Assembly (NCBI GenBank): GCA_021775315.1
Contig: JAJFIC010000033.1
Coordinates: forward strand, 1 to 56,286
Length of the DNA: 56,286 bases
Origin: Paracoccaceae bacterium
GTDB taxonomy: Bacteria > Pseudomonadota > Alphaproteobacteria > Rhodobacterales > Rhodobacteraceae
Direction: 5' to 3'
Shown here: piece after piece, positions 1 to 56,286 of the stretch
How positions within the stretch are numbered: position 1 is the first letter of the stretch
Layout of the letters: each line of letters starts with the position of its first letter
Notes under the pieces: generated by a model
The model's input: the letters and a program-made list of their open reading frames with translations, nothing else
What the model was told of the DNA's origin: nothing
Databases searched by the model: none
Program-made: the position numbers and the translations under genes

Positions 1-61
1 GGCGAGAAATACCGATAGAAAAGCCTTGTTAATAAAGGATTTTATCGGTTAAACCGTCTGC

Positions 62-151
62 GGAGCTGTGGCCGAGTGGTCGAAGGCGCTCCCCTGCTAA
101 GGGAGTAAACGGGGAACCGTTTCGAGGGTTCGAATCCCTTCGGCTCCGCCA
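62..151 (+). tRNA. tRNA-Ser (anticodon GCU)
   Basis: A long class II tRNA. The 7-bp acceptor stem ggagctg pairs with cggctcc, the D arm starts gccgagtggtc, the anticodon loop ctgctaa carries GCT, there is a long variable arm, the T loop is ttcgaat, and the 3' CCA is encoded. It reads AGC/AGU serine codons. Confidence 0.97.
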
Positions 152-721
152 CTATATCACGCAAGTAATTGAATAGTATGATTATATCTTGTGTCTATAA
201 AATAGACCTACCATAAGGCCTACCATAAAATTGTTGCCGATTTTGAGAGCACTCAAAATAAATCCGTTTCGACAATGTCTACTGACAGAAGAATCGCCAC
301 TATCCACATGCGATGCGGTAGAATCGCGAGCTTTTGTGCAACGGTGACAACAGCTCTGCGGCGACCCTTGGTACGCATCAATCGCCTATCCCACGACTAG
401 ATTTACGATCCTGCCATCGTTCGCATGAGCAATGCGTTCGTGGTAGCATAAACACCGCATGTCCCGGTCCACAGGAGTTGGCGAGCTCAATCAGGTTTCA
501 GCGCTCGGAAACAATGGTTTTCCCACGAAAAGGGCGGGGAACGGTCATTCGCCGCGTGCGCGAAGGCATTAAGAGCCTGAGGTGTCAACGCTAGGGCGGG
601 CTTCCCTACATTGGGCTGCGCCTAGAAAAACCCATTAGCCCTCTTGCCCAAGCACGATGCTTGCACGTTCATCTTGTTTCCACTAATTTCAATCCATATC
701 CCCTAGAAAGGACATTTCGGA
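152..721. other. Non-coding stretch downstream of tRNA-Ser
   Basis: No convincing gene was found on either strand. An 86-codon open frame at 334-594 has no ribosome site, an unnatural composition and no recognisable motif. Small structures are visible: a perfect 6-bp hairpin at 193-207 (GTCTAT/ATAGAC) and a 10-bp direct repeat cctaccataa at 207-216 and 219-228. DNA just 3' of a tRNA gene is a common integration site for elements, but I see no integrase and no copy of the tRNA 3' end elsewhere in the window. Confidence 0.5.
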
Positions 722-1114
722 ATGCCCAACCCGTTTGAAGCCGGCATTGGTTTTACCGTGCCGTTCAAAACCCAGGAAGACGATTTTATCGGGCGCGCCG
801 CGATTGAAGAACGCAAAGCTCATCCAAAGGAAAAACTGGTTGGTCTGGATGTTGCAGGTGGGCTGGTGCCGCATCACGGCGACTGTGTGCGGATCGGCAA
901 AGCCCAAATTGGTGTGGTAACCTCAGCAATGAAATCACCGATACTTGGCAAGATCATTGCGTTTTGTCGCATTGATGTCACCCATGCTGAAATTGGCACG
1001 GCTGTAGAAATCGGACAACTGGATGGAGAGCAAAAGCGCTTGGCTGCGAAAGTTGTGGCCTTCCCGCATTTTGATCCAAAGAAGGAGCGTGTCAAAGGCA
1101 ATTCCGGCACCTGA
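722..1114 (+). pseudogene. GcvT/aminomethyltransferase C-terminal domain fragment
   Basis: The 130-residue product matches only the C-terminal barrel of the GcvT family (T-protein, dimethylglycine/sarcosine dehydrogenases, DMSP demethylase DmdA). It has the PFEAGIGFTV entry motif, DFIGRAA, a GDCVRIG...IGVVTSA turn, SPILGKIIA and the closing FPHFDP motif. A full protein has about 370 residues or more, so the folate-binding N-terminal two thirds are missing. A stop (TAG) lies in frame 18 bp upstream of the ATG, and AAAGGA at 707-712 could serve as ribosome site. The most likely reading is a decayed remnant of a one-carbon gene once linked to the sox genes. A separately translated domain cannot be excluded. 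Confidence 0.6.
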
Positions 1115-1169
1115 TAAACCGGCAAAACCCCGTCGAGACCGGTGCCGTGATTGGGTCTGTCGCGAAGTT

Positions 1170-2129
1170 TCAAACCGACGTGCTGGAAGGTGAATGGCCG
1201 AAATGTTTTTTGAAGACCCGCGAAAAGTGGGATGAGTTTGCAAAGCCTGTCGCCAAAGCAATTTCCGTCAATGGCAGCGGCGAGCTTTGCAACAGATTTC
1301 GCGCCATTTCCAAACGTATCTGCCTGTAATACGCCATTGTGGTGCAATCGAGTTTTTCCTTAAACAACCGGTTCATCTGTCTGGGTGAAATGCCCGCTAA
1401 ATCCGACAAATGCGCAAGCGTCAGAGGGTCGGCCATGTGATCATCCATCATCTTGACCGCATCCAGTATGAAGCGATTGTTAGAGCCAACCCGCGCAGCC
1501 AAACTGCTGCGCTGTGGGCCGATTGACGGGCGTATTTCGGTGTGCATGAACCAATCGCTGACTTGGCGGGCAAAACCCGCCCCGTGATGTTCAGAAATCA
1601 ACGCATGCATCAGGTCCAGCGGCGCCGTTCCCCCGGCGCATGTCACCCTGTCCCGGTCAATGACATAGAGGGTTCGTTCAATCAAAAGATGCGGCGAATG
1701 TTCGGCAAGTGCTGCGGCATGTTCCCAATGCAGCGTCATTCGGCGGCCATCCATCAGGCCAGCCTTTGCAAGAACAACCGGCCCGCCGGACACACCGCCG
1801 AGTATTGTGCCTGACCGTGACATCCGCCGCAGCCAGCTGAATACCGGCTCATTTTCATACAATGCAGGGTCGCCGCCAGCCGTGACAAACAGATAATCCA
1901 ACGCAAGTTGATCGCCAATCCGGGCATTTGGGGTAACACTTGCGGCGCCGGAGCTTTGAACCGGTTCAGCGTCGGGCGCGACGACGATAACCTCGTAAAG
2001 TGTCTGATGACCAAGACGGTTTGCCCCGCGAAACATCTCAACGGTGGCGGCGTAAGACAGCAAGGAAAACCCGTCTATCGGGAATACGCCAACCCTTTTG
2101 GGTCGGGGTATATTTTTTAAATCGTCCAT
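1170..2129 (-). CDS. GlxA-family AraC-type transcriptional regulator (DJ-1/PfpI + AraC HTH)
   Basis: This is a transcription factor with an N-terminal DJ-1/PfpI-like ligand domain (about residues 10-185; VGVFPIDGFSLLSYA, then a GGVSGGPVVLA nucleophile-elbow region without the catalytic Cys). A C-terminal pair of AraC helix-turn-helices follows (DLAGISPRQMNRLFKE and ALATGFANSSHFSRVFKKHF). I use the ATG at 2129; a TTG at 2174 would add 15 residues. The family includes GbdR and related regulators of choline, glycine-betaine, carnitine and sarcosine use. The gene sits divergently from soxBDAG with about 80 bp between them, so local control of sarcosine oxidase is a reasonable inference. The specific ligand is unknown. 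Confidence 0.85.
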   Translation of the reverse strand: MDDLKNIPRPKRVGVFPIDGFSLLSYAATVEMFRGANRLGHQTLYEVIVVAPDAEPVQSSGAASVTPNARIGDQLALDYLFVTAGGDPALYENEPVFSWLRRMSRSGTILGGVSGGPVVLAKAGLMDGRRMTLHWEHAAALAEHSPHLLIERTLYVIDRDRVTCAGGTAPLDLMHALISEHHGAGFARQVSDWFMHTEIRPSIGPQRSSLAARVGSNNRFILDAVKMMDDHMADPLTLAHLSDLAGISPRQMNRLFKEKLDCTTMAYYRQIRLEMARNLLQSSPLPLTEIALATGFANSSHFSRVFKKHFGHSPSSTSV

Positions 2130-2212
2130 TTTGGAAGGATAAATGACTGTTTTGGAAAAGTCTATTCGCAACAATTCCGCAATGCTTTTGCAAACAAGAC
2201 AGGATTCCCTTT

Positions 2213-3463
2213 ATGCGTTATTCCGCTCTCAAGATCCTCAAGGAAGGCCTGACCGGCAACAAAGGCTGGAAACCAGTCTGGCGTGAACCGGAACCCAAAA
2301 AGGAATATGACGTCATCATCATTGGCGGCGGTGGGCACGGATTGGCCACGGCTTATTACCTGTCAAAGGTTTATGGCGTGACCAACGTGGCGGTGCTTGA
2401 AAAGGGCTGGATCGGGTCGGGCAATGTGGGACGTAACACAACGATTATCCGCTCGAACTACATGCTGCCGGGCAACCAGCCGTTTTATGAAATGTCGCTG
2501 AAATTGTGGGAGGGGTTGGAGCAGGATTTCAACTATAACGCCATGGTCAGCCAACGCTCGATCCTGAACCTGTTTCATTCCGATGGTCAAAGGGATGCGT
2601 TCGTGCGGCGCGCTAACGCAATGATGTTGTCCGACGCCGGGGCTGAACTGGCGGATGCGGCACAATTGCGCCGCGAGTTGCCGTTTCTGGATTTCGACAA
2701 TGCGCGTTTTCCGATCAAGGGCGGCCTCTATCAGCGGCGCGGCGGCACGGTGCGCCATGATGCGGTTGCCTGGGGATTTGCCCGCGGGGCTGACATGAAT
2801 GGTGTCGACATCATTCAGAACTGCGAAGTCACCGGATTTCACATCGAAAACGGCGTCTGTACAGGCGTTGAAACCAACAAGGGGCCGATCAAGGCCAACA
2901 AAGTCGCAAGCTGTGTCGCCGGCTCCTCCAGCCGGGTGATGGCCCTTGCTGGCATGCGCCTGCCCATCGAAAGCCATGTTTTGCAGGCTTTCGTAACCGA
3001 AGGGTTAAAGCCAACCCTCCCCGGCGTCATCACCTTCGGGGCAGGCCATTTTTACGTCAGCCAATCCGACAAGGGTGGTTTGGTTTTCGGCGGCGATATC
3101 GACGGCTACAACACCTATGCCCAATGCGGCAACCTGCCGGTTGTTGAGGACGTGGCCGAGGGTGGTATGGCCATCATGCCGATGATTGGCCGCGCCCGCC
3201 TTTTGCGCAGTTGGGGGGGCTTGATGGATATGTCGATGGATGGCTCGCCGTTTATCGACAAAACGCACGTTGAGGGCCTGTTTTTCAACGGCGGCTGGTG
3301 TTACGGCGGCTTCAAGGCGACGCCCGCCAGCGGCTATTGCTACGCGCATTTACTAGCCAAAGACGAACCACACCCGAACGCCACCGAAATGCGGCTCGAT
3401 CGTTTCATCAGCGGCCATATCATTGACGAAAAAGGCCAGGGTAACCAACCCAACCTGCATTGA
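2213..3463 (+). CDS. soxB: Heterotetrameric sarcosine oxidase, beta subunit
   Basis: FAD/FMN-dependent amine oxidase subunit that demethylates sarcosine (N-methylglycine) to glycine, delivering the methyl group to folate in the alpha subunit. The 416 residues fit the family. Visible are an N-terminal Rossmann motif (VIIIGGGGHGLATAYYL, about residues 34-50), the ELEKGWIGSGN-like region and RGGTVRHDAVAWG with His182. His182 lies where the family covalently attaches FMN (an assignment by analogy). The C-terminal dinucleotide-binding turn reads FNGGWCYGGFKATPASG. It is the first gene of a tight soxB-D-A-G operon, 13 bp ahead of soxD. Related tetramers act on other N-methyl amino acids, so the substrate is inferred. 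Confidence 0.92.
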   Translation: MRYSALKILKEGLTGNKGWKPVWREPEPKKEYDVIIIGGGGHGLATAYYLSKVYGVTNVAVLEKGWIGSGNVGRNTTIIRSNYMLPGNQPFYEMSLKLWEGLEQDFNYNAMVSQRSILNLFHSDGQRDAFVRRANAMMLSDAGAELADAAQLRRELPFLDFDNARFPIKGGLYQRRGGTVRHDAVAWGFARGADMNGVDIIQNCEVTGFHIENGVCTGVETNKGPIKANKVASCVAGSSSRVMALAGMRLPIESHVLQAFVTEGLKPTLPGVITFGAGHFYVSQSDKGGLVFGGDIDGYNTYAQCGNLPVVEDVAEGGMAIMPMIGRARLLRSWGGLMDMSMDGSPFIDKTHVEGLFFNGGWCYGGFKATPASGYCYAHLLAKDEPHPNATEMRLDRFISGHIIDEKGQGNQPNLH

Positions 3464-3476
3464 CGGAACCTGAACC

Positions 3477-3764
3477 ATGATCATCAATCACCCCCTTCTT
3501 GGCCCCCGTGACGCCGCTGAATTCGTCTATCTTGGCGACGCAGCCCTGATCGACCGTCCGGACCCGTCGGTCGCAGATGCCGCCGAAAAATTCCATGAAT
3601 ACGGCTATTTGCGCGACAATCCGGCCGGGGAACATCAGGAGCTTTGGTATCACGAACAGGGCGACCGCTCGTGGCTGGTGGTCACCCGCAATACCTTATC
3701 GCACGAGATTTCAAAGGTGGAACTGGCCCGTGACGTGGCCGTTGCAAGGGGGCGTGGCAGATGA
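3477..3764 (+). CDS. soxD: Sarcosine oxidase, delta subunit (zinc-ligand-less variant)
   Basis: Small structural subunit of the heterotetramer. Its position between soxB and soxA and the motifs YLRDNPAGEH and WLVVTRNT identify it. Classical delta subunits bind zinc with an N-terminal CPxCG pair plus a His and a third Cys near HxxGC. Here the N-terminus reads MIINHPLLGPRD with no cysteine, the later site reads EQGDRSW, and the 95-residue protein contains no Cys at all. The metal site therefore seems lost. The last four bases overlap the soxA start (ATGA), indicating translational coupling. Start at the ATG after gaacctgaacc. Confidence 0.85.
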   Translation: MIINHPLLGPRDAAEFVYLGDAALIDRPDPSVADAAEKFHEYGYLRDNPAGEHQELWYHEQGDRSWLVVTRNTLSHEISKVELARDVAVARGRGR

Positions 3765-6709
3765 GCCAGACAAACCGTATCAAAGGTGGTCTTGTTGACC
3801 GCAGTCAAACGCTGAAATTCACCTTCAACGGCAAGTCGATGCAGGGCCATCCGGGGGATACGCTTGCGTCAGCCCTGTTGGCTAACGGCCAAAAACTCGT
3901 CGGACGCAGCTTTAAATACCACCGCCCTCGCGGCATATTTTCCGCAGGGTCTTACGAGCCAAACGCGCTGGTTGAATTGCGCACGGGCGCCCATCAGGAA
4001 CCCAACACCCGCGCCACTGTGGCCGAGCTGTTCGATGGCCTTACCGCCAACAGCCAAAACCATCGCGGGCCGCTGGAATTTGATGTGATGTCCGGTGTGG
4101 ACCTGCTGGCGCCCTTTCTGTCGGCCGGGTTTTATTACAAAACCTTCATGTGGCCGAAAGCGTTCTGGGAAAAGATTTACGAGCCGTTCATTCGCATGTC
4201 CGCCGGTCTTGGCAGCCTGTCGATGCAGGAAGACCCGGATGTTTACGACAAGGGCTTCCTGCATTGCGATTTGCTGGTGATCGGCGCGGGGCCTGCGGGT
4301 TTGTCAGCAGCCCTTGCAGCCGGGCGTAGCGGCGCAAAGATCATTCTGGCGGACGAAGATTTTCTTTTCGGTGGTCAGCTCAATGCCGAAACCTACGCGG
4401 TGGATGGCATGGCTGGCTCTGGTTGGGCGGCGCAGGCCGTGGCCGAGCTTGCCGCGATGGACAATGTCCGCCTAATGAACCGCACCACTATCTACGGCGC
4501 CTATGATCACGGGATTTTCGGCGCTTTAGAGCGTTGCACCGATCACCTGCCGACCTCGGGTGGCAAGCCGCGTCAGATCCTGTGGAAAATCTATTCCAAA
4601 CGCTCGCTGCTGACCGCTGGCGCAACCGAGCGTCCGATTGCGTTTGGCAATAACGACCGCCCCGGTGTGATGTTGGCGGGTGCGGTTCGCACCTACGCCA
4701 ACCGTTACGGCGTGGCACCGGGCAAGCGCGTGGCCGTTTTCACCAACAACGATGACGGTTGGCGCACTGCGACAGACCTCGCCGACAAAGGCATTGAAAT
4801 CGCCGCCGTGATCGACAGCCGCGATGGCACGCCGCGCGCCTCGATCCATGGGGCGAACATGGTTATGGGCGGGCGCATCGTTGATACCGCTGGTCGCAAA
4901 GGGCTGAAATCGCTCACGCTTTCCAACGGACAGGTAATAAAGGCCGACTGCCTTGCGGTGTCTGGCGGGTGGAACCCCAACGTACATCTGACTTGCCACC
5001 AGCGGGGGCGTCCAAATTGGAACGACGACCTCTCGGCCTTTGTACCCGGCGACGACCTGCCCGTCGGCATGTCGGTTGCAGGTGCCGCAAACGGAACGCT
5101 GGCACTGGGCGCGGCCCTTAAAGATGGGCGTGATCGGGCCAATGAGATCGTTAAAGACCTTGGTTTTAAGGCCTCGCGCAAAGCGGCACCAAAGGCTGAG
5201 GACGAGGCGTATAAGGGCGCACCGTTCTGGCATGTTGGCGAAAGCCGCAAACGCGCCTGGGTCGATTTGCAAAACGACGTGACCGTCAAGGATATCAAGC
5301 AGTCCCATGCTGAGGGTTTCCGCTCGGTCGAGCATCTGAAACGCTATACCACGCTTGGCATGGCGACGGATCAGGGCAAAACCTCAAACATTCCCGCGTT
5401 GGCGATCATGGCTGAATGTACCGGCAAAACCATCCCCCAAACCGGCACTACGATCTTCCGCCCACCCTATACGCCCATTCCGATGGGGGCATTGGCGGGC
5501 CGTGCACGAGGCAAGAATTTCCGCCCGACGCGTCTGACCCCCAGCCATATATGGGCCAAAGAAAACGGCGCTACCTTTGTTGAGGTTGGCAATTGGATGC
5601 GCGCCCAATGGTTCGCCCGCCCGGGTGAAAAAGGCTGGCGCGACAGCGTTGACCGCGAGGTTGAAATGACCCGCGCCTCAGTCGGCATTTGCGACGTGAC
5701 CACGCTGGGCAAGATCGACATTCAGGGCAAAGATGCAGCAGAGTTCCTGAACCATATCTACACCAACGCGTTTTTGAAACTGCCGGTCGGCAAGGTCCGA
5801 TACGGCCTGATGCTGCGTGAAGACGGTATCGCCTATGACGATGGCACGGTGGCGCGACTGGGTGAAAACCACTATGTGATGACCACCACAACGGCCAACG
5901 CCGTGCTGGTGTTTCGCCGTCTGGAATTTGCCCGGCAATGCCTGTGGCCGGGGCTGGATGTGCATCTGATTTCGACCACCGATGGCTGGGCCCAATTCGC
6001 TGTGGCGGGTTCAAATTCCCGCAGCCTGCTGTCAAAGATCGTGGATGATGGGTTTGACCTGTCGAACGAGGCTTTTCCGTTCATGGCCTGCGCTGAGTTG
6101 ACCGTGTGCGCTGGCACCCCTGCGCGGCTATTTCGCATCTCGTTTTCCGGGGAAATGGCCTTTGAAATTGCCGTGCCAGCGCGGTTTGGCAACGCGATGA
6201 TGGGCGTGCTGATGCAGGCGGGTGAAGAATTCGACGCTGTGCCTTACGGCACCGAGGCATTGGGTGTCATGCGGATTGAAAAAGGCCACGCCGCCGGGAA
6301 CGAACTGAACGGCCAAACCACGGCGGTCAACCTTGGCCTTGGCGGGTTTGTCAGTCAGAAAAAGGACTGCATCGGTAAGACACTTTCGGAGCGTCCTGAC
6401 CTTAACCGCGATGACGCGATCCGGTTGGTTGGGTTCAAGCCTGTCGATCCTGCAAAGCCATTGCTGGCGGGGTCTCATTTCATCAACAAAGGCGACACTG
6501 CCAATATGGCGAACGATCAGGGCTGGATGTCGTCGGTGGCTTTTTCGCCGATCATGGGCCATTCGATAGGCCTTGGTTTCATCAAGCAAGGCCATGAACG
6601 CAAGGGCGAGATCGTGCGCGCCGTGAACCCGGCGCGTGGCTCTGAGGTGGACGTCGAAATCGTCTCACCGCATTTCTATGACCCGGAAGGAGGGCTGCAA
6701 CGTGGTTGA
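3761..6709 (+). CDS. soxA: Sarcosine oxidase, alpha subunit
   Basis: Large 982-residue subunit of the folate-linked oxidase. Domain order: an N-terminal 2Fe-2S-like fold without cluster (GDTLASALLANG, about 30-42, and RSFKYHRPRGI), an NAD/FAD-binding domain with GAGPAG at residues 175-180, and a C-terminal GcvT-type folate-binding half from about residue 600 (VEVGNWMRAQWF onwards to SPHFYDP). The enzyme passes the sarcosine methyl group to tetrahydrofolate. It overlaps soxD by four bases, and its stop overlaps the soxG start. Length and domain order are normal for the family. Confidence 0.95.
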   Translation: MSQTNRIKGGLVDRSQTLKFTFNGKSMQGHPGDTLASALLANGQKLVGRSFKYHRPRGIFSAGSYEPNALVELRTGAHQEPNTRATVAELFDGLTANSQNHRGPLEFDVMSGVDLLAPFLSAGFYYKTFMWPKAFWEKIYEPFIRMSAGLGSLSMQEDPDVYDKGFLHCDLLVIGAGPAGLSAALAAGRSGAKIILADEDFLFGGQLNAETYAVDGMAGSGWAAQAVAELAAMDNVRLMNRTTIYGAYDHGIFGALERCTDHLPTSGGKPRQILWKIYSKRSLLTAGATERPIAFGNNDRPGVMLAGAVRTYANRYGVAPGKRVAVFTNNDDGWRTATDLADKGIEIAAVIDSRDGTPRASIHGANMVMGGRIVDTAGRKGLKSLTLSNGQVIKADCLAVSGGWNPNVHLTCHQRGRPNWNDDLSAFVPGDDLPVGMSVAGAANGTLALGAALKDGRDRANEIVKDLGFKASRKAAPKAEDEAYKGAPFWHVGESRKRAWVDLQNDVTVKDIKQSHAEGFRSVEHLKRYTTLGMATDQGKTSNIPALAIMAECTGKTIPQTGTTIFRPPYTPIPMGALAGRARGKNFRPTRLTPSHIWAKENGATFVEVGNWMRAQWFARPGEKGWRDSVDREVEMTRASVGICDVTTLGKIDIQGKDAAEFLNHIYTNAFLKLPVGKVRYGLMLREDGIAYDDGTVARLGENHYVMTTTTANAVLVFRRLEFARQCLWPGLDVHLISTTDGWAQFAVAGSNSRSLLSKIVDDGFDLSNEAFPFMACAELTVCAGTPARLFRISFSGEMAFEIAVPARFGNAMMGVLMQAGEEFDAVPYGTEALGVMRIEKGHAAGNELNGQTTAVNLGLGGFVSQKKDCIGKTLSERPDLNRDDAIRLVGFKPVDPAKPLLAGSHFINKGDTANMANDQGWMSSVAFSPIMGHSIGLGFIKQGHERKGEIVRAVNPARGSEVDVEIVSPHFYDPEGGLQRG

Positions 6710-7271
6710 CCTCAATCTAAAAGCCGAGCCGTTTTTGGGGCATTATTCCAAGGGCTTCAAAGGTGTTGACCTGCGCGAAATCGACGACAACAGTTTGGTC
6801 TCACTGGCCTTGCCGCTGGGCGAAGAAAGCAAAGCGATCAAGGCCATAGAGGCAGCGTTTGGCATCCCGGTGCCGGATGTGGGCCATAGCGCGCTTGCCA
6901 AAAATGGCGCGATGCGCCTGCTAAGGTTGGGTCGTGATCAGCTTTTTGTCGTGTTCTTGTATGAAGGCATGGATTCGGAACCTTACATCGCTGACAAACT
7001 GGCAGGGGCGGTCTATTCCACTGATCAAAGCCATGTCTGGGTGACGCTGGAAATTTCCGGCCCCAGCGCCCGCGCAGCATTGGAGCGTATTTGCCCGATT
7101 GACCTTAACCCAGACGCATTTGCCATTCACCAATTGGCGCGAACCAATATGGAGCACCTGGGAACCATCATTATACGCACCGCCCCTGATACCTATCTAC
7201 TAATGTCCGCCAGCTCGTCTGCCGGATCATTCCTGCATGCTGTCGAAACGTCAATTGAGAACGTCGCATGA
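6702..7271 (+). CDS. soxG: Sarcosine oxidase, gamma subunit
   Basis: Smallest GcvT-like structural subunit of the tetramer (189 residues). I choose the GTG at 6702, inside the soxA stop region, because a strong Shine-Dalgarno GGAAGGAGGG lies at 6685-6694. Upstream in-frame ATGs are buried in soxA and lack such a site. Features include WVTLEISGPSARAALERICPIDL and the conserved HLGTIIIR near the C-terminus. It ends the soxBDAG operon; none of the folate genes often seen downstream (glyA, purU, folD) follows. Confidence 0.88.
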   Translation: MVDLNLKAEPFLGHYSKGFKGVDLREIDDNSLVSLALPLGEESKAIKAIEAAFGIPVPDVGHSALAKNGAMRLLRLGRDQLFVVFLYEGMDSEPYIADKLAGAVYSTDQSHVWVTLEISGPSARAALERICPIDLNPDAFAIHQLARTNMEHLGTIIIRTAPDTYLLMSASSSAGSFLHAVETSIENVA

Positions 7272-7309
7272 TGCCGCTCACCAACAAGTTGCCTTAGAGG
7301 CGTTGGTTG

Positions 7310-8302
7310 ATGTTACTTGAACCCAACGACGCTGTTTTAGAGGCCGGTGAAAGCATTGCCTGTTCTCAAACAGTTTCGTGCAGGGATTTCACTTTTGTGG
7401 CCATGGACGACGAGGTCGAATTCGCGGCTACGGCCTGTTCTGAAGTTTTAAAAAGTGCAAACAGGCTTCTTGGTACCAGTTACTACAGATGGCGCCACGT
7501 TGTCGGTTTGGACAATTTTCCCGACCAAATGGAACCGGGATCGGGCCACGCTCTTGTCCTGATTGGCGGGTCTGACACCCCTTGGGTGCTGACGCCGGCT
7601 GACAAAATGGCAATTCGCAAGCACCTTAGATTGGCCGACCGGCTATGCATTGTAGGCTCTGCCGTTTTCGTTCCGATATCCTGTGGTTTCAGACATTCCC
7701 AACCCGTCGCCGTCCATCCAAATTTTCAGACAGCTATCGCGGAATTGGCGTGGCAACCAGAATTCGCACCTTTCGCAACCTGCCATGCAAGATCGCTCAG
7801 CAGTGCCACAAGTGGGATTGCCGCAATACAGATGATGCTGGAGCTTGTCAGCCAACAGAACGGCGAGTTTACCGGCAATGCGCTTGCTGAATATCTGGGT
7901 TTGAACAAAACGCAGGCGGCGGCCTATTCAAGCCTGCACTGGCGGTACTTAAAAAAGGCGCAAGGCGACACGTCAGTTCGGCTTGCCCTGGAACTTATGT
8001 CCGACCACCTTGAGGACACGCTTTCAATTCACCAAATTGCCGATTTACTGGATATCTCACCACGTCATCTGGAGCGCTGTTTTGGTGATTTATTGAACCT
8101 GTCACCGCTGAAGGTATATCGCGCTTTACGTCTTGATCGCGCCCGAAATTTGTTGGCCCAAACAAATCTGACACTAACCGAAGTTTCCGTCGCATGCGGT
8201 TTTACCAGCTCTTCAAACATGGCGAAATGGTACAGGCACAGATACGCAGAGTTGCCGAAGGAAACCAGGAAGAAAGCCTATAATGGTCGGATTGGTATCT
8301 GA
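7310..8302 (+). CDS. AraC-type regulator with diverged GlxA-like N-terminus
   Basis: A transcription factor of about 330 residues. The last 100 residues form a clear AraC double helix-turn-helix (QIADLLDISPRHLERCFGDLL and VSVACGFTSSSNMAKWYRHRY). The N-terminal 190 residues resemble a DJ-1/PfpI sensor in outline but are poorly conserved (FTFVAMDDEVEFAATA; ALVLIGGSD). It lies 38 bp downstream of soxG on the same strand, so it may be co-transcribed with the oxidase. Together with the divergent regulator at 1170-2129 the sox genes are bracketed by two related regulators. Start is the ATG at 7310, with AGAGG at 7295; a TTG immediately before it is possible. Ligand unknown. Confidence 0.8.
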   Translation: MLLEPNDAVLEAGESIACSQTVSCRDFTFVAMDDEVEFAATACSEVLKSANRLLGTSYYRWRHVVGLDNFPDQMEPGSGHALVLIGGSDTPWVLTPADKMAIRKHLRLADRLCIVGSAVFVPISCGFRHSQPVAVHPNFQTAIAELAWQPEFAPFATCHARSLSSATSGIAAIQMMLELVSQQNGEFTGNALAEYLGLNKTQAAAYSSLHWRYLKKAQGDTSVRLALELMSDHLEDTLSIHQIADLLDISPRHLERCFGDLLNLSPLKVYRALRLDRARNLLAQTNLTLTEVSVACGFTSSSNMAKWYRHRYAELPKETRKKAYNGRIGI

Positions 8303-8467
8303 TGAAACGGGTGGGTTTGTTGGTGTTGAAGCGGTTCCGCACAAATGAAACTGTTAGCAAGATCACGCCCTTCGCAGGTTACCTCAATTGAAAACCGCAC
8401 TCCGGCCTCGAATTGCGAGAGGAAGTCGATGCCAGAACATGGGACTTGAAGCAAACGTAGTCTGTGT
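8303..8467. other. Intergenic DNA flanking an IS remnant
   Basis: No open frame with gene character. It continues directly into the IS3-type OrfA remnant and may be further decayed element sequence, but I could not identify an OrfB match on the minus strand. Confidence 0.4.
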
Positions 8468-8623
8468 GTCCTGCCCCCATCGCGTTAAGTGCTGCAGCTC
8501 GTCGCTGCGCTGGTGTCGTTAAGGCTTTCCCCGCAGATATTTCAGGACAAAATTAACCAAACTGGTATCCGTCAGAAGACGCTTCAGCTTGGCGTTCTCA
8601 TCTTCCCGCGATTTAAGACGATG
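8468..8623 (-). pseudogene. IS3-family OrfA C-terminal remnant (frameshifted)
   Basis: Read on the minus strand from 8623, the DNA encodes SREDENAKLKRLLTDTSLVNF, the leucine-zipper tail typical of IS3-group transposase OrfA. It then passes a frame change near 8525 into LTTPAQRRAA, which resembles the start of OrfB. No start, no catalytic DDE region and no terminal inverted repeats remain. It is a small scar of an insertion sequence at the 3' end of the DUF1127 gene. Confidence 0.65.
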
Positions 8624-8865
8624 GGTTCGCGGTCGGCGATTTTTTTCCCAAATTTCTGATGGAATTTCTGGTTCACCTGTTTGCGGGTAAGTCCCATGTC
8701 CGCAAGCCTGTCGTCGGGCATTGTACGCAGTTTGTGCGCCTGGCGGTATTTGCTATCCAGTTTTACCAACCAGCGCAGGATGCTAAGCAATATAGGCGTC
8801 CTGTTCATTTGAATATTGCTGCGCATTGCGGCGTTGCTTGCGGGGCTTGTAATATTTGCTGGCAT
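8584..8865 (-). CDS. DUF1127 small protein, C-terminus altered by IS scar
   Basis: A 93-residue protein with the DUF1127 signature (LDSKYRQAHKLRTMPDDRLADMGL, about residues 37-60, quoted in part): basic, arginine-rich, with a conserved DxGL turn. DUF1127 proteins in alphaproteobacteria are small regulators, some linked to phosphate, RNA metabolism or stress; the role here is unknown. The last ten residues or so (NRGKMRTPS) are translated out of frame from the IS3 OrfA remnant. The original C-terminus has thus probably been replaced by insertion and decay. Confidence 0.7.
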   Translation of the reverse strand: MPANITSPASNAAMRSNIQMNRTPILLSILRWLVKLDSKYRQAHKLRTMPDDRLADMGLTRKQVNQKFHQKFGKKIADREPIVLNRGKMRTPS

Positions 8866-9141
8866 GTTAGGATTCCTTTGGTTTCAAAGTTTGTCTTGAT
8901 GGGTTCATCTTTGCGCGGGCTGCGTAATGCTGGCGTCATGTGAGGCGGTTGAAAAACGGGTTTCACGCAAGTTATTCGTCAAAAACCGCATCGACCCGCA
9001 AAAAACCGGTATTTTTGATTGGTTCGCGCTGTCGACTTTTGTTGTGCTAACAAGGAACTGACTGAAAAAAAGGCGACCACAATGTGGCCGCCAGGTTGCC
9101 CGGAAGAGGTAAAGCTAACGGGGGTTCAAGTATTAAAGTTT

Positions 9142-10563
9142 CTACAGACGACGCGCCGCGTGAGCGTGAACAAGATCATCCGCGTCAGGGTGCACAATGT
9201 CTGGGTTTACTGGATCAACGACAAGGTGCCATTGGTTCATTTGCACCTGAAGTGCTGCACCGCCTAGTGGCGCACTTGGTGCCTGGAAAAATTCCTGATC
9301 GCCAATACTAAGGGTTTTCATCAGGCTGCCGAGCTTGATTTGAGTAGCCTCAAATTCATCTGGTGCAACTTTCTTGAAGCCCAACTTATCAAGCGCTGCG
9401 AGAATCTGCGCATCGTCAAAGGGATAGGCACCGCTTTGGGGAAGCCGAAAACTAGGCGGTTTGCCGGAATCTTTGTCAGGAAAACGTAACAAGGCGCGGG
9501 CTACGAACCTTACTTGCTTTTGTGGATGCTCGACAATTTGCAGGTCAGTCTTTGGTTTCTTACCATTGCGCATTGCCGTCAAATAGGCCGTGTTCACATC
9601 GTTTATATAGGCGTTGGTCAAGAACATCCGAAACGCAAATTCTGTTTTCCAAGCAAGGCCAAGTCCGCTGTAATGCGGGTGGCCCAAGGCATCCTGACCC
9701 ATGTAAAAACAGTTTTCACCCTGCCAGCCACCGGTCTTTGCAAGATCCGGGTAATCATCCTTGTTTTGGAAATATAGATAATCCCCGGGCACGGCAATCA
9801 CCGAACCGCGTTCATAATCACTTGGTATATCAACAGTTTGGGCGAAAAAACTCGTGGCTAGTGTGTTTGTTCTTTTTGCGTCTTTTCCGGCTGGCAAGTG
9901 CCAGGCCCCTACAAATGCAGGGCCATGACTTGCCACCAGCCCGTCCAGTTTTTCCGAGCCATAGCTGTTCAGGCAGCCCAGCATAATGGCCAGTTGCAAT
10001 GCGCCAGCGCATTCGCCGCGAAATGGTGTGATCGCCTGTAATGCGGTTGATAGCGGTACATCTGGGTTCTGCATGAACCGAAAACCAGCCCAGGTTTCGG
10101 CCTTAGCAATATGTTCCCACGCATCATCTGGTGGGACAAAGGGAAGCTGTTTGGTAAGAATGCTTTTCCCGGTTTTGTTGCCGGGCGCGAACAGGGCTTC
10201 AAGGTTTCCAAGATACCCAAGGGTAGGGGGCACGCCATCGACGGCCTCGACATAATCGCCATCAATGTCGCCGGCGCAAATGGCCCTCATTGCGGCGATG
10301 ACGCCTTTGCGAAGCGCAATATTGTCAGCTAATTCTTTGGCATCGGCAAAGGCATGCTTAAGGCTGTCTTTCGCCATCGCGATCACGATTTCGACAGACA
10401 GATCGTCAGCCATAGACAGGACTTCGCCCATATCACCGGAATTGAAGGCCGCAGACTTCCATTGGTCTGGCGGCACCAAAGCGTATTTCAGCACAGACTC
10501 AAGGGCTTGCTCTTCTAGCTCTATGGCTTTTCCGCCAATCCATATCCCACCCGGATGTCCCAA
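9142..10563 (-). CDS. Protein with Tgl-like bacterial transglutaminase core
   Basis: A 473-residue protein of unassigned role. Its centre matches the core of Bacillus Tgl, the spore-coat protein-glutamine gamma-glutamyltransferase. An Glu-Cys pair sits in FRGECAGALQLAIM (E184, C185; Tgl has FECATA, with catalytic Cys116 and Glu115). About 100 residues later comes VPGDYLYFQNKDD...GGWQGEN (E283; Tgl has PGD-YFKNP...WQGEN, Glu187), then a His-rich HPHYSGLG segment resembling Tgl GHGIG. The flanks (1-150 and 320-473) have no relative I recognise; no signal peptide. The start is a TTG at 10563 with GAGGA ten bases upstream; the first in-frame ATG is residue 45. It is divergent from the BTAD regulator. 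Function inferred: protein cross-linking or deamidation. Confidence 0.65.
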   Translation of the reverse strand: MGHPGGIWIGGKAIELEEQALESVLKYALVPPDQWKSAAFNSGDMGEVLSMADDLSVEIVIAMAKDSLKHAFADAKELADNIALRKGVIAAMRAICAGDIDGDYVEAVDGVPPTLGYLGNLEALFAPGNKTGKSILTKQLPFVPPDDAWEHIAKAETWAGFRFMQNPDVPLSTALQAITPFRGECAGALQLAIMLGCLNSYGSEKLDGLVASHGPAFVGAWHLPAGKDAKRTNTLATSFFAQTVDIPSDYERGSVIAVPGDYLYFQNKDDYPDLAKTGGWQGENCFYMGQDALGHPHYSGLGLAWKTEFAFRMFLTNAYINDVNTAYLTAMRNGKKPKTDLQIVEHPQKQVRFVARALLRFPDKDSGKPPSFRLPQSGAYPFDDAQILAALDKLGFKKVAPDEFEATQIKLGSLMKTLSIGDQEFFQAPSAPLGGAALQVQMNQWHLVVDPVNPDIVHPDADDLVHAHAARRL

Positions 10564-10741
10564 ATTTCCGTTTCCTCACCAAATGTTTCATTTTGATCAG
10601 ACTAGCCGCACTTTCTTGGTGACGGGTGTCAGAAATCCGTCAGAAATTTTTTGACCAAACCCTGCGCGCAAAATTCGCGTTGCCAAACCGCTTGCCTTTC
10701 TAGATGACTTAGGCATGTGCGAAGTCTATACTGAAGCTTGA
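10564..10741. promoter_or_regulatory. Divergent promoter region between tgl-like gene and BTAD regulator
   Basis: 178 bp separate the two divergent starts, so both promoters must lie here. TTGCCAAACC near 10680 and GTCTATACT near 10724-10732 (a TATACT -10 hexamer) could drive the regulator gene. I could not find a clear inverted repeat operator by eye. Confidence 0.35.
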
Positions 10742-13700
10742 ATGGGCATTTATTTTAAACTTTTAGGGGGCCCGGTTTTCAAACGGCCTGACGGCAACAT
10801 TGCGCGACTTCCGACACGAAAATCGGAAGCAATGTTGGCGTATCTAGTTGAGCGAAGACACGAGGCAGTCTCGCGCGAGGTGCTTGCGGGCTTGTTGTGG
10901 CCGTACAGTGCAGAAGAACAAGCACGTGCCAGCTTAAGGCAAGAAATCTCGGTTTTGCGAAAGGCGCTTGGACCAGAAATAGCGCACGTGATTGTCCCTC
11001 AAGGGGACCGGATCGAACTTTCGATGGACGGGCTGGATGCAGATATCTGGCGCATCCGGGACAGCCCGGCTGCGGATCAAAGTCCAGCCAACGTAATCGC
11101 CTTGCTGGAACTTTATATCGCCCCGTTTTTGGACAGTTTCAGCATTCGCAGCCAACCCTTTTCAGATTGGGTATGGACGACCCGACAAGCGCTTGAGACC
11201 GAGATTTTGAACATCGGTCACTCAGCACTTCGCCATTGCATTGATAATCAGGACGCAGAAAACACCACTCAAATCGCGCTTCATCTGTGCCGCATTGATC
11301 CGACATATGAACAAGCCCATCGCGCACTGATCGAGCACTATCTTCGCGCCGGTGATGATGCTGCCGCGAGCCGCCAATTGCAGAAGTGTAAAGCTGCCCT
11401 AAAATCCAACCTAGATGTGGACGTGTCAGACGAGACACTACTTCTTTTTGAAACCATCACCGCTGACGCCATAGCCACGTCATCAAACGCCCAGAAGGCG
11501 GCACAAGAACCCGATCCGGCGGTTCCCCAACGGCGGTTCATTACGGCCCTTTCAATCTCGGTCAACCTAGAGATTGACGATCCTGAAGATTTTGAAAAAG
11601 CAGCCAGCGAAATAAACGCGCAAATCCGAAATTGCGTTGAAAACGACGGCGGCACGGTTTTGCAGGTTTCTGGTGACCATGTTCTCGCCTGTTTCGGTTA
11701 CCCTATTGGCCACGACACTGACCCTGACACGGCGGTCTTTGTTGCGCTTTCTGTTCTTGAGGTGTTGAATTCGTACAGCAATGTTGCGCCCAAAAGTCAG
11801 ATCGGCCTTTCGTATGGTCAGGCTTTGCTGTCCTATCCAACGGGAAGTGGCTCCAAGGGTCCCAATTTTTCCGGACCAGTATTTCGCGCAGCCGAAACCA
11901 TTTGTTATCAAGGTCCGTCAGCGGCTGTTATAGTGGACCAAACGTTAGAAAAAGTCCTGTCACCTGCCATCGTTTTGGAACTGATAGAGGGCGAAGCTTC
12001 GGCAAAACGGGCTTTGCCCCGTCACCAGTTTAGCAAGCAACCGCACCAGAACGTCGTCCCCGAACGAACCCACCCGATGGTCGGACGAGAGGAACAGCTT
12101 GGCCATCTTCTCGGGTTGCTAAAACAAGCCAAACACGGGCAGGGCTCGGTCGCGGCGATTTTGGGCGATCCAGGTGAAGGTAAATCCCGGCTGGTTCAGG
12201 AAGCCTCGGAAAACGCCAGCGCAGATGGTTTTGAAATCCAAGTCTTTCAGGGAAACCGCAGCCAACGCAAATCTACGTTTGCACCGGTACTGGATCGCAT
12301 GTTCCGCGCAGGTGCATTTTCACAAGACCATGCAACGCCGGCTGAAATTGAGCGCTGGTTGTCTTCTCTCGCGCCGGAACTGGTATTGGCGGCCCCTTAT
12401 ATTGGGTCACTTATCGACAAGCCGGAATCCCAGTTCCCGAATAGCTCTGAAATATCTGAGCAAGCCAAAGAAGCCGCCCTGAATATATTTACGGCACAGG
12501 TTAAAGCGCGAAATAAAAGCCAACCAATTTGTTTGATTTTTGAAGACATCCAGTGGTTTGATCCAACGACGCTCGAAGCGATTTCCGGCCTGATTGACGT
12601 TGTATCAGATGCGCCCATTCTTGCGGTGATGGTGTCGCGGAAAGGCGAACCACCCGAAATCGTCAATCACCCATTTGTGCGGCGTATAAAATTGAACCCA
12701 TTGCAACCACAAAGCGCCGAAACCCTGCTGCGCGGCTTGCTGTCCAAAACTCTTGCCACAGATGCGATAATCAAAAACGTTCTTGAACGCGCCGAAGGCA
12801 ATCCGTTGGTGTTGGAAGAATTCGCCAAATCAATTGCGTTTCGTCAGGCGAATGCACAAGGCGTGGATACGAGCCTTGCACCCGCCAATTGGTCTGACAG
12901 CTCTGATGATCTGATTGAAACGCCGGGCAGCTTGTTGCCGCTACTGCTGTCCCGGATCGACAGCGTCCCAGGTGCCATAGAAATCCTGCAATATGCCTCA
13001 GTTTTTGGCCGCCAATTTTCCAAAGACCAACTTGCGCGGGTTTTGCCATCCTCTGACAGGTGGACATCTGTTTCGTCTGACCTTGAGGAAGCCGGGATTA
13101 TCTTTGCGTCAGCGCGGGGAAGTGACATTTCGTACATTTTCAAGCACACGCTGATCGGCGAGGCGATCTACGCTACAATTCTAAAGCGCGAGCGGCCTGC
13201 CATGCACATTGCAGCGGCGCAAACCCTTTTGTTGGACAAGCAACGCATTCGTTATTCTGAGGTGGCGCATCATTTCAAAACAGCCGAAGCCTATGAAAAG
13301 GCCGCTCGGTATTTTGAACTGTCAGGCGATCAGGCTGCTCAGGTCTCGGCTTTTGCAGAGGCGATTTCGGAATATCATGACGCGATTGCAATGACTGGTC
13401 AAATGCCAATCGCCCCTGAACGGTTGCGAAAAGAACTGGCGCTGAACAGGAAGACCGCAGCCCAACTTATCGCCTTGCACGGCATCCCAACCTCCGAAGC
13501 CAAGCGCTATTACACCAACGCGCAAACGCTAAGCGCAAGACTGGGGGATCAAGAAGAAATCGTGAACGCAAGTTGGGGTCTTTGGAGCATCCACTTAATC
13601 GTGGCGGAACTGGATTCATGTTTGGAAACGGCAACTGCGTTGAACCAGGCAACCAATAATCTGGACTCGCCAGCCGCCAGTTTGATTAATCAGTATATGC

Positions 13701-14362
13701 TTGGGGTTACACAGGCCTATCGCGGTGCACTACCGCAGGCCGCTGATCACCTAGAGACAGTTCTGAGTATTTATAGCGAGGACATCAAAGAAGAGCTGCA
13801 GATGCGGTTCGGCATGGATATCGGCCTAACCGCAAACAGCTTTTTGGGCTGGGTTTATGCTTTGCTTGGGCGATCCCAAGACGCGGATGTAGCGGCGGCA
13901 CGTTCAGTTCAAATGGCACACAAAAACGACAATGGTCTGAGCCACGTTTTTGCAAATGTCTTCAGCGCGACTAAATGTTTGTTTCAAGAGCAACTTAAAG
14001 AGGCCCGGAATCACGCCCTGCTTGCACTTAAAGGCGCCGATACGATGGGTTATATGCAATGGAGCGCGCAAGCAAGAATTCAACTCGCACGTATCGCTGA
14101 TTTATTGGGCGAAGCCGGCGCGCTTGAAGCTTTGCAATTGGCCCGAGAGGATTATCTGTCCACAGGCATGGTTCTTGCACGCGCCTACGCAGACGTTTGG
14201 ATCGCTGACGCCCAAATTCGACGTGGGCAGCACCAAAACGCGCTCGGAACACTTGATGCGCTGCAGGTCCATACAGACTTTTCAAACGAACGGTATTTTG
14301 AATTTGCGGCACAAAACACGCGCGCAAAGGCGCTGCAACAAATGTCTGAAGCTGCACATTGA
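10742..14362 (+). CDS. BTAD regulator with degenerate cyclase domain, AAA ATPase and TPRs
   Basis: A 1206-residue multidomain signalling protein. The N-terminus is a winged helix of the OmpR/SARP type (about 1-90, RKSEAMLAYLVERR...LWPYS). A BTAD tetratricopeptide-like domain follows (about 95-240), then a class III nucleotide-cyclase-like fold (about 260-410; VSGDHVLACFGYP, RAAETIC). The first metal-binding Asp is replaced (ITALSISVNL), so cyclase activity is unlikely. A STAND/AAA ATPase has MVGREEQL at 446, Walker A GDPGEGKS at 475-482 and Walker B CLIFEDIQWFD near 598. The C-terminal 400 residues are TPR-like helices. It looks like an ATP-dependent transcription switch. It probably acts on the divergent Tgl-like gene. 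An ATG directly follows the TATACT box, so the leader would be very short. Confidence 0.85.
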   Translation: MGIYFKLLGGPVFKRPDGNIARLPTRKSEAMLAYLVERRHEAVSREVLAGLLWPYSAEEQARASLRQEISVLRKALGPEIAHVIVPQGDRIELSMDGLDADIWRIRDSPAADQSPANVIALLELYIAPFLDSFSIRSQPFSDWVWTTRQALETEILNIGHSALRHCIDNQDAENTTQIALHLCRIDPTYEQAHRALIEHYLRAGDDAAASRQLQKCKAALKSNLDVDVSDETLLLFETITADAIATSSNAQKAAQEPDPAVPQRRFITALSISVNLEIDDPEDFEKAASEINAQIRNCVENDGGTVLQVSGDHVLACFGYPIGHDTDPDTAVFVALSVLEVLNSYSNVAPKSQIGLSYGQALLSYPTGSGSKGPNFSGPVFRAAETICYQGPSAAVIVDQTLEKVLSPAIVLELIEGEASAKRALPRHQFSKQPHQNVVPERTHPMVGREEQLGHLLGLLKQAKHGQGSVAAILGDPGEGKSRLVQEASENASADGFEIQVFQGNRSQRKSTFAPVLDRMFRAGAFSQDHATPAEIERWLSSLAPELVLAAPYIGSLIDKPESQFPNSSEISEQAKEAALNIFTAQVKARNKSQPICLIFEDIQWFDPTTLEAISGLIDVVSDAPILAVMVSRKGEPPEIVNHPFVRRIKLNPLQPQSAETLLRGLLSKTLATDAIIKNVLERAEGNPLVLEEFAKSIAFRQANAQGVDTSLAPANWSDSSDDLIETPGSLLPLLLSRIDSVPGAIEILQYASVFGRQFSKDQLARVLPSSDRWTSVSSDLEEAGIIFASARGSDISYIFKHTLIGEAIYATILKRERPAMHIAAAQTLLLDKQRIRYSEVAHHFKTAEAYEKAARYFELSGDQAAQVSAFAEAISEYHDAIAMTGQMPIAPERLRKELALNRKTAAQLIALHGIPTSEAKRYYTNAQTLSARLGDQEEIVNASWGLWSIHLIVAELDSCLETATALNQATNNLDSPAASLINQYMLGVTQAYRGALPQAADHLETVLSIYSEDIKEELQMRFGMDIGLTANSFLGWVYALLGRSQDADVAAARSVQMAHKNDNGLSHVFANVFSATKCLFQEQLKEARNHALLALKGADTMGYMQWSAQARIQLARIADLLGEAGALEALQLAREDYLSTGMVLARAYADVWIADAQIRRGQHQNALGTLDALQVHTDFSNERYFEFAAQNTRAKALQQMSEAAH

Positions 14363-14898
14363 ACGGCGCGTTTGGATTTCGGTGCACCACAAAACTGATC
14401 GGTTTCGCCTGTGTCCGCTTCCTCCTCCTGTGGCAGGCTATACGCTATGCCGAAGCAAACGGCGGCATTGGCTCAACAGTATCTGTTCCGGTATAACCCA
14501 GCGCGGCTCAGCCGGATTGATTTCACCGCACCGGCATTGTTGGCCATCTGATCGTCAGGGCATTAATTTCGTGTAGACCTTAGCCCTACAGGCGAGTGTG
14601 CAATTTGAAGGGAAGATCGATTGATGCCGGAACCCAAATTTCAATTTGGCGCCAATTGCAACAAAACAGAACGCAATCCAGAAAAGCCGACAAACAATAA
14701 CCAAACACAATGCTTATTAATCAATGTGTTGGGAGTGCAGAGTATCAGTTGCGATCCGGTTGGCCTCTACTTTCAATCAGTCAGTCAATGTTGAAAGCCT
14801 ATAATGTAATCGGTGGCACCAGGACACACCCCGGCAACAAATTTTGGCTACACGGGATGTTTGCCGATGCTAAGATTCCGCTAACCTGTTGATTTTAA
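14363..14898. other. Non-coding stretch between BTAD regulator and tRNA-His
   Basis: About 540 bp without a credible gene on either strand. Composition shifts to A/T-rich after 14600. Short open frames around 14400-14576 lack ribosome sites. A 60-codon frame at 14710 also lacks family motifs. It may be decayed accessory DNA ending at the tRNA-His gene. Confidence 0.5.
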
Positions 14899-14975
14899 TG
14901 GTACCAGCGCCCCGGCTCGAACGGGGGGCCTCTTGATCCACAATCAAGCGCTCTAACCTACTGAGCTACGCCGGC
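14899..14975 (-). tRNA. tRNA-His (GUG), alphaproteobacterial type without G-1
   Basis: On the minus strand a 7-bp acceptor stem gccggcg/cgctggt (two G-U pairs) is followed by ta and the D arm gctc...gagc. The anticodon arm cttga-ttgtgga-tcaag gives GTG, the T arm is ccccg-ttcgagc-cgggg, the discriminator is A and CCA is encoded. The base before position 1 is U rather than G, so the usual G-1:C73 identity pair is absent. This fits the atypical tRNA-His known from many alphaproteobacteria. Confidence 0.95.
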
Positions 14976-15133
14976 ACCGATGGCCACGGGCCATGCCGGA
15001 GGACCTAAAACACCCTAACGGGTAGGTCAAGTTGGAATCGATCAATATCCTTGGGCAAATTCCTGTCACGCGCGACTTGTGAAATCCTGCAACAGGCGTT
15101 AGCGAGGGCGCGCAATTCAGTGAAGGGCACCAA

Positions 15134-15322
15134 ATGAGCATCAACAAACAAAGCGAAGTCGCGGCCAACCTGCAAATCGGGCCGACCGATCAGGGCATGG
15201 TCAGGATTTACGTGGAAACCGCGGCGGTTAATCTGCCGCTTGATTTCGACCCGGAAGAGGCCGACGAAATCGCGGAAGAACTGCGTGCAGCCGCAAATCT
15301 GGCGCGTGCGCTGACTAAATAG
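15134..15322 (+). CDS. Small conserved acidic protein (DUF6324-like)
   Basis: A 62-residue protein with a ribosome site (GAAGGGC) before the ATG. It has no signal or membrane segment. The C-terminal half is an amphipathic acidic helix (DPEEADEIAEELRAAANLARAL). I recall this as a short family confined to Rhodobacterales relatives (DUF6324), but could not confirm the assignment. Its last bases overlap the convergent mmcB end. Function unknown. Confidence 0.7.
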   Translation: MSINKQSEVAANLQIGPTDQGMVRIYVETAAVNLPLDFDPEEADEIAEELRAAANLARALTK

Positions 15323-15767
15323 TGCTGAACCGCGCTGATGGGGCCGGGTCGCGGAACCCGTGCAGGCGGTCTGCGGCGTTGCGGGCAAATTTCAGGGTCA
15401 GTTTTTTGCGTCTTGCCGCGGCCAGTTTTTCCTCGGGACCCATGCGTTGAATTTCAGCGTCATAACCATCTGCCAGAATAAGCCCGGTGCCATCCGGCAA
15501 TAGTTCCGTCGGGAAATTCGCGTCGACGGCCCAGAAATAGCGATCGCACCATTCCAGATACCCCTGCCATTTGGTGTCGGATTGAAAATCGGCGCGGCTG
15601 GATTTGCATTCGATCACCCAAATCTCGCCCTTGGGACCAAGCGCCATTACATCAACGCGCAGTCCGGACACTGGAACGAATTCCTCGAGCGTCAGGAAAT
15701 CATATTGGCGCAGGTGGCGGCAAACCCCGCGCGCCAGAATTTGTCCGGGCATTAGATCATCACTCAT
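15315..15767 (-). CDS. mmcB: MmcB-family DNA repair protein
   Basis: A 150-residue protein of the MmcB (formerly DUF1052) family, linked to the alphaproteobacterial mutagenesis/DNA-damage response. Its PD-(D/E)XK-like nuclease signature is visible as RVDVMALGPKGEIWVIECKSS, with D, E and K in the expected order, followed by DFQSDTKWQGYLEWCDRYFWAV. I use the ATG at 15767; a TTG five codons earlier is less likely. It is convergent with the small ORF at 15134. Nuclease activity is predicted, not certain. Confidence 0.85.
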   Translation of the reverse strand: MSDDLMPGQILARGVCRHLRQYDFLTLEEFVPVSGLRVDVMALGPKGEIWVIECKSSRADFQSDTKWQGYLEWCDRYFWAVDANFPTELLPDGTGLILADGYDAEIQRMGPEEKLAAARRKKLTLKFARNAADRLHGFRDPAPSARFSTI

Positions 15768-15883
15768 GCGGTATATGAACAATAGGTGAACATTCCGTCA
15801 ACCCCGGTTCTGTCCAGATTCAGCCACGTACGATGTGTTGCCGTTTTGGCCCCCTTGTTAAACAGGATCGGAGCATCTACTTT

Positions 15884-16058
15884 AGGCCTTGGCGGGTTCT
15901 GCCCTTTGCGTGAGAGGTCCAATTCCAGTGGCCTTAAATTTTCGTTCGGGAGCTGGCTCTGCGACTGGCCCTGGCCTATCGTATCTGGCGCCCACCTGGT
16001 CAAACCAGGCTCTCGGGAATACCTCACCTCCACGGATGCGTTTGTGGGCCCGCCGCTT
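15884..16058 (+). ncRNA. ssrS: 6S RNA (probable)
   Basis: 6S RNA binds RNA polymerase and mimics an open promoter. The evidence is position and fold. It lies directly upstream of 5-formyl-THF cyclo-ligase, the classic 6S neighbour. A closing stem forms between GGCGGG at 15891-15896 and CCCGCC at 16049-16054. A second helix pairs gtgagaggt (15910-15918) with acctcac (16021-16027). On the 3' side of the central bubble sits a small hairpin CCTGGT-CAA-ACCAGG (15995-16009), as in known 6S RNAs. The ends are estimates. An antisense Rho-independent reading was not supported. Confidence 0.7.
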
Positions 16059-16072
16059 TCCCTTCTTAATGC

Positions 16073-16172
16073 TTCTCTTTTTTACAAATATCCTTGCGCG
16101 AAGCGCATTATAGTCTTTGGTACCGACATGGTTTTTATGCGCTTCGCGCGAGGATATTTAAGAAAAAGAGAA
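16073..16172. repeat. Long inverted repeat between 6S RNA and formyl-THF cyclo-ligase
   Basis: Two arms of about 36 bp, 16073-16108 and 16137-16172, are reverse complements with only a few mismatches near the outer third. The inner 23 bp match except for one position. A 28-base loop separates them. The right arm ends on the A of the cyclo-ligase ATG, so the transcript could hide the ribosome site (aagaga) in a stable hairpin. Confidence 0.85.
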
Positions 16173-16732
16173 TGGCAGAATTGACCAAATCAGAAGCGCG
16201 AACACAGGCATTTGCCGCGCGGAAACGGGCGTATTCCCAAGCGCATGATGCGACAGCTTGTGCTGAATTGTCGGCTTTTCTTGCCAGCATTGGTGATTTT
16301 GCGGTGATCGCGGCCTATATGCCCATTCGCACCGAAATCAGCCCGTTGCCTGTCATGGCTGATCTTTATGAAGCGGGCAAAATCGTCTGTGTGCCGGTGA
16401 TCGAGGCGGCGGGCAAGCCGTTGAGATTCAGCCGCTGGACGCCGACAACCCCCTTGGTCAATGGGCCGTTTGGGGCAAAGATCCCTCACACCGATGCATT
16501 TGTCATTCCAGACGTGTTGATAACGCCGCTGGTGGCGTTTGATGCGCGAGGCTACAGGCTTGGCTATGGCGGTGGATTTTACGACCGGACGTTTGAGCTG
16601 TTGCGCCAAAAGGGCGCGGCACTGGCGGTCGGCTTTGCCTACGTTGCGCAGCAATTGCCGCATGTCCCGACCGAGCCGACGGATGTCAGGCTGGATGCCA
16701 TTGTCACAGAAACCGGCGTTAAGCGTTTCTGA
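16172..16732 (+). CDS. 5-formyltetrahydrofolate cyclo-ligase
   Basis: A 186-residue enzyme that converts 5-formyl-THF to 5,10-methenyl-THF with ATP, recycling folate. The N-terminus carries the ATP-binding basic segment (RTQAFAARKRAYSQAH). The signature comes late: VAFDARGYRLGYGGGFYDRT, with the glycine-rich GYGGGFYDR loop. Length is normal. Start is the ATG at 16172, at the foot of a long inverted repeat that could control translation. In many proteobacteria this gene (ygfA/fau) is partnered with 6S RNA, as here. ymdB follows 38 bp later on the same strand. Confidence 0.92.
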   Translation: MAELTKSEARTQAFAARKRAYSQAHDATACAELSAFLASIGDFAVIAAYMPIRTEISPLPVMADLYEAGKIVCVPVIEAAGKPLRFSRWTPTTPLVNGPFGAKIPHTDAFVIPDVLITPLVAFDARGYRLGYGGGFYDRTFELLRQKGAALAVGFAYVAQQLPHVPTEPTDVRLDAIVTETGVKRF

Positions 16733-16770
16733 CACTTGCCCCCGTTGTTTCCTGCCAGTAAGCGTGACGT

Positions 16771-17583
16771 ATGAGATTACTTTTCTTAGGCGACGTCATG
16801 GGCCGCGCGGGGCGCAGCGCAATTGCCGATCATCTGCCGCGATTGCGCAAAGACTGGGCGCTCGATTTCGTTGTGGTCAACGGCGAGAATGCGACCAGTG
16901 GCATGGGCCTGTCGGGCGTGCACGCGCAGGCCTTGCTGGCCGCCGGTGCCGATTGTGTGACACTGGGCGATCACGCTTTTGATCAGCGCGACATGCTGAA
17001 GGCGATCGAGTCTGATCCGCGTATTCTGCGGCCAATGAATTTCGCCAGATCGGCGCCGGGCAAGGGGTTCCGCCTGTTTGACGCGCCAAACGGCAAACGG
17101 GTGCTGGTGGTGCAGGCGCTGGGCCAGGTTTTCATGAAGAAACCTTATTCGGATCCCTATTCGGCAGTTGATCAGGTGCTAAGAGCGCATCCTGTCGGCA
17201 AACTGGCCAGCGCAATTGTGGTGGATTTCCATGCTGAGGCAACCTCAGAAAAAATGGCAATGGGGCATTGGTGCGACGGGCGCGCCTCGTTGGTTGTGGG
17301 CACGCATACCCATGTGCCAACGGCGGATGCGCAGATCCTGTCGCGCGGCACTGCTTATCAGACTGACGCCGGGATGTGCGGTGATTACGACAGTGTGATC
17401 GGCATGGAAAAAACCGAGCCCTTAAGGCGGTTCATAACCGGTATGATGAAAGATCGGTTTACCCCAGCCAATGGCGAGGCAACGTTGTCGGGCACTTTCG
17501 TTGAAACCGACGACGCCACCGGATTGGCCAAGCGGGTGGTTGCAATTCGCCAGAACGGACGTTTGGCCGAGCAGGCTCCGTGA
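16771..17583 (+). CDS. ymdB: YmdB-type metallophosphoesterase (TIGR00282)
   Basis: A 270-residue dinuclear-metal phosphodiesterase. Bacillus YmdB hydrolyses 2',3'-cyclic nucleotides and affects RNA turnover. Metal ligands are visible in order: LGDVMGR near the N-terminus, VVNGENAT, LGDHAFDQ, VVDFHAEATSEK, then GTHTHVPTAD. All are intact. The stop overlaps the start of the following DMT permease. Cytosolic; role in this organism unknown. Confidence 0.9.
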   Translation: MRLLFLGDVMGRAGRSAIADHLPRLRKDWALDFVVVNGENATSGMGLSGVHAQALLAAGADCVTLGDHAFDQRDMLKAIESDPRILRPMNFARSAPGKGFRLFDAPNGKRVLVVQALGQVFMKKPYSDPYSAVDQVLRAHPVGKLASAIVVDFHAEATSEKMAMGHWCDGRASLVVGTHTHVPTADAQILSRGTAYQTDAGMCGDYDSVIGMEKTEPLRRFITGMMKDRFTPANGEATLSGTFVETDDATGLAKRVVAIRQNGRLAEQAP

Positions 17584-18467
17584 AGCGGTCCATCGGCTAT
17601 TTTCTGGTTCTTATCCTGTTGGGGGCAGGTTGGGGCCTGACCCAACCCTTGTCCAAAATTGCGGTGTCCACGGGGCACAAGTATTTTGGGCTGATCGTCT
17701 GGCAATTGGTGGTGGCTATCCTTGTTCTGGGGGCGCTTAGTTTGCTGCGCGGTCGCGGCTTGCCGCTTGGGATTGCCTATCTGTGGCGGTATGGGTTGAT
17801 CGCGTTGGTTGGCACCGTGGTGCCAAATTCGATCAGCTATCAGGCGGCCGTGCATCTGCCATCCGGTGTATTGTCGATCCTTATTTCTTTGGTGCCGATG
17901 TTTGCCCTGCCACTGGCGCTGGCCATCGGAATGGAAAAATTCGCGTTCATGCGCTTCCTTGGCGTGGTTTGCGGCGCGACCGCGATTGTGCTTTTGGTCG
18001 GCCCCAAGGCCAGCCTGCCGGACCCGGCGATGACTCCCTGGATATTGATCGCGGCGATTTCACCGTTGATGTACGCGGTTGAAGGCACCTGGGTCGCCAA
18101 ATACGGAATTCTCGATATCGACGCAGTGCAATTGTTGTTGGGCGCGTCGATCATTGGGCTGATTTTTGTTGTGCCACTTGCGCTGGTTTCCGGCCAATGG
18201 TTGGATATTACACGCCCATGGGCTGCCCCTGAATACGCCTTGCTTGGCTCGTCTGTTATTCATGCTTTGGTCTATTCGACCTATGTCTGGCTGGTCGGTC
18301 GCACCGGTTCAGTTTTTGCCTCGCAGGTTTCTTATCTGGTCACAGGTTTTGGTGTGCTCTGGGCGATTGTGCTGCTGTCTGAGGCCTATTCCCTATGGGT
18401 CTGGGCCGCGATGGGGATCATGCTGGTGGGGCTGTTTCTGGTACGGCCAAGACCAGAATCTGCATGA
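17580..18467 (+). CDS. DMT-superfamily (EamA) permease
   Basis: A 295-residue inner-membrane protein with about ten hydrophobic segments forming two EamA repeats (MKRSIGYFLVLILLGAGWGL at the start; LLGSSVIHALVYSTYVWLVG in the second half). The GTG start overlaps the ymdB stop (GTGA). Substrate cannot be deduced; relatives export amino acids or other small metabolites. The overlap suggests co-transcription with cyclo-ligase and ymdB. Confidence 0.88.
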   Translation: MKRSIGYFLVLILLGAGWGLTQPLSKIAVSTGHKYFGLIVWQLVVAILVLGALSLLRGRGLPLGIAYLWRYGLIALVGTVVPNSISYQAAVHLPSGVLSILISLVPMFALPLALAIGMEKFAFMRFLGVVCGATAIVLLVGPKASLPDPAMTPWILIAAISPLMYAVEGTWVAKYGILDIDAVQLLLGASIIGLIFVVPLALVSGQWLDITRPWAAPEYALLGSSVIHALVYSTYVWLVGRTGSVFASQVSYLVTGFGVLWAIVLLSEAYSLWVWAAMGIMLVGLFLVRPRPESA

Positions 18468-18581
18468 GGCGTGCCCGCACATTTCCCGATTTGCACGGGC
18501 TTTAGGAGTCTGCACCACTTGTCCAAGGGCGTGATACACGTAACACTATGACCCAGCAGCCTTGATACAACCGGGAACGCC

Positions 18582-20360
18582 ATGACCGAGCTTTTAGCCG
18601 ATCCACAAATCCGCGCAATTGCAGCCCTTGCCGTTGTCGCTGTGATGTTTCTGATGTTTCTGCGCGAGACTTATCCGACCGAAGTCGTCGCAATCACTGG
18701 CGCTGCAATTTTTATCAGCACTGGCCTGTTGCCCTATGAAAGGGCGATTGCGGTGTTTTCCAACCCTGCACCCTGGACCATAGCCGCGATGTTCATCGTG
18801 ATGGGGGGGCTGGTGCGCACGGGTGCGCTTCAGTGGTTCACCGCAAAGGCTGAGGCGCGCGTGGCAGATAATCCGGTTATGGTGCTGGCCACCCTGACGG
18901 TGTTTGTGGTGATATCATCGGCCTTTGTGTCCAACACGCCGGTCGTCGTGGTGATGATCCCCGTCACCGTGCAATTGGCGCGCAGCCTTGGTCTGGCCCC
19001 GTCAAAGCTGTTGATCCCGCTCAGCTATGCCGCGATCCTTGGCGGCACGATGACCCTGATTGGGACATCAACCAACCTGCTGGTGGACGGTGTCGCGCGC
19101 GCGCAGGGCATGGCGGCGTTTTCGATATTTGAAATCACGCCGCTTGGCATCATTCTGGTGGTTTGGGGGTTGCTCTATCTCAGAATATTTGCGCCACGTC
19201 TGTTGCCGGATCGTCCATCTATGGCCAGCCTGCTATCGGACCGCCGCGCGCGCAAGTTCTTTACCGAAGTGGCGGTGCCGGACGGCTCTAAACTCTGCGG
19301 TCAAGCGGTTCTTGAGGTCGACTTGTTCAAGCGCGACAAGGTGCGGGTGGTGGATGTTTTACGCGGCGATCTTTCGCTGCGGCGTGATTTGGCCGCCGTG
19401 GTTTTGGAAACCAGAGACCGCGTTGTCCTGCGTACCGAGATCGGGGAATTGCTTGGCCTGCAACAAAACAAAGCCGTGCGCGATGTTGATAAATTATCCT
19501 CGGTCGAGACCACGACGGTCGAGGCCCTGATCTCGCCCGGTTGCAAAATGGTGGGCCGCACGCTTGGCTCTTTGCGTTTGCGCCGCCGCTATGGGGTGTA
19601 TCCGTTGGCGGTACATCGGCGGAACCAGAATATCGGACGTCAGTTGGATGATCTTGTGGTGCGGTTCGGTGATACCCTGCTACTGGAAGGTGCTGCCGAA
19701 GACATCGCAAGACTGGCCAGTGACATGGATATGGTCGACATTGCTCAACCCAGCGGGCGCGCTTTTCGGCGCAGCCACGCACCGATTGTGCTGATTGCGC
19801 TGGCTGGTATTGTCTTACTGGCGGCCCTTGGTGTGGCGCCAATTTTTGCGCTGGCGGTGGTGGCTGTGGCGGTGATCCTGCTGACAAGATGTATCGACGC
19901 GGATGAGGCGTTTAGTTTTGTTGACGGTCGCTTGCTGGCGTTGATATTCTCGATGCTGGCGGTTGGAGCGGCGCTTGAAGCCTCGGGCGCGGTTAAAATG
20001 ATCGTCACCGCCCTCAGCCCGGTTTTGCAAAGCTTGCCACCATTCATGATCGTCTGGGCGATCTATCTGTTGACCTCTGTGCTGACCGAACTGGTGTCCA
20101 ACAACGCCGTGGCCGTGGTTGTGACCCCGATCGCAATCGGGCTGGCCAGCGCCCTTGGTGTTGATCCCCGCCCGCTGGTTGTGGCCGTCATGGTCGCCGC
20201 CTCGGCCAGCTTTGCAACGCCAATTGGCTATCAGACCAACATGCTGGTCTACGGCCCCGGAGGTTATAAATTCACGGATTTCATCAAGATCGGCGTGCCT
20301 CTCAACCTGTCGGTCGGATTGATCGCCAGCCTGCTCATTCCGTTTTTCTGGCCATTATAA
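18582..20360 (+). CDS. SLC13-family permease with central TrkA-C (RCK_C) domains
   Basis: A 592-residue membrane transporter of the divalent-anion:Na+ symporter type. The N-terminal half has about five membrane segments and the hallmark SNTPVVVVMIP and GTSTNLLVDG motifs. A cytosolic insert (about 215-390) holds two RCK_C-like domains (VAVPDGSKLCGQAV; ISPGCKMVGRTLG). The C-terminal half repeats the signature (LTELVSNNAVAVVVTP; ATPIGYQTN). Such proteins move dicarboxylates, sulfate or similar anions; the substrate here is open. Convergent with a second member at 20561-22342. Confidence 0.9.
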   Translation: MTELLADPQIRAIAALAVVAVMFLMFLRETYPTEVVAITGAAIFISTGLLPYERAIAVFSNPAPWTIAAMFIVMGGLVRTGALQWFTAKAEARVADNPVMVLATLTVFVVISSAFVSNTPVVVVMIPVTVQLARSLGLAPSKLLIPLSYAAILGGTMTLIGTSTNLLVDGVARAQGMAAFSIFEITPLGIILVVWGLLYLRIFAPRLLPDRPSMASLLSDRRARKFFTEVAVPDGSKLCGQAVLEVDLFKRDKVRVVDVLRGDLSLRRDLAAVVLETRDRVVLRTEIGELLGLQQNKAVRDVDKLSSVETTTVEALISPGCKMVGRTLGSLRLRRRYGVYPLAVHRRNQNIGRQLDDLVVRFGDTLLLEGAAEDIARLASDMDMVDIAQPSGRAFRRSHAPIVLIALAGIVLLAALGVAPIFALAVVAVAVILLTRCIDADEAFSFVDGRLLALIFSMLAVGAALEASGAVKMIVTALSPVLQSLPPFMIVWAIYLLTSVLTELVSNNAVAVVVTPIAIGLASALGVDPRPLVVAVMVAASASFATPIGYQTNMLVYGPGGYKFTDFIKIGVPLNLSVGLIASLLIPFFWPL

Positions 20361-20392
20361 ACCAACGTTTGACCAGCCTGCCCAATCAGCGT

Positions 20393-20535
20393 TCCAAAAA
20401 TACTCCGGGGGAAGGGCGCGCCAGCGACCGGGGGCAGCGCCCCATAGCCGACCAGCGATAGCGGCGTCGGCCCGGCCCAAGCCTGCTTGAGCGAAGCGAA
20501 ATCAGGCGCGGGAGCATCCCTTGGCCCAGAAACAA
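20393..20535. repeat. Structured GC-rich intergenic repeat
   Basis: Between the two convergent SLC13 genes lies about 140 bp with paired G- and C-rich tracts (ccgggggcagcgcccc) and a CCTG...CAGG stem over cttgagcgaagcgaaat. It begins aaatactccgggggaag, a pattern I recall as common between genes in Rhodobacterales genomes. It may be a dispersed REP-like element or a bidirectional terminator. No second copy was noticed in this window. Confidence 0.45.
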
Positions 20536-20560
20536 AACAACCAGCAACCCCAACACAAGA

Positions 20561-22342
20561 TCAAAGCGGCCAGAACACCAGAATCGCCGGAATGCTGACC
20601 GCCACAATCAGGATTTCAAGCGGCAATCCGGTGCGCCAGTAATCACCGAACTGATAGCCTCCGGGCCCAAGGATCAGGGTGTTGTTCTTGTGGCCAATCG
20701 GCGTCAGAAACGCGCAACTTGCGGCCACCGCTACCGCCATCAGAAACGGATCGGCGTTGACATTCAGGCTTTGGGCCATTGCGATGCCAACCGGGGCCGC
20801 GACAATCGTTGTGGCGGTGTTGTTCAGCACATCCGACAGCGTCATCGTCACCACCATCAGCACGGTCAGAATGACCCAGGGTGGCATGCCTTCGGTCAGG
20901 CCGATCAATGAGCCCGCAATCAATTCCGTGCCGCCCGAGCTTTCCAATGCCTGCCCCAGCGGGATCATCGAACCCAGCAAAACGACCACCGGCCATTCAA
21001 CATATGTGTAGACCTCAGACAGCGGCACGATTTTGGTCACAGCGTACAGACCAACAACCACGCCCAACGCAATGGGCAAATAGACCAGCCCAAAGCTGGC
21101 CGCCGCAACGGCCGCGCCAAACAGCCCAATCGCCAGCCAGGTTTTTTCGTTTTGGGTCACGTTCAACCCGCGTTCCGCCAAGGGCAAACATCCCAGCCAA
21201 TCGGTAATCTCGGCCTGACCGTCCGCCGGTGTCAGCAACAACAAAATATCGCCTGTGCGTATCTCGGTACGTCGCACTTGTTTGCTGATCCGACGGCCAC
21301 GTCGGGAAATTCCCATCAGGATCGTGTTGCGCCGCCAATTCAGCCCGATCGCCATGGCGGTTTTGCCACGTATGCGCGAGGTTTCCGTCACCACGATCTC
21401 CATCAGGGCCAGACCATCGCCAACGGCCTCGACCCTTTCCTGACGGTCCGGGTCGGCAAAGTCGAGCTTGAGCGTGGTGCGAAACTCGTCCAGTGCCTCG
21501 GGCGTTGCCTCCAGCACCAGCACATCATTGGCGTGCAATTGACGATTGGCCGACGTGCCATACAGTCGTTTACCTGCCCGGATCACGCCAAGGATAGCGA
21601 CATCGGCCTTTTCTGCCTCGCTATAAAGCTCACGGGTCGCCCGACCGATTTGTTTGGATGCTTCAGGTATGGTCAACTCCGCCACATAGGATGCAAGATC
21701 AAGCAACTGCTGCGGCGCGCCGTCTTCACCCTGATGACGCGGGATCAGCCGCCAGCCGATGGTTGCGACGAATAGCATTCCGGCAAATGCGGCCACCAGG
21801 CCCACCGGCGCAAAATCAAACATGGCGAAAGGCTCGCCAAACGCGTCTTCGCGGATGGTGGCGATGATGATATTTGGCGGCGTGCCGATCATCGTCACCA
21901 TGCCGCCCAGAATGGTCGCGAATGACAAGGGCATCAGCGACAGGCCCGGATCACGCTTGGCTTTTCGCGCGGTTTGCAAATCGACCGGCATCAGCAGGGC
22001 AAGGGCGGCAACATTGTTCATAAAAGCCGACAGGATTGCCCCAACGCTGCCCATGATCGCGATATGCTTGCCAAGTGAACGACCACTGTCCACCAAAGAC
22101 CGCGTAATCAGCTGCACCGCCCCGGAATTCACCAGCCCGGCGGACACGATCAACACCAGCGCCACAACCAACGTTGCCGGATGGCCAAATCCTGCAAATG
22201 CGCGATCTGACGGCACCACGCCCACCAGAACACCAACCAGCAACGCCCCGAAAGCCACCAGATCGTACCGCCACCGGCCCCATAAGAGCATCGCAAAAAC
22301 GCCCGCAAATATTGCAAACAAGATCATTTGGTCAACGGTCAT
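20561..22342 (-). CDS. SLC13-family permease with central TrkA-C (RCK_C) domains (second copy)
   Basis: A 593-residue paralogue of the protein at 18582 with the same layout. The N-terminal transport half has FMNNVAALALLMPV and GTPPNIIIAT. Two RCK_C-like domains occupy about residues 205-370 (LTIPEASKQIGRATREL). The C-terminal half has LSDVLNNTATTIVAAP and LTPIGHKNNTLILGPGG. About eleven membrane segments. The motifs differ enough from the neighbour to exclude a recent tandem duplication. Substrate unknown; sulfate or dicarboxylate uptake is plausible for the family. Confidence 0.9.
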   Translation of the reverse strand: MTVDQMILFAIFAGVFAMLLWGRWRYDLVAFGALLVGVLVGVVPSDRAFAGFGHPATLVVALVLIVSAGLVNSGAVQLITRSLVDSGRSLGKHIAIMGSVGAILSAFMNNVAALALLMPVDLQTARKAKRDPGLSLMPLSFATILGGMVTMIGTPPNIIIATIREDAFGEPFAMFDFAPVGLVAAFAGMLFVATIGWRLIPRHQGEDGAPQQLLDLASYVAELTIPEASKQIGRATRELYSEAEKADVAILGVIRAGKRLYGTSANRQLHANDVLVLEATPEALDEFRTTLKLDFADPDRQERVEAVGDGLALMEIVVTETSRIRGKTAMAIGLNWRRNTILMGISRRGRRISKQVRRTEIRTGDILLLLTPADGQAEITDWLGCLPLAERGLNVTQNEKTWLAIGLFGAAVAAASFGLVYLPIALGVVVGLYAVTKIVPLSEVYTYVEWPVVVLLGSMIPLGQALESSGGTELIAGSLIGLTEGMPPWVILTVLMVVTMTLSDVLNNTATTIVAAPVGIAMAQSLNVNADPFLMAVAVAASCAFLTPIGHKNNTLILGPGGYQFGDYWRTGLPLEILIVAVSIPAILVFWPL

Positions 22343-22462
22343 CGCGCGCTCCGGTTGTTTCGGTAAGCCAAGCCGATTTCAGCGCAAAGTGCAACGGGCT
22401 TGAACCTCAAGGGCGGGCAATTTAATAGAGGTACAGACAGACATATCCGGACGGAGATTATC

Positions 22463-23203
22463 ATGGCAGGCCATTCAAAATGGGCAAATATTCAACACCG
22501 CAAGGGGCGTCAGGACGCCGTGCGGTCCAAGCTGTTTTCCAAGCTTGCCAAAGAAATTACCGTCGCCGCCAAAATGGGCGACCCTGATCCCGATAAAAAC
22601 CCCCGGCTGCGTATGGCGGTGAAAGAGGCGAAATCACTGTCCGTGCCCAAAGACGTGATCACCCGCGCAATTACCAAGGCAAGTGCTGGCGACGGTGAAA
22701 ATTACGATGAAATCCGGTACGAGGGATACGGGCCTGAAGGGGTGGCCGTTATTGTCGAAGCAATGACCGATAATAAGAACCGCACGGCCAGTGTGGTACG
22801 TTCAATTTTCACCAAATCCGGTGGCAATCTGGCGGAAACCGGCGCGGTTTCGTTTATGTTTGATCGTGTCGGGTTGGTGACGTATCCGGTCGACGCAGGC
22901 GACGCTGACGCCGTTTTTGAAGCCGCGATTGAGGCCGGAGCCGAAGACGTCGAAAGCACAGAAGACGGACACGAGATTTACTGTGCCAACACCGATCTGC
23001 ACGAAGTCTCCACTGCGCTGGAAAACGCTCTTGGGGAAAGCGAAACCAGCAAACTGATCTGGAAACCCAACATTTCAACCCCGCTTGATTTGGCGGGTGC
23101 TGAAAAACTGATGCGTCTGATCGAAATGTTAGAAGACGATGACGACGTGCAAACCGTCACTGCCAACTTTGATATTTCAGACGAAGTGATGGCGCAGCTT
23201 TAG
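22463..23203 (+). CDS. yebC: YebC/PmpR-family regulator or translation factor
   Basis: A 246-residue protein of the universal YebC/TACO1 family. Members act as translation factors helping ribosomes through proline stretches, and some were described as DNA-binding regulators. The family signature opens the protein ([19 protein letters not shown]), followed by the three-domain pattern ([33 protein letters not shown]). Start is the ATG at 22463 with GGAG upstream; a longer frame begins at 22400 without a ribosome site. Single gene, divergent from the SLC13 permease. Confidence 0.95.
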
Positions 23204-23235
23204 GTCTGCGCCAACCCTTGCGGTCTTAGATGGCT

Positions 23236-23604
23236 TTAATCAAAAGAGATTTCGTTGTCGCCGATATAGACATTCGACGCCTCGCAAATATCAATTGAGA
23301 TAGGCTCGTCGAAGACTTCTGATCCATCTGCGCCTTTCCAACCGGCCTGAAAAACCTGGTCGCAAGCGCCGGTTTCTGCGTCAAATGTGGCTTGGCCATT
23401 TTGTCCGGGCATGATCTCGGCGCCGTCAATCCAGTTGGGCGACCAGCCGTTGCCATCATTGGTGTAAAACCCAATCAAGACATTTCCGGCAGTATCATTG
23501 TAGATTTGAAAATATCCTTCGGCGCCTGTTCCTGCCAGCATCGGTGCGCTGCCAAGTCCCAGCGCGAATGCCGTGGCGGTCAGGGTAGATTTGAAAAGGG
23601 TCAT
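23236..23604 (-). CDS. Secreted hypothetical protein
   Basis: A 122-residue protein with a signal peptide (basic MTLFK start, hydrophobic ATAFALGLG, cleavage near residue 24). The mature part is acidic, rich in Gly, Asn and Asp, with two Cys (GACDQVF and DICEAS) that could form a disulfide. I recognise no family. It is divergent from the DMT permease at 23730 with 125 bp between them. Confidence 0.7.
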   Translation of the reverse strand: MTLFKSTLTATAFALGLGSAPMLAGTGAEGYFQIYNDTAGNVLIGFYTNDGNGWSPNWIDGAEIMPGQNGQATFDAETGACDQVFQAGWKGADGSEVFDEPISIDICEASNVYIGDNEISFD

Positions 23605-23729
23605 GGTTTTGCCTTTCTGGTGGAATTGATGAATTGCGTAGGCTGCCCTCTAATAGAAAGCGGATTGCGCTTGCGCACAAGAAAAAACTGGGATTGGGTG
23701 CGACAAGGGGCATTTCCCGACAGGACAGC

Positions 23730-24647
23730 ATGGCACTTCAACAAAGCACCCCACAGACCTATGGCGCGCCTTGGATCGGTATCGTCTGGATGATGATCAC
23801 GGGGCTGATGTTTGTCGCTGTGACCGGGATCGTGCGCTATGTCGGCTCGGGTATTCCAGCCGCCGAAGCAGCCTTTATCCGCTATGTTATTGGCCTTGCG
23901 ATCATGCTGCCGTTCCTGATCCCGGTGTTTCGCCGCGGTATCAAACCCAAAGCCTTCGCGATATTTAGTTTACGCGGACTGGCCCATGCGCTTGGGGTCA
24001 TTTTATGGTTTTACGCCATGGCTAATATCCCAATCGCCGAGGTGACCGCCATTGGCTATACCTCACCGATTTACATCACAATCGGCGCGGCGGTGTTTTT
24101 CGGCGAACGCATGGCAATGCGCCGGATTGTGGCGGTGGTGACGGCCTTTATCGGTGCGATGATCATCCTGCGGCCGGGTTTTCAGGAGATTTCCAACGGG
24201 CAATTGGCGCAGGTTTTGTCTGCACCCTTGTTCGCGATATCCTATCTTGTCGCCAAGAAACTCAGCATGCAGGAAAGCCCGACCGTGATCGTTGGCATGT
24301 TATCGGTGTTCGTCACACTTGGGCTTGCGCCTTTTGCTTATGCCGTCTGGGAAACCCCGGCCCTGACCGAGGTTTTTTGGTTGGGATTGGTGGCCGTGTT
24401 TGCAACCGCCGGACATTTCACCATGACCAAGGCGCTGCATGCGGCCCCTCTGATGGTGACCCAGCCGGTGACGTTCCTGCAACTGGTCTGGGCGATGCTG
24501 CTTGGCTCTTTAATGTTTGGCGAGGCGGCGGATTTTTATGTTCTGTTGGGCGGCGGCGTTATTATCGCCTCGGTCAGTTTCATTTCCTATCGGGAATGGG
24601 TGGTTAACCGCCGGGCACAAACGCCACCAGCAGTCGCTACGAAATAA
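23730..24647 (+). CDS. DMT-superfamily (EamA) permease
   Basis: A 305-residue inner-membrane carrier with ten hydrophobic segments in two EamA repeats. Characteristic motifs are PAAEAAFIRYVIGL, IAEVTAIGYTSPIY and the second-repeat MVTQPVTFLQLVWAMLLGSLMFGE. The ATG at 23730 is preferred over an upstream one at 23634 because the extra residues are hydrophilic and unlike the family. Substrate unknown; not closely similar to the DMT protein at 17580. Confidence 0.88.
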   Translation: MALQQSTPQTYGAPWIGIVWMMITGLMFVAVTGIVRYVGSGIPAAEAAFIRYVIGLAIMLPFLIPVFRRGIKPKAFAIFSLRGLAHALGVILWFYAMANIPIAEVTAIGYTSPIYITIGAAVFFGERMAMRRIVAVVTAFIGAMIILRPGFQEISNGQLAQVLSAPLFAISYLVAKKLSMQESPTVIVGMLSVFVTLGLAPFAYAVWETPALTEVFWLGLVAVFATAGHFTMTKALHAAPLMVTQPVTFLQLVWAMLLGSLMFGEAADFYVLLGGGVIIASVSFISYREWVVNRRAQTPPAVATK

Positions 24648-24751
24648 CGGGTTTTGGGCGCTTCATCGCGAAAAACCTGAGGGCGGGCCAAATTCTAGTA
24701 GTGCGGTTTGAAATTCCGGTCTAAATTCCCCTGATGAACAGGAGAGATTTT

Positions 24752-25762
24752 ATGAGCCGCATTTTCCATTGCCTGAATATCATTGCCCTTTCGGTGCTGT
24801 TTGGCGCACCTGCCCAGGCAGGGCTGACAATCTGCAACAAAGCCGAAGTGCAACACAGCTTTGCCGTCGCCTTTAAGGACGGTGGCAGTTACGTTTCCAA
24901 GGGGTGGTGGAACATTGATCCGGGCGATTGCAAGATCGTCGTTGGCGGGGATTTGACTCGGCGCTATTATTATTTCCGGGCGACGGCGACGGGCCGCGAA
25001 TTTAACGGCGCCGAATATGCCTTTTGCACCATTCAGCAATCTTTTGACATCGTTGGCGATGAGAATTGCACCGCGCGTGGGTATCAAAAAAGCCTGTTCA
25101 AGAAACTGGACACCGGGGAATCCGCCAAGGATTTCACGCTTAACCTTGTGCCTGCAAAATCTGCTCCCAAACCCAAAATCTTAGGCTCGGGCAGTCAGCC
25201 GGGCCAGTATGGCGAACCCTATTCAAACGACGTGACCTTTCAGGATTGCGCGTCAGAAGGCGACGCTGAGTTTTGCAGTTTCCACAGCAGTGGCACCAAG
25301 TTTTTCGTCTATAATGACGGCCGCACGCCGCAGTCGTTGTTCAATGTAATGCGGGGGTTCGATTACGGCACGCCAATCCGGGTCGAGGGCGATTTGGCAG
25401 GGGTTTACGACAGCACGGCAGAGGTGGTGCTGCGCAATCTTACTGTGCGGCCTTATACGGATGCCGACGCCACGCTCAACAGGCTGGCTGGATATTGGTA
25501 TTCTGTAGAAGACCCGAATTCGCAGTTCAACATTCTGGGGGCTGAGCGGGAAAACCAGTATGACGGGCAGATCATGGGCCTCGATTACCTTTCGGTTCAA
25601 AGCTATTGCAACGAGTTTTCTGGCGGTGGCCAATACCTATACGCACGCGAAGAGGGCACGAACGAAAGCTATTGTTATGAGATCGTCAAAGTCACCGTGT
25701 TTGAAATGACGTTGATGTATCTGCCGCGCGGCAATTTCCTGAACTATCGCAAGTTGGATTAA
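24752..25762 (+). CDS. Secreted DUF1036-domain protein
   Basis: A 336-residue exported protein. The start is the ATG at 24752 with AGGAGAG just upstream; an ATG at 24734 would put the ribosome site inside the gene. A signal peptide (IIALSVLFGAPAQA) is followed by a DUF1036 domain (about 25-125) with the LTICNKAEV start, WWNIDPGDCKIVV and an FCTIQQSFDI segment with conserved Cys. The remaining 200 residues carry six further Cys and look like a second extracytoplasmic domain I do not recognise. Function unknown. Confidence 0.8.
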   Translation: MSRIFHCLNIIALSVLFGAPAQAGLTICNKAEVQHSFAVAFKDGGSYVSKGWWNIDPGDCKIVVGGDLTRRYYYFRATATGREFNGAEYAFCTIQQSFDIVGDENCTARGYQKSLFKKLDTGESAKDFTLNLVPAKSAPKPKILGSGSQPGQYGEPYSNDVTFQDCASEGDAEFCSFHSSGTKFFVYNDGRTPQSLFNVMRGFDYGTPIRVEGDLAGVYDSTAEVVLRNLTVRPYTDADATLNRLAGYWYSVEDPNSQFNILGAERENQYDGQIMGLDYLSVQSYCNEFSGGGQYLYAREEGTNESYCYEIVKVTVFEMTLMYLPRGNFLNYRKLD

Positions 25763-25831
25763 CGCCTGCGAGCTGACATTCCGTCAGGTGTGGTGCCGTG
25801 ACTAGCGGTTCCGCTGCGGCGTGCGTTTTTA

Positions 25832-25851
25832 TTGATTGACTAGTCAATCAA
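25832..25851. promoter_or_regulatory. Perfect 20-bp palindrome upstream of betI (BetI operator candidate)
   Basis: The half-site TTGATTGACT is followed without spacer by its exact reverse complement, 43 bp before the betI start. TetR-family repressors bind such palindromes, and BetI autoregulates in enterobacteria and rhizobia. Assignment to BetI is by position. Confidence 0.7.
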
Positions 25852-25893
25852 AATTGATCCAGAAACGGTGAACGAATTACGTCAGGGGGAATC

Positions 25894-26508
25894 GTGCCGA
25901 AACTGGGAATGGAACCGATCCGCAAAGCAGCACTGGTCAAAGCGGCCATTGCCGAGATTGGTGCGGCCCGGTCTTTAGACGTGACTGTCAGCAAGATCGC
26001 CAAACGGGCGGGCGTTTCAAGCGGGTTGGCGCATCACTACTTTGGCTCGAAAGAACAGATTTTCCTTGCCGCTATGCGCCACATTCAGACGCTGTTTCGC
26101 GATCGGGTCCGCTCGGAACTGCGCGCCGCAGAAACACCGCGCCAACGCCTGAACGCCATCATCGCCGCCAGCTTTGACGAGGATGAGTTCGCGCCCGAGG
26201 TGATTTCCGCATGGCTGATTTTCTATGTTCAGGCACAGAATTCCAAAGGCGCGCGGCGGTTGTTGCTTGTCTATACCCATCGCATGCACAGCAATCTGGT
26301 TTTCAACCTGCGCCAGTTGACGAACGAGGCCAACGCCCACCTGATCGCCAATGCTTTGGGCGCGCTGATTGACGGGCTTTATATCCGGCAGGCGTTACAG
26401 GAAAACCCACTTGATCGGTTCCAGACGATGGGATTGGTCTGGGATTATCTGGAACTGAAACTGGCGCAAAGCGACCAGCAACAAAACAACAGGCAGAACG
26501 CGCAATGA
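25894..26508 (+). CDS. betI: Choline-responsive repressor BetI (TetR family)
   Basis: A 204-residue TetR-type regulator. The N-terminal helix-turn-helix (VSKIAKRAGVSSGLAHHYFGSKEQIF, about 29-54, quoted by parts) and the RKAALVKAAI start are typical of BetI, which releases DNA on binding choline. The start is a GTG at 25894 with AGGGGGA upstream. A perfect palindrome 43 bp upstream is the likely operator. Its stop overlaps the betC start (ATGA), so regulator and enzymes form one transcript. The C-terminal ligand domain keeps WLIFYVQAQ and GLYIRQAL, usual for BetI. Confidence 0.9.
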   Translation: MPKLGMEPIRKAALVKAAIAEIGAARSLDVTVSKIAKRAGVSSGLAHHYFGSKEQIFLAAMRHIQTLFRDRVRSELRAAETPRQRLNAIIAASFDEDEFAPEVISAWLIFYVQAQNSKGARRLLLVYTHRMHSNLVFNLRQLTNEANAHLIANALGALIDGLYIRQALQENPLDRFQTMGLVWDYLELKLAQSDQQQNNRQNAQ

Positions 26509-28013
26509 GCAAGCCGAACATTCTTATTTTCATGGTGGATCAGCTTAACGGAACCTTGTTCCCGGATGGGCCAGCAGAGTGGTTGCATGCGCCAAATCTG
26601 AAAAAGCTGGCGTCGCGATCCACCCGGTTCGTCAATACCTACACTGCGTCACCCTTATGCGCGCCGGGCCGGGCCAGTTTCATGTCGGGCTTGCTGCCAT
26701 CGCGCACCAAAGTGTTTGACAACGCGGCTGAATTTGCCAGTGACATTCCAACCTATGCGCATCATTTGCGCCGCGCTGGCTATCAGACCTGCCTGTCAGG
26801 AAAAATGCATTTTGTCGGCCCGGATCAGATGCACGGGTTTGAAGAACGCCTGACCACCGATATTTACCCTGCCGATTTTGGCTGGACGCCTGATTACCGC
26901 AAACCGGGCGAACGGATCGACTGGTGGTACCACAATATGAGCAGCGTGACCCAATCTGGTGTCGCGGAAATTTCCAACCAGATGGAATATGACGACGAGG
27001 TCGCCTATCACGCAACCCGCAAGGTATACGATCTGGCGCGCGCAAGGGATGACCGCCCATGGTGCCTGACAGTGTCATTCACCCACCCGCATGACCCCTA
27101 TGTGGCGCGGCGTAAGTATTGGGACCTGTACGAGGATTGCGACCACCTGCTGCCCGACGTTCCGGCGATGGAATATGACGACCATGACCCACATTCGCAG
27201 CGTATTTTTGACGCCAACGACTGGCGCAGTTTCAACATTACCAAGGATGATATCCGCCGCTCGCGCCGGGCCTATTTCGCCAACATCTCGTATCTGGATG
27301 ACAAAATCGGCGAAGTGATGGAAGCGTTGGAAACAACCCGGCAAGAGGCGATCATACTATTTGTGTCAGATCACGGCGATATGCTGGGCGAGCGGGGCCT
27401 GTGGTTCAAGATGTGCTTTTACGAAGGCTCTGCCCGGGTGCCGTTGATGGTCTGCGCGCCGGAAATGGCACAGGGGGCGGTGGCGGCACCGGTTTCGACA
27501 CTGGATGTCACGCCCACATTGGCTGAACTGGCGGGGGTCTCGCTGGATGAAATCGCGCCGTGGGTGGATGGTGAAAGTCTGGTGCGCTTGGCGCAAGGTG
27601 GCGAACGCAGCGCGCCGGTCCTGATGGAATACGCGGCCGAGGCGTCCTATGCACCGCTGGTTTCAATGCGCTATGGCAAATGGAAATACGTCCGCTGCAC
27701 GCTTGATCCTGACCAGCTATTTGACCTTGAGGCTGATCCGCATGAACGGGTCAATCTGGCATCGGTTGCGGCCCATGCCGGGACATTGGCGCAATTACAG
27801 GCCAAGTCCGAGGCACGTTGGGATTTGGCGGTGTTTGATGCCGCTGTGCGCGAAAGTCAGGCCCGCCGTTGGGTGGTTTATGAGGCCCTGCGCAATGGCG
27901 ATTATTATCCGTGGGACTATCAGCCGCTGCAAAAAGCCTCAGAACGCTACATGCGCAACCACTTGGATCTGAACACGCTGGAAGACAGCGCGCGCTTTCC
28001 AAGGGGGGAATGA
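26505..28013 (+). CDS. betC: Choline-sulfatase
   Basis: A 502-residue type I sulfatase that hydrolyses choline-O-sulfate to choline and sulfate. The sulfatase signature C-x-P-x-R is present as CAPGR with Cys52 (the formylglycine residue). Metal ligands are seen in the first strand (FMVDQLNG) and in VSDHGDMLGERGLW. No signal peptide, so cytosolic. The C-terminal DYQPLQKASERYMRNH tail is typical of BetC. It lies between betI and betA in a compact operon, matching the betICBA loci of rhizobia except that betB is missing. Confidence 0.93.
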   Translation: MSKPNILIFMVDQLNGTLFPDGPAEWLHAPNLKKLASRSTRFVNTYTASPLCAPGRASFMSGLLPSRTKVFDNAAEFASDIPTYAHHLRRAGYQTCLSGKMHFVGPDQMHGFEERLTTDIYPADFGWTPDYRKPGERIDWWYHNMSSVTQSGVAEISNQMEYDDEVAYHATRKVYDLARARDDRPWCLTVSFTHPHDPYVARRKYWDLYEDCDHLLPDVPAMEYDDHDPHSQRIFDANDWRSFNITKDDIRRSRRAYFANISYLDDKIGEVMEALETTRQEAIILFVSDHGDMLGERGLWFKMCFYEGSARVPLMVCAPEMAQGAVAAPVSTLDVTPTLAELAGVSLDEIAPWVDGESLVRLAQGGERSAPVLMEYAAEASYAPLVSMRYGKWKYVRCTLDPDQLFDLEADPHERVNLASVAAHAGTLAQLQAKSEARWDLAVFDAAVRESQARRWVVYEALRNGDYYPWDYQPLQKASERYMRNHLDLNTLEDSARFPRGE

Positions 28014-28084
28014 GGGTGCAGGTGCGACGCGACGCGGCTGGCCCATTCAGCAGAATATTTGTGAAACCATGAACAAGTGATGAA

Positions 28085-29749
28085 ATGATGGAAGCGGATT
28101 TTGTAATTGTTGGCGCAGGTTCTGCCGGATGTGCGATGGCTTATCGCCTGTCCGAAGATGGGCGTTATTCCGTTCTGGTGATCGAACATGGCGGCAGCGA
28201 CGCCGGGCCGTTCATCCAGATGCCAGCGGCTCTGTCATACCCGATGAATATGGGGCTTTATGACTGGGGGTACAAATCCCAGCCCGAGCCGCATTTGGCA
28301 AACCGCCGCTTGGCAACCCCGCGCGGCAAAGTGATCGGTGGGTCATCGTCGATAAACGGCATGGTTTACGTGCGTGGTCATGCGCGTGATTACGATCATT
28401 GGCAGGAAAGTGGCGCGCGCGGCTGGGGTTTTGGCGACGTGCTGCCCTATTTCAAACGCATGGAAAACTGGCATGACGGCGGCCATGGCGGTGACAGCGA
28501 ATGGCGCGGCCATGACGGGCCTTTGCACGTCACACGTGGTCCGCGAAAGAACCCGCTGTTTCAGGCTTTTGTCGATGCCGGTCAGCAGGCCGGGTATCAG
28601 GTGACCGGGGATTACAACGGTGTGCAACAAGAGGGCTTTGGCCCGATGGAGCAAACCGTCTGGCGTGGCCGTCGCTGGTCTGCCGCCAACGCGTATCTGC
28701 GACCGGCGCTCGAACGCAAAAACCTGACTTTGGTGCGGGCGTTTGCGCAAAAAGTGGTGATCGAGGACGGGCGTGCAACCGGGGTCGAAGTGTTGCGCGG
28801 GGACCGTGTTGAGGTTCTGCGCGCGCGTCGCGAAGTGGTGATCGCGGCCAGTTCCATCAACTCGCCGAAACTGTTGATGTTGTCTGGCATCGGATCGGGC
28901 GCGCATTTGGCCGAGCATGGAATTTCTGTGACCGCTGATCGCCCCGGTGTGGGCCAAAATTTGCAGGATCATCTGGAGCTTTACATCCAGATGGCCAGCC
29001 TACAGCCGATCACACTTTATAAACATTGGAACCTGATCTCCAAAGGCTTGATCGGGGCGCAATGGTTGTTCACCAAAACCGGGCTTGGCGCGTCAAACCA
29101 GTTTGAGAGCGCGGCCTTTATTCGCTCTGCCGCCGGGGTGGATTATCCGGATATCCAGTATCATTTTCTGCCCATCGCTGTTCGGTATGACGGTCAGGCC
29201 GCCCCCGAAGGCCATGGTTTTCAGGCCCATGTCGGGCCGATGCGATCCGCCTCGCGCGGGGCGGTGACCCTGGCGTCAAATGACCCAAAGGCCCCGCCCA
29301 ATATCCTGTTCAATTATATGAGCCAAGAAAGCGACTGGCGTGATTTTCGCAAAGCTATCCGTCTGACCCGCGAAATTTTTGGCCAACAGGCATTTGCAGC
29401 GTTTGCGGGTAAGGAAATCCAGCCCGGTGTCGGGCTGCAAAGCGATGACGAGCTTGACGAATTTATCCGCCAGGACGCCGAAAGTGCTTATCATCCGTGT
29501 GGCACCTGCAAAATGGGAGCGGTTGATGATCCGATGGCCGTGGTTGACCCGGAATGCCGAGTTATAGGCGTTGATGGTTTGCGAGTTGCCGACAGCTCCA
29601 TTTTTCCGCGCATCACCAACGGCAATCTGAACGCGCCGTCGATTATGGTGGGCGAAAAGGCCAGCGATCACATCCTTGGCAAAACGCCGCTGCCGCGTTC
29701 AAACGCCGAACCGTGGATACACCCCAATTGGGGTGACAGCCAACGCTAG
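28085..29749 (+). CDS. betA: Choline dehydrogenase
   Basis: A 554-residue GMC-family flavoenzyme oxidising choline to betaine aldehyde. FAD-binding [10 protein letters not shown] is at residues 11-20, the second GMC signature [19 protein letters not shown] follows, and the C-terminal active-site region reads [11 protein letters not shown] with the catalytic His. Choline dehydrogenases share this last motif. It is 71 bp downstream of betC. The aldehyde step (BetB) is not in the window and must be encoded elsewhere. Confidence 0.93.
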
Positions 29750-29789
29750 AGCGTCTTGATAATGTCGTTTCAAATGTTAGGTCTGAACC

Positions 29790-30350
29790 ATGGATATTCA
29801 ATTAACCAGAACCGGGTTGCCGGAACATTTGCGGGTTCTCGCCGATAAATATCCGCGTGGTGAATGGGAATCACACGGAAATTTCGATGAATTGACCCGG
29901 TTCTGGCTGGACCGGCATCTGATGTTTCGCGACGTGTTGGCGCGATTGACTGACGACGTTCAGGCGCATCTGGGCAAATCGGTCGAGGCATCGGTATTTG
30001 CCAGCCGATCCGCGCGCCTTACCGGGTTTTTTCTTAATCAGCTACACCATCACCATCAAATCGAAGACCAGCATTACTTTCCTTTGCTGTCGGGTTTTGA
30101 CGAAAGACTGGCCCCAGGGTTTGAACTGCTTGAATCCGATCATAAAGAGCTTGACCAGAATATCCACGCACTGGCCGATACAACGAACGCAATGCTGCGG
30201 GCTTTGCAGGAAGGGCAAGCATCTGATGATGCGGCGAAGGTGCATGATTTGCTGATCGGCTTTCATGGTTTCATGGACCGCCACCTAAGCGACGAAGAAG
30301 ACCTGGTCGTGCCGACAATACTGGAATACGGCCCGCCGGATATTGGTTGA
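29790..30350 (+). CDS. Hemerythrin-like cation-binding protein
   Basis: A 186-residue four-helix protein with the HHE pattern of diiron hemerythrins: WLDRHLMFRD, LHHHHQIEDQHYFP, LESDHKELDQ and FHGFMDRHLSDEEDLV provide the spaced His/Glu/Asp ligands. Relatives sense or buffer O2, NO or iron. It lies immediately ahead of an FNR-type box and a DUF465 protein, hinting at an oxygen- or NO-related role. Soluble, no signal. Confidence 0.85.
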   Translation: MDIQLTRTGLPEHLRVLADKYPRGEWESHGNFDELTRFWLDRHLMFRDVLARLTDDVQAHLGKSVEASVFASRSARLTGFFLNQLHHHHQIEDQHYFPLLSGFDERLAPGFELLESDHKELDQNIHALADTTNAMLRALQEGQASDDAAKVHDLLIGFHGFMDRHLSDEEDLVVPTILEYGPPDIG

Positions 30351-30361
30351 CCGCAAAGGTT

Positions 30362-30375
30362 TTGACCTAAATCAA
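30362..30375 (+). promoter_or_regulatory. FNR/FnrL-type binding site
   Basis: TTGAC-CTAA-ATCAA matches the FNR consensus TTGAT-N4-ATCAA at nine of ten informative positions. It is centred about 66 bp before the DUF465 start. A position near -41 from the transcript start would activate the downstream gene under low oxygen. Confidence 0.6.
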
Positions 30376-30434
30376 GGCAAGGCTGACGGCGCTGATCCAA
30401 CCTTGAGAACAAAGTGTTAACAGGAGAATCACAC

Positions 30435-30674
30435 ATGTCCCACACCCCGCACGAACTGGCCGAAGAATTTCCGGATTACGTTGAAGCCATGTCAGAAAAA
30501 AAGGTCAGCGACTCGCGTTTCGCCCGCTTGTTTGACGAATACCATGAAGTTAACCGCGCCATTCACCGGGCCGAAACGAATGTCGAGCCGACCGATGATT
30601 TCAACGAAGTTGAGATGCGGAAAAAAAGGATGAGCCTGAAGGACGAACTGTGGGGGATTTTATCCGCCGCCTAG
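30435..30674 (+). CDS. YdcH-family (DUF465) protein
   Basis: A 79-residue charged helical protein. The DUF465 signature is visible as SRFARLFDEYHEVNRAIHRAE and RMSLKDELWGIL, predicted to form a helical hairpin. Start at 30435 with GGAGAA nine bases upstream; an earlier ATG at 30414 has no ribosome site. Preceded by an FNR-type box and the hemerythrin-like gene. Molecular role of the family is unknown. Confidence 0.82.
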   Translation: MSHTPHELAEEFPDYVEAMSEKKVSDSRFARLFDEYHEVNRAIHRAETNVEPTDDFNEVEMRKKRMSLKDELWGILSAA

Positions 30675-30756
30675 AGCGCAACGCTCGCCACTATATTGGA
30701 AAGGCCCCGGTGTTAGTGCATTCGGGGTCTTTGCCATTGGCCGACCCGCCAAGGCT

Positions 30757-32160
30757 TTAACCGATCCCATAGGGCAGGATGCCCCGGTCATTGTGGTCAA
30801 CCCGGATTGAACGTTGCAGCGGCGGCACCGAGCGTTGGTGGCAATGTTCACGCTCGCAGATGCGGCAGGAAATGCCGATAGGCTCGAACGCTTGGGCGTT
30901 GGCGGTGTCCATGTCGTCGGCATAGACCAGCTCGGTCGCGTGCTGGATTTCGCAGCCAAGGCCAATAGCGAACCGGCGCAAAGGCGCGCGAAACGAGCCG
31001 CCGGATTTTGAAACGTCACGTGCCAAACAGAAATAGCGCACGCCGTCCGGGGTTTCCGCCAATTGGCGCAGAAACCGCCCCGGTGTTTCAAACGCCTGAT
31101 GCACATTCCATAATGGACAGGCCCCGCCGAAACGGGCAAATTGCAGGCGCGTTGCTGAATGGCGTTTGGTAATTGTGCCCGCCTGATCCACGCGCACGAA
31201 AAAGAACGGAATACCTTTGGCCCCCGGTCTTTGCAGCGTCGACAAGCGATGTGCCACTTGTTCGAGCGAGGCACCAAATCGTTCCGACAATTGTTCCAGA
31301 TCGTGTCGGCAATTGCGGGCGTGGTTCAGAAACGACCGGTAGGGCAAAACGGCAGCCCCGGCAAAATAATTCGCAAGGCCAATTTTGCAGATCGCGCGGG
31401 CCTGATCGGATTGAAACCGGGCAAGGTCCAGCGTGGCCTCGAGCAGGGCGTTTTGCTCAATCAATGCGCATTGGTGGATCAGTTGAAACAATTGGGTCGC
31501 CGGGTTCACCCTTGGCGAGATTTGCAACAGGCGGCGTTTTTCATCATAGCGGCGAAGCTGGGTCAGGGGGCTGAACTCCACCGTCACGCCCAGCGTTGCA
31601 AGATGATTGGCGACGGCCTCAAGACCGTCATTGCCCTCAAGCCGCAACTTATCGGAAAAATGTTCGGCGGCGCGGTCGACGGCGTCGATGTAATTGTCAC
31701 AATAGTGGAAGAAATCGCGCACTTCTTCCCACGGGGACAAAGCACTTGGCTGATCGTCCCGGCCCAGCATCTCGTCCAGTGCGGCCAGCCGTTCATGGCT
31801 TTGCTTATAGGCGCGGTGCAGTTCAAGAAAAGCGCGGGTCAGGGATGGGGCGTTTGACGCCGTCAGACGCAAATCGGCCAGCGGCGGGGTCGCGTCACTG
31901 AACACTGGGTCGGCCAATGCCTCGCGCATATCCGTGACCATACGTTCCGCGTCACCGGTTGACAATTCGGTCACGTCAAATCCGAATTCATGCGCCAGCG
32001 CCAGCACCACGCCGGTCGATACCGGGCGACGGTTGTTTTCCATCTGGTTGAGATAGGGCAGGGAAACCTTCAGCTTGGCGGCGAAATCCTTTTGTGTCAG
32101 GCTAAGATTAGTCCGCGTCTCGCGCAGTTTTACCCCGGCGTAAAGTTTCTGAATGGCCAT
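30757..32160 (-). CDS. pccR: Short-chain fatty acyl-CoA regulator (PccR/ScfR type)
   Basis: A 467-residue transcription factor of the XRE-ScfR family, which senses short-chain acyl-CoA and controls propionyl-CoA carboxylase in Rhodobacter. An N-terminal Cro/CI helix-turn-helix (LTQKDFAAKLKVSLPYLNQMEN, residues about 20-42, quoted by parts) is followed by an IrrE-like ImmA/M78 peptidase fold and a C-terminal cysteine-rich domain (GISCRICEREHCHQR). Start is ATG 32160 with GGGGGG upstream; the in-frame ATG at 32223 has none. TTGC/GCAA repeats lie in its promoter. Proximity to pccBA supports the name. Confidence 0.88.
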   Translation of the reverse strand: MAIQKLYAGVKLRETRTNLSLTQKDFAAKLKVSLPYLNQMENNRRPVSTGVVLALAHEFGFDVTELSTGDAERMVTDMREALADPVFSDATPPLADLRLTASNAPSLTRAFLELHRAYKQSHERLAALDEMLGRDDQPSALSPWEEVRDFFHYCDNYIDAVDRAAEHFSDKLRLEGNDGLEAVANHLATLGVTVEFSPLTQLRRYDEKRRLLQISPRVNPATQLFQLIHQCALIEQNALLEATLDLARFQSDQARAICKIGLANYFAGAAVLPYRSFLNHARNCRHDLEQLSERFGASLEQVAHRLSTLQRPGAKGIPFFFVRVDQAGTITKRHSATRLQFARFGGACPLWNVHQAFETPGRFLRQLAETPDGVRYFCLARDVSKSGGSFRAPLRRFAIGLGCEIQHATELVYADDMDTANAQAFEPIGISCRICEREHCHQRSVPPLQRSIRVDHNDRGILPYGIG

Positions 32161-32173
32161 AACGCCCCCCTGA

Positions 32174-32220
32174 TTTGCAAGTTTGCTAGTTTTAAATCTA
32201 GGACTTGCGAATATGCAAAG
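32174..32220. promoter_or_regulatory. TTGC/GCAA repeats upstream of pccR (candidate ScfR site)
   Basis: TTTGCAAGTTTGC at 32174-32186 and CTTGCGAATATGCAAAG at 32204-32220 resemble the TTTGCAAA-type half sites reported for Rhodobacter PccR. They lie 14-60 bp upstream of the pccR start and could mediate autoregulation. Confidence 0.5.
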
Positions 32221-32231
32221 CAAGCATAGGA

Positions 32232-33467
32232 TCAGTCATGCGTTATCGGATCCAACGGCCCGGCCTTGCGCGCGACGGACATGATGTAGGTGATAACCAC
32301 GATCGCCAGAACCGTGGTTATGATCATCAGGCCTAGCAGCGGATAAGGCCCGCGTTCAGGCGTTAAAACAGCCCCGGTCAGAACCGCAAGCGAAGCACCC
32401 CCCAACAGCATGATCGCCCCACCAAGGCCCGATGCGCTGCCCGCCAATTGAGGGCGCACTGACAGCATACCGGCATTGGCGTTCGGCAAAACCATGCCGT
32501 TGCCAAGCCCGACCGTCACCATAAAGCCGAAAAAGAACATCGGGTGGGTGCCGCCAGCCAGCAATGCGATAAATGACAGGCACAGCCCGGTCAGCGTGAT
32601 AATGGCCCCGTACAGCATCATTCGGTTGATGCCGACGCGTACGGAATACCGCCCCGACAGAAAGTTCCCCAGCAGATAGCCAAGCGACACGATGCCGAAA
32701 TACAACCCCAGACCTGTTGAGCTGAGACCAAAGAAGTTGGTGCCGACAAAAGGCGCGCCGCCCAGAAAAGCAAAGAAAGAACCACTGCCGAAAGCGGCCG
32801 TTAAGGCGTAACCCCAAAACCTGCGCGAGCGGAACAATTCAGGATAGTCCCTTACCTGCGCCATGAAATTGGGTGATGGGTTAAGGTTGGTTTCCCCAAG
32901 ATCAAAATAGATGATCGCGCTAATAATCGCTCCCAACACCAGCAGCATACTGAAATTTGCCTGCCAGCCGAAAAGTGAATCCAGATAGCCACCAAGCGCC
33001 GGGGCCATCATTGGCACCAGCGACATGCCCATCGTCACATAGCCGATCATGCTGGCGGATTGTTCCGCGGGAACCATGTCGCGCACAATCGCGCGGGACA
33101 AAACCATACCGGTGGCAATCCCGGCCTGTATCATGCGAAATGTCAAAAACACCTCGACACTGCTTGCCAGCAAGCACCCGATCGTCGCCACCATGAATAT
33201 CACCAGCCCGACCAGAATAACCGGACGACGACCATACCTGTCAGACATCGGGCCGATCACCAATTGCAGGGCGCCGGTGACGCCCAGATAAAGCGAAATG
33301 GCCAATTGCATCAGCGAATAGTCTGACTCAAAATAAGCAGCCATATTCGGCAAGGATGGCAGGAAAATATTCATCGACAGCGCAGACAAGCCCGCCAGTA
33401 ACACTAGGGTCACAATATGTGGTGGGGTGTTCCGGTTCAGGAATTTGGCTTGCGGTAATTCGGACAT
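32232..33467 (-). CDS. Bcr/CflA-type MFS transporter
   Basis: A 411-residue permease with twelve predicted membrane segments of the major facilitator superfamily. The drug:H+ antiporter signature between helices 2 and 3 is GPMSDRYGRRPVI, and NIFLPSLPNMA in helix 1 is typical of the Bcr/CflA group. It lies directly upstream of pccR on the same strand. A perfect ATTGCAT palindrome precedes it. The neighbourhood hints at an organic acid or toxin substrate, but none can be deduced. Confidence 0.88.
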   Translation of the reverse strand: MSELPQAKFLNRNTPPHIVTLVLLAGLSALSMNIFLPSLPNMAAYFESDYSLMQLAISLYLGVTGALQLVIGPMSDRYGRRPVILVGLVIFMVATIGCLLASSVEVFLTFRMIQAGIATGMVLSRAIVRDMVPAEQSASMIGYVTMGMSLVPMMAPALGGYLDSLFGWQANFSMLLVLGAIISAIIYFDLGETNLNPSPNFMAQVRDYPELFRSRRFWGYALTAAFGSGSFFAFLGGAPFVGTNFFGLSSTGLGLYFGIVSLGYLLGNFLSGRYSVRVGINRMMLYGAIITLTGLCLSFIALLAGGTHPMFFFGFMVTVGLGNGMVLPNANAGMLSVRPQLAGSASGLGGAIMLLGGASLAVLTGAVLTPERGPYPLLGLMIITTVLAIVVITYIMSVARKAGPLDPITHD

Positions 33468-33501
33468 AGGAAAGAAGTATTAGGCAATTCTTTGGATGTC
33501 C

Positions 33502-33515
33502 ATTGCATATGCAAT
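33502..33515. promoter_or_regulatory. ATTGCAT palindrome upstream of MFS gene
   Basis: ATTGCATATGCAAT is a perfect 14-bp palindrome 35 bp upstream of the MFS start. It shares the TTGC...GCAA core with the sites near pccR and pccB. Confidence 0.45.
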
Positions 33516-33588
33516 AAAATAATAATCCGGTCCGAAATCAAATAAGTGCAGGCTTTTGACGCGCGGCATTGGGCTTGGTGTTAAAGGC

Positions 33589-34617
33589 TCAGGTCATCGC
33601 AGGCCAGGTATCCGTCAGGCGATACCCCTCAGGCCAAGGGTCGTCAGGGTCGCGCATGATCTGGTGCACACCGGTGATCCAGGCGCGGCCTTTCAGGCTG
33701 GGAATGATCGCGGGTTTGCCGCCGACTTGTGTCGTGCTTTTGATCTGGCAATCAAACCGGCCGCCAATGATCGAGCGTCCGATATACCGCTCGCCTTGTT
33801 TGATCTGGCCGCGCGCCGCCATAACCGCCAACCGGGCCGAGCATCCGGTTCCACAAGGCGAGCGGTCGATTTTTCCGGGATCGACGACAACCGCGCTTAA
33901 CCCGGATTTGGTGCCGCCTTCATCAAGGACAGGCGCTGTGAACTGGCAGAACGAAATGTGGTTCCAGGGTTTTGTGGGATGGGAAAAGCCGATTTGTTCG
34001 TTGGCGGCCTTGGTTATCTTTGCGCCCATCTGCGCAATGTCGCGGGCCTGATCCGGCGTGATTTGCATACCAACGTCATTGACCGACACCAAAACGAAAC
34101 TGTCGCCGCCAAAGGCCGTGTCGACGGTCAGGGTCGGCAGGCCCTCGACCTCAAGCGTCGCGCCCAATTGATCCGCGAATGAGGCAACATTGGTGATCTC
34201 AACCGCGTGCGCTTTGCCTTGGGCGCAATCGGCGCGGACTTGCACGGGTCCAGCCGCAGATTCCAATGTGAATTCGGTGATCGGTTCCTGCATCTCGATC
34301 ATGCCGCTATCCAGCAGAACCGTGGCCACGCACATAGAATTTGACCCTGACATGGGCGGCGTGTGTTCGGGTTCCATGGTCAGAAAGCCAAACCGGGCAT
34401 CGGCGTCTATCGCGGGCACCACAAGGTTGACGTGGGTGAACACACCGCCACGAGGCTCGTTCAGAATGAGGTTGCGCAGCTTGGCATCGCTGTGCAGAAA
34501 ATCGCGCTGGTCCCACAGGCTGTTGCCCGGAGGTGGGGCAACCCCGCCGATGATGACATTGCCAACCTCGCCCTCGGCATGGGCGGAGATCATGTGGATA
34601 ATCCTGTCAGAACGCAT
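33589..34617 (-). CDS. Proline racemase-family enzyme (Ser/Cys active-site type)
   Basis: A 342-residue member of the proline racemase superfamily, which includes proline racemase, 4-hydroxyproline 2-epimerase and trans-3-hydroxyproline dehydratase. The two active-site loops are clear: PPMSGSNSMC, where the first acid/base Cys is Ser90, and DRSPCGTGCSA, with Cys255. Cys/Cys members are racemases or epimerases and Cys/Thr members dehydratases; the Ser/Cys type has a less certain activity. It is divergent from pccB. A hydroxyproline-related role is inferred from family only. Confidence 0.85.
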   Translation of the reverse strand: MRSDRIIHMISAHAEGEVGNVIIGGVAPPPGNSLWDQRDFLHSDAKLRNLILNEPRGGVFTHVNLVVPAIDADARFGFLTMEPEHTPPMSGSNSMCVATVLLDSGMIEMQEPITEFTLESAAGPVQVRADCAQGKAHAVEITNVASFADQLGATLEVEGLPTLTVDTAFGGDSFVLVSVNDVGMQITPDQARDIAQMGAKITKAANEQIGFSHPTKPWNHISFCQFTAPVLDEGGTKSGLSAVVVDPGKIDRSPCGTGCSARLAVMAARGQIKQGERYIGRSIIGGRFDCQIKSTTQVGGKPAIIPSLKGRAWITGVHQIMRDPDDPWPEGYRLTDTWPAMT

Positions 34618-34629
34618 GCGAATCCCAGC

Positions 34630-34747
34630 TTTGCAAATGTTTCAAGCGACCATGCGTTCAAGCTGCTGACAGGGCAAGAAGCTTCACGAGAGTTTGCAAA
34701 TTTGCAATTTGCGATAACCACAAGCTAAGATATTAGCAAATATGCTA
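34630..34747. promoter_or_regulatory. TTTGCAAA-type sites in the racemase/pccB divergent region
   Basis: TTTGCAAA occurs perfectly at 34630-34637 and 34693-34700, the latter extended as TTTGCAAATTTGCAATTTGC through 34712. TAGCAAATATGCTA at 34734-34747 is a near-palindrome. These lie between the divergent racemase and pccB starts and resemble the reported PccR motif (paired TTTGCAAA). The exact spacing differs from that motif. Confidence 0.55.
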
Positions 34748-34822
34748 TATTTCCCTATCATTGCTCGGGGCTTGTCGGTAAATTCGCCAAAGAAAATTGA
34801 CTTTTTGAAAGAGGTGCGTGCG

Positions 34823-36355
34823 ATGAAGGATATCCTGCAGGAACTGGAAGCCCGGCGCGACGAGGCGCAACTGGGTGGTGGCCAACGACGGATTGACACG
34901 CAGCACGCCAAAGGCAAACTGACCGCCCGCGAGCGGGTCGAGGTGCTGCTTGACGAAGGCTCGTTTGAAGAGTTCGACATGTTCAAAGCCCATCGCTGCA
35001 CAGAATTCGGCATGGAACAAGTGCGCTATCCCGGCGACGGCGTCATCACTGGTTGGGGCACGATCAACGGCCGCATGGTCTATGTGTTTTCGCAGGATTT
35101 CACGGTCTTCGGCGGGTCACTGTCAGAAACCCATGCAGAAAAGATTTGCAAGATCATGGACATGGCGATGAAAAACGGCGCGCCCGTGATCGGTTTGAAC
35201 GATTCAGGTGGTGCGCGCATTCAGGAAGGCGTGGCCAGCCTTGCCGGTTATGCCGACGTTTTTCAGAAAAACATAATGGCGTCCGGCGTGGTGCCGCAGA
35301 TCAGCGTCATCATGGGCCCTTGTGCTGGTGGTGCGGTTTATTCCCCGGCGATGACTGATTTCATTTATATGATCAAAGACAGCTCTTACATGTTTGTGAC
35401 GGGCCCTGACGTGGTCAAGACCGTGACCAACGAAGTTGTCACTGCCGAAGAACTGGGTGGTGCGAAAACCCACACATCGAAATCCTCGGTCGCGGATGGG
35501 GCGTTTGAAAACGACGTTGAGGCGCTGAGCGAAATTCGACGTCTGTTTGATTTCCTGCCGCTAAACAACAAACAAAAAGCACCGGTACGACCGTTCTACG
35601 ATAGTCAGGAACGGATTGAGAGATCGTTGGATTCGCTGATCCCGGAAAACCCCAACCAACCTTACGATATGAAAGAACTGGTCGGCAAAGTCGCGGACGA
35701 AGGGGACTTCTTTGAAACGCAGGCTGATTTTGCTGGCAATATCCTGACCGGATTTATTCGCATTGAAGGCGCGACAGTGGGTGTGGTGGCGAACCAGCCT
35801 TTGGTGCTGGCGGGCTGTCTGGACATTGACGCCAGCCGCAAGGCCGCGCGGTTCGTACGCTTTTGCGACGCGTTTGAAATTCCTATTCTGACGCTGGTTG
35901 ACGTGCCGGGCTTTCTGCCGGGAACCTCGCAGGAATATGGCGGGGTTATCAAACACGGCGCCAAGCTGTTGTTCGCATACGGTGAAGCGACGGTGCCAAA
36001 AGTTACGGTGATCACGCGCAAAGCTTATGGGGGCGCCTATGACGTTATGGCGTCCAAACATCTGCGCGGCGATTTCAACTATGCCTGGCCGACTGCGCAA
36101 ATCGCGGTGATGGGGGCCAAAGGCGCTGTTGAAATCCTTTACCGCTCGGAACTGGCTGACACTGACAAGATCGCGCAACGCACCGCGGATTACGAGGACA
36201 GGTTCGCCAATCCGTTCGTGGCCGCGGAAAAGGGGTTCATTGACGATGTGATCATGCCGCATTCGACCCGCAAACGGGTGGCGCGGGCGTTTGCCGCGCT
36301 CAGAAACAAAGAGTTGAGCAATCCGTGGAAAAAACACGACAACATTCCGTTGTGA
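34823..36355 (+). CDS. pccB: Propionyl-CoA carboxylase, beta (carboxyltransferase) subunit
   Basis: A 510-residue carboxyltransferase that moves CO2 from carboxybiotin to propionyl-CoA, giving methylmalonyl-CoA. Two crotonase-like halves are visible: [13 protein letters not shown] with the N-half oxyanion loop ([13 protein letters not shown]), and [12 protein letters not shown] ... [21 protein letters not shown] in the C-half with [15 protein letters not shown]. Start is ATG 34823 after GAAAGAGG. It pairs with pccA 2 kb downstream; four small genes lie between them, as in related genomes. Confidence 0.95.
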
Positions 36356-36470
36356 TGCCAGTGTTTCCTTATTGCTCAAATACTCAATTTGCACCCTTAG
36401 CACCCGGACACCGCGTCGGATGCCTTCGGCGAGAGTGTTGTCACAATAAAGAAACCAAAGGAGCGATGAG

Positions 36471-36845
36471 ATGAGAGACGTTTTTCTGGCCCTGGCTGCC
36501 CTGATTTCGGTCTTTGGGTTTTATACCCATGTGTTTCGCGGCAACAAGCTGATCACGCCGCCTTTGTTGGCGGCAGAGCTGCATCATGTGCCTAAGCACA
36601 CCCTGAAGTTTTCCTGGGATTGGGGGGCTGTGACCATGGTGGTTCTGACCGTCAGTTTTCTGGCCCCGATTTGGCGTCTGGATTTCTTGCCTCTGGCGAT
36701 GATGGCGACGGTTTATTCTTATGCGCTGGGCGCTTTGTCTTTTGTTACCATGTGGCGCGAAGGGTTTCGCGTCGCCCAGATGCCGCAATGGCTGGCCTTT
36801 TGGGGGGCCTCGTTATGCGGCTTGATCGCCTGGGGCGTTTTATGA
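36471..36845 (+). CDS. Small four-helix membrane protein of the pcc cluster
   Basis: A 124-residue protein with four predicted transmembrane segments (DVFLALAALISVFGFYTHV; WGAVTMVVLTVSFLAPI; LAMMATVYSYALGALSFV; WLAFWGASLCGLIAWGVL). A ribosome site AAAGGAG stands before the ATG. The stop overlaps the next gene (ATGA), so both are likely translated together. No family recognised. Confidence 0.75.
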   Translation: MRDVFLALAALISVFGFYTHVFRGNKLITPPLLAAELHHVPKHTLKFSWDWGAVTMVVLTVSFLAPIWRLDFLPLAMMATVYSYALGALSFVTMWREGFRVAQMPQWLAFWGASLCGLIAWGVL

Positions 36846-37246
36846 GGGCGATTGCATTTCTGATAGCCATGCTTTTTGGCACGGTGCCGGTTTTGGCCGA
36901 AGATGGGTTGAACGTGCCGTCGGGCCAGTTGGTTCTGCCCTATGAGGCCCTGTGGGAGGATCACCTTGCCGAAGGGACAAGCGGCGAAACCTGGCTGATC
37001 TTGCGCTTTCTGACGCCAGAGATTGCCAAGGCCAAGGGCAAGTTAAAGTTTGGCGATGCGGTGCCCGATATTGATTTTCTGTGTGAACAGGTGGGATTGC
37101 CACTGGTGGCGATGACCGGCGGCGGCGTGCATCAGATTATTGTCAATCTGATGGATCAACCGATCGCACGTGGCCAACGGGATACTGATGTGACGCAATT
37201 TATGAACGCTTACCGCGTTGAAAAGGGGGCCTGCATATGGGAATGA
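36842..37246 (+). CDS. Secreted protein of the pcc cluster (DUF6497-like)
   Basis: A 134-residue protein with an N-terminal signal peptide (AIAFLIAMLFGTVPVLA, cleavage before EDG). The mature part has two Cys (DFLCEQVG, GACIWE). I recall a Rhodobacterales family (DUF6497) in this position between pccB and pccA, but the assignment is from memory. It overlaps the preceding membrane-protein gene by four bases. Function unknown; the two could form one envelope unit. Confidence 0.7.
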   Translation: MRAIAFLIAMLFGTVPVLAEDGLNVPSGQLVLPYEALWEDHLAEGTSGETWLILRFLTPEIAKAKGKLKFGDAVPDIDFLCEQVGLPLVAMTGGGVHQIIVNLMDQPIARGQRDTDVTQFMNAYRVEKGACIWE

Positions 37247-37342
37247 TCCGGCACACGACACCAGATGTAGATCGCCTTGGGCGGTTTGAGTCTTTTGCAT
37301 CACGGTTTGGCAGCAGAGTTATCAACAATGTACGCAAATACG

Positions 37343-37370
37343 TTGATTTTGTTTCTTCTACGGCTACAAT
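37343..37370 (+). promoter_or_regulatory. Candidate sigma-70-type promoter before lipoprotein gene
   Basis: TTGATT (37343-37348) and TACAAT (37365-37370) are spaced by 16 bp, about 110 bp upstream of the lipoprotein ATG. It would give a long 5' leader. Confidence 0.4.
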
Positions 37371-37481
37371 CGCAGGTGGTTACACCCATGTAACCTGTAC
37401 CTTTGAACAGGGGACGGGCGGGGCGCGTACCTCCCGATCGCGCTCGTCCGAACCTCTGTCTGAATTATTGAGGAGGACAAT

Positions 37482-37613
37482 ATGTCGAGCAGTATCAATC
37501 TTATACTTGTCATCGCGCTTGTCGGGCTTGTGGCGGCTTGTGCGCCACCACCGCCCGAGCCGGAGCCAATCATGGTTCCAATCGCAGAAGAAGTGCCTTT
37601 GTCTAAGTACTAA
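37482..37613 (+). CDS. 43-residue lipoprotein
   Basis: A very short gene with a strong ribosome site (AGGAGG, 37471-37476). The product begins MSSSINLILVIALVGLVAAC, with a lipobox VAAC and Cys20 as the lipidated residue. A proline-rich tail follows (APPPPEPEPIMVP) and ends LSKY. It is probably anchored in the outer or inner membrane. Such mini-lipoproteins of unknown role are common in Rhodobacterales. It precedes a hairpin at 37622. Confidence 0.7.
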   Translation: MSSSINLILVIALVGLVAACAPPPPEPEPIMVPIAEEVPLSKY

Positions 37614-37621
37614 TCTAACAA

Positions 37622-37650
37622 CAACAGGGCGGGAGGTTCTCGCCCTGTTG
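37622..37650 (+). terminator. Hairpin after lipoprotein gene
   Basis: CAACAGGGCG pairs perfectly with CGCCCTGTTG over a 9-base loop, nine bases after the stop. A good stem, but no T-run follows, so termination efficiency is uncertain. Confidence 0.5.
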
Positions 37651-37697
37651 ATCCTGCCCCTTATGACGCGACTGGCTGTGATGCCAAAGGGGGCACC

Positions 37698-38054
37698 ATG
37701 CTGAAGCATCGTGGGTTTCCGTCTCGTCTGCCCAGTTCTGATTTCCAGTTTACGATACGCCGCGCGAACCCCAAAGGGGTGACGCCGATTGTTGCGCGTG
37801 AACGTTATGCCGATCGCCGCCCTGCCGACCGGCGGGCTGATCTGGGGTTCATGGCCGCCCTGTGGGAATGTTTCGGCACAGAATCATTTGAGCGCGGCAA
37901 TCTGGATGCCGGTCGGATCAGTTGGTTATTCGGCCGCGAGGTCATTCCGGCCGAAGCTGATTTTGACAATCAAAGCTATGACGCTCTGCTTAAAATTGAT
38001 GTTGGACGGGCAATGGCTTCCTTTCCGGATGTATTTTCGGATGAATCGGCGTGA
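37698..38054 (+). CDS. Hypothetical protein of the pcc cluster
   Basis: A 118-residue soluble protein, arginine-rich in the first half (ARERYADRRPADRRAD) and acidic near the end. No signal or membrane segment and no domain I recognise. It sits between the lipoprotein and pccA and ends before a strong terminator at 38220. A GGGGGC ribosome-like site precedes the ATG. Codon use is similar to its neighbours, supporting a real gene. Confidence 0.65.
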   Translation: MLKHRGFPSRLPSSDFQFTIRRANPKGVTPIVARERYADRRPADRRADLGFMAALWECFGTESFERGNLDAGRISWLFGREVIPAEADFDNQSYDALLKIDVGRAMASFPDVFSDESA

Positions 38055-38219
38055 TTTTGCTTATCCCCCTCACGGTTTGGCAGTTTGTCGCCGACATCGC
38101 TTCCGGCGTTAAAATGGTGTTTGGTCTGCGGCAGATGTTGACCTATGTTGATGGTGTGGCAGGGATATGCGTCAGTAACCTGCCCGAAGGAACATTGAGA
38201 AATACCCTTCCCCTCCTAC

Positions 38220-38254
38220 GGGGCCCGGTCGCCACACGCCCGGGCCCCTTTTTC
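38220..38254 (+). terminator. Rho-independent terminator upstream of pccA
   Basis: GGGGCCCGG at 38220-38228 pairs with CCGGGCCCC at 38240-38248, followed by CTTTTTCT-like T-tract. It separates the small genes from pccA and implies pccA has its own promoter. Confidence 0.85.
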
Positions 38255-38345
38255 TATGCGCAATCCAAATTTGCGCGCTTTTCCAATAACATAACGAAAA
38301 TACCGCATCCTGTTCCGGGCTGCGGATCAAGAAGGACAGCCTGAT

Positions 38346-40346
38346 ATGTTCAAGAAAATCCTGATCGCCAATCGGGGCGAAATCGCGTGCCGGGTTATCA
38401 AATCGGCCCAAAAGATGGGGATCAAAACCGTCGCGGTTTATTCTGATGCTGACAAACACGCGCTGCATGTTTCCATGGCGGATGAGGCTGTGCATATTGG
38501 CCCGTCAGCGGCGGCGGAAAGTTACATCGTGATCGACAAGATCATGGCCGCGGTCAAAGAAACCGGGGCCGAAGCGGTTCACCCGGGTTATGGTTTCTTG
38601 TCGGAAAACCGATTGTTCGCCGAAGCGTTAGAGGCGGCGGGTGTTGCGTTTATCGGGCCACCTGCGGGCGCGATTGAATCCATGGGCGACAAGATTACCA
38701 GCAAGAAACTGGCGCAAGAGGCCGGGGTTTCGACTGTGCCGGGTCATATGGGCCTGATTGCGGATGCCGATGAGGCGGTGAAGATCAGTAACGAGGTCGG
38801 CTATCCCGTGATGCTGAAAGCCAGTGCCGGTGGCGGTGGCAAGGGTATGCGGATCGCCTGGAATGACACGGAGGCCCGCGAGGGGTTTCAAAGCTCGAAG
38901 AATGAAGCGGCGGCTTCGTTTGGTGATGATCGGATATTCATCGAAAAATTTGTCACCCAGCCGCGCCACATCGAAATTCAGGTGCTCGGCGATAAACACG
39001 GCAACATCATCTATCTGAACGAGCGGGAATGCTCGATCCAGCGGCGGCAGCAAAAAGTGATTGAAGAGGCACCCAGCCCGTTTCTGGATGAGGCCACACG
39101 CAAATCGATGGGCGAGCAGTCTTGTGCGCTGGCAGCAGCGGTGGATTATTGTTCGGCGGGTACGGTGGAATTCATCGTCGATGGTGACCAGAATTTCTAT
39201 TTCCTTGAAATGAACACGCGGCTTCAGGTCGAGCATCCGGTGACCGAATTGATAACCGGCGTCGATCTGGTCGAACAGATGATCCGCGTGGCCTATGGCG
39301 AGGTGTTGTCGATCAAACAATCGGATATCGGGATCAACGGCTGGGCGATGGAAAGCCGACTTTATGCCGAAGATCCTTATCGCGGGTTTTTGCCGTCAAT
39401 TGGTCGTCTGACGCGGTATCGGCCTCCAGCCGAAGAGGCCACTGAAACCAGCGTTGTGCGCAATGATACCGGGGTTTACGAGGGCGGCGAGATTTCCATG
39501 TTCTATGATCCCATGATCGCCAAATTGTGTTCATGGGGGCCCGATCGCGCCACGGCAATTGACGTGATGCGCAATGCGCTGGACGAGTTCGAGGTTGAAG
39601 GCATTGGCCACAATATTCCGTTCTTGTCGGCTGTGATGGATCACCCGCGTTTTGTGTCAGGCGACATCACCACGGCCTTTATCGAAGAAGAATATCCCGA
39701 CGGTTTTGAAGGCGCGGTTTTGACCGAGCCTGAGCTGCGGCGACTGGCGGCCTCGGCTGCGGCGATGTTTCGGGTGCAGGAAATCCGCGATGCGCGCATA
39801 TCGGGCACGATGGACAACCATGAACGCGAGGTCGGCACGGATTGGGTGATTGCGCTGGGTGGTCAGGAATATCCTGTGACGATTTCCGCAGATCGCGACG
39901 GCGCGGATGTGAAATTCGCCGACGGTTCCATGCACCGGGTTGCATCAGACTGGGTGCCGGGTGTGGCCTTGGCGGTTATGGATGTGGATGGCATCAAACT
40001 GGTGGCCAAAGTTGCCCGTGCGCCCAGCGGCTATCGGATGCGTCATCGGGGTGCTGATCTGAAGGTGTTGGTCCGCTCGCCAAGATTGTTTGAGTTGGCT
40101 CAGCATATGATCGAAAAAACCCCGCCGGATACCTCGAAACTGTTGCTTTGCCCGATGCCGGGTCTGGTGGTTTCCGTTGTGGTTGCTGAGGGCGAGGAAG
40201 TTCAGGAAGGGCAGGCGCTGTGCACGGTTGAGGCCATGAAAATGGAAAACGTGCTTAGGGCGGAACGCAAGGGCGTTGTCAGCAAAATCAACGTCACCGC
40301 CGGTGACAGCCTGAAGGTTGACGACATCATCATGGAGTTTGACTGA
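38346..40346 (+). CDS. pccA: Propionyl-CoA carboxylase, alpha (biotin) subunit
   Basis: A 666-residue ATP-dependent biotin carboxylase with fused biotin carrier. The N-terminal biotin-carboxylase domain starts KKILIANRGEIACRVI; the ATP-grasp loop is SAGGGGKGMR, followed by ERECSIQRRQQKVIEEAPS and EMNTRLQVEHPVTE. A PCC-type BT linker domain precedes the biotinyl domain, which has the acceptor Lys632 in EAMKMEN. Length is normal for PccA. The gene is preceded by a strong terminator, so it is probably transcribed separately from pccB. Confidence 0.96.
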   Translation: MFKKILIANRGEIACRVIKSAQKMGIKTVAVYSDADKHALHVSMADEAVHIGPSAAAESYIVIDKIMAAVKETGAEAVHPGYGFLSENRLFAEALEAAGVAFIGPPAGAIESMGDKITSKKLAQEAGVSTVPGHMGLIADADEAVKISNEVGYPVMLKASAGGGGKGMRIAWNDTEAREGFQSSKNEAAASFGDDRIFIEKFVTQPRHIEIQVLGDKHGNIIYLNERECSIQRRQQKVIEEAPSPFLDEATRKSMGEQSCALAAAVDYCSAGTVEFIVDGDQNFYFLEMNTRLQVEHPVTELITGVDLVEQMIRVAYGEVLSIKQSDIGINGWAMESRLYAEDPYRGFLPSIGRLTRYRPPAEEATETSVVRNDTGVYEGGEISMFYDPMIAKLCSWGPDRATAIDVMRNALDEFEVEGIGHNIPFLSAVMDHPRFVSGDITTAFIEEEYPDGFEGAVLTEPELRRLAASAAAMFRVQEIRDARISGTMDNHEREVGTDWVIALGGQEYPVTISADRDGADVKFADGSMHRVASDWVPGVALAVMDVDGIKLVAKVARAPSGYRMRHRGADLKVLVRSPRLFELAQHMIEKTPPDTSKLLLCPMPGLVVSVVVAEGEEVQEGQALCTVEAMKMENVLRAERKGVVSKINVTAGDSLKVDDIIMEFD

Positions 40347-40364
40347 GGTCATGTCCGCCCCGCG

Positions 40365-40763
40365 CTATTTCCCCAGTAAACGCAGAATCTCATCCTGGCG
40401 CATCGGCATTTTGTCGATTGCGCGGATCAGTTCGCGCACCGACCACGGTGTCGGTTTGCGAAACGCGACTTTGCCGTCTTTGCCGATCAAAACCAGCATA
40501 AACCCACGCGGGTGCATTGATTGGCGCAAGGGGCTGTTCGCGGCTGGGTCCGTATCCGTCAGGATAATCACGTCGCGGATTTCCAGCTCGGTCGGATCCT
40601 CGGCCAGCAGTTCCATCTGGCGTCGAAATCTGGGGTCGTTTTCGCTTGCTGCAAAAATCACCAGCGGGCGGTTGACCCAGACATATTCCACCAGCGGATC
40701 GTCATCGGCACTGATCGTTGCTGGAAATGCCAAAACCAAAATTAGGACTAAAAACTTACGCAT
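40365..40763 (-). CDS. Secreted DUF4174-like protein
   Basis: A 132-residue protein encoded antisense to the pcc/mcm block. It has a signal peptide (FLVLILVLAFPATISAD). A thioredoxin-like pattern follows (RPLVIFAASENDPRFRRQ...LIGKDGKVAFRKPTPWSVRELIRAID). That arrangement matches DUF4174 domain proteins. No CxxC is present, so it is not a disulfide reductase. Start at the ATG 40763; the longer frame to 41006 lacks a ribosome site and a signal. Role unknown. Confidence 0.75.
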   Translation of the reverse strand: MRKFLVLILVLAFPATISADDDPLVEYVWVNRPLVIFAASENDPRFRRQMELLAEDPTELEIRDVIILTDTDPAANSPLRQSMHPRGFMLVLIGKDGKVAFRKPTPWSVRELIRAIDKMPMRQDEILRLLGK

Positions 40764-40919
40764 CGTTTCCCCGATAACTTTGCCGCCGGATTGGAAGCAT
40801 TTTAAACATATTGGTTGTGTTTTGCCGCTTTCCAAGGGGCAGAAGCCTTGTGGTGTTAATCCCGTGGTCAGGGTCGCTTGATAATGTTGCTGTTGATAAC
40901 ATATCTGGCGCAAAGGGGC

Positions 40920-41828
40920 ATGGGGTTTTTGGACGTGATCCTGCATATTGGGGCGCATCGCACGGGGACAACCTCGTTTCAGCGTGCGCTCCAGCAAAAT
41001 CAACATGATTTGGTCAAAAGCGGTGTGACCTTCTGGGGGCCAAGAACAACCCGCAGCGGTCGGTTTTCGGGGCTGTTGGGCCCAAAAAAGCCGGAAACCG
41101 AAAAATTGGTGGAACGCAATCGGGGCGTTATTTCTATTGAAATAGCGCGATTGGAAAAAGCGGGGCAGAAAACCCTGCTTGTCAGCGAAGAAAACATTCT
41201 CGGCTCCATGCGGGCAAATCTGCGGGCGACACGTCTTTATCCCGGGTTGGACGAACGGTTGAGCCGGTTTGCCAGCGTGTTTGGGCCGGTATGCCGCCAG
41301 ATTGGCCTGACGATCCGCCCTTATGAAGATTATTGGTCATCAACCATGGCCTACGCGATCAAGGCCGGGCATCAGGTTTTTGATGAAGAAGGGCTTGATC
41401 GTTTGGTGACCCAACCGCGCAGTTGGCGCAATGTGGTGTCAGATGTGGCGACGGCCTTTCCCAAGGCGCGCGTCACGGTTTGGGAATTTGACCGCCTGAT
41501 CGGCAAGCCGCAGTCGCAATACCGCCTGATGGCAGGCCGGCGTGGTCGCCTGCGTCCGATGAACGAGCGGCACAATGTCAGCCCGGGGCGCGACATGCTG
41601 CGCGAGGTTCTGAACCTCAGGGGCGACGAACGCGCGGTGCAAACAATTGCCACGGGCGACGGCCGATACATGCCGTTTGGCGAACACCATCTGGGGGCTT
41701 TTCAAGCGCAATATCAGGCCGATTTGGTCTGGTTGCGCGGACAGCCCACCGCAGATTTCACATTTGTAGAAGAGACAGAGCCGGAAACGGTTCCCATCAA
41801 AAAAGTTGCAGGAAGGGGTTTTCGATGA
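40920..41828 (+). CDS. Sulfotransferase-like protein
   Basis: A 302-residue protein. The N-terminus [21 protein letters not shown] matches the 5'-phosphosulfate-binding loop of PAPS-dependent sulfotransferases (GxxRTGTTxLxR). Later [16 protein letters not shown] and [11 protein letters not shown] follow the general fold. The start at 40920 is chosen for the AAGGGG site and because it opens the conserved strand. It overlaps mcmA by four bases (ATGA), so the two are translationally coupled. Transferase activity and acceptor are unproven. Confidence 0.7.
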
Positions 41829-43954
41829 GCGGACCTGAAGATTGGAAAAAACTGGCTGAAAAAGAACTGCGCGGCAAGCCGTTGGCGGATCTGGATTGGC
41901 AAACGCCCGAGGGTATCCGCGTCAAGCCGGTCTATACAGCCGACGACATTGCAGGGCTGGAACATACCGCTGAAATGCCCGGCATTGCCCCGTTCACACG
42001 CGGACCAAAGGCGACAATGTATGCCGGGCGGCCGTGGACAATCCGGCAATATGCCGGGTTTTCAACCGCAGAGGAAAGCAACGCGTTTTACCGTCAGGGG
42101 CTTGCCGCCGGGCAAATGGGGGTTTCTGTTGCCTTTGATTTGGCAACCCATCGCGGATATGACAGCGATCATCCACGGGTGGTTGGTGATGTCGGCAAGG
42201 CAGGCGTTGCGATTGACAGCGTTGAGGATATGAAAATCCTGTTTGACGGTATCCCGCTTGACAAAATCTCGGTGTCGATGACCATGAACGGGGCGGTCAT
42301 TCCGATCCTCGCCAGCTTTATCGTTGCAGGCGAAGAACAGGGCGTTGACCGCAGCGCATTGTCGGGCACCATTCAGAATGATATTCTGAAAGAGTTCATG
42401 GTGCGCAATACCTATATTTACCCGCCTGAGCCGTCGATGCGGATTGTTTCTGACATCATTGAATACACTTCGACTCAAATGCCGCGTTATAATTCGATCT
42501 CGATTTCCGGCTATCACATGCAGGAAGCAGGCGCGAACCTTGTGCAGGAACTGGCGTTTACGCTGGCGGATGGCAAAGAATACGTCAAAGCGGCGATTGA
42601 CAAAGGTATGGATGTCGACGCCTTTGCCGGGCGGTTGTCGTTCTTTTTCGCCATCGGCACGAATTTCTTTATGGAAATTGCGAAACTGCGCGCCGCACGT
42701 CTGCTTTGGTCGCGGATCATGGCCGAATTTAATCCCAAAAACCCGAAAAGCAGCATGCTCAGAACCCATTGCCAAACCTCTGGCGTGTCGCTGGCCGAAC
42801 AGGATCCCTACAACAATGTGGTGCGCACCGCTTACGAGGCGATGTCGGCCGTTTTAGGCGGCACGCAATCCCTGCACACCAACAGTTTTGACGAGGCGAT
42901 TGCCCTGCCGACCGAGGCTTCGGCGCGGCTGGCCCGCAACACGCAGCTGATTTTGCAGAACGAAACTGGTGTGACCAAGGTGGTCGATCCGCTGGCAGGG
43001 TCGTATTATGTTGAAAGCCTGACCAAAGAAATCGCCGACGCGGCCTGGGCTTTGATCCAAGAGGTCGACGAAATGGGCGGCATGACCAAAGCGGTCGCAT
43101 CCGGCATGCCAAAGCTGCGCATTGAAGAGGCCGCGGCGAAACGTCAGGCCGCCGTCGATCGTGGCGACGAAGTGGTCGTGGGCGTCAACAAATTCCGGTT
43201 AGAAAAAGAGCCTGTGATTGACGTGCGCGAAATTGACAACACCGCTGTGCGCACTTCGCAAGTCGCACGGTTGGCACGCATTCGCGACAGCCGCGATCCG
43301 GCGGCTTGGGAAAACGCACTTGCAGCACTTGAACAAGCCGCAGCATCGGGCAAGGGCAACCTGCTTGAACTGGCAATAGAGGCTGCACGCGCACGCGCCA
43401 CAGTCGGGGAGATTTCAGACGCTATGGAAAAAACATTCGGACGCCACCGGGCAGAGGTCAAAACCTTGGCCGGCGTTTATGGCGCTGCCTATGAAGGCGA
43501 CGCAGGTTTTGCCGCTATTCAGGCCGATGTCGAGGCCTTCGCCGAAGAAGAAGGGCGTCGCCCGCGCATGCTGGTTGTCAAAATGGGTCAGGACGGTCAC
43601 GACCGGGGCGCCAAGGTGATTGCCACTGCCTTTGCAGATATCGGCTTTGACGTCGATGTCGGCCCGCTGTTCCAGACCCCGGAAGAGGCGGCGCAGGACG
43701 CGATTGACAATGATGTCCATGTGGTCGGTATCAGCTCGCAGGCGGCGGGTCACAAAACACTGGCACCCAAACTGATCGAAGCGCTGGAGGCCGCAGGTGC
43801 AGGTGAAATTCTGGTGATTTGTGGTGGTGTTATCCCGCAGCAGGATTATGACTATCTGCACAATGCCGGGGTGAAAGCGATTTTCGGCCCCGGAACCAAT
43901 ATTCCGGAGGCGGCGAAAAATATCCTTGGCCTGATCCGGCAGACGCGCGGCTGA
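41825..43954 (+). CDS. mcmA: Methylmalonyl-CoA mutase
   Basis: A 709-residue adenosylcobalamin enzyme converting (R)-methylmalonyl-CoA to succinyl-CoA, the last step of propionate entry to the TCA cycle. The barrel domain carries [16 protein letters not shown] and [14 protein letters not shown]. The C-terminal B12-binding domain has [15 protein letters not shown] near residue 590, with the DxHxxG His that ligates cobalt. One chain contains both domains, as expected for the homodimeric bacterial form. maeB follows after 19 bp. Confidence 0.97.
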
Positions 43955-43973
43955 ACCAGCCTTAGGGGATAAA

Positions 43974-46253
43974 ATGGACAACGAACCAAAAGACAGCAAC
44001 AGGCAGGCGGCGCTGGATTACCACGAGTTTCCGAAACCCGGAAAACTGGAAATCCGCGCCACCAAGCCACTTGCCAACGGGCGCGATCTGTCTTTGGCGT
44101 ATTCCCCCGGCGTGGCCGAGGCGTGTCTTGAGATCAAGGCCGATCCGGCAAATGCAGCGCGCTATACGTCGCGGGGCAATCTGGTGGCGGTGGTCACCAA
44201 TGGGTCCGCCGTTTTAGGGCTGGGAAATATTGGTGCGCTGGCGTCAAAGCCTGTGATGGAAGGCAAAGCTGTTCTGTTCAAGAAATTCGCCAATATCGAC
44301 TGTTTTGATATTGAGCTGAACGAAAGTGACCCCGAAAAGTTGGCGGATATCGTAACGGCGTTGGAACCCTCGTTTGGGGCGATCAATCTTGAAGACATCA
44401 AGGCACCGGATTGTTTTGTGGTGGAACGTCTGTGCCGCGAGCGGATGAACATCCCGGTGTTCCACGACGATCAGCACGGCACGGCCATTGTCGTGGGCGC
44501 GGCGGCGGTCAATGCGCTGCATATTACAGGTAAAGATTTCGCTGACATCAAGGTGGTTTCAACCGGTGGTGGGGCTGCCGGGATTGCTTGTCTGAATATG
44601 CTGCTTAAACTTGGGGTTAGGCGCGAAAATGTCTGGCTGTGTGATATCGCAGGGCTGGTTTACGAAGGCCGAACGGTCGAAATGACCCCGCAAAAGGCAA
44701 AATACGCGCAGGCCTCTGATTTGCGCGATCTGGGTGATGTGATCGGCGGCGCAGATTTGTTCCTTGGCCTGTCCGGCCCCGGCGTTCTGACGTCTGAGCA
44801 AGTGGCCAGAATGGCGGATCAGCCGATTGTGTTTGCGCTGGCCAATCCGACGCCGGAAATCCTGCCGGACGAGGTCAAAAGCGTTCGCAAGGATGCGATT
44901 ATTGCCACGGGACGGTCGGATTTTCCCAATCAGGTCAATAACGTCCTGTGTTTTCCGTTCATCTTTCGCGGTGCTTTGGATGTCGGCGCGACCGAGATTA
45001 ACGACGCGATGCAGCTTGCCTGTATTGACGGGATTGCAGAACTTGCACGCACAACCACCAGTGCCGAGGCGGCTGCGGCTTATCAGGGCGAGCAGATGAA
45101 TTTTGGGGCCGATTACCTGATCCCAAAGCCCTTTGATCCGCGCCTGATCGGCATCGTTGCAGGTGCCGTCGCCAAGGCGGCGATGGAAAGCGGTGTGGCT
45201 ACGCGCCCGATTGCCGATCTGGCTGCTTATAAGGCGGATCTGGACGGCTCGGTCTTCAAATCTGCGCTGATCATGCGCCCGGTGTTTGAGGCAGCGCGTT
45301 CAGCCAGCCGCCGGATCGTATTTGCGGAAGGCGAAAGCGAACGGGTTCTGCGCGCGGCAAATGCCATGGTCGATGAAACCGGTGATCGCCCTATTTTGAT
45401 CGGTCGGCCCGAGGTTGTCGCCCAACGGATCGAACGGCACGGGTTGGCAATAAAACCGGGTGTGGATTTTGATCTGGTTAATCCGGAGCTTGATGACAGG
45501 TTCCGCGAATACTGGGAAACCTATCACCGCCTGATGGAACGGCGCGGTGTGACGCCCGATCTGGCCAAGGCGATTTTGCGCACCAACACCACGGCGATTG
45601 CCGCAGTGATGGTCCATCGCGGCGAGGCTGACAGCATGATCTGCGGCACATTTGGCCAATATCTGTGGCATTTGAATTATGTTTGTCAGGTTTTGGGCGA
45701 TAAGGAATTGCACGCCGTTGGGGCGCTTTCCCTGATGATACAGGAAAGCGGGCCGCTGTTTATAACCGACACGCAGGTCAATCCCGAACCAACGCCGGAA
45801 CAGATCGCTGAAAGCGTGATAGCAGCGGCGCGTCACGTCAGGCGGTTCGGCGTGGAGCCCAATATTGCCCTATGTTCACATTCGCAATTTGGCAATCTGA
45901 ACACGGAAAGCGGCAAGCGGATGCGCGCGGCGCTGGCGTTGTTGGATGCACAGAACCTTGATTTTGCTTACGAAGGCGAAATGCACACGGACGCAGCCCT
46001 TGATCCGGATTTGCGGGCGCGGATTTTCCCCAGCTCGCGGATGCAAGGCGCTGCCAACGTTTTGGTTTTCGCCTCGACTGATGCGGCAAGTGCGGTTCGC
46101 AATGTGCTGAAAATCACCGCTGGTGGGTTAGAGGTCGGCCCGATCCTTATGGGGATGGGCAACAAGGTACATATCGTGACGCCCAGCATTACGGCGCGTG
46201 GATTGTTGAATATGGCGGCGCTGGCAGGCACGCCGGTACAGAATTACGGATAA
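43974..46253 (+). CDS. maeB: NADP-dependent malic enzyme (MaeB, with phosphotransacetylase-like C-terminus)
   Basis: A 759-residue hybrid protein. Residues up to about 430 form malic enzyme (malate to pyruvate + CO2), with [23 protein letters not shown] and the Rossmann [12 protein letters not shown]. The C-terminal 320 residues match phosphate acetyltransferase ([17 protein letters not shown]), usually a regulatory domain in MaeB proteins. It converts TCA carbon from succinyl-CoA to pyruvate during propionate growth. Between mcmA and prpE in the same orientation. Confidence 0.95.
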
Positions 46254-46268
46254 AGCAGGAGATAAGCT

Positions 46269-48158
46269 ATGGGATACGAAGACATTTACAACGGCTGGAA
46301 GGCCGATCCCGAAGGGTTTTGGATGGAGGCCGCGAAAGGCATCGACTGGGTTAAGCCGCCGTCAAAGGCTTTGTTCGCTGATAAAGCACCGTTTTACGAA
46401 TGGTTCAACGACGCGGAAGTGAACACCTGTTTCAACGCGGTTGACCGGCATGTGAATGCTGGCCACGGGGATCGCGTGGCAATCATTTATGACAGCCCGA
46501 TTACCGGCGCGAAATCCGAAACGACTTTTGGCGAATTGCTGGACCAAGTGGCGCGGCTTGGCGGTGCATTGCAGGCGCGGGGTGTTGGCAAAGGCGACCG
46601 CGTCATCATCTATATGCCGATGGTGCCCGAGGCGTTGGTTGCTATGCTGGCCTGTGCGCGTATCGGTGCGATCCATTCGGTTGTGTTTGGCGGTTTTGCC
46701 GCCAACGAGCTGGCGACACGCATTGATGACGCGACGCCAAAGGCGATCATCGCAGGCTCTTGCGGGGTCGAGCCGGGCCGCGTGGTTGCCTATAAGCCAC
46801 TGCTGGACGGGGCCATTGAGCTGGCAATCCACAAGCCTGATTTCTGTGTGATCCTGCAACGCGACATGGAAACCGCGTCTTTGCGCGAAGGCTATGATTT
46901 TGAATGGAACGCTTTTCAGGCCGACGCCCCGTTGGCTGAATGTGTTGCGGTCAAGGGCAATGACCCGGTTTATGTTCTTTATACCTCTGGCACCACCGGC
47001 CAGCCCAAAGGCGTGATCCGCCCCACCGCCGGGCATTTGGTGGCGCTGAACTGGACGATGAAAAACGTCTATGACATTGAACCGGGCGAGGTGTTTTGGG
47101 CCGCCTCTGATGTCGGTTGGGTCGTGGGGCATTCGTATATTTGTTATGCGCCACTTATTCAGGGCAGCACGACAATTGTGTTTGAAGGCAAGCCCGTCGG
47201 CACACCCGACGCGGGCACTTTCTGGCGGGTGATCGAGGAACATAATGTCAAGGCGCTGTTCACGGCACCAACGGCCTTCAGGGCAATCAAGCGTGTCGAC
47301 CCGAAAGGTGAGTTGCTGAAAAACTATGACCTGTCCTGCATGAAGACGCTGTTTCTGGCGGGCGAACGGGCCGACCCTGATACCATCCACTGGGCCGAGG
47401 ACCATTTGGGCATTCCGGTGATTGATCATTGGTGGCAAACGGAAACCGGCTGGGCGATTGCGGCCAACCCGATGGGGATTGAACATCTGCCGGTCAAAGT
47501 TGGCTCGCCTTCCGTGGCGATGCCGGGGTATGACGTTCAAATTCTAGACGATGCAGGCCATCAATTGCCAGCCGGTGAACTGGGCGCGATCGTGGTTAAG
47601 CTGCCATTGCCGCCGGGGACATTGCCGACGCTTTGGAATGCGGATGACCGGTATTTGTCGTCTTACCTGTCTGCTTTTGACGGATTTTATGAAACCGGCG
47701 ACGCGGGTTACGTGGACGAGGACGGGTATCTTTATATCATGGCGCGCACCGATGACGTCATTAATGTCGCCGGTCACCGCCTGTCTACTGGCGGCATGGA
47801 AGAGGTTTTAGCTGGCCATCCCGACGTGGCGGAATGTGCCGTGATCGGCGTTGCGGACAAGCTGAAGGGGCAGGTGCCGCTTGGGTTCTTGTGTCTGAAT
47901 TCCGGTGCCGGGCGCGATGCGGCGGATGTTGTGGCCGAATGCGTGCGCCTGATGCGCGAAAAGATCGGCCCGGTGGCGGCGTTCAAGCTGGCGGTGGTTG
48001 TTGATCGCTTGCCAAAAACCAGATCGGGCAAGATTTTGCGCGGCACGATGGTCAGCATCGCAGATGGCAAGACATACAAAATGCCGGCCACTATTGATGA
48101 CCCTGTCATTCTCGATGAAATCGCCGAAGCTTTGTCGCAGCTTGGATATCCCGGCTAA
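46269..48158 (+). CDS. prpE: Propionate-CoA ligase
   Basis: A 629-residue AMP-forming acyl-CoA synthetase. The P-loop-like YTSGTTGQPKGVIRP, the WWQTETGW motif and the catalytic Lys in PKTRSGKILRGTM are intact. The N-terminus (YEDIYNGWKADPEGFWMEAAKGIDW) and DVGWVVGHSYICYAPL fit PrpE better than acetyl-CoA synthetase. It activates propionate to propionyl-CoA for PccAB. Last gene of the mcmA-maeB-prpE run, with an AGGAG site before the ATG. Confidence 0.93.
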   Translation: MGYEDIYNGWKADPEGFWMEAAKGIDWVKPPSKALFADKAPFYEWFNDAEVNTCFNAVDRHVNAGHGDRVAIIYDSPITGAKSETTFGELLDQVARLGGALQARGVGKGDRVIIYMPMVPEALVAMLACARIGAIHSVVFGGFAANELATRIDDATPKAIIAGSCGVEPGRVVAYKPLLDGAIELAIHKPDFCVILQRDMETASLREGYDFEWNAFQADAPLAECVAVKGNDPVYVLYTSGTTGQPKGVIRPTAGHLVALNWTMKNVYDIEPGEVFWAASDVGWVVGHSYICYAPLIQGSTTIVFEGKPVGTPDAGTFWRVIEEHNVKALFTAPTAFRAIKRVDPKGELLKNYDLSCMKTLFLAGERADPDTIHWAEDHLGIPVIDHWWQTETGWAIAANPMGIEHLPVKVGSPSVAMPGYDVQILDDAGHQLPAGELGAIVVKLPLPPGTLPTLWNADDRYLSSYLSAFDGFYETGDAGYVDEDGYLYIMARTDDVINVAGHRLSTGGMEEVLAGHPDVAECAVIGVADKLKGQVPLGFLCLNSGAGRDAADVVAECVRLMREKIGPVAAFKLAVVVDRLPKTRSGKILRGTMVSIADGKTYKMPATIDDPVILDEIAEALSQLGYPG

Positions 48159-48182
48159 ACAGTACGGGCCAAATTTCTGTAC

Positions 48183-48216
48183 GCCGCGCGACCGAGTTGC
48201 TAAATTGTCGCGCGGC
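48183..48216 (+). terminator. Inverted repeat after prpE (possible terminator)
   Basis: GCCGCGCGAC at 48183-48192 pairs exactly with GTCGCGCGGC at 48207-48216 over a 14-base A/T-rich loop. No T-run follows, so its role as terminator is uncertain. Confidence 0.45.
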
Positions 48217-48295
48217 ACAAGGGCCACAAAAAGCGTTTGTGTTTCCCTGACCCAAGGGGATAGGTTGAGCGTGAATTCATAAAAACGGTGAAGCT

Positions 48296-48772
48296 ATGAA
48301 ACGGCAATTTGTTGGTTTTTTGGTTTTCATGTTAGCTGCGTGTATTGGCAGCGTCACATTTTCCCAAACGGCACTGACCGTCACTTCGGTGGCGACGGAT
48401 GAAGTTAAGGCTTTGACCCTAGAGGAACTTCAGTCACTCGATCAGGTAACTGTGTTGACCGCGAACGAGTTTGTTGACGGTGAAAAGATGTTTCGCGGCC
48501 CGTTGGTCCGGGACATTCTGGCCTTTTGCAAACTGGGTGAGGTGAAAAATGTTCGTCTGACGGCGGCAAATGATTATCAGGTCGATGTCAATGCACAGGA
48601 ATTTTACGATTACGATGCTATTCTTGCACTAAGCATGGACGGTGAATTGCTGTCTAAACGCGAAAAGGGCCCGATCTGGGTGATATACCCGATGAGCGAT
48701 CACGAAGAATTACGCGACCCGGTCTATAACAGCCGCCTGATCTGGCAATTGGTCAAGCTGGAGTGTCAGTGA
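48296..48772 (+). CDS. Periplasmic molybdopterin-oxidoreductase-like protein
   Basis: A 158-residue exported protein with a signal sequence (FVGFLVFMLAACIGSVTFSQ). The mature part matches the small single-domain form of the oxidoreductase molybdopterin-binding (SUOX) fold: LTLEELQSLDQVTV, FRGPLVRDILAFCKLGEVKNVRLTAANDYQ (quoted as marks) and the closing DP-Y-SRLIWQLVKLE. The cofactor Cys of true sulfite oxidases is not evident. The stop overlaps the kinase start, suggesting it is the extracytoplasmic partner of the relay that follows. Confidence 0.75.
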   Translation: MKRQFVGFLVFMLAACIGSVTFSQTALTVTSVATDEVKALTLEELQSLDQVTVLTANEFVDGEKMFRGPLVRDILAFCKLGEVKNVRLTAANDYQVDVNAQEFYDYDAILALSMDGELLSKREKGPIWVIYPMSDHEELRDPVYNSRLIWQLVKLECQ

Positions 48773-50472
48773 ACAACCCATCCAAGATAACCCGTCTGGT
48801 TGGCTTTACGATTATAATACTGACAATTGCGACGGCCGCGGTCGGGTTTTTCATCGTGCGCAACGATATCGAAGAAATGCGCGATTCTGGGCGGGAAAAT
48901 ATACTCTGGTCCGCGGCCCAGATTGAAATTGAACTGCTGCGGCTGCGTCATTCGCTGGCGCATTTCGTCGCCGGAGACCCAGACACAACACCGCAAGTTG
49001 TTAACAACCGTTTTGACATTTTATGGAGCCGGATTTCGTTATTCCAACAGGGCACGGTGGGCGCAAGATTGCGTGCCTATGACGAACGTGACTCTACAGT
49101 GGCTGCATTGTTTATCCTTATGAAATCGGTTGAAACGGACATGGTTGGCCTAAAGGCCGGGGATACGGAAACTGCGGCAAGGCTGGAACGATCATTTGAG
49201 CTTTTTGCCGATGACCTGCGCCGGTTAAGCCGCGCGGTACTGCATGGCGAGGAACGGGTCAGCGCCTCGCAACGCGAAAATCTTTCACAAAGCTCGGGTT
49301 TGCTGACGATCATCAGTGCTGCAGCGGTCCTGACCAGCCTTTTGATGATCGTTTTCTTTGCGCGCGAAACCAACCAGTTCCGATCTTTGGCCCTATTGAA
49401 TGCACGTTTGTTGCATGCGTCAAACAGAGCCGGGAAAGCAAAATCGCAATTTCTGGCGATGATGAGCCACGAGTTGCGCACGCCGATGAACGGGGTTCTG
49501 GGCCTTTTGGCGCTGGTCAAGCAACAAGGGCTAAGCGCGCAACAGGGCCGCCTGCTGGATCAGGCCGAACGCTCCGGGCACCAGATGATTTCATTGCTGG
49601 GCGATATTCTGGATTTTTCGGATCTGCAGGATGACCGGCTGAAGCTTGAAAACAAACCGTTTGAACCGGCCAAGCTGGGGCAGGCGGTTTATGACATGTT
49701 CCATCCGGTTGCGGTCAGGGAAGGCATCGTTTTTGAGGTCAACACTGATGCCAGTTGTCCCAATCAGGTGTTGGGTGATTTCAGCCGAATGCGTCAGGCG
49801 TTGACGCACCTCGCGACCTATTTGCTGGAAACCGCCGGGACACAGAATATCGCGCTTGATCTCAGCCATACTGATGGGCGGCTGACGGCGTCGCTATCAT
49901 TTGACTACAGCCAGCTTGGCGGTGAATGGGAACCAGAATTGATCATGGGCAACCCCGATCGCACCAGCGACGGCTTTGCGTCAGAGGCTTTGGGCCCAGC
50001 GGTTTCGCGCGGTTTGATCGAACGGATGGGCGGCGCCACAAAGTTGAGCAATCCAACTGATGACCGGATCGCGGTGGTTGTGTCAGTACCGGCCAGCGAG
50101 CTGGTGGTTGATACATTGCTGGTACGGATGGTTTGCCAGTCAACCACATTAGAAGCGATTTGCCGCGCGGCGTTCCGGGGCGAAAATGTGCAGTTTCTGG
50201 GTGGTGAGGCCACACAAAACCCACATGTGATTATGATCGAAGGCGGCGGCGAACATGAACCGGTGCTGGTACACAAACATGCTGAATTGTATCCCGAAGC
50301 GTTTCTTGTGGCGCTGGGACGGCCTGCGAATCCCGATCTTTTTGACGATACCGTCGAGGTGCCAATCGACGTCGCCTCGGTCAGACAGGCAAAGTTTATG
50401 CGATTGGCCAATGGCGCGTCGCTTGCGGGAACGAAAAAACTGCGGTATGCAGGGAAAGATAATACAACTTAA
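48769..50472 (+). CDS. Membrane histidine kinase with degenerate ATPase domain (pseudokinase)
   Basis: A 567-residue protein. Two membrane helices (about 10-29 and 177-198) enclose a periplasmic sensor of about 145 helical residues. A HisKA domain has an intact H-box, MMSHELRTP with His234. The following HATPase region lacks the N-box (HLATYLLETAG in place of NLxxNAxK), has no DxGxG, and its G2 box is degraded (SEALGPAVSRGLIERMGG). ATP binding is unlikely. A C-terminal segment (about 430-555) resembles a receiver without phospho-Asp. Start chosen as GTG 48769, with GGAG five bases upstream, overlapping the previous stop. Confidence 0.82.
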   Translation: MNNPSKITRLVGFTIIILTIATAAVGFFIVRNDIEEMRDSGRENILWSAAQIEIELLRLRHSLAHFVAGDPDTTPQVVNNRFDILWSRISLFQQGTVGARLRAYDERDSTVAALFILMKSVETDMVGLKAGDTETAARLERSFELFADDLRRLSRAVLHGEERVSASQRENLSQSSGLLTIISAAAVLTSLLMIVFFARETNQFRSLALLNARLLHASNRAGKAKSQFLAMMSHELRTPMNGVLGLLALVKQQGLSAQQGRLLDQAERSGHQMISLLGDILDFSDLQDDRLKLENKPFEPAKLGQAVYDMFHPVAVREGIVFEVNTDASCPNQVLGDFSRMRQALTHLATYLLETAGTQNIALDLSHTDGRLTASLSFDYSQLGGEWEPELIMGNPDRTSDGFASEALGPAVSRGLIERMGGATKLSNPTDDRIAVVVSVPASELVVDTLLVRMVCQSTTLEAICRAAFRGENVQFLGGEATQNPHVIMIEGGGEHEPVLVHKHAELYPEAFLVALGRPANPDLFDDTVEVPIDVASVRQAKFMRLANGASLAGTKKLRYAGKDNTT

Positions 50473-50518
50473 GGGTGTTCATTGCCTCAGGGCAATGTTG
50501 TGATGTAGGGGAGTTTTA

Positions 50519-52105
50519 GTGACACCGGAAAAGCCAGCCGAACTGATCGAAAACGCGGCGCGCGACCCCGGATCGCGTGACCGGTTCTCGCTGTTATCGC
50601 ATGATTTACGCGCGGCCCTTACGGATGTTTTGGGCGGATTGCGGCTGGTCGACCGGGAGCGCTTGGACCCTGAAACGCTGGCGCATTTCGATCGGGTGAA
50701 TGTCTCGGGTGAAACGCTGGCACGGTTGTTGGACAAGACGCTGACGGATGATCCGCTTGAGCGTGAACAAACAGTTACCCGGGCCGCAAACGTCAACTTG
50801 CGGGAATTTTTGCGCGATACCGAAAAGCGCTGGTCGGCCCATGCGCAGGAAGTCGGCATAAGTTTTGAAATTAATTGCGCGGCCTCGTTGCCTGCAATCA
50901 TCACGCTTGACCGTGTCTCGCTTGAGCGGGTGATTGCCAATCTGGTCGGCAATGCAATTAAATTCACCGATGCTGGTCAGGTGGTTATGTCGGTTGCTTG
51001 TCAGCCAGACCAATCGCTGCGCTTTAAGATCGAGGATTGCGGGCCGGGCTTCTCTGGCGACGCGTTGGCCAGATTGTTTGAATACGAGGGGCGTCCAACC
51101 GGCACAGCCAAACCCGGTACAGGGTTGGGGTTGTTTATTGCCAAAGAATTGTCTGATTTGCTGGAGGCGCAATTGGACATCAAAAATCGCTTTGACGATG
51201 CAGGAAACCCGGTTGGCGCTGTGGCTGAATTAACCTTGCCGCATGAAAGCTGGTTTGACCGCAGCCTGCGTCGCGACGCAAAACCTAGTGATCCGCAACC
51301 GGACGAACCGGTTGATCTGTCCGGCCTGCGGATTTTGCTGGCCGAAGACAACAAGACAAACCAATTGGTGGCCACACAGATGTTGCGTGCGATGGGGGCA
51401 GATTATGCCGTTGCGTCTGACGGGCTGGAAGCGTTGGACATGCTGGAAAATGAGGTTTTTGATCTGGCGCTTTTGGACATCGAAATGCCACGTATGACGG
51501 GGCTGGAGTTGATTAAAACAGTTCGCGCGATGGCGGCACCTGTGTCTGAAATGCCGTTGGTCGCCCTGACCGCCTATGTGATGCGCGAACATCGTGAACG
51601 GATTTACGCCGCCGGGGCGACGGGAATTATCGCCAAACCAGTGATGAGCATTTCGGAAATGGGCATTGCGATTTTGGAGTATCTGAACGGCGCAAAATCC
51701 CGGATGCAGGTTGTTCCAACCCAATCCGCCGGGGCCGATTTGCCGCCGGATGTTCTGATTGACCGCGCCGTTTTTGATACGTTGATCGAAACCATCGGTG
51801 CGGAATCCATGCCTGAATTGCTGGGTAAATTGCAGGCCGATACAGATTCCGTGGCCGAAGGATTGGGCCGCGGACGGCACAGTCTGGACCTTGCAGAAAT
51901 CAGATCACAAACCCATATTCTGATCTCGGTTGCCGGGGCAATCGGTGCACGCCCCCTGCAACTTATCGCGCAAAGGTTGAACAGCGCGGCCAACCGGCAG
52001 GAAGCCAGCGATGTGGACGAGTTGTGCGGTGCATGTCTCTCTGGTCTCAGAGAGTTGCAAGGGTTTATACTGGACGAACAAACCAAAATAGAACGTTACC
52101 CGTAA
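50519..52105 (+). CDS. Soluble hybrid histidine kinase (HisKA-HATPase-REC-Hpt)
   Basis: A 528-residue cytosolic protein, no membrane helix. HisKA H-box SLLSHDLRAAL gives His28. The ATPase is complete: N-box NLVGNAIKFT, G1 DCGPGF, G2 GTGLGLFIAKEL. The receiver has ILLAEDNKTNQ and the phospho-acceptor in LALLDIEMP, Asp320. A C-terminal Hpt-like domain has His466 in THILISVAGAIGA. Start is a GTG after TTTTA, with GGGGAG upstream. It is placed between the pseudokinase and the sigma-54 activator, so it can supply both ATP-dependent phosphorylation and phosphotransfer. Confidence 0.9.
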   Translation: MTPEKPAELIENAARDPGSRDRFSLLSHDLRAALTDVLGGLRLVDRERLDPETLAHFDRVNVSGETLARLLDKTLTDDPLEREQTVTRAANVNLREFLRDTEKRWSAHAQEVGISFEINCAASLPAIITLDRVSLERVIANLVGNAIKFTDAGQVVMSVACQPDQSLRFKIEDCGPGFSGDALARLFEYEGRPTGTAKPGTGLGLFIAKELSDLLEAQLDIKNRFDDAGNPVGAVAELTLPHESWFDRSLRRDAKPSDPQPDEPVDLSGLRILLAEDNKTNQLVATQMLRAMGADYAVASDGLEALDMLENEVFDLALLDIEMPRMTGLELIKTVRAMAAPVSEMPLVALTAYVMREHRERIYAAGATGIIAKPVMSISEMGIAILEYLNGAKSRMQVVPTQSAGADLPPDVLIDRAVFDTLIETIGAESMPELLGKLQADTDSVAEGLGRGRHSLDLAEIRSQTHILISVAGAIGARPLQLIAQRLNSAANRQEASDVDELCGACLSGLRELQGFILDEQTKIERYP

Positions 52106-52130
52106 CCGCATCTGTTAACGATTGTCAGTC

Positions 52131-53525
52131 ATGAGCGAACCACTTCTTTTAATCGAAGACATGCCGTCCTTGCAGATGGTGTATCAGGCCGTTTTGCGCA
52201 AAGCCGGGTTCAGCGTGAACTGCGCGGGCACCGCTGCTGACGGCCTCAGGCAATTCAAATCAGACCGGCCCAATGTGGTTCTGCTGGATCTGAAACTGCC
52301 GGATCGTTGCGGCTTGGATCTGATGGCCGAGATGCTGGAGATGGTGTCTGAAACCCGGGTGATCGTGATCACAGCCAATGGGTCCATTAACAAAGCGGTC
52401 GAAGCGATGCGCGGCGGGGCCTTTGAATTTCTGGTCAAACCGTTTGACGAAACCCGCCTGATCAGCGTGATCGAAAACGCCATAGACCTATCCCGTGTTC
52501 CCAGCGTTGGAGAGGTTGGTGAAGTCGAAGATGGCCTTTTTCAGGGCTTCATCGGCACATCCCCGGTGATGCAAGAGGTCTACAGCAAAATCAGTTCGAT
52601 CAGCCGTTCGATGGCGACAGTGTTCATCTCTGGCGAAAGCGGAACAGGTAAAGAGGTGTGCGCACAGGCCGTGCATGACACGTCAACCCGTGCCTCGGGT
52701 CCGTTTGTGCCGCTCAATTGCGGTGCGATCCCGTCCGATTTGCTGGAAAGCGAGGTTTTCGGCCATCTGAAAGGCTCGTTTACCGGGGCGATTGCGGATA
52801 AGATGGGTGCGGCAGGGGCGGCGGATGGCGGCACGCTGTTTCTGGATGAAATCTGCGAAATGGATATGAACCTGCAAACCAAGTTGCTGCGGTTCTTGCA
52901 GACCTCAACCATTCAGCCGGTCGGGTCGGTTTCAGCGCGCAAAGTGAACGTGCGGATCATTTGCGCCACCAATCGCGACCCCTATGAAGAGGTTAAAAAC
53001 GGTCGCCTGCGCGAAGATTTGTTTTACCGGTTGCATGTCATTCCGATCCATTTGCCCCCACTGCGCGAACGCGGCGACGATGTGCTGGAAATCGCGGAAT
53101 ATATGCTTAAGGTCTATGCGGGTGAGGAAGGCCGCACGTTTGAGCGGTTGGATGCCGAGGTCAAAAGCCTGTTTCGCAAACTGCCTTGGCCGGGGAATGT
53201 GCGCCAGTTGCTGAACACTCTTCGCAATGTCGTGGTGTTGAACGACGGCGAATGTGTCACGACCACAATGTTGCCGTTGGAAATCTTACATTTGAGCGAG
53301 GCAATTGCCGGTGGCGGCGTAGGGCTATCTGGTCAGGTATTGCAGGCGCGTGAAAATGGTCAGGTCAGCCAACTGGATGACCTAATCGGGCTGCCTTTGG
53401 CGGATATTGAACGCATGGTGATCGAAGAAACGATCCAGCGCAACGGCGGGTCGATTACCAAGGCGGCGCGGGTGCTGGATGTGTCGCCCTCGACGCTCTA
53501 TCGCAAGCGTGAGGCTTGGCACTAA
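52131..53525 (+). CDS. NtrC-family sigma-54-dependent response regulator
   Basis: A 464-residue activator. Receiver with acidic pair LIED and phospho-Asp53 (LLDLKLPD). AAA+ domain: Walker A GESGTGKE at 168-175, sigma-54 loop GSFTGA at 215-220 (usual GAFTGA), Walker B GGTLFLDEI, arginine finger region RLREDLFYRL. A Fis-type helix-turn-helix closes the protein (SITKAARVLDVSPSTLYRK). It is the output of the phosphorelay encoded by the two genes before it. The in-frame TTG at 52122 is less likely than ATG 52131. Target promoters unknown. Confidence 0.93.
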   Translation: MSEPLLLIEDMPSLQMVYQAVLRKAGFSVNCAGTAADGLRQFKSDRPNVVLLDLKLPDRCGLDLMAEMLEMVSETRVIVITANGSINKAVEAMRGGAFEFLVKPFDETRLISVIENAIDLSRVPSVGEVGEVEDGLFQGFIGTSPVMQEVYSKISSISRSMATVFISGESGTGKEVCAQAVHDTSTRASGPFVPLNCGAIPSDLLESEVFGHLKGSFTGAIADKMGAAGAADGGTLFLDEICEMDMNLQTKLLRFLQTSTIQPVGSVSARKVNVRIICATNRDPYEEVKNGRLREDLFYRLHVIPIHLPPLRERGDDVLEIAEYMLKVYAGEEGRTFERLDAEVKSLFRKLPWPGNVRQLLNTLRNVVVLNDGECVTTTMLPLEILHLSEAIAGGGVGLSGQVLQARENGQVSQLDDLIGLPLADIERMVIEETIQRNGGSITKAARVLDVSPSTLYRKREAWH

Positions 53526-53636
53526 ACCCCAAACCTAACTGCCACCAGAGTAAACGCGCTTAAGGTGGCCGCGTGGGCTTGCATCTTGCCCGGCAAGCGC
53601 ACAAACTTGTTCAACCTAAGCCGGAGATTTCTGATT

Positions 53637-54026
53637 ATGAGCCTGTTTGACGCCGCAAAAGCGGTCAGGGAAAACGCCTATTCGCCCTATTCTCAATTCA
53701 AGGTCGGGGCCGCTATCAGAACCACTTCGGGTGCGATTTTTGCTGGCTGTAACGTTGAAAACGTCGCGTATCCTGAAGGCACATGTGCAGAAGCGGGCGC
53801 AATCGCGGCGATGATAGCGGCAGGCGAGACTGAAATTGCTGAGGTTCTGGTGATTGCCGACAGCCCACAACCGGTGACGCCTTGTGGCGGGTGCCGCCAG
53901 AAGCTGGCGGAATTTGCCGCCCCCGAGGTCGAAATTGCCTTGGCCGGGCTGAGCGGTGAGACGCAAAGAATGCGCATGTCTGATTTGCTGCCGGGCGCGT
54001 TTGCACCTGCACATTTGGAACGCTGA
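53637..54026 (+). CDS. cdd: Cytidine deaminase
   Basis: A 129-residue tetrameric-type enzyme deaminating cytidine and deoxycytidine. The zinc-binding motifs are TCAEAGAI (with catalytic Glu) and PCGGCRQ; NVENVAYPEG is also present. Start is ATG 53637 with GGAG upstream; the frame is open further 5' without a ribosome site. deoA begins one base after the stop, so cdd-deoA-deoB form an operon for pyrimidine nucleoside breakdown. Confidence 0.95.
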   Translation: MSLFDAAKAVRENAYSPYSQFKVGAAIRTTSGAIFAGCNVENVAYPEGTCAEAGAIAAMIAAGETEIAEVLVIADSPQPVTPCGGCRQKLAEFAAPEVEIALAGLSGETQRMRMSDLLPGAFAPAHLER

Positions 54027-54027
54027 C

Positions 54028-55335
54028 ATGGATGCCCGCGCAATCATCGCCCGAAAACGCGACGGCGAAAGGCTGAGCGGGGACCAGATCCGCTGGTTCG
54101 CCAATGGTTTGGCCAATGGTGCGGTAACCGACGCGCAGGCGGGTGCATTTGCCATGGCGGTTTTGCTGAATGGCATGGACGAGGATGAGCGCGTCGCCCT
54201 GACACTGGCAATGCGCGACAGCGGGGACGTGCAAAACTGGGATTACCCCGGGCCGGTGCTGGATAAGCATTCGACCGGCGGGATTGGCGATAACGTGTCC
54301 CTGATGCTGGCCCCGGCTTTGGCGGTTTGTGGGGCCTACGTGCCGATGATTTCAGGTCGCGGGCTTGGCCACACGGGCGGCACGCTTGATAAACTGGACG
54401 CAATTCCCGGTTATCGAACCGAGGTCAGCGTGGCGGATATGCGCAAGGTCGTGGGCGAGGTTGGCTGTGCAATCGTTGGGGCAAGCGGCAACATCGCCCC
54501 GGCGGATAAACGTCTATATGCGATCCGGGATGTGACCGGAACCGTTGAAAGCCCTGATTTGATCACCGCGTCGATTCTGTCGAAAAAGCTGGCGGCGGGG
54601 CTTGAAGGGCTTGTTCTGGATGTGAAAACCGGGTCCGGGGCGTTTTTAAGCCAACCGGAAGAGGCCGTCGCGCTGGCCAAGGCGCTGGTTTCTGTCGCCG
54701 GTGGAGCAGGGTGCAAAACTGCGGCGCTAATCACAGACATGAACGAACCCTTGGCGTCTTCAGCAGGCAACGCGCTGGAGGTGGCCAATGCGGTGGCGTT
54801 TCTGCGCGGTGACGCAATCGACAGCCGGCTTTGGGATGTGACCGTGGCGCTGGGCGGCGTTTTGCTGGAAATCGGCGGGCTGTGTGAACGCGCGGCTGAA
54901 GGTCAAGCCATGATTGCCGCTGCTTTTCAAAGCGGTGCGGCCACTGAATGTTTTGGCCGTATGGTGGCAGCTTTGGGCGGGCCGACGAATTTTGTCGAAC
55001 GTAGTGGGGATTATTTGCCAAAGGCGCATGTGGTGGGCGAAATTGAGGCTCCAAAGGCCGGTTTTGTTACCGCAATAGACGGGCGCGCATTGGGTCTGGC
55101 GGTTGTTGGGCTTGGTGGTGGGCGGCAAAAACAGGGTGATCCGCTGGATTATGCTGTCGGGTTGGATCAGCTTGCCGGGCTTGGGGCGCATGTTCAGGCA
55201 GGTGATCCGATCGCCGTTGTTCATGCAGCGGATGCGGATGCTTTGGCGCAGGCAAAAGCGACTGTTTTAGCGGCGTATACGCTTGGCGATGTGCCGGGTG
55301 ACGAGGCCCCATTGATTGTGAAAAGGATCGGTTGA
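54028..55335 (+). CDS. deoA: Thymidine phosphorylase
   Basis: A 435-residue enzyme splitting thymidine with phosphate into thymine and deoxyribose-1-phosphate. The family signature is intact: DKHSTGGIGDNVSLMLAP, SGRGLGHTGGTLDKLDAIPG and DVKTGSGAF. Start ATG 54028, two bases after cdd; the stop TGA overlaps the deoB ATG. Part of cdd-deoA-deoB. Confidence 0.95.
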   Translation: MDARAIIARKRDGERLSGDQIRWFANGLANGAVTDAQAGAFAMAVLLNGMDEDERVALTLAMRDSGDVQNWDYPGPVLDKHSTGGIGDNVSLMLAPALAVCGAYVPMISGRGLGHTGGTLDKLDAIPGYRTEVSVADMRKVVGEVGCAIVGASGNIAPADKRLYAIRDVTGTVESPDLITASILSKKLAAGLEGLVLDVKTGSGAFLSQPEEAVALAKALVSVAGGAGCKTAALITDMNEPLASSAGNALEVANAVAFLRGDAIDSRLWDVTVALGGVLLEIGGLCERAAEGQAMIAAAFQSGAATECFGRMVAALGGPTNFVERSGDYLPKAHVVGEIEAPKAGFVTAIDGRALGLAVVGLGGGRQKQGDPLDYAVGLDQLAGLGAHVQAGDPIAVVHAADADALAQAKATVLAAYTLGDVPGDEAPLIVKRIG

Positions 55336-56286
55336 TGGCGCGTGTTTTCCTGACGGTTCTGGATTCCTGTGGCTGTGGTGGCGCGCCGGACGCTGCTGCC
55401 TTTGGTGATGCTGGCAGCAACACGCTGGGCCATATCATCGAAGCTTGCGCAAATGGTCAGGCCCAGCAAGGGCGCGATGGGCCATTGCATGTGCCCAACC
55501 TTGACAGATTAGGGCTTGGCGCGGCTGTGCGGTTGGCAACCGGGATCGAAACGCCGGGGCTGACCGCGACGCCGGAAGGGCATTGGGGGGCCGCGACCGA
55601 GGTCTCAAAAGGCAAGGATACGCCGTCGGGCCACTGGGAAATGGCAGGTCTGCCGGTGCCTTGGGACTGGCACTATTTCCCGGACGAGACGCCGACTTTC
55701 CCTCAGGACGTGGTTGATCGGGTTTGCGAACTGGCCGGGGTTGGTGGCATTCTGGCGAATTGCCACGCATCTGGCATTCCGGTCATTGACGAATTTGCGG
55801 CGGAACACATGCGCACGGACTGGCCGATCTGCTACACCTCGGCGGATTCCGTGTTTCAAATCGCGGCACATGAGGAAACCTTTGGGCTGGCGCGGTTGTT
55901 GCAACTGTGCCGTGATCTTGCACCGATGTTGCACGCGATGAAGGTCGGGCGGGTGATCGCGCGGCCCTTTGTCGGCAACGCTGCGCAAGGTTTTTCGCGC
56001 ACCCCAAACCGCAAAGATTTCGCGATTGAGCCGCCGTTTGATACCCTATGCGATTTTGTCGCGCGGGCTGGTGGTAAGGTGTATTCTGTCGGCAAGATCA
56101 ACGATATATTCTCAGGTCGTGGTATCGCCGCGCATTATAAGGGCAAAGGCGACGCGTCTTTGTTTGACCATCTGGCGGGGCTTGTTGATACCGCAGATGA
56201 TGGCGCGCTGGTGTTTTCAAATTTTGTGGAATTCGACACGCTTTACGGCCATCAGCGCGACGTATCGGGATATGCGCGCGCGCTAG
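55335..56286 (+). CDS. deoB: Phosphopentomutase (partial, runs off the window)
   Basis: First 317 codons of an alkaline-phosphatase-superfamily mutase that converts (deoxy)ribose-1-phosphate to the 5-phosphate. Visible are the N-terminal metal motif LTVLDSCGCGGAPDA, GKDTPSGHWEMAGLPV around the phospho-threonine, and GRVIARPFVGN. The frame stays open to the last base; the C-terminus with the remaining metal ligands is outside. The ATG overlaps the deoA stop. Confidence 0.93.
   Translation, partial: MARVFLTVLDSCGCGGAPDAAAFGDAGSNTLGHIIEACANGQAQQGRDGPLHVPNLDRLGLGAAVRLATGIETPGLTATPEGHWGAATEVSKGKDTPSGHWEMAGLPVPWDWHYFPDETPTFPQDVVDRVCELAGVGGILANCHASGIPVIDEFAAEHMRTDWPICYTSADSVFQIAAHEETFGLARLLQLCRDLAPMLHAMKVGRVIARPFVGNAAQGFSRTPNRKDFAIEPPFDTLCDFVARAGGKVYSVGKINDIFSGRGIAAHYKGKGDASLFDHLAGLVDTADDGALVFSNFVEFDTLYGHQRDVSGYARAL

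Follow-up and report, generated by a model that had tools for sequence, protein, structure and literature searches.

Transglutaminases of the TGL family are known as spore-coat enzymes of Bacillus, as far as the portions of the literature examined describe them. In Bacillus subtilis Tgl (4P8I, PF20085), according to the available excerpts of one report, the nucleophile is Cys116; the C116A, E115A and H200A variants had no detectable activity, and E187A retains about 60% (PMC6490927). The PimR-type SARP-LAL regulators of Streptomyces begin with SARP-type domains and continue into a cyclase/ATP-binding half, and their operators are described, in the sections available, as repeats with an 11-bp period (PMC5930380). 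The hdcA/hdcB/antiporter/hisS clusters encode a PF02329 enzyme with a Ser-Ser junction; histamine-secreting clusters are defined by the antiporter beside hdcA, again from a source available in part (PMC8465708). In mammals, the excerpts at hand describe histaminylation by transglutaminase 2, a transfer of the amine onto glutamine that would be the same type of reaction as the one proposed below. Mammalian transglutaminase 2 belongs to an enzyme family other than TGL. Among the best matches listed in the open-licence literature, within the text available for them, there was no description of a module combining TGL, SARP-type regulator and histidine decarboxylase (HDC), or of bacterial histaminylation.

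We analysed a window of 56,286 nucleotides from an alphaproteobacterial genome (Paracoccaceae bacterium, contig JAJFIC010000033.1) that encodes a TGL-family protein. The following features were assigned to its gene, with residue conservation counted over seven proteins (the window protein and six relatives).

9142..10563, minus strand: TGL-family transglutaminase gene, 473 codons, TTG start
9580..10410, minus strand: TGL (PF20085) core, residues 52-328, located by hmmscan, with the same coordinates given by the genome search
10009..10014, minus strand: codons of Glu184-Cys185, equivalent to Tgl Glu115-Cys116 in the profile alignment; kept in 7/7 proteins
9715..9717, minus strand: codon of Glu283, equivalent in the alignments to Tgl Glu187, a residue of the alternative dyad; Glu in 2/7 proteins, Leu in 5/7
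9673..9675, minus strand: codon of His297, probably equivalent to Tgl His200 (weak alignment and spacing); kept in 7/7 proteins
9145..9579, minus strand: C-terminal extension, residues 329-473 (145 residues), alignable in alphaproteobacterial relatives
9072..9092, minus strand: terminator-like hairpin and T run directly 3' of the TGL gene

The open reading frame at 9142-10563, for which the first-pass annotation gave no strand, lies on the minus strand and is, judged by homology, a real gene, because a Planktotalea arctica protein (locus L001) matches it at ~54-55% identity, the best segment spanning residues 6-469. By our own reading a GAGG stretch precedes the TTG start, and the open frame continues four codons further upstream, to 477 in all. 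The motifs FRGECAGAL, PGDYLYFQN, WQGEN and HPHYSGLG are present in the translation, and the annotation had numbered E184/C185 and E283 correctly. The protein is a member of Pfam TGL, PF20085 (E 1e-11, 45.0 bits vs a cut-off of 23.7), the sole family listed by hmmscan. The annotated presence of a TGL-family core outside spore-formers was borne out by three sequence and profile comparisons, which are not fully independent of one another. Its description of unfamiliar N- and C-terminal regions needs correction at the N-terminal end, much of which is ordinary TGL with a match from residue 52, whereas it holds for an insert at about residues 97-165 (alignments judged by eye) and for the C-terminal 145 residues, which have no Pfam or NCBIfam match.

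The solved chains of Bacillus Tgl comprise 254-260 residues, compared with 473 in the window protein, which differs also in its insert, its C-terminal extension and its adjacent SARP-type regulator, and which falls far below the cut-off of the spore-coat transglutaminase equivalog NF002869 (26.3 bits vs 307). No signal peptide was seen by eye, and the protein is therefore probably intracellular. Structure prediction from three-row alignments gave a mean pLDDT of 42.4 for the full protein and 35.4 for residues 52-335, too low for a usable model of the NlpC/P60-like fold, with its active site in a tunnel, or of the distance between C185 and E283. The terminator-like hairpin is one of three such sites in the region, against 3.4 expected by chance; the TGL gene of L001 is also trailed by a similar hairpin, identified by eye. 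Small basic proteins are encoded downstream of the TGL gene both in the window (8584-8865, minus strand; DUF1127-like, at 20.9 bits vs a cut-off of 23.3) and in L001 (7664-7891, plus strand; no Pfam match).

Comparison with solved structures located the putative active site. In a phmmer search the window TGL matched 7c9j at E 0.0034, with PGDYLYFQN and WQGEN aligned; two ribosomal proteins returned by the same search (E 0.37 and 0.9) were dismissed as chance matches. A profile built from six alphaproteobacterial TGL proteins, including that of the window, matched 7c9j at 8.3e-07 and Bacillus Tgl 4p8i at 3.1e-05, and a hand count along the 4p8i chain places GEC at residues 115-116 and the variable E/L of W-x-G-[EL]-N at residue 187. 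Both profile alignments end before His297, which falls on a His of 7c9j in the weak single-sequence alignment (E 0.0034) only; the Glu-to-His spacing is 13 residues in 7c9j and 14 in the window TGL. The window protein and Bacillus Tgl have in common the TGL core and, in the same order, the Glu-Cys pair, the WQGEN Glu and the His. Family membership and conserved active-site residues are both matters of observation, and by these alignments it is Glu184, Cys185 and His297 that correspond to the residues Bacillus Tgl needs for activity. The first-pass annotation had instead made Glu283 the key partner, which the comparison does not support: of the seven proteins, those of the window and L001 have Glu at this position and the rest have Leu. 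The annotation had also named lack of conservation of E283 as grounds for rejecting a Tgl-like enzyme. Although that lack was found to the letter, activity is not thereby refuted, because Bacillus E187A keeps about 60% of its activity; on this analogy Glu283 is less important than Glu184, Cys185 and His297, and its loss is no argument against activity.

Relatives of the window TGL were sporadic. PF20085 was detected in 2/385 sampled genomes of the class (the window's own and G148) and in 4/299 of the phylum, own included, and a relative of the window TGL in 2/394 sampled family genomes, namely its own and G682. The family of G148 held a relative in two of 17 genomes (G1044 and G148 itself, both of one genus). 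Two of 11 candidate stretches from a scan of genome contigs held a relative, one in Planktotalea and one in Puniceibacterium antarcticum. Among plasmid records, queries with the window and L011 proteins yielded a Salipiger sp. CCB-MM3 plasmid only, which brings the TGL loci to seven with that of the window. All four relatives scanned (L001, L002, L010 and L011) exceeded the curated PF20085 cut-off, and no internal stop codon occurred in any TGL member from the genome searches. No relatives were found in two scans of viral contigs, and phage records gave no match to the L009 protein, the one query used there. The TGL and the regulator tree both separated the window and Planktotalea from the other five loci, hereafter the sister clade (support 97/98 and 100/100).

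The TGL gene is transcribed divergently from a large regulator gene, and the intergenic region contains a repeat.

10742..14362, plus strand: divergent SARP-type regulator, 1206 aa, with Trans_reg_C, BTAD and AAA_16 domains by domain scan
10628..10647, minus strand: nine-base direct repeat at 11-bp period, a putative operator for the regulator encoded opposite

The start codons of the two head-to-head genes are 178 bp apart. The domain scan, run on the window regulator only, gave Trans_reg_C at 26.9 vs 26.2 bits, BTAD at 36.6 vs 22.1 and AAA_16 at 72.5 vs 32.6, with the DNA-binding domains N-terminal and the ATPase half following, which is the SARP-LAL or PimR-type layout. Residues 263-1203 resemble the cyclase/kinase fusion TIGR03903, at 248 bits, below the cut-off of 706. 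The window regulator differs from the PimR type in occurring in Alphaproteobacteria and in its putative target, a transglutaminase gene and not a macrolide regulator.

Homologues of this regulator stand head to head with TGL in all seven loci, the six outside the window having been identified by blastp; the figure of 7/7 speaks for the constancy of this pairing, not for its specificity. Pairwise identities of the TGL proteins, trimmed at chosen start codons, and of the regulators correlated closely over 21 pairs (Spearman 0.92), a value reached by 12 of 5040 relabellings, or by 2 of 720 when the near-copy L025 was left out. Untrimmed frames gave 0.93; these frames, which also served for blastp, residue comparison and trees, run from stop to stop and include some residues before the start codon. 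Gene order is thus conserved and the trees are concordant, and by these comparisons TGL and regulator are co-inherited. No third gene was common to all seven loci at >60 bits among frames of >=50 aa. G148 and G1044, from one genus, have much of their flanks in common; L001 and L002 each carry, beyond the SARP gene and in opposite orientation, a 30%-identical regulator gene, of LacI type in L002; and a distant MFS-like frame of the window (32235-33479) matches a frame in L010.

In the window, ATTTCTGAC occurs twice, 11 bp apart, at 10647-10628, and the same repeat is found in L001. At the 11-bp spacing, which had been noticed before it was tested, the best matches in six of the seven intergenic regions add up to a score of 41, compared with 30.9 (sd 1.9) for shuffled sequences, none of 500 of which reached 41; the next best of 23 spacings scored 34. 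The signal comes mostly from the window and L001, and that of the four other regions alone was reached by 8 of 500 shuffles. Spacing 11 was tied with others in L002 and L015, and was beaten by spacing 22 in L010 and by spacing 9 in L011. By analogy with the PimR-type operators, these repeats may be binding sites of the regulator, which probably controls the TGL promoter.

Furthermore, the next gene on the same strand after TGL encodes an HDC-like pyruvoyl enzyme in all five sister-clade loci (L002, L010, L025, L011 and L015). PF02329 was matched over its cut-off in L002 and L010 (252 and 236 bits vs 25) and also in G682, the Salipiger gene (L015) is annotated as histidine decarboxylase, and the L025 gene was recognised by blastp. 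Between the TGL stop and the start of the HDC-like gene lie 2 nt in L002, 19 nt in L015 (as annotated) and 72 nt in L010. The HDC-like proteins are 73-98% identical to one another, and their TGL partners 40-94%. The motif SSF is present in all five and falls where the two chains of 1hq6 meet; we take this Ser-Ser junction to be the cleavage site. Histidine is the likely substrate on this homology; it is uncertain because the two proteins scanned, from L002 and L011, score below the TIGR00541 equivalog cut-off (239.8 and 238.7 bits vs 346.65).

PF02329 was otherwise sparse, with matches in 2/385 class genomes (G148 and G289, the latter having no PF20085 match if the two 385-genome samples are assumed to be identical) and in 0/295 family genomes, a sample that missed G682, which carries it. 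The window genome (G000, rated 100% complete as a draft in 111 contigs) has no PF02329 match, and neither has the Planktotalea genome. No control genome gave a match in the scan that covered G000, although in another scan the same model matches G148, G682 and G1035. The position of an HDC-like gene beside TGL in all five loci is not due to chance. By the trees it is one ancestral event and not five, because the HDC link and the Glu-to-Leu change share one branch. Six further plasmid records from Alphaproteobacteria carry a more divergent HDC; three of them were searched whole and contained no TGL. Methylocystis and Rhizobium plasmids (L016, L017 and L018) carry lone pyruvoyl HDC-like genes ~40% identical to that of L002, and the incomplete gene tables list no antiporter beside those of L016 and L017.

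The sister-clade loci differ from the hdcA/hdcB/antiporter/hisS clusters in the adjoining TGL gene and in that neither hdcB nor a histidine/histamine antiporter is among the 17 features listed for L015, whose gene table is incomplete. Among the flanking ORFs scanned, a subset from loci other than L025, MFS transporters are encoded near the HDC-like gene in L002 and L010, at differing positions. The lack of an antiporter beside the sister-clade HDC among the flanking genes scanned hints at intracellular use of the product. The TGL-HDC pair of L011 (G682) is followed by a large open frame (8429-13501) that is cut by the end of the stretch and contains four Laminin_G_3 stretches, with no homologue >60 bits in the other loci. 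None of three proteins compared with the PADLOC defence models (TGL and regulator of the window, decarboxylase of L002) gave a match. Unlinked PLP decarboxylases, two in G000 and one in G1034, were considered as an amine source for the window clade and set aside: the two scanned (all but L031) fall far below every equivalog cut-off.

Our preferred reading, which we hold to have a somewhat better than even chance of being correct, is a regulated transglutaminase coupling a glutamine substrate to an amine, which in the sister clade would be histamine. We infer the transglutaminase chemistry of the window protein from homology, and histamine from gene order. Under the probable control of the regulator encoded head to head, Cys185, aided by Glu184 and His297, would form a thioester with the acyl group of a glutamine side chain, and a primary amine would then displace the cysteine. 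This amine would, in the sister clade, probably come from the pyruvoyl decarboxylase encoded just downstream, histamine from histidine being the simplest case, whereas in the window species, which has no PF02329 gene, it would need another source, such as a lysine, a polyamine or an amine made by an unlinked decarboxylase. A regulated transglutaminase that draws its amine from the neighbouring decarboxylase in one clade, and from some other source in the window clade, accounts for the gene order and the co-inheritance as well as for the active site. The new role outside the spore coat proposed by the first-pass annotation gains from the divergent SARP-type regulator (7/7 loci) and the HDC-like gene (5/7), while its pairing of transglutaminase with deamidase stands as it was, the two activities not being separable by sequence.

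A glutamine deamidase or isopeptidase, in which water resolves the acyl-enzyme and the decarboxylase of the sister species has a separate job, would also be consistent with the absence of a PF02329 gene from the window genome, and deamidases, proteases and transglutaminases all occur among related papain-like families, according to the part of a survey available (PMC10318531). However, the closest characterised family is that of a transglutaminase, and a linked amine-producing enzyme in 5/5 sister loci is what would be predicted for an amine-using enzyme, and we regard simple hydrolysis as unlikely. We give a similarly low probability to the formation of a small amide, such as glutamyl-histamine or an amine-capped peptide of specialised metabolism, without protein modification. 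Streptomyces antibiotic production is under SARP-type regulators in the excerpts available (PMC5930380, PMC10936776), and no third gene common to all loci turned up as a possible source of a protein substrate; yet no biosynthetic cluster was recognised in the part of the flanking genes examined, and Bacillus Tgl works on proteins in the sections seen of its description (PMC6490927).

That the TGL protein might be a maturation factor of the pyruvoyl decarboxylase, with an HdcB-like part, is suggested by its position beside the decarboxylase in 5/5 sister loci and by the HdcB gene adjoining hdcA in Limosilactobacillus reuteri. This is very unlikely, considering that HdcB belongs to another family (PF17528), for which hhalign finds no relation to the TGL profile (probability 0.56%), and that the window species and Planktotalea retain TGL with no PF02329 gene. 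Least credible of all is a decayed copy of a Bacillus tgl gained by lateral transfer; the sporadic distribution (2/394 family genomes, own included) would be compatible with such an origin, but the members from the genome searches have no internal stops, the putative catalytic residues are kept in 7/7, regulator and TGL are co-inherited, and the spore-coat equivalog score is remote from its cut-off (26.3 vs 307).

Returning to the amine-joining transglutaminase, its boldest form is one in which histamine may be placed on protein glutamines. This would amount to a prokaryotic monoaminylation system, in which a SARP-type activator drives a transglutaminase and, in one clade, a histamine-making decarboxylase, histamine is attached to glutamines of cellular proteins, the Leu in place of Glu283 suits the acceptor side to the imidazole amine, and a different small amine serves the window clade; as a whole we offer this tentatively and think it rather unlikely. 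The co-inheritance of regulator and transglutaminase, taken with the HDC-like neighbour in the sister species, points to a function outside sporulation that makes use of an amine, and raises the possibility of bacteria that couple histamine or other small amines to further molecules. Should the amine be histamine, the system would be a bacterial counterpart of the protein histaminylation described in mammals, as far as the excerpts on the latter go.

A second TGL subfamily was found in three genomes of the same phylum (L007, L009 and L013:6682-7833), the latter two being 54-55% identical to L007. These proteins belong to PF20085 like the window TGL, but they have Ser and not Glu before the Cys (SCYRATEY or SCYRASEY) and no conserved His where the window TGL has His297, and they carry EGSW, invariant among them, in place of GEN. 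Their genomes have no PF02329 match, and no amine-linked neighbours were identified in the ten ORFs scanned around genes of this type, the neighbours being unrelated and mostly housekeeping. In G963, a TGL gene of this second subfamily lies near algH-like and ruvX-like genes.
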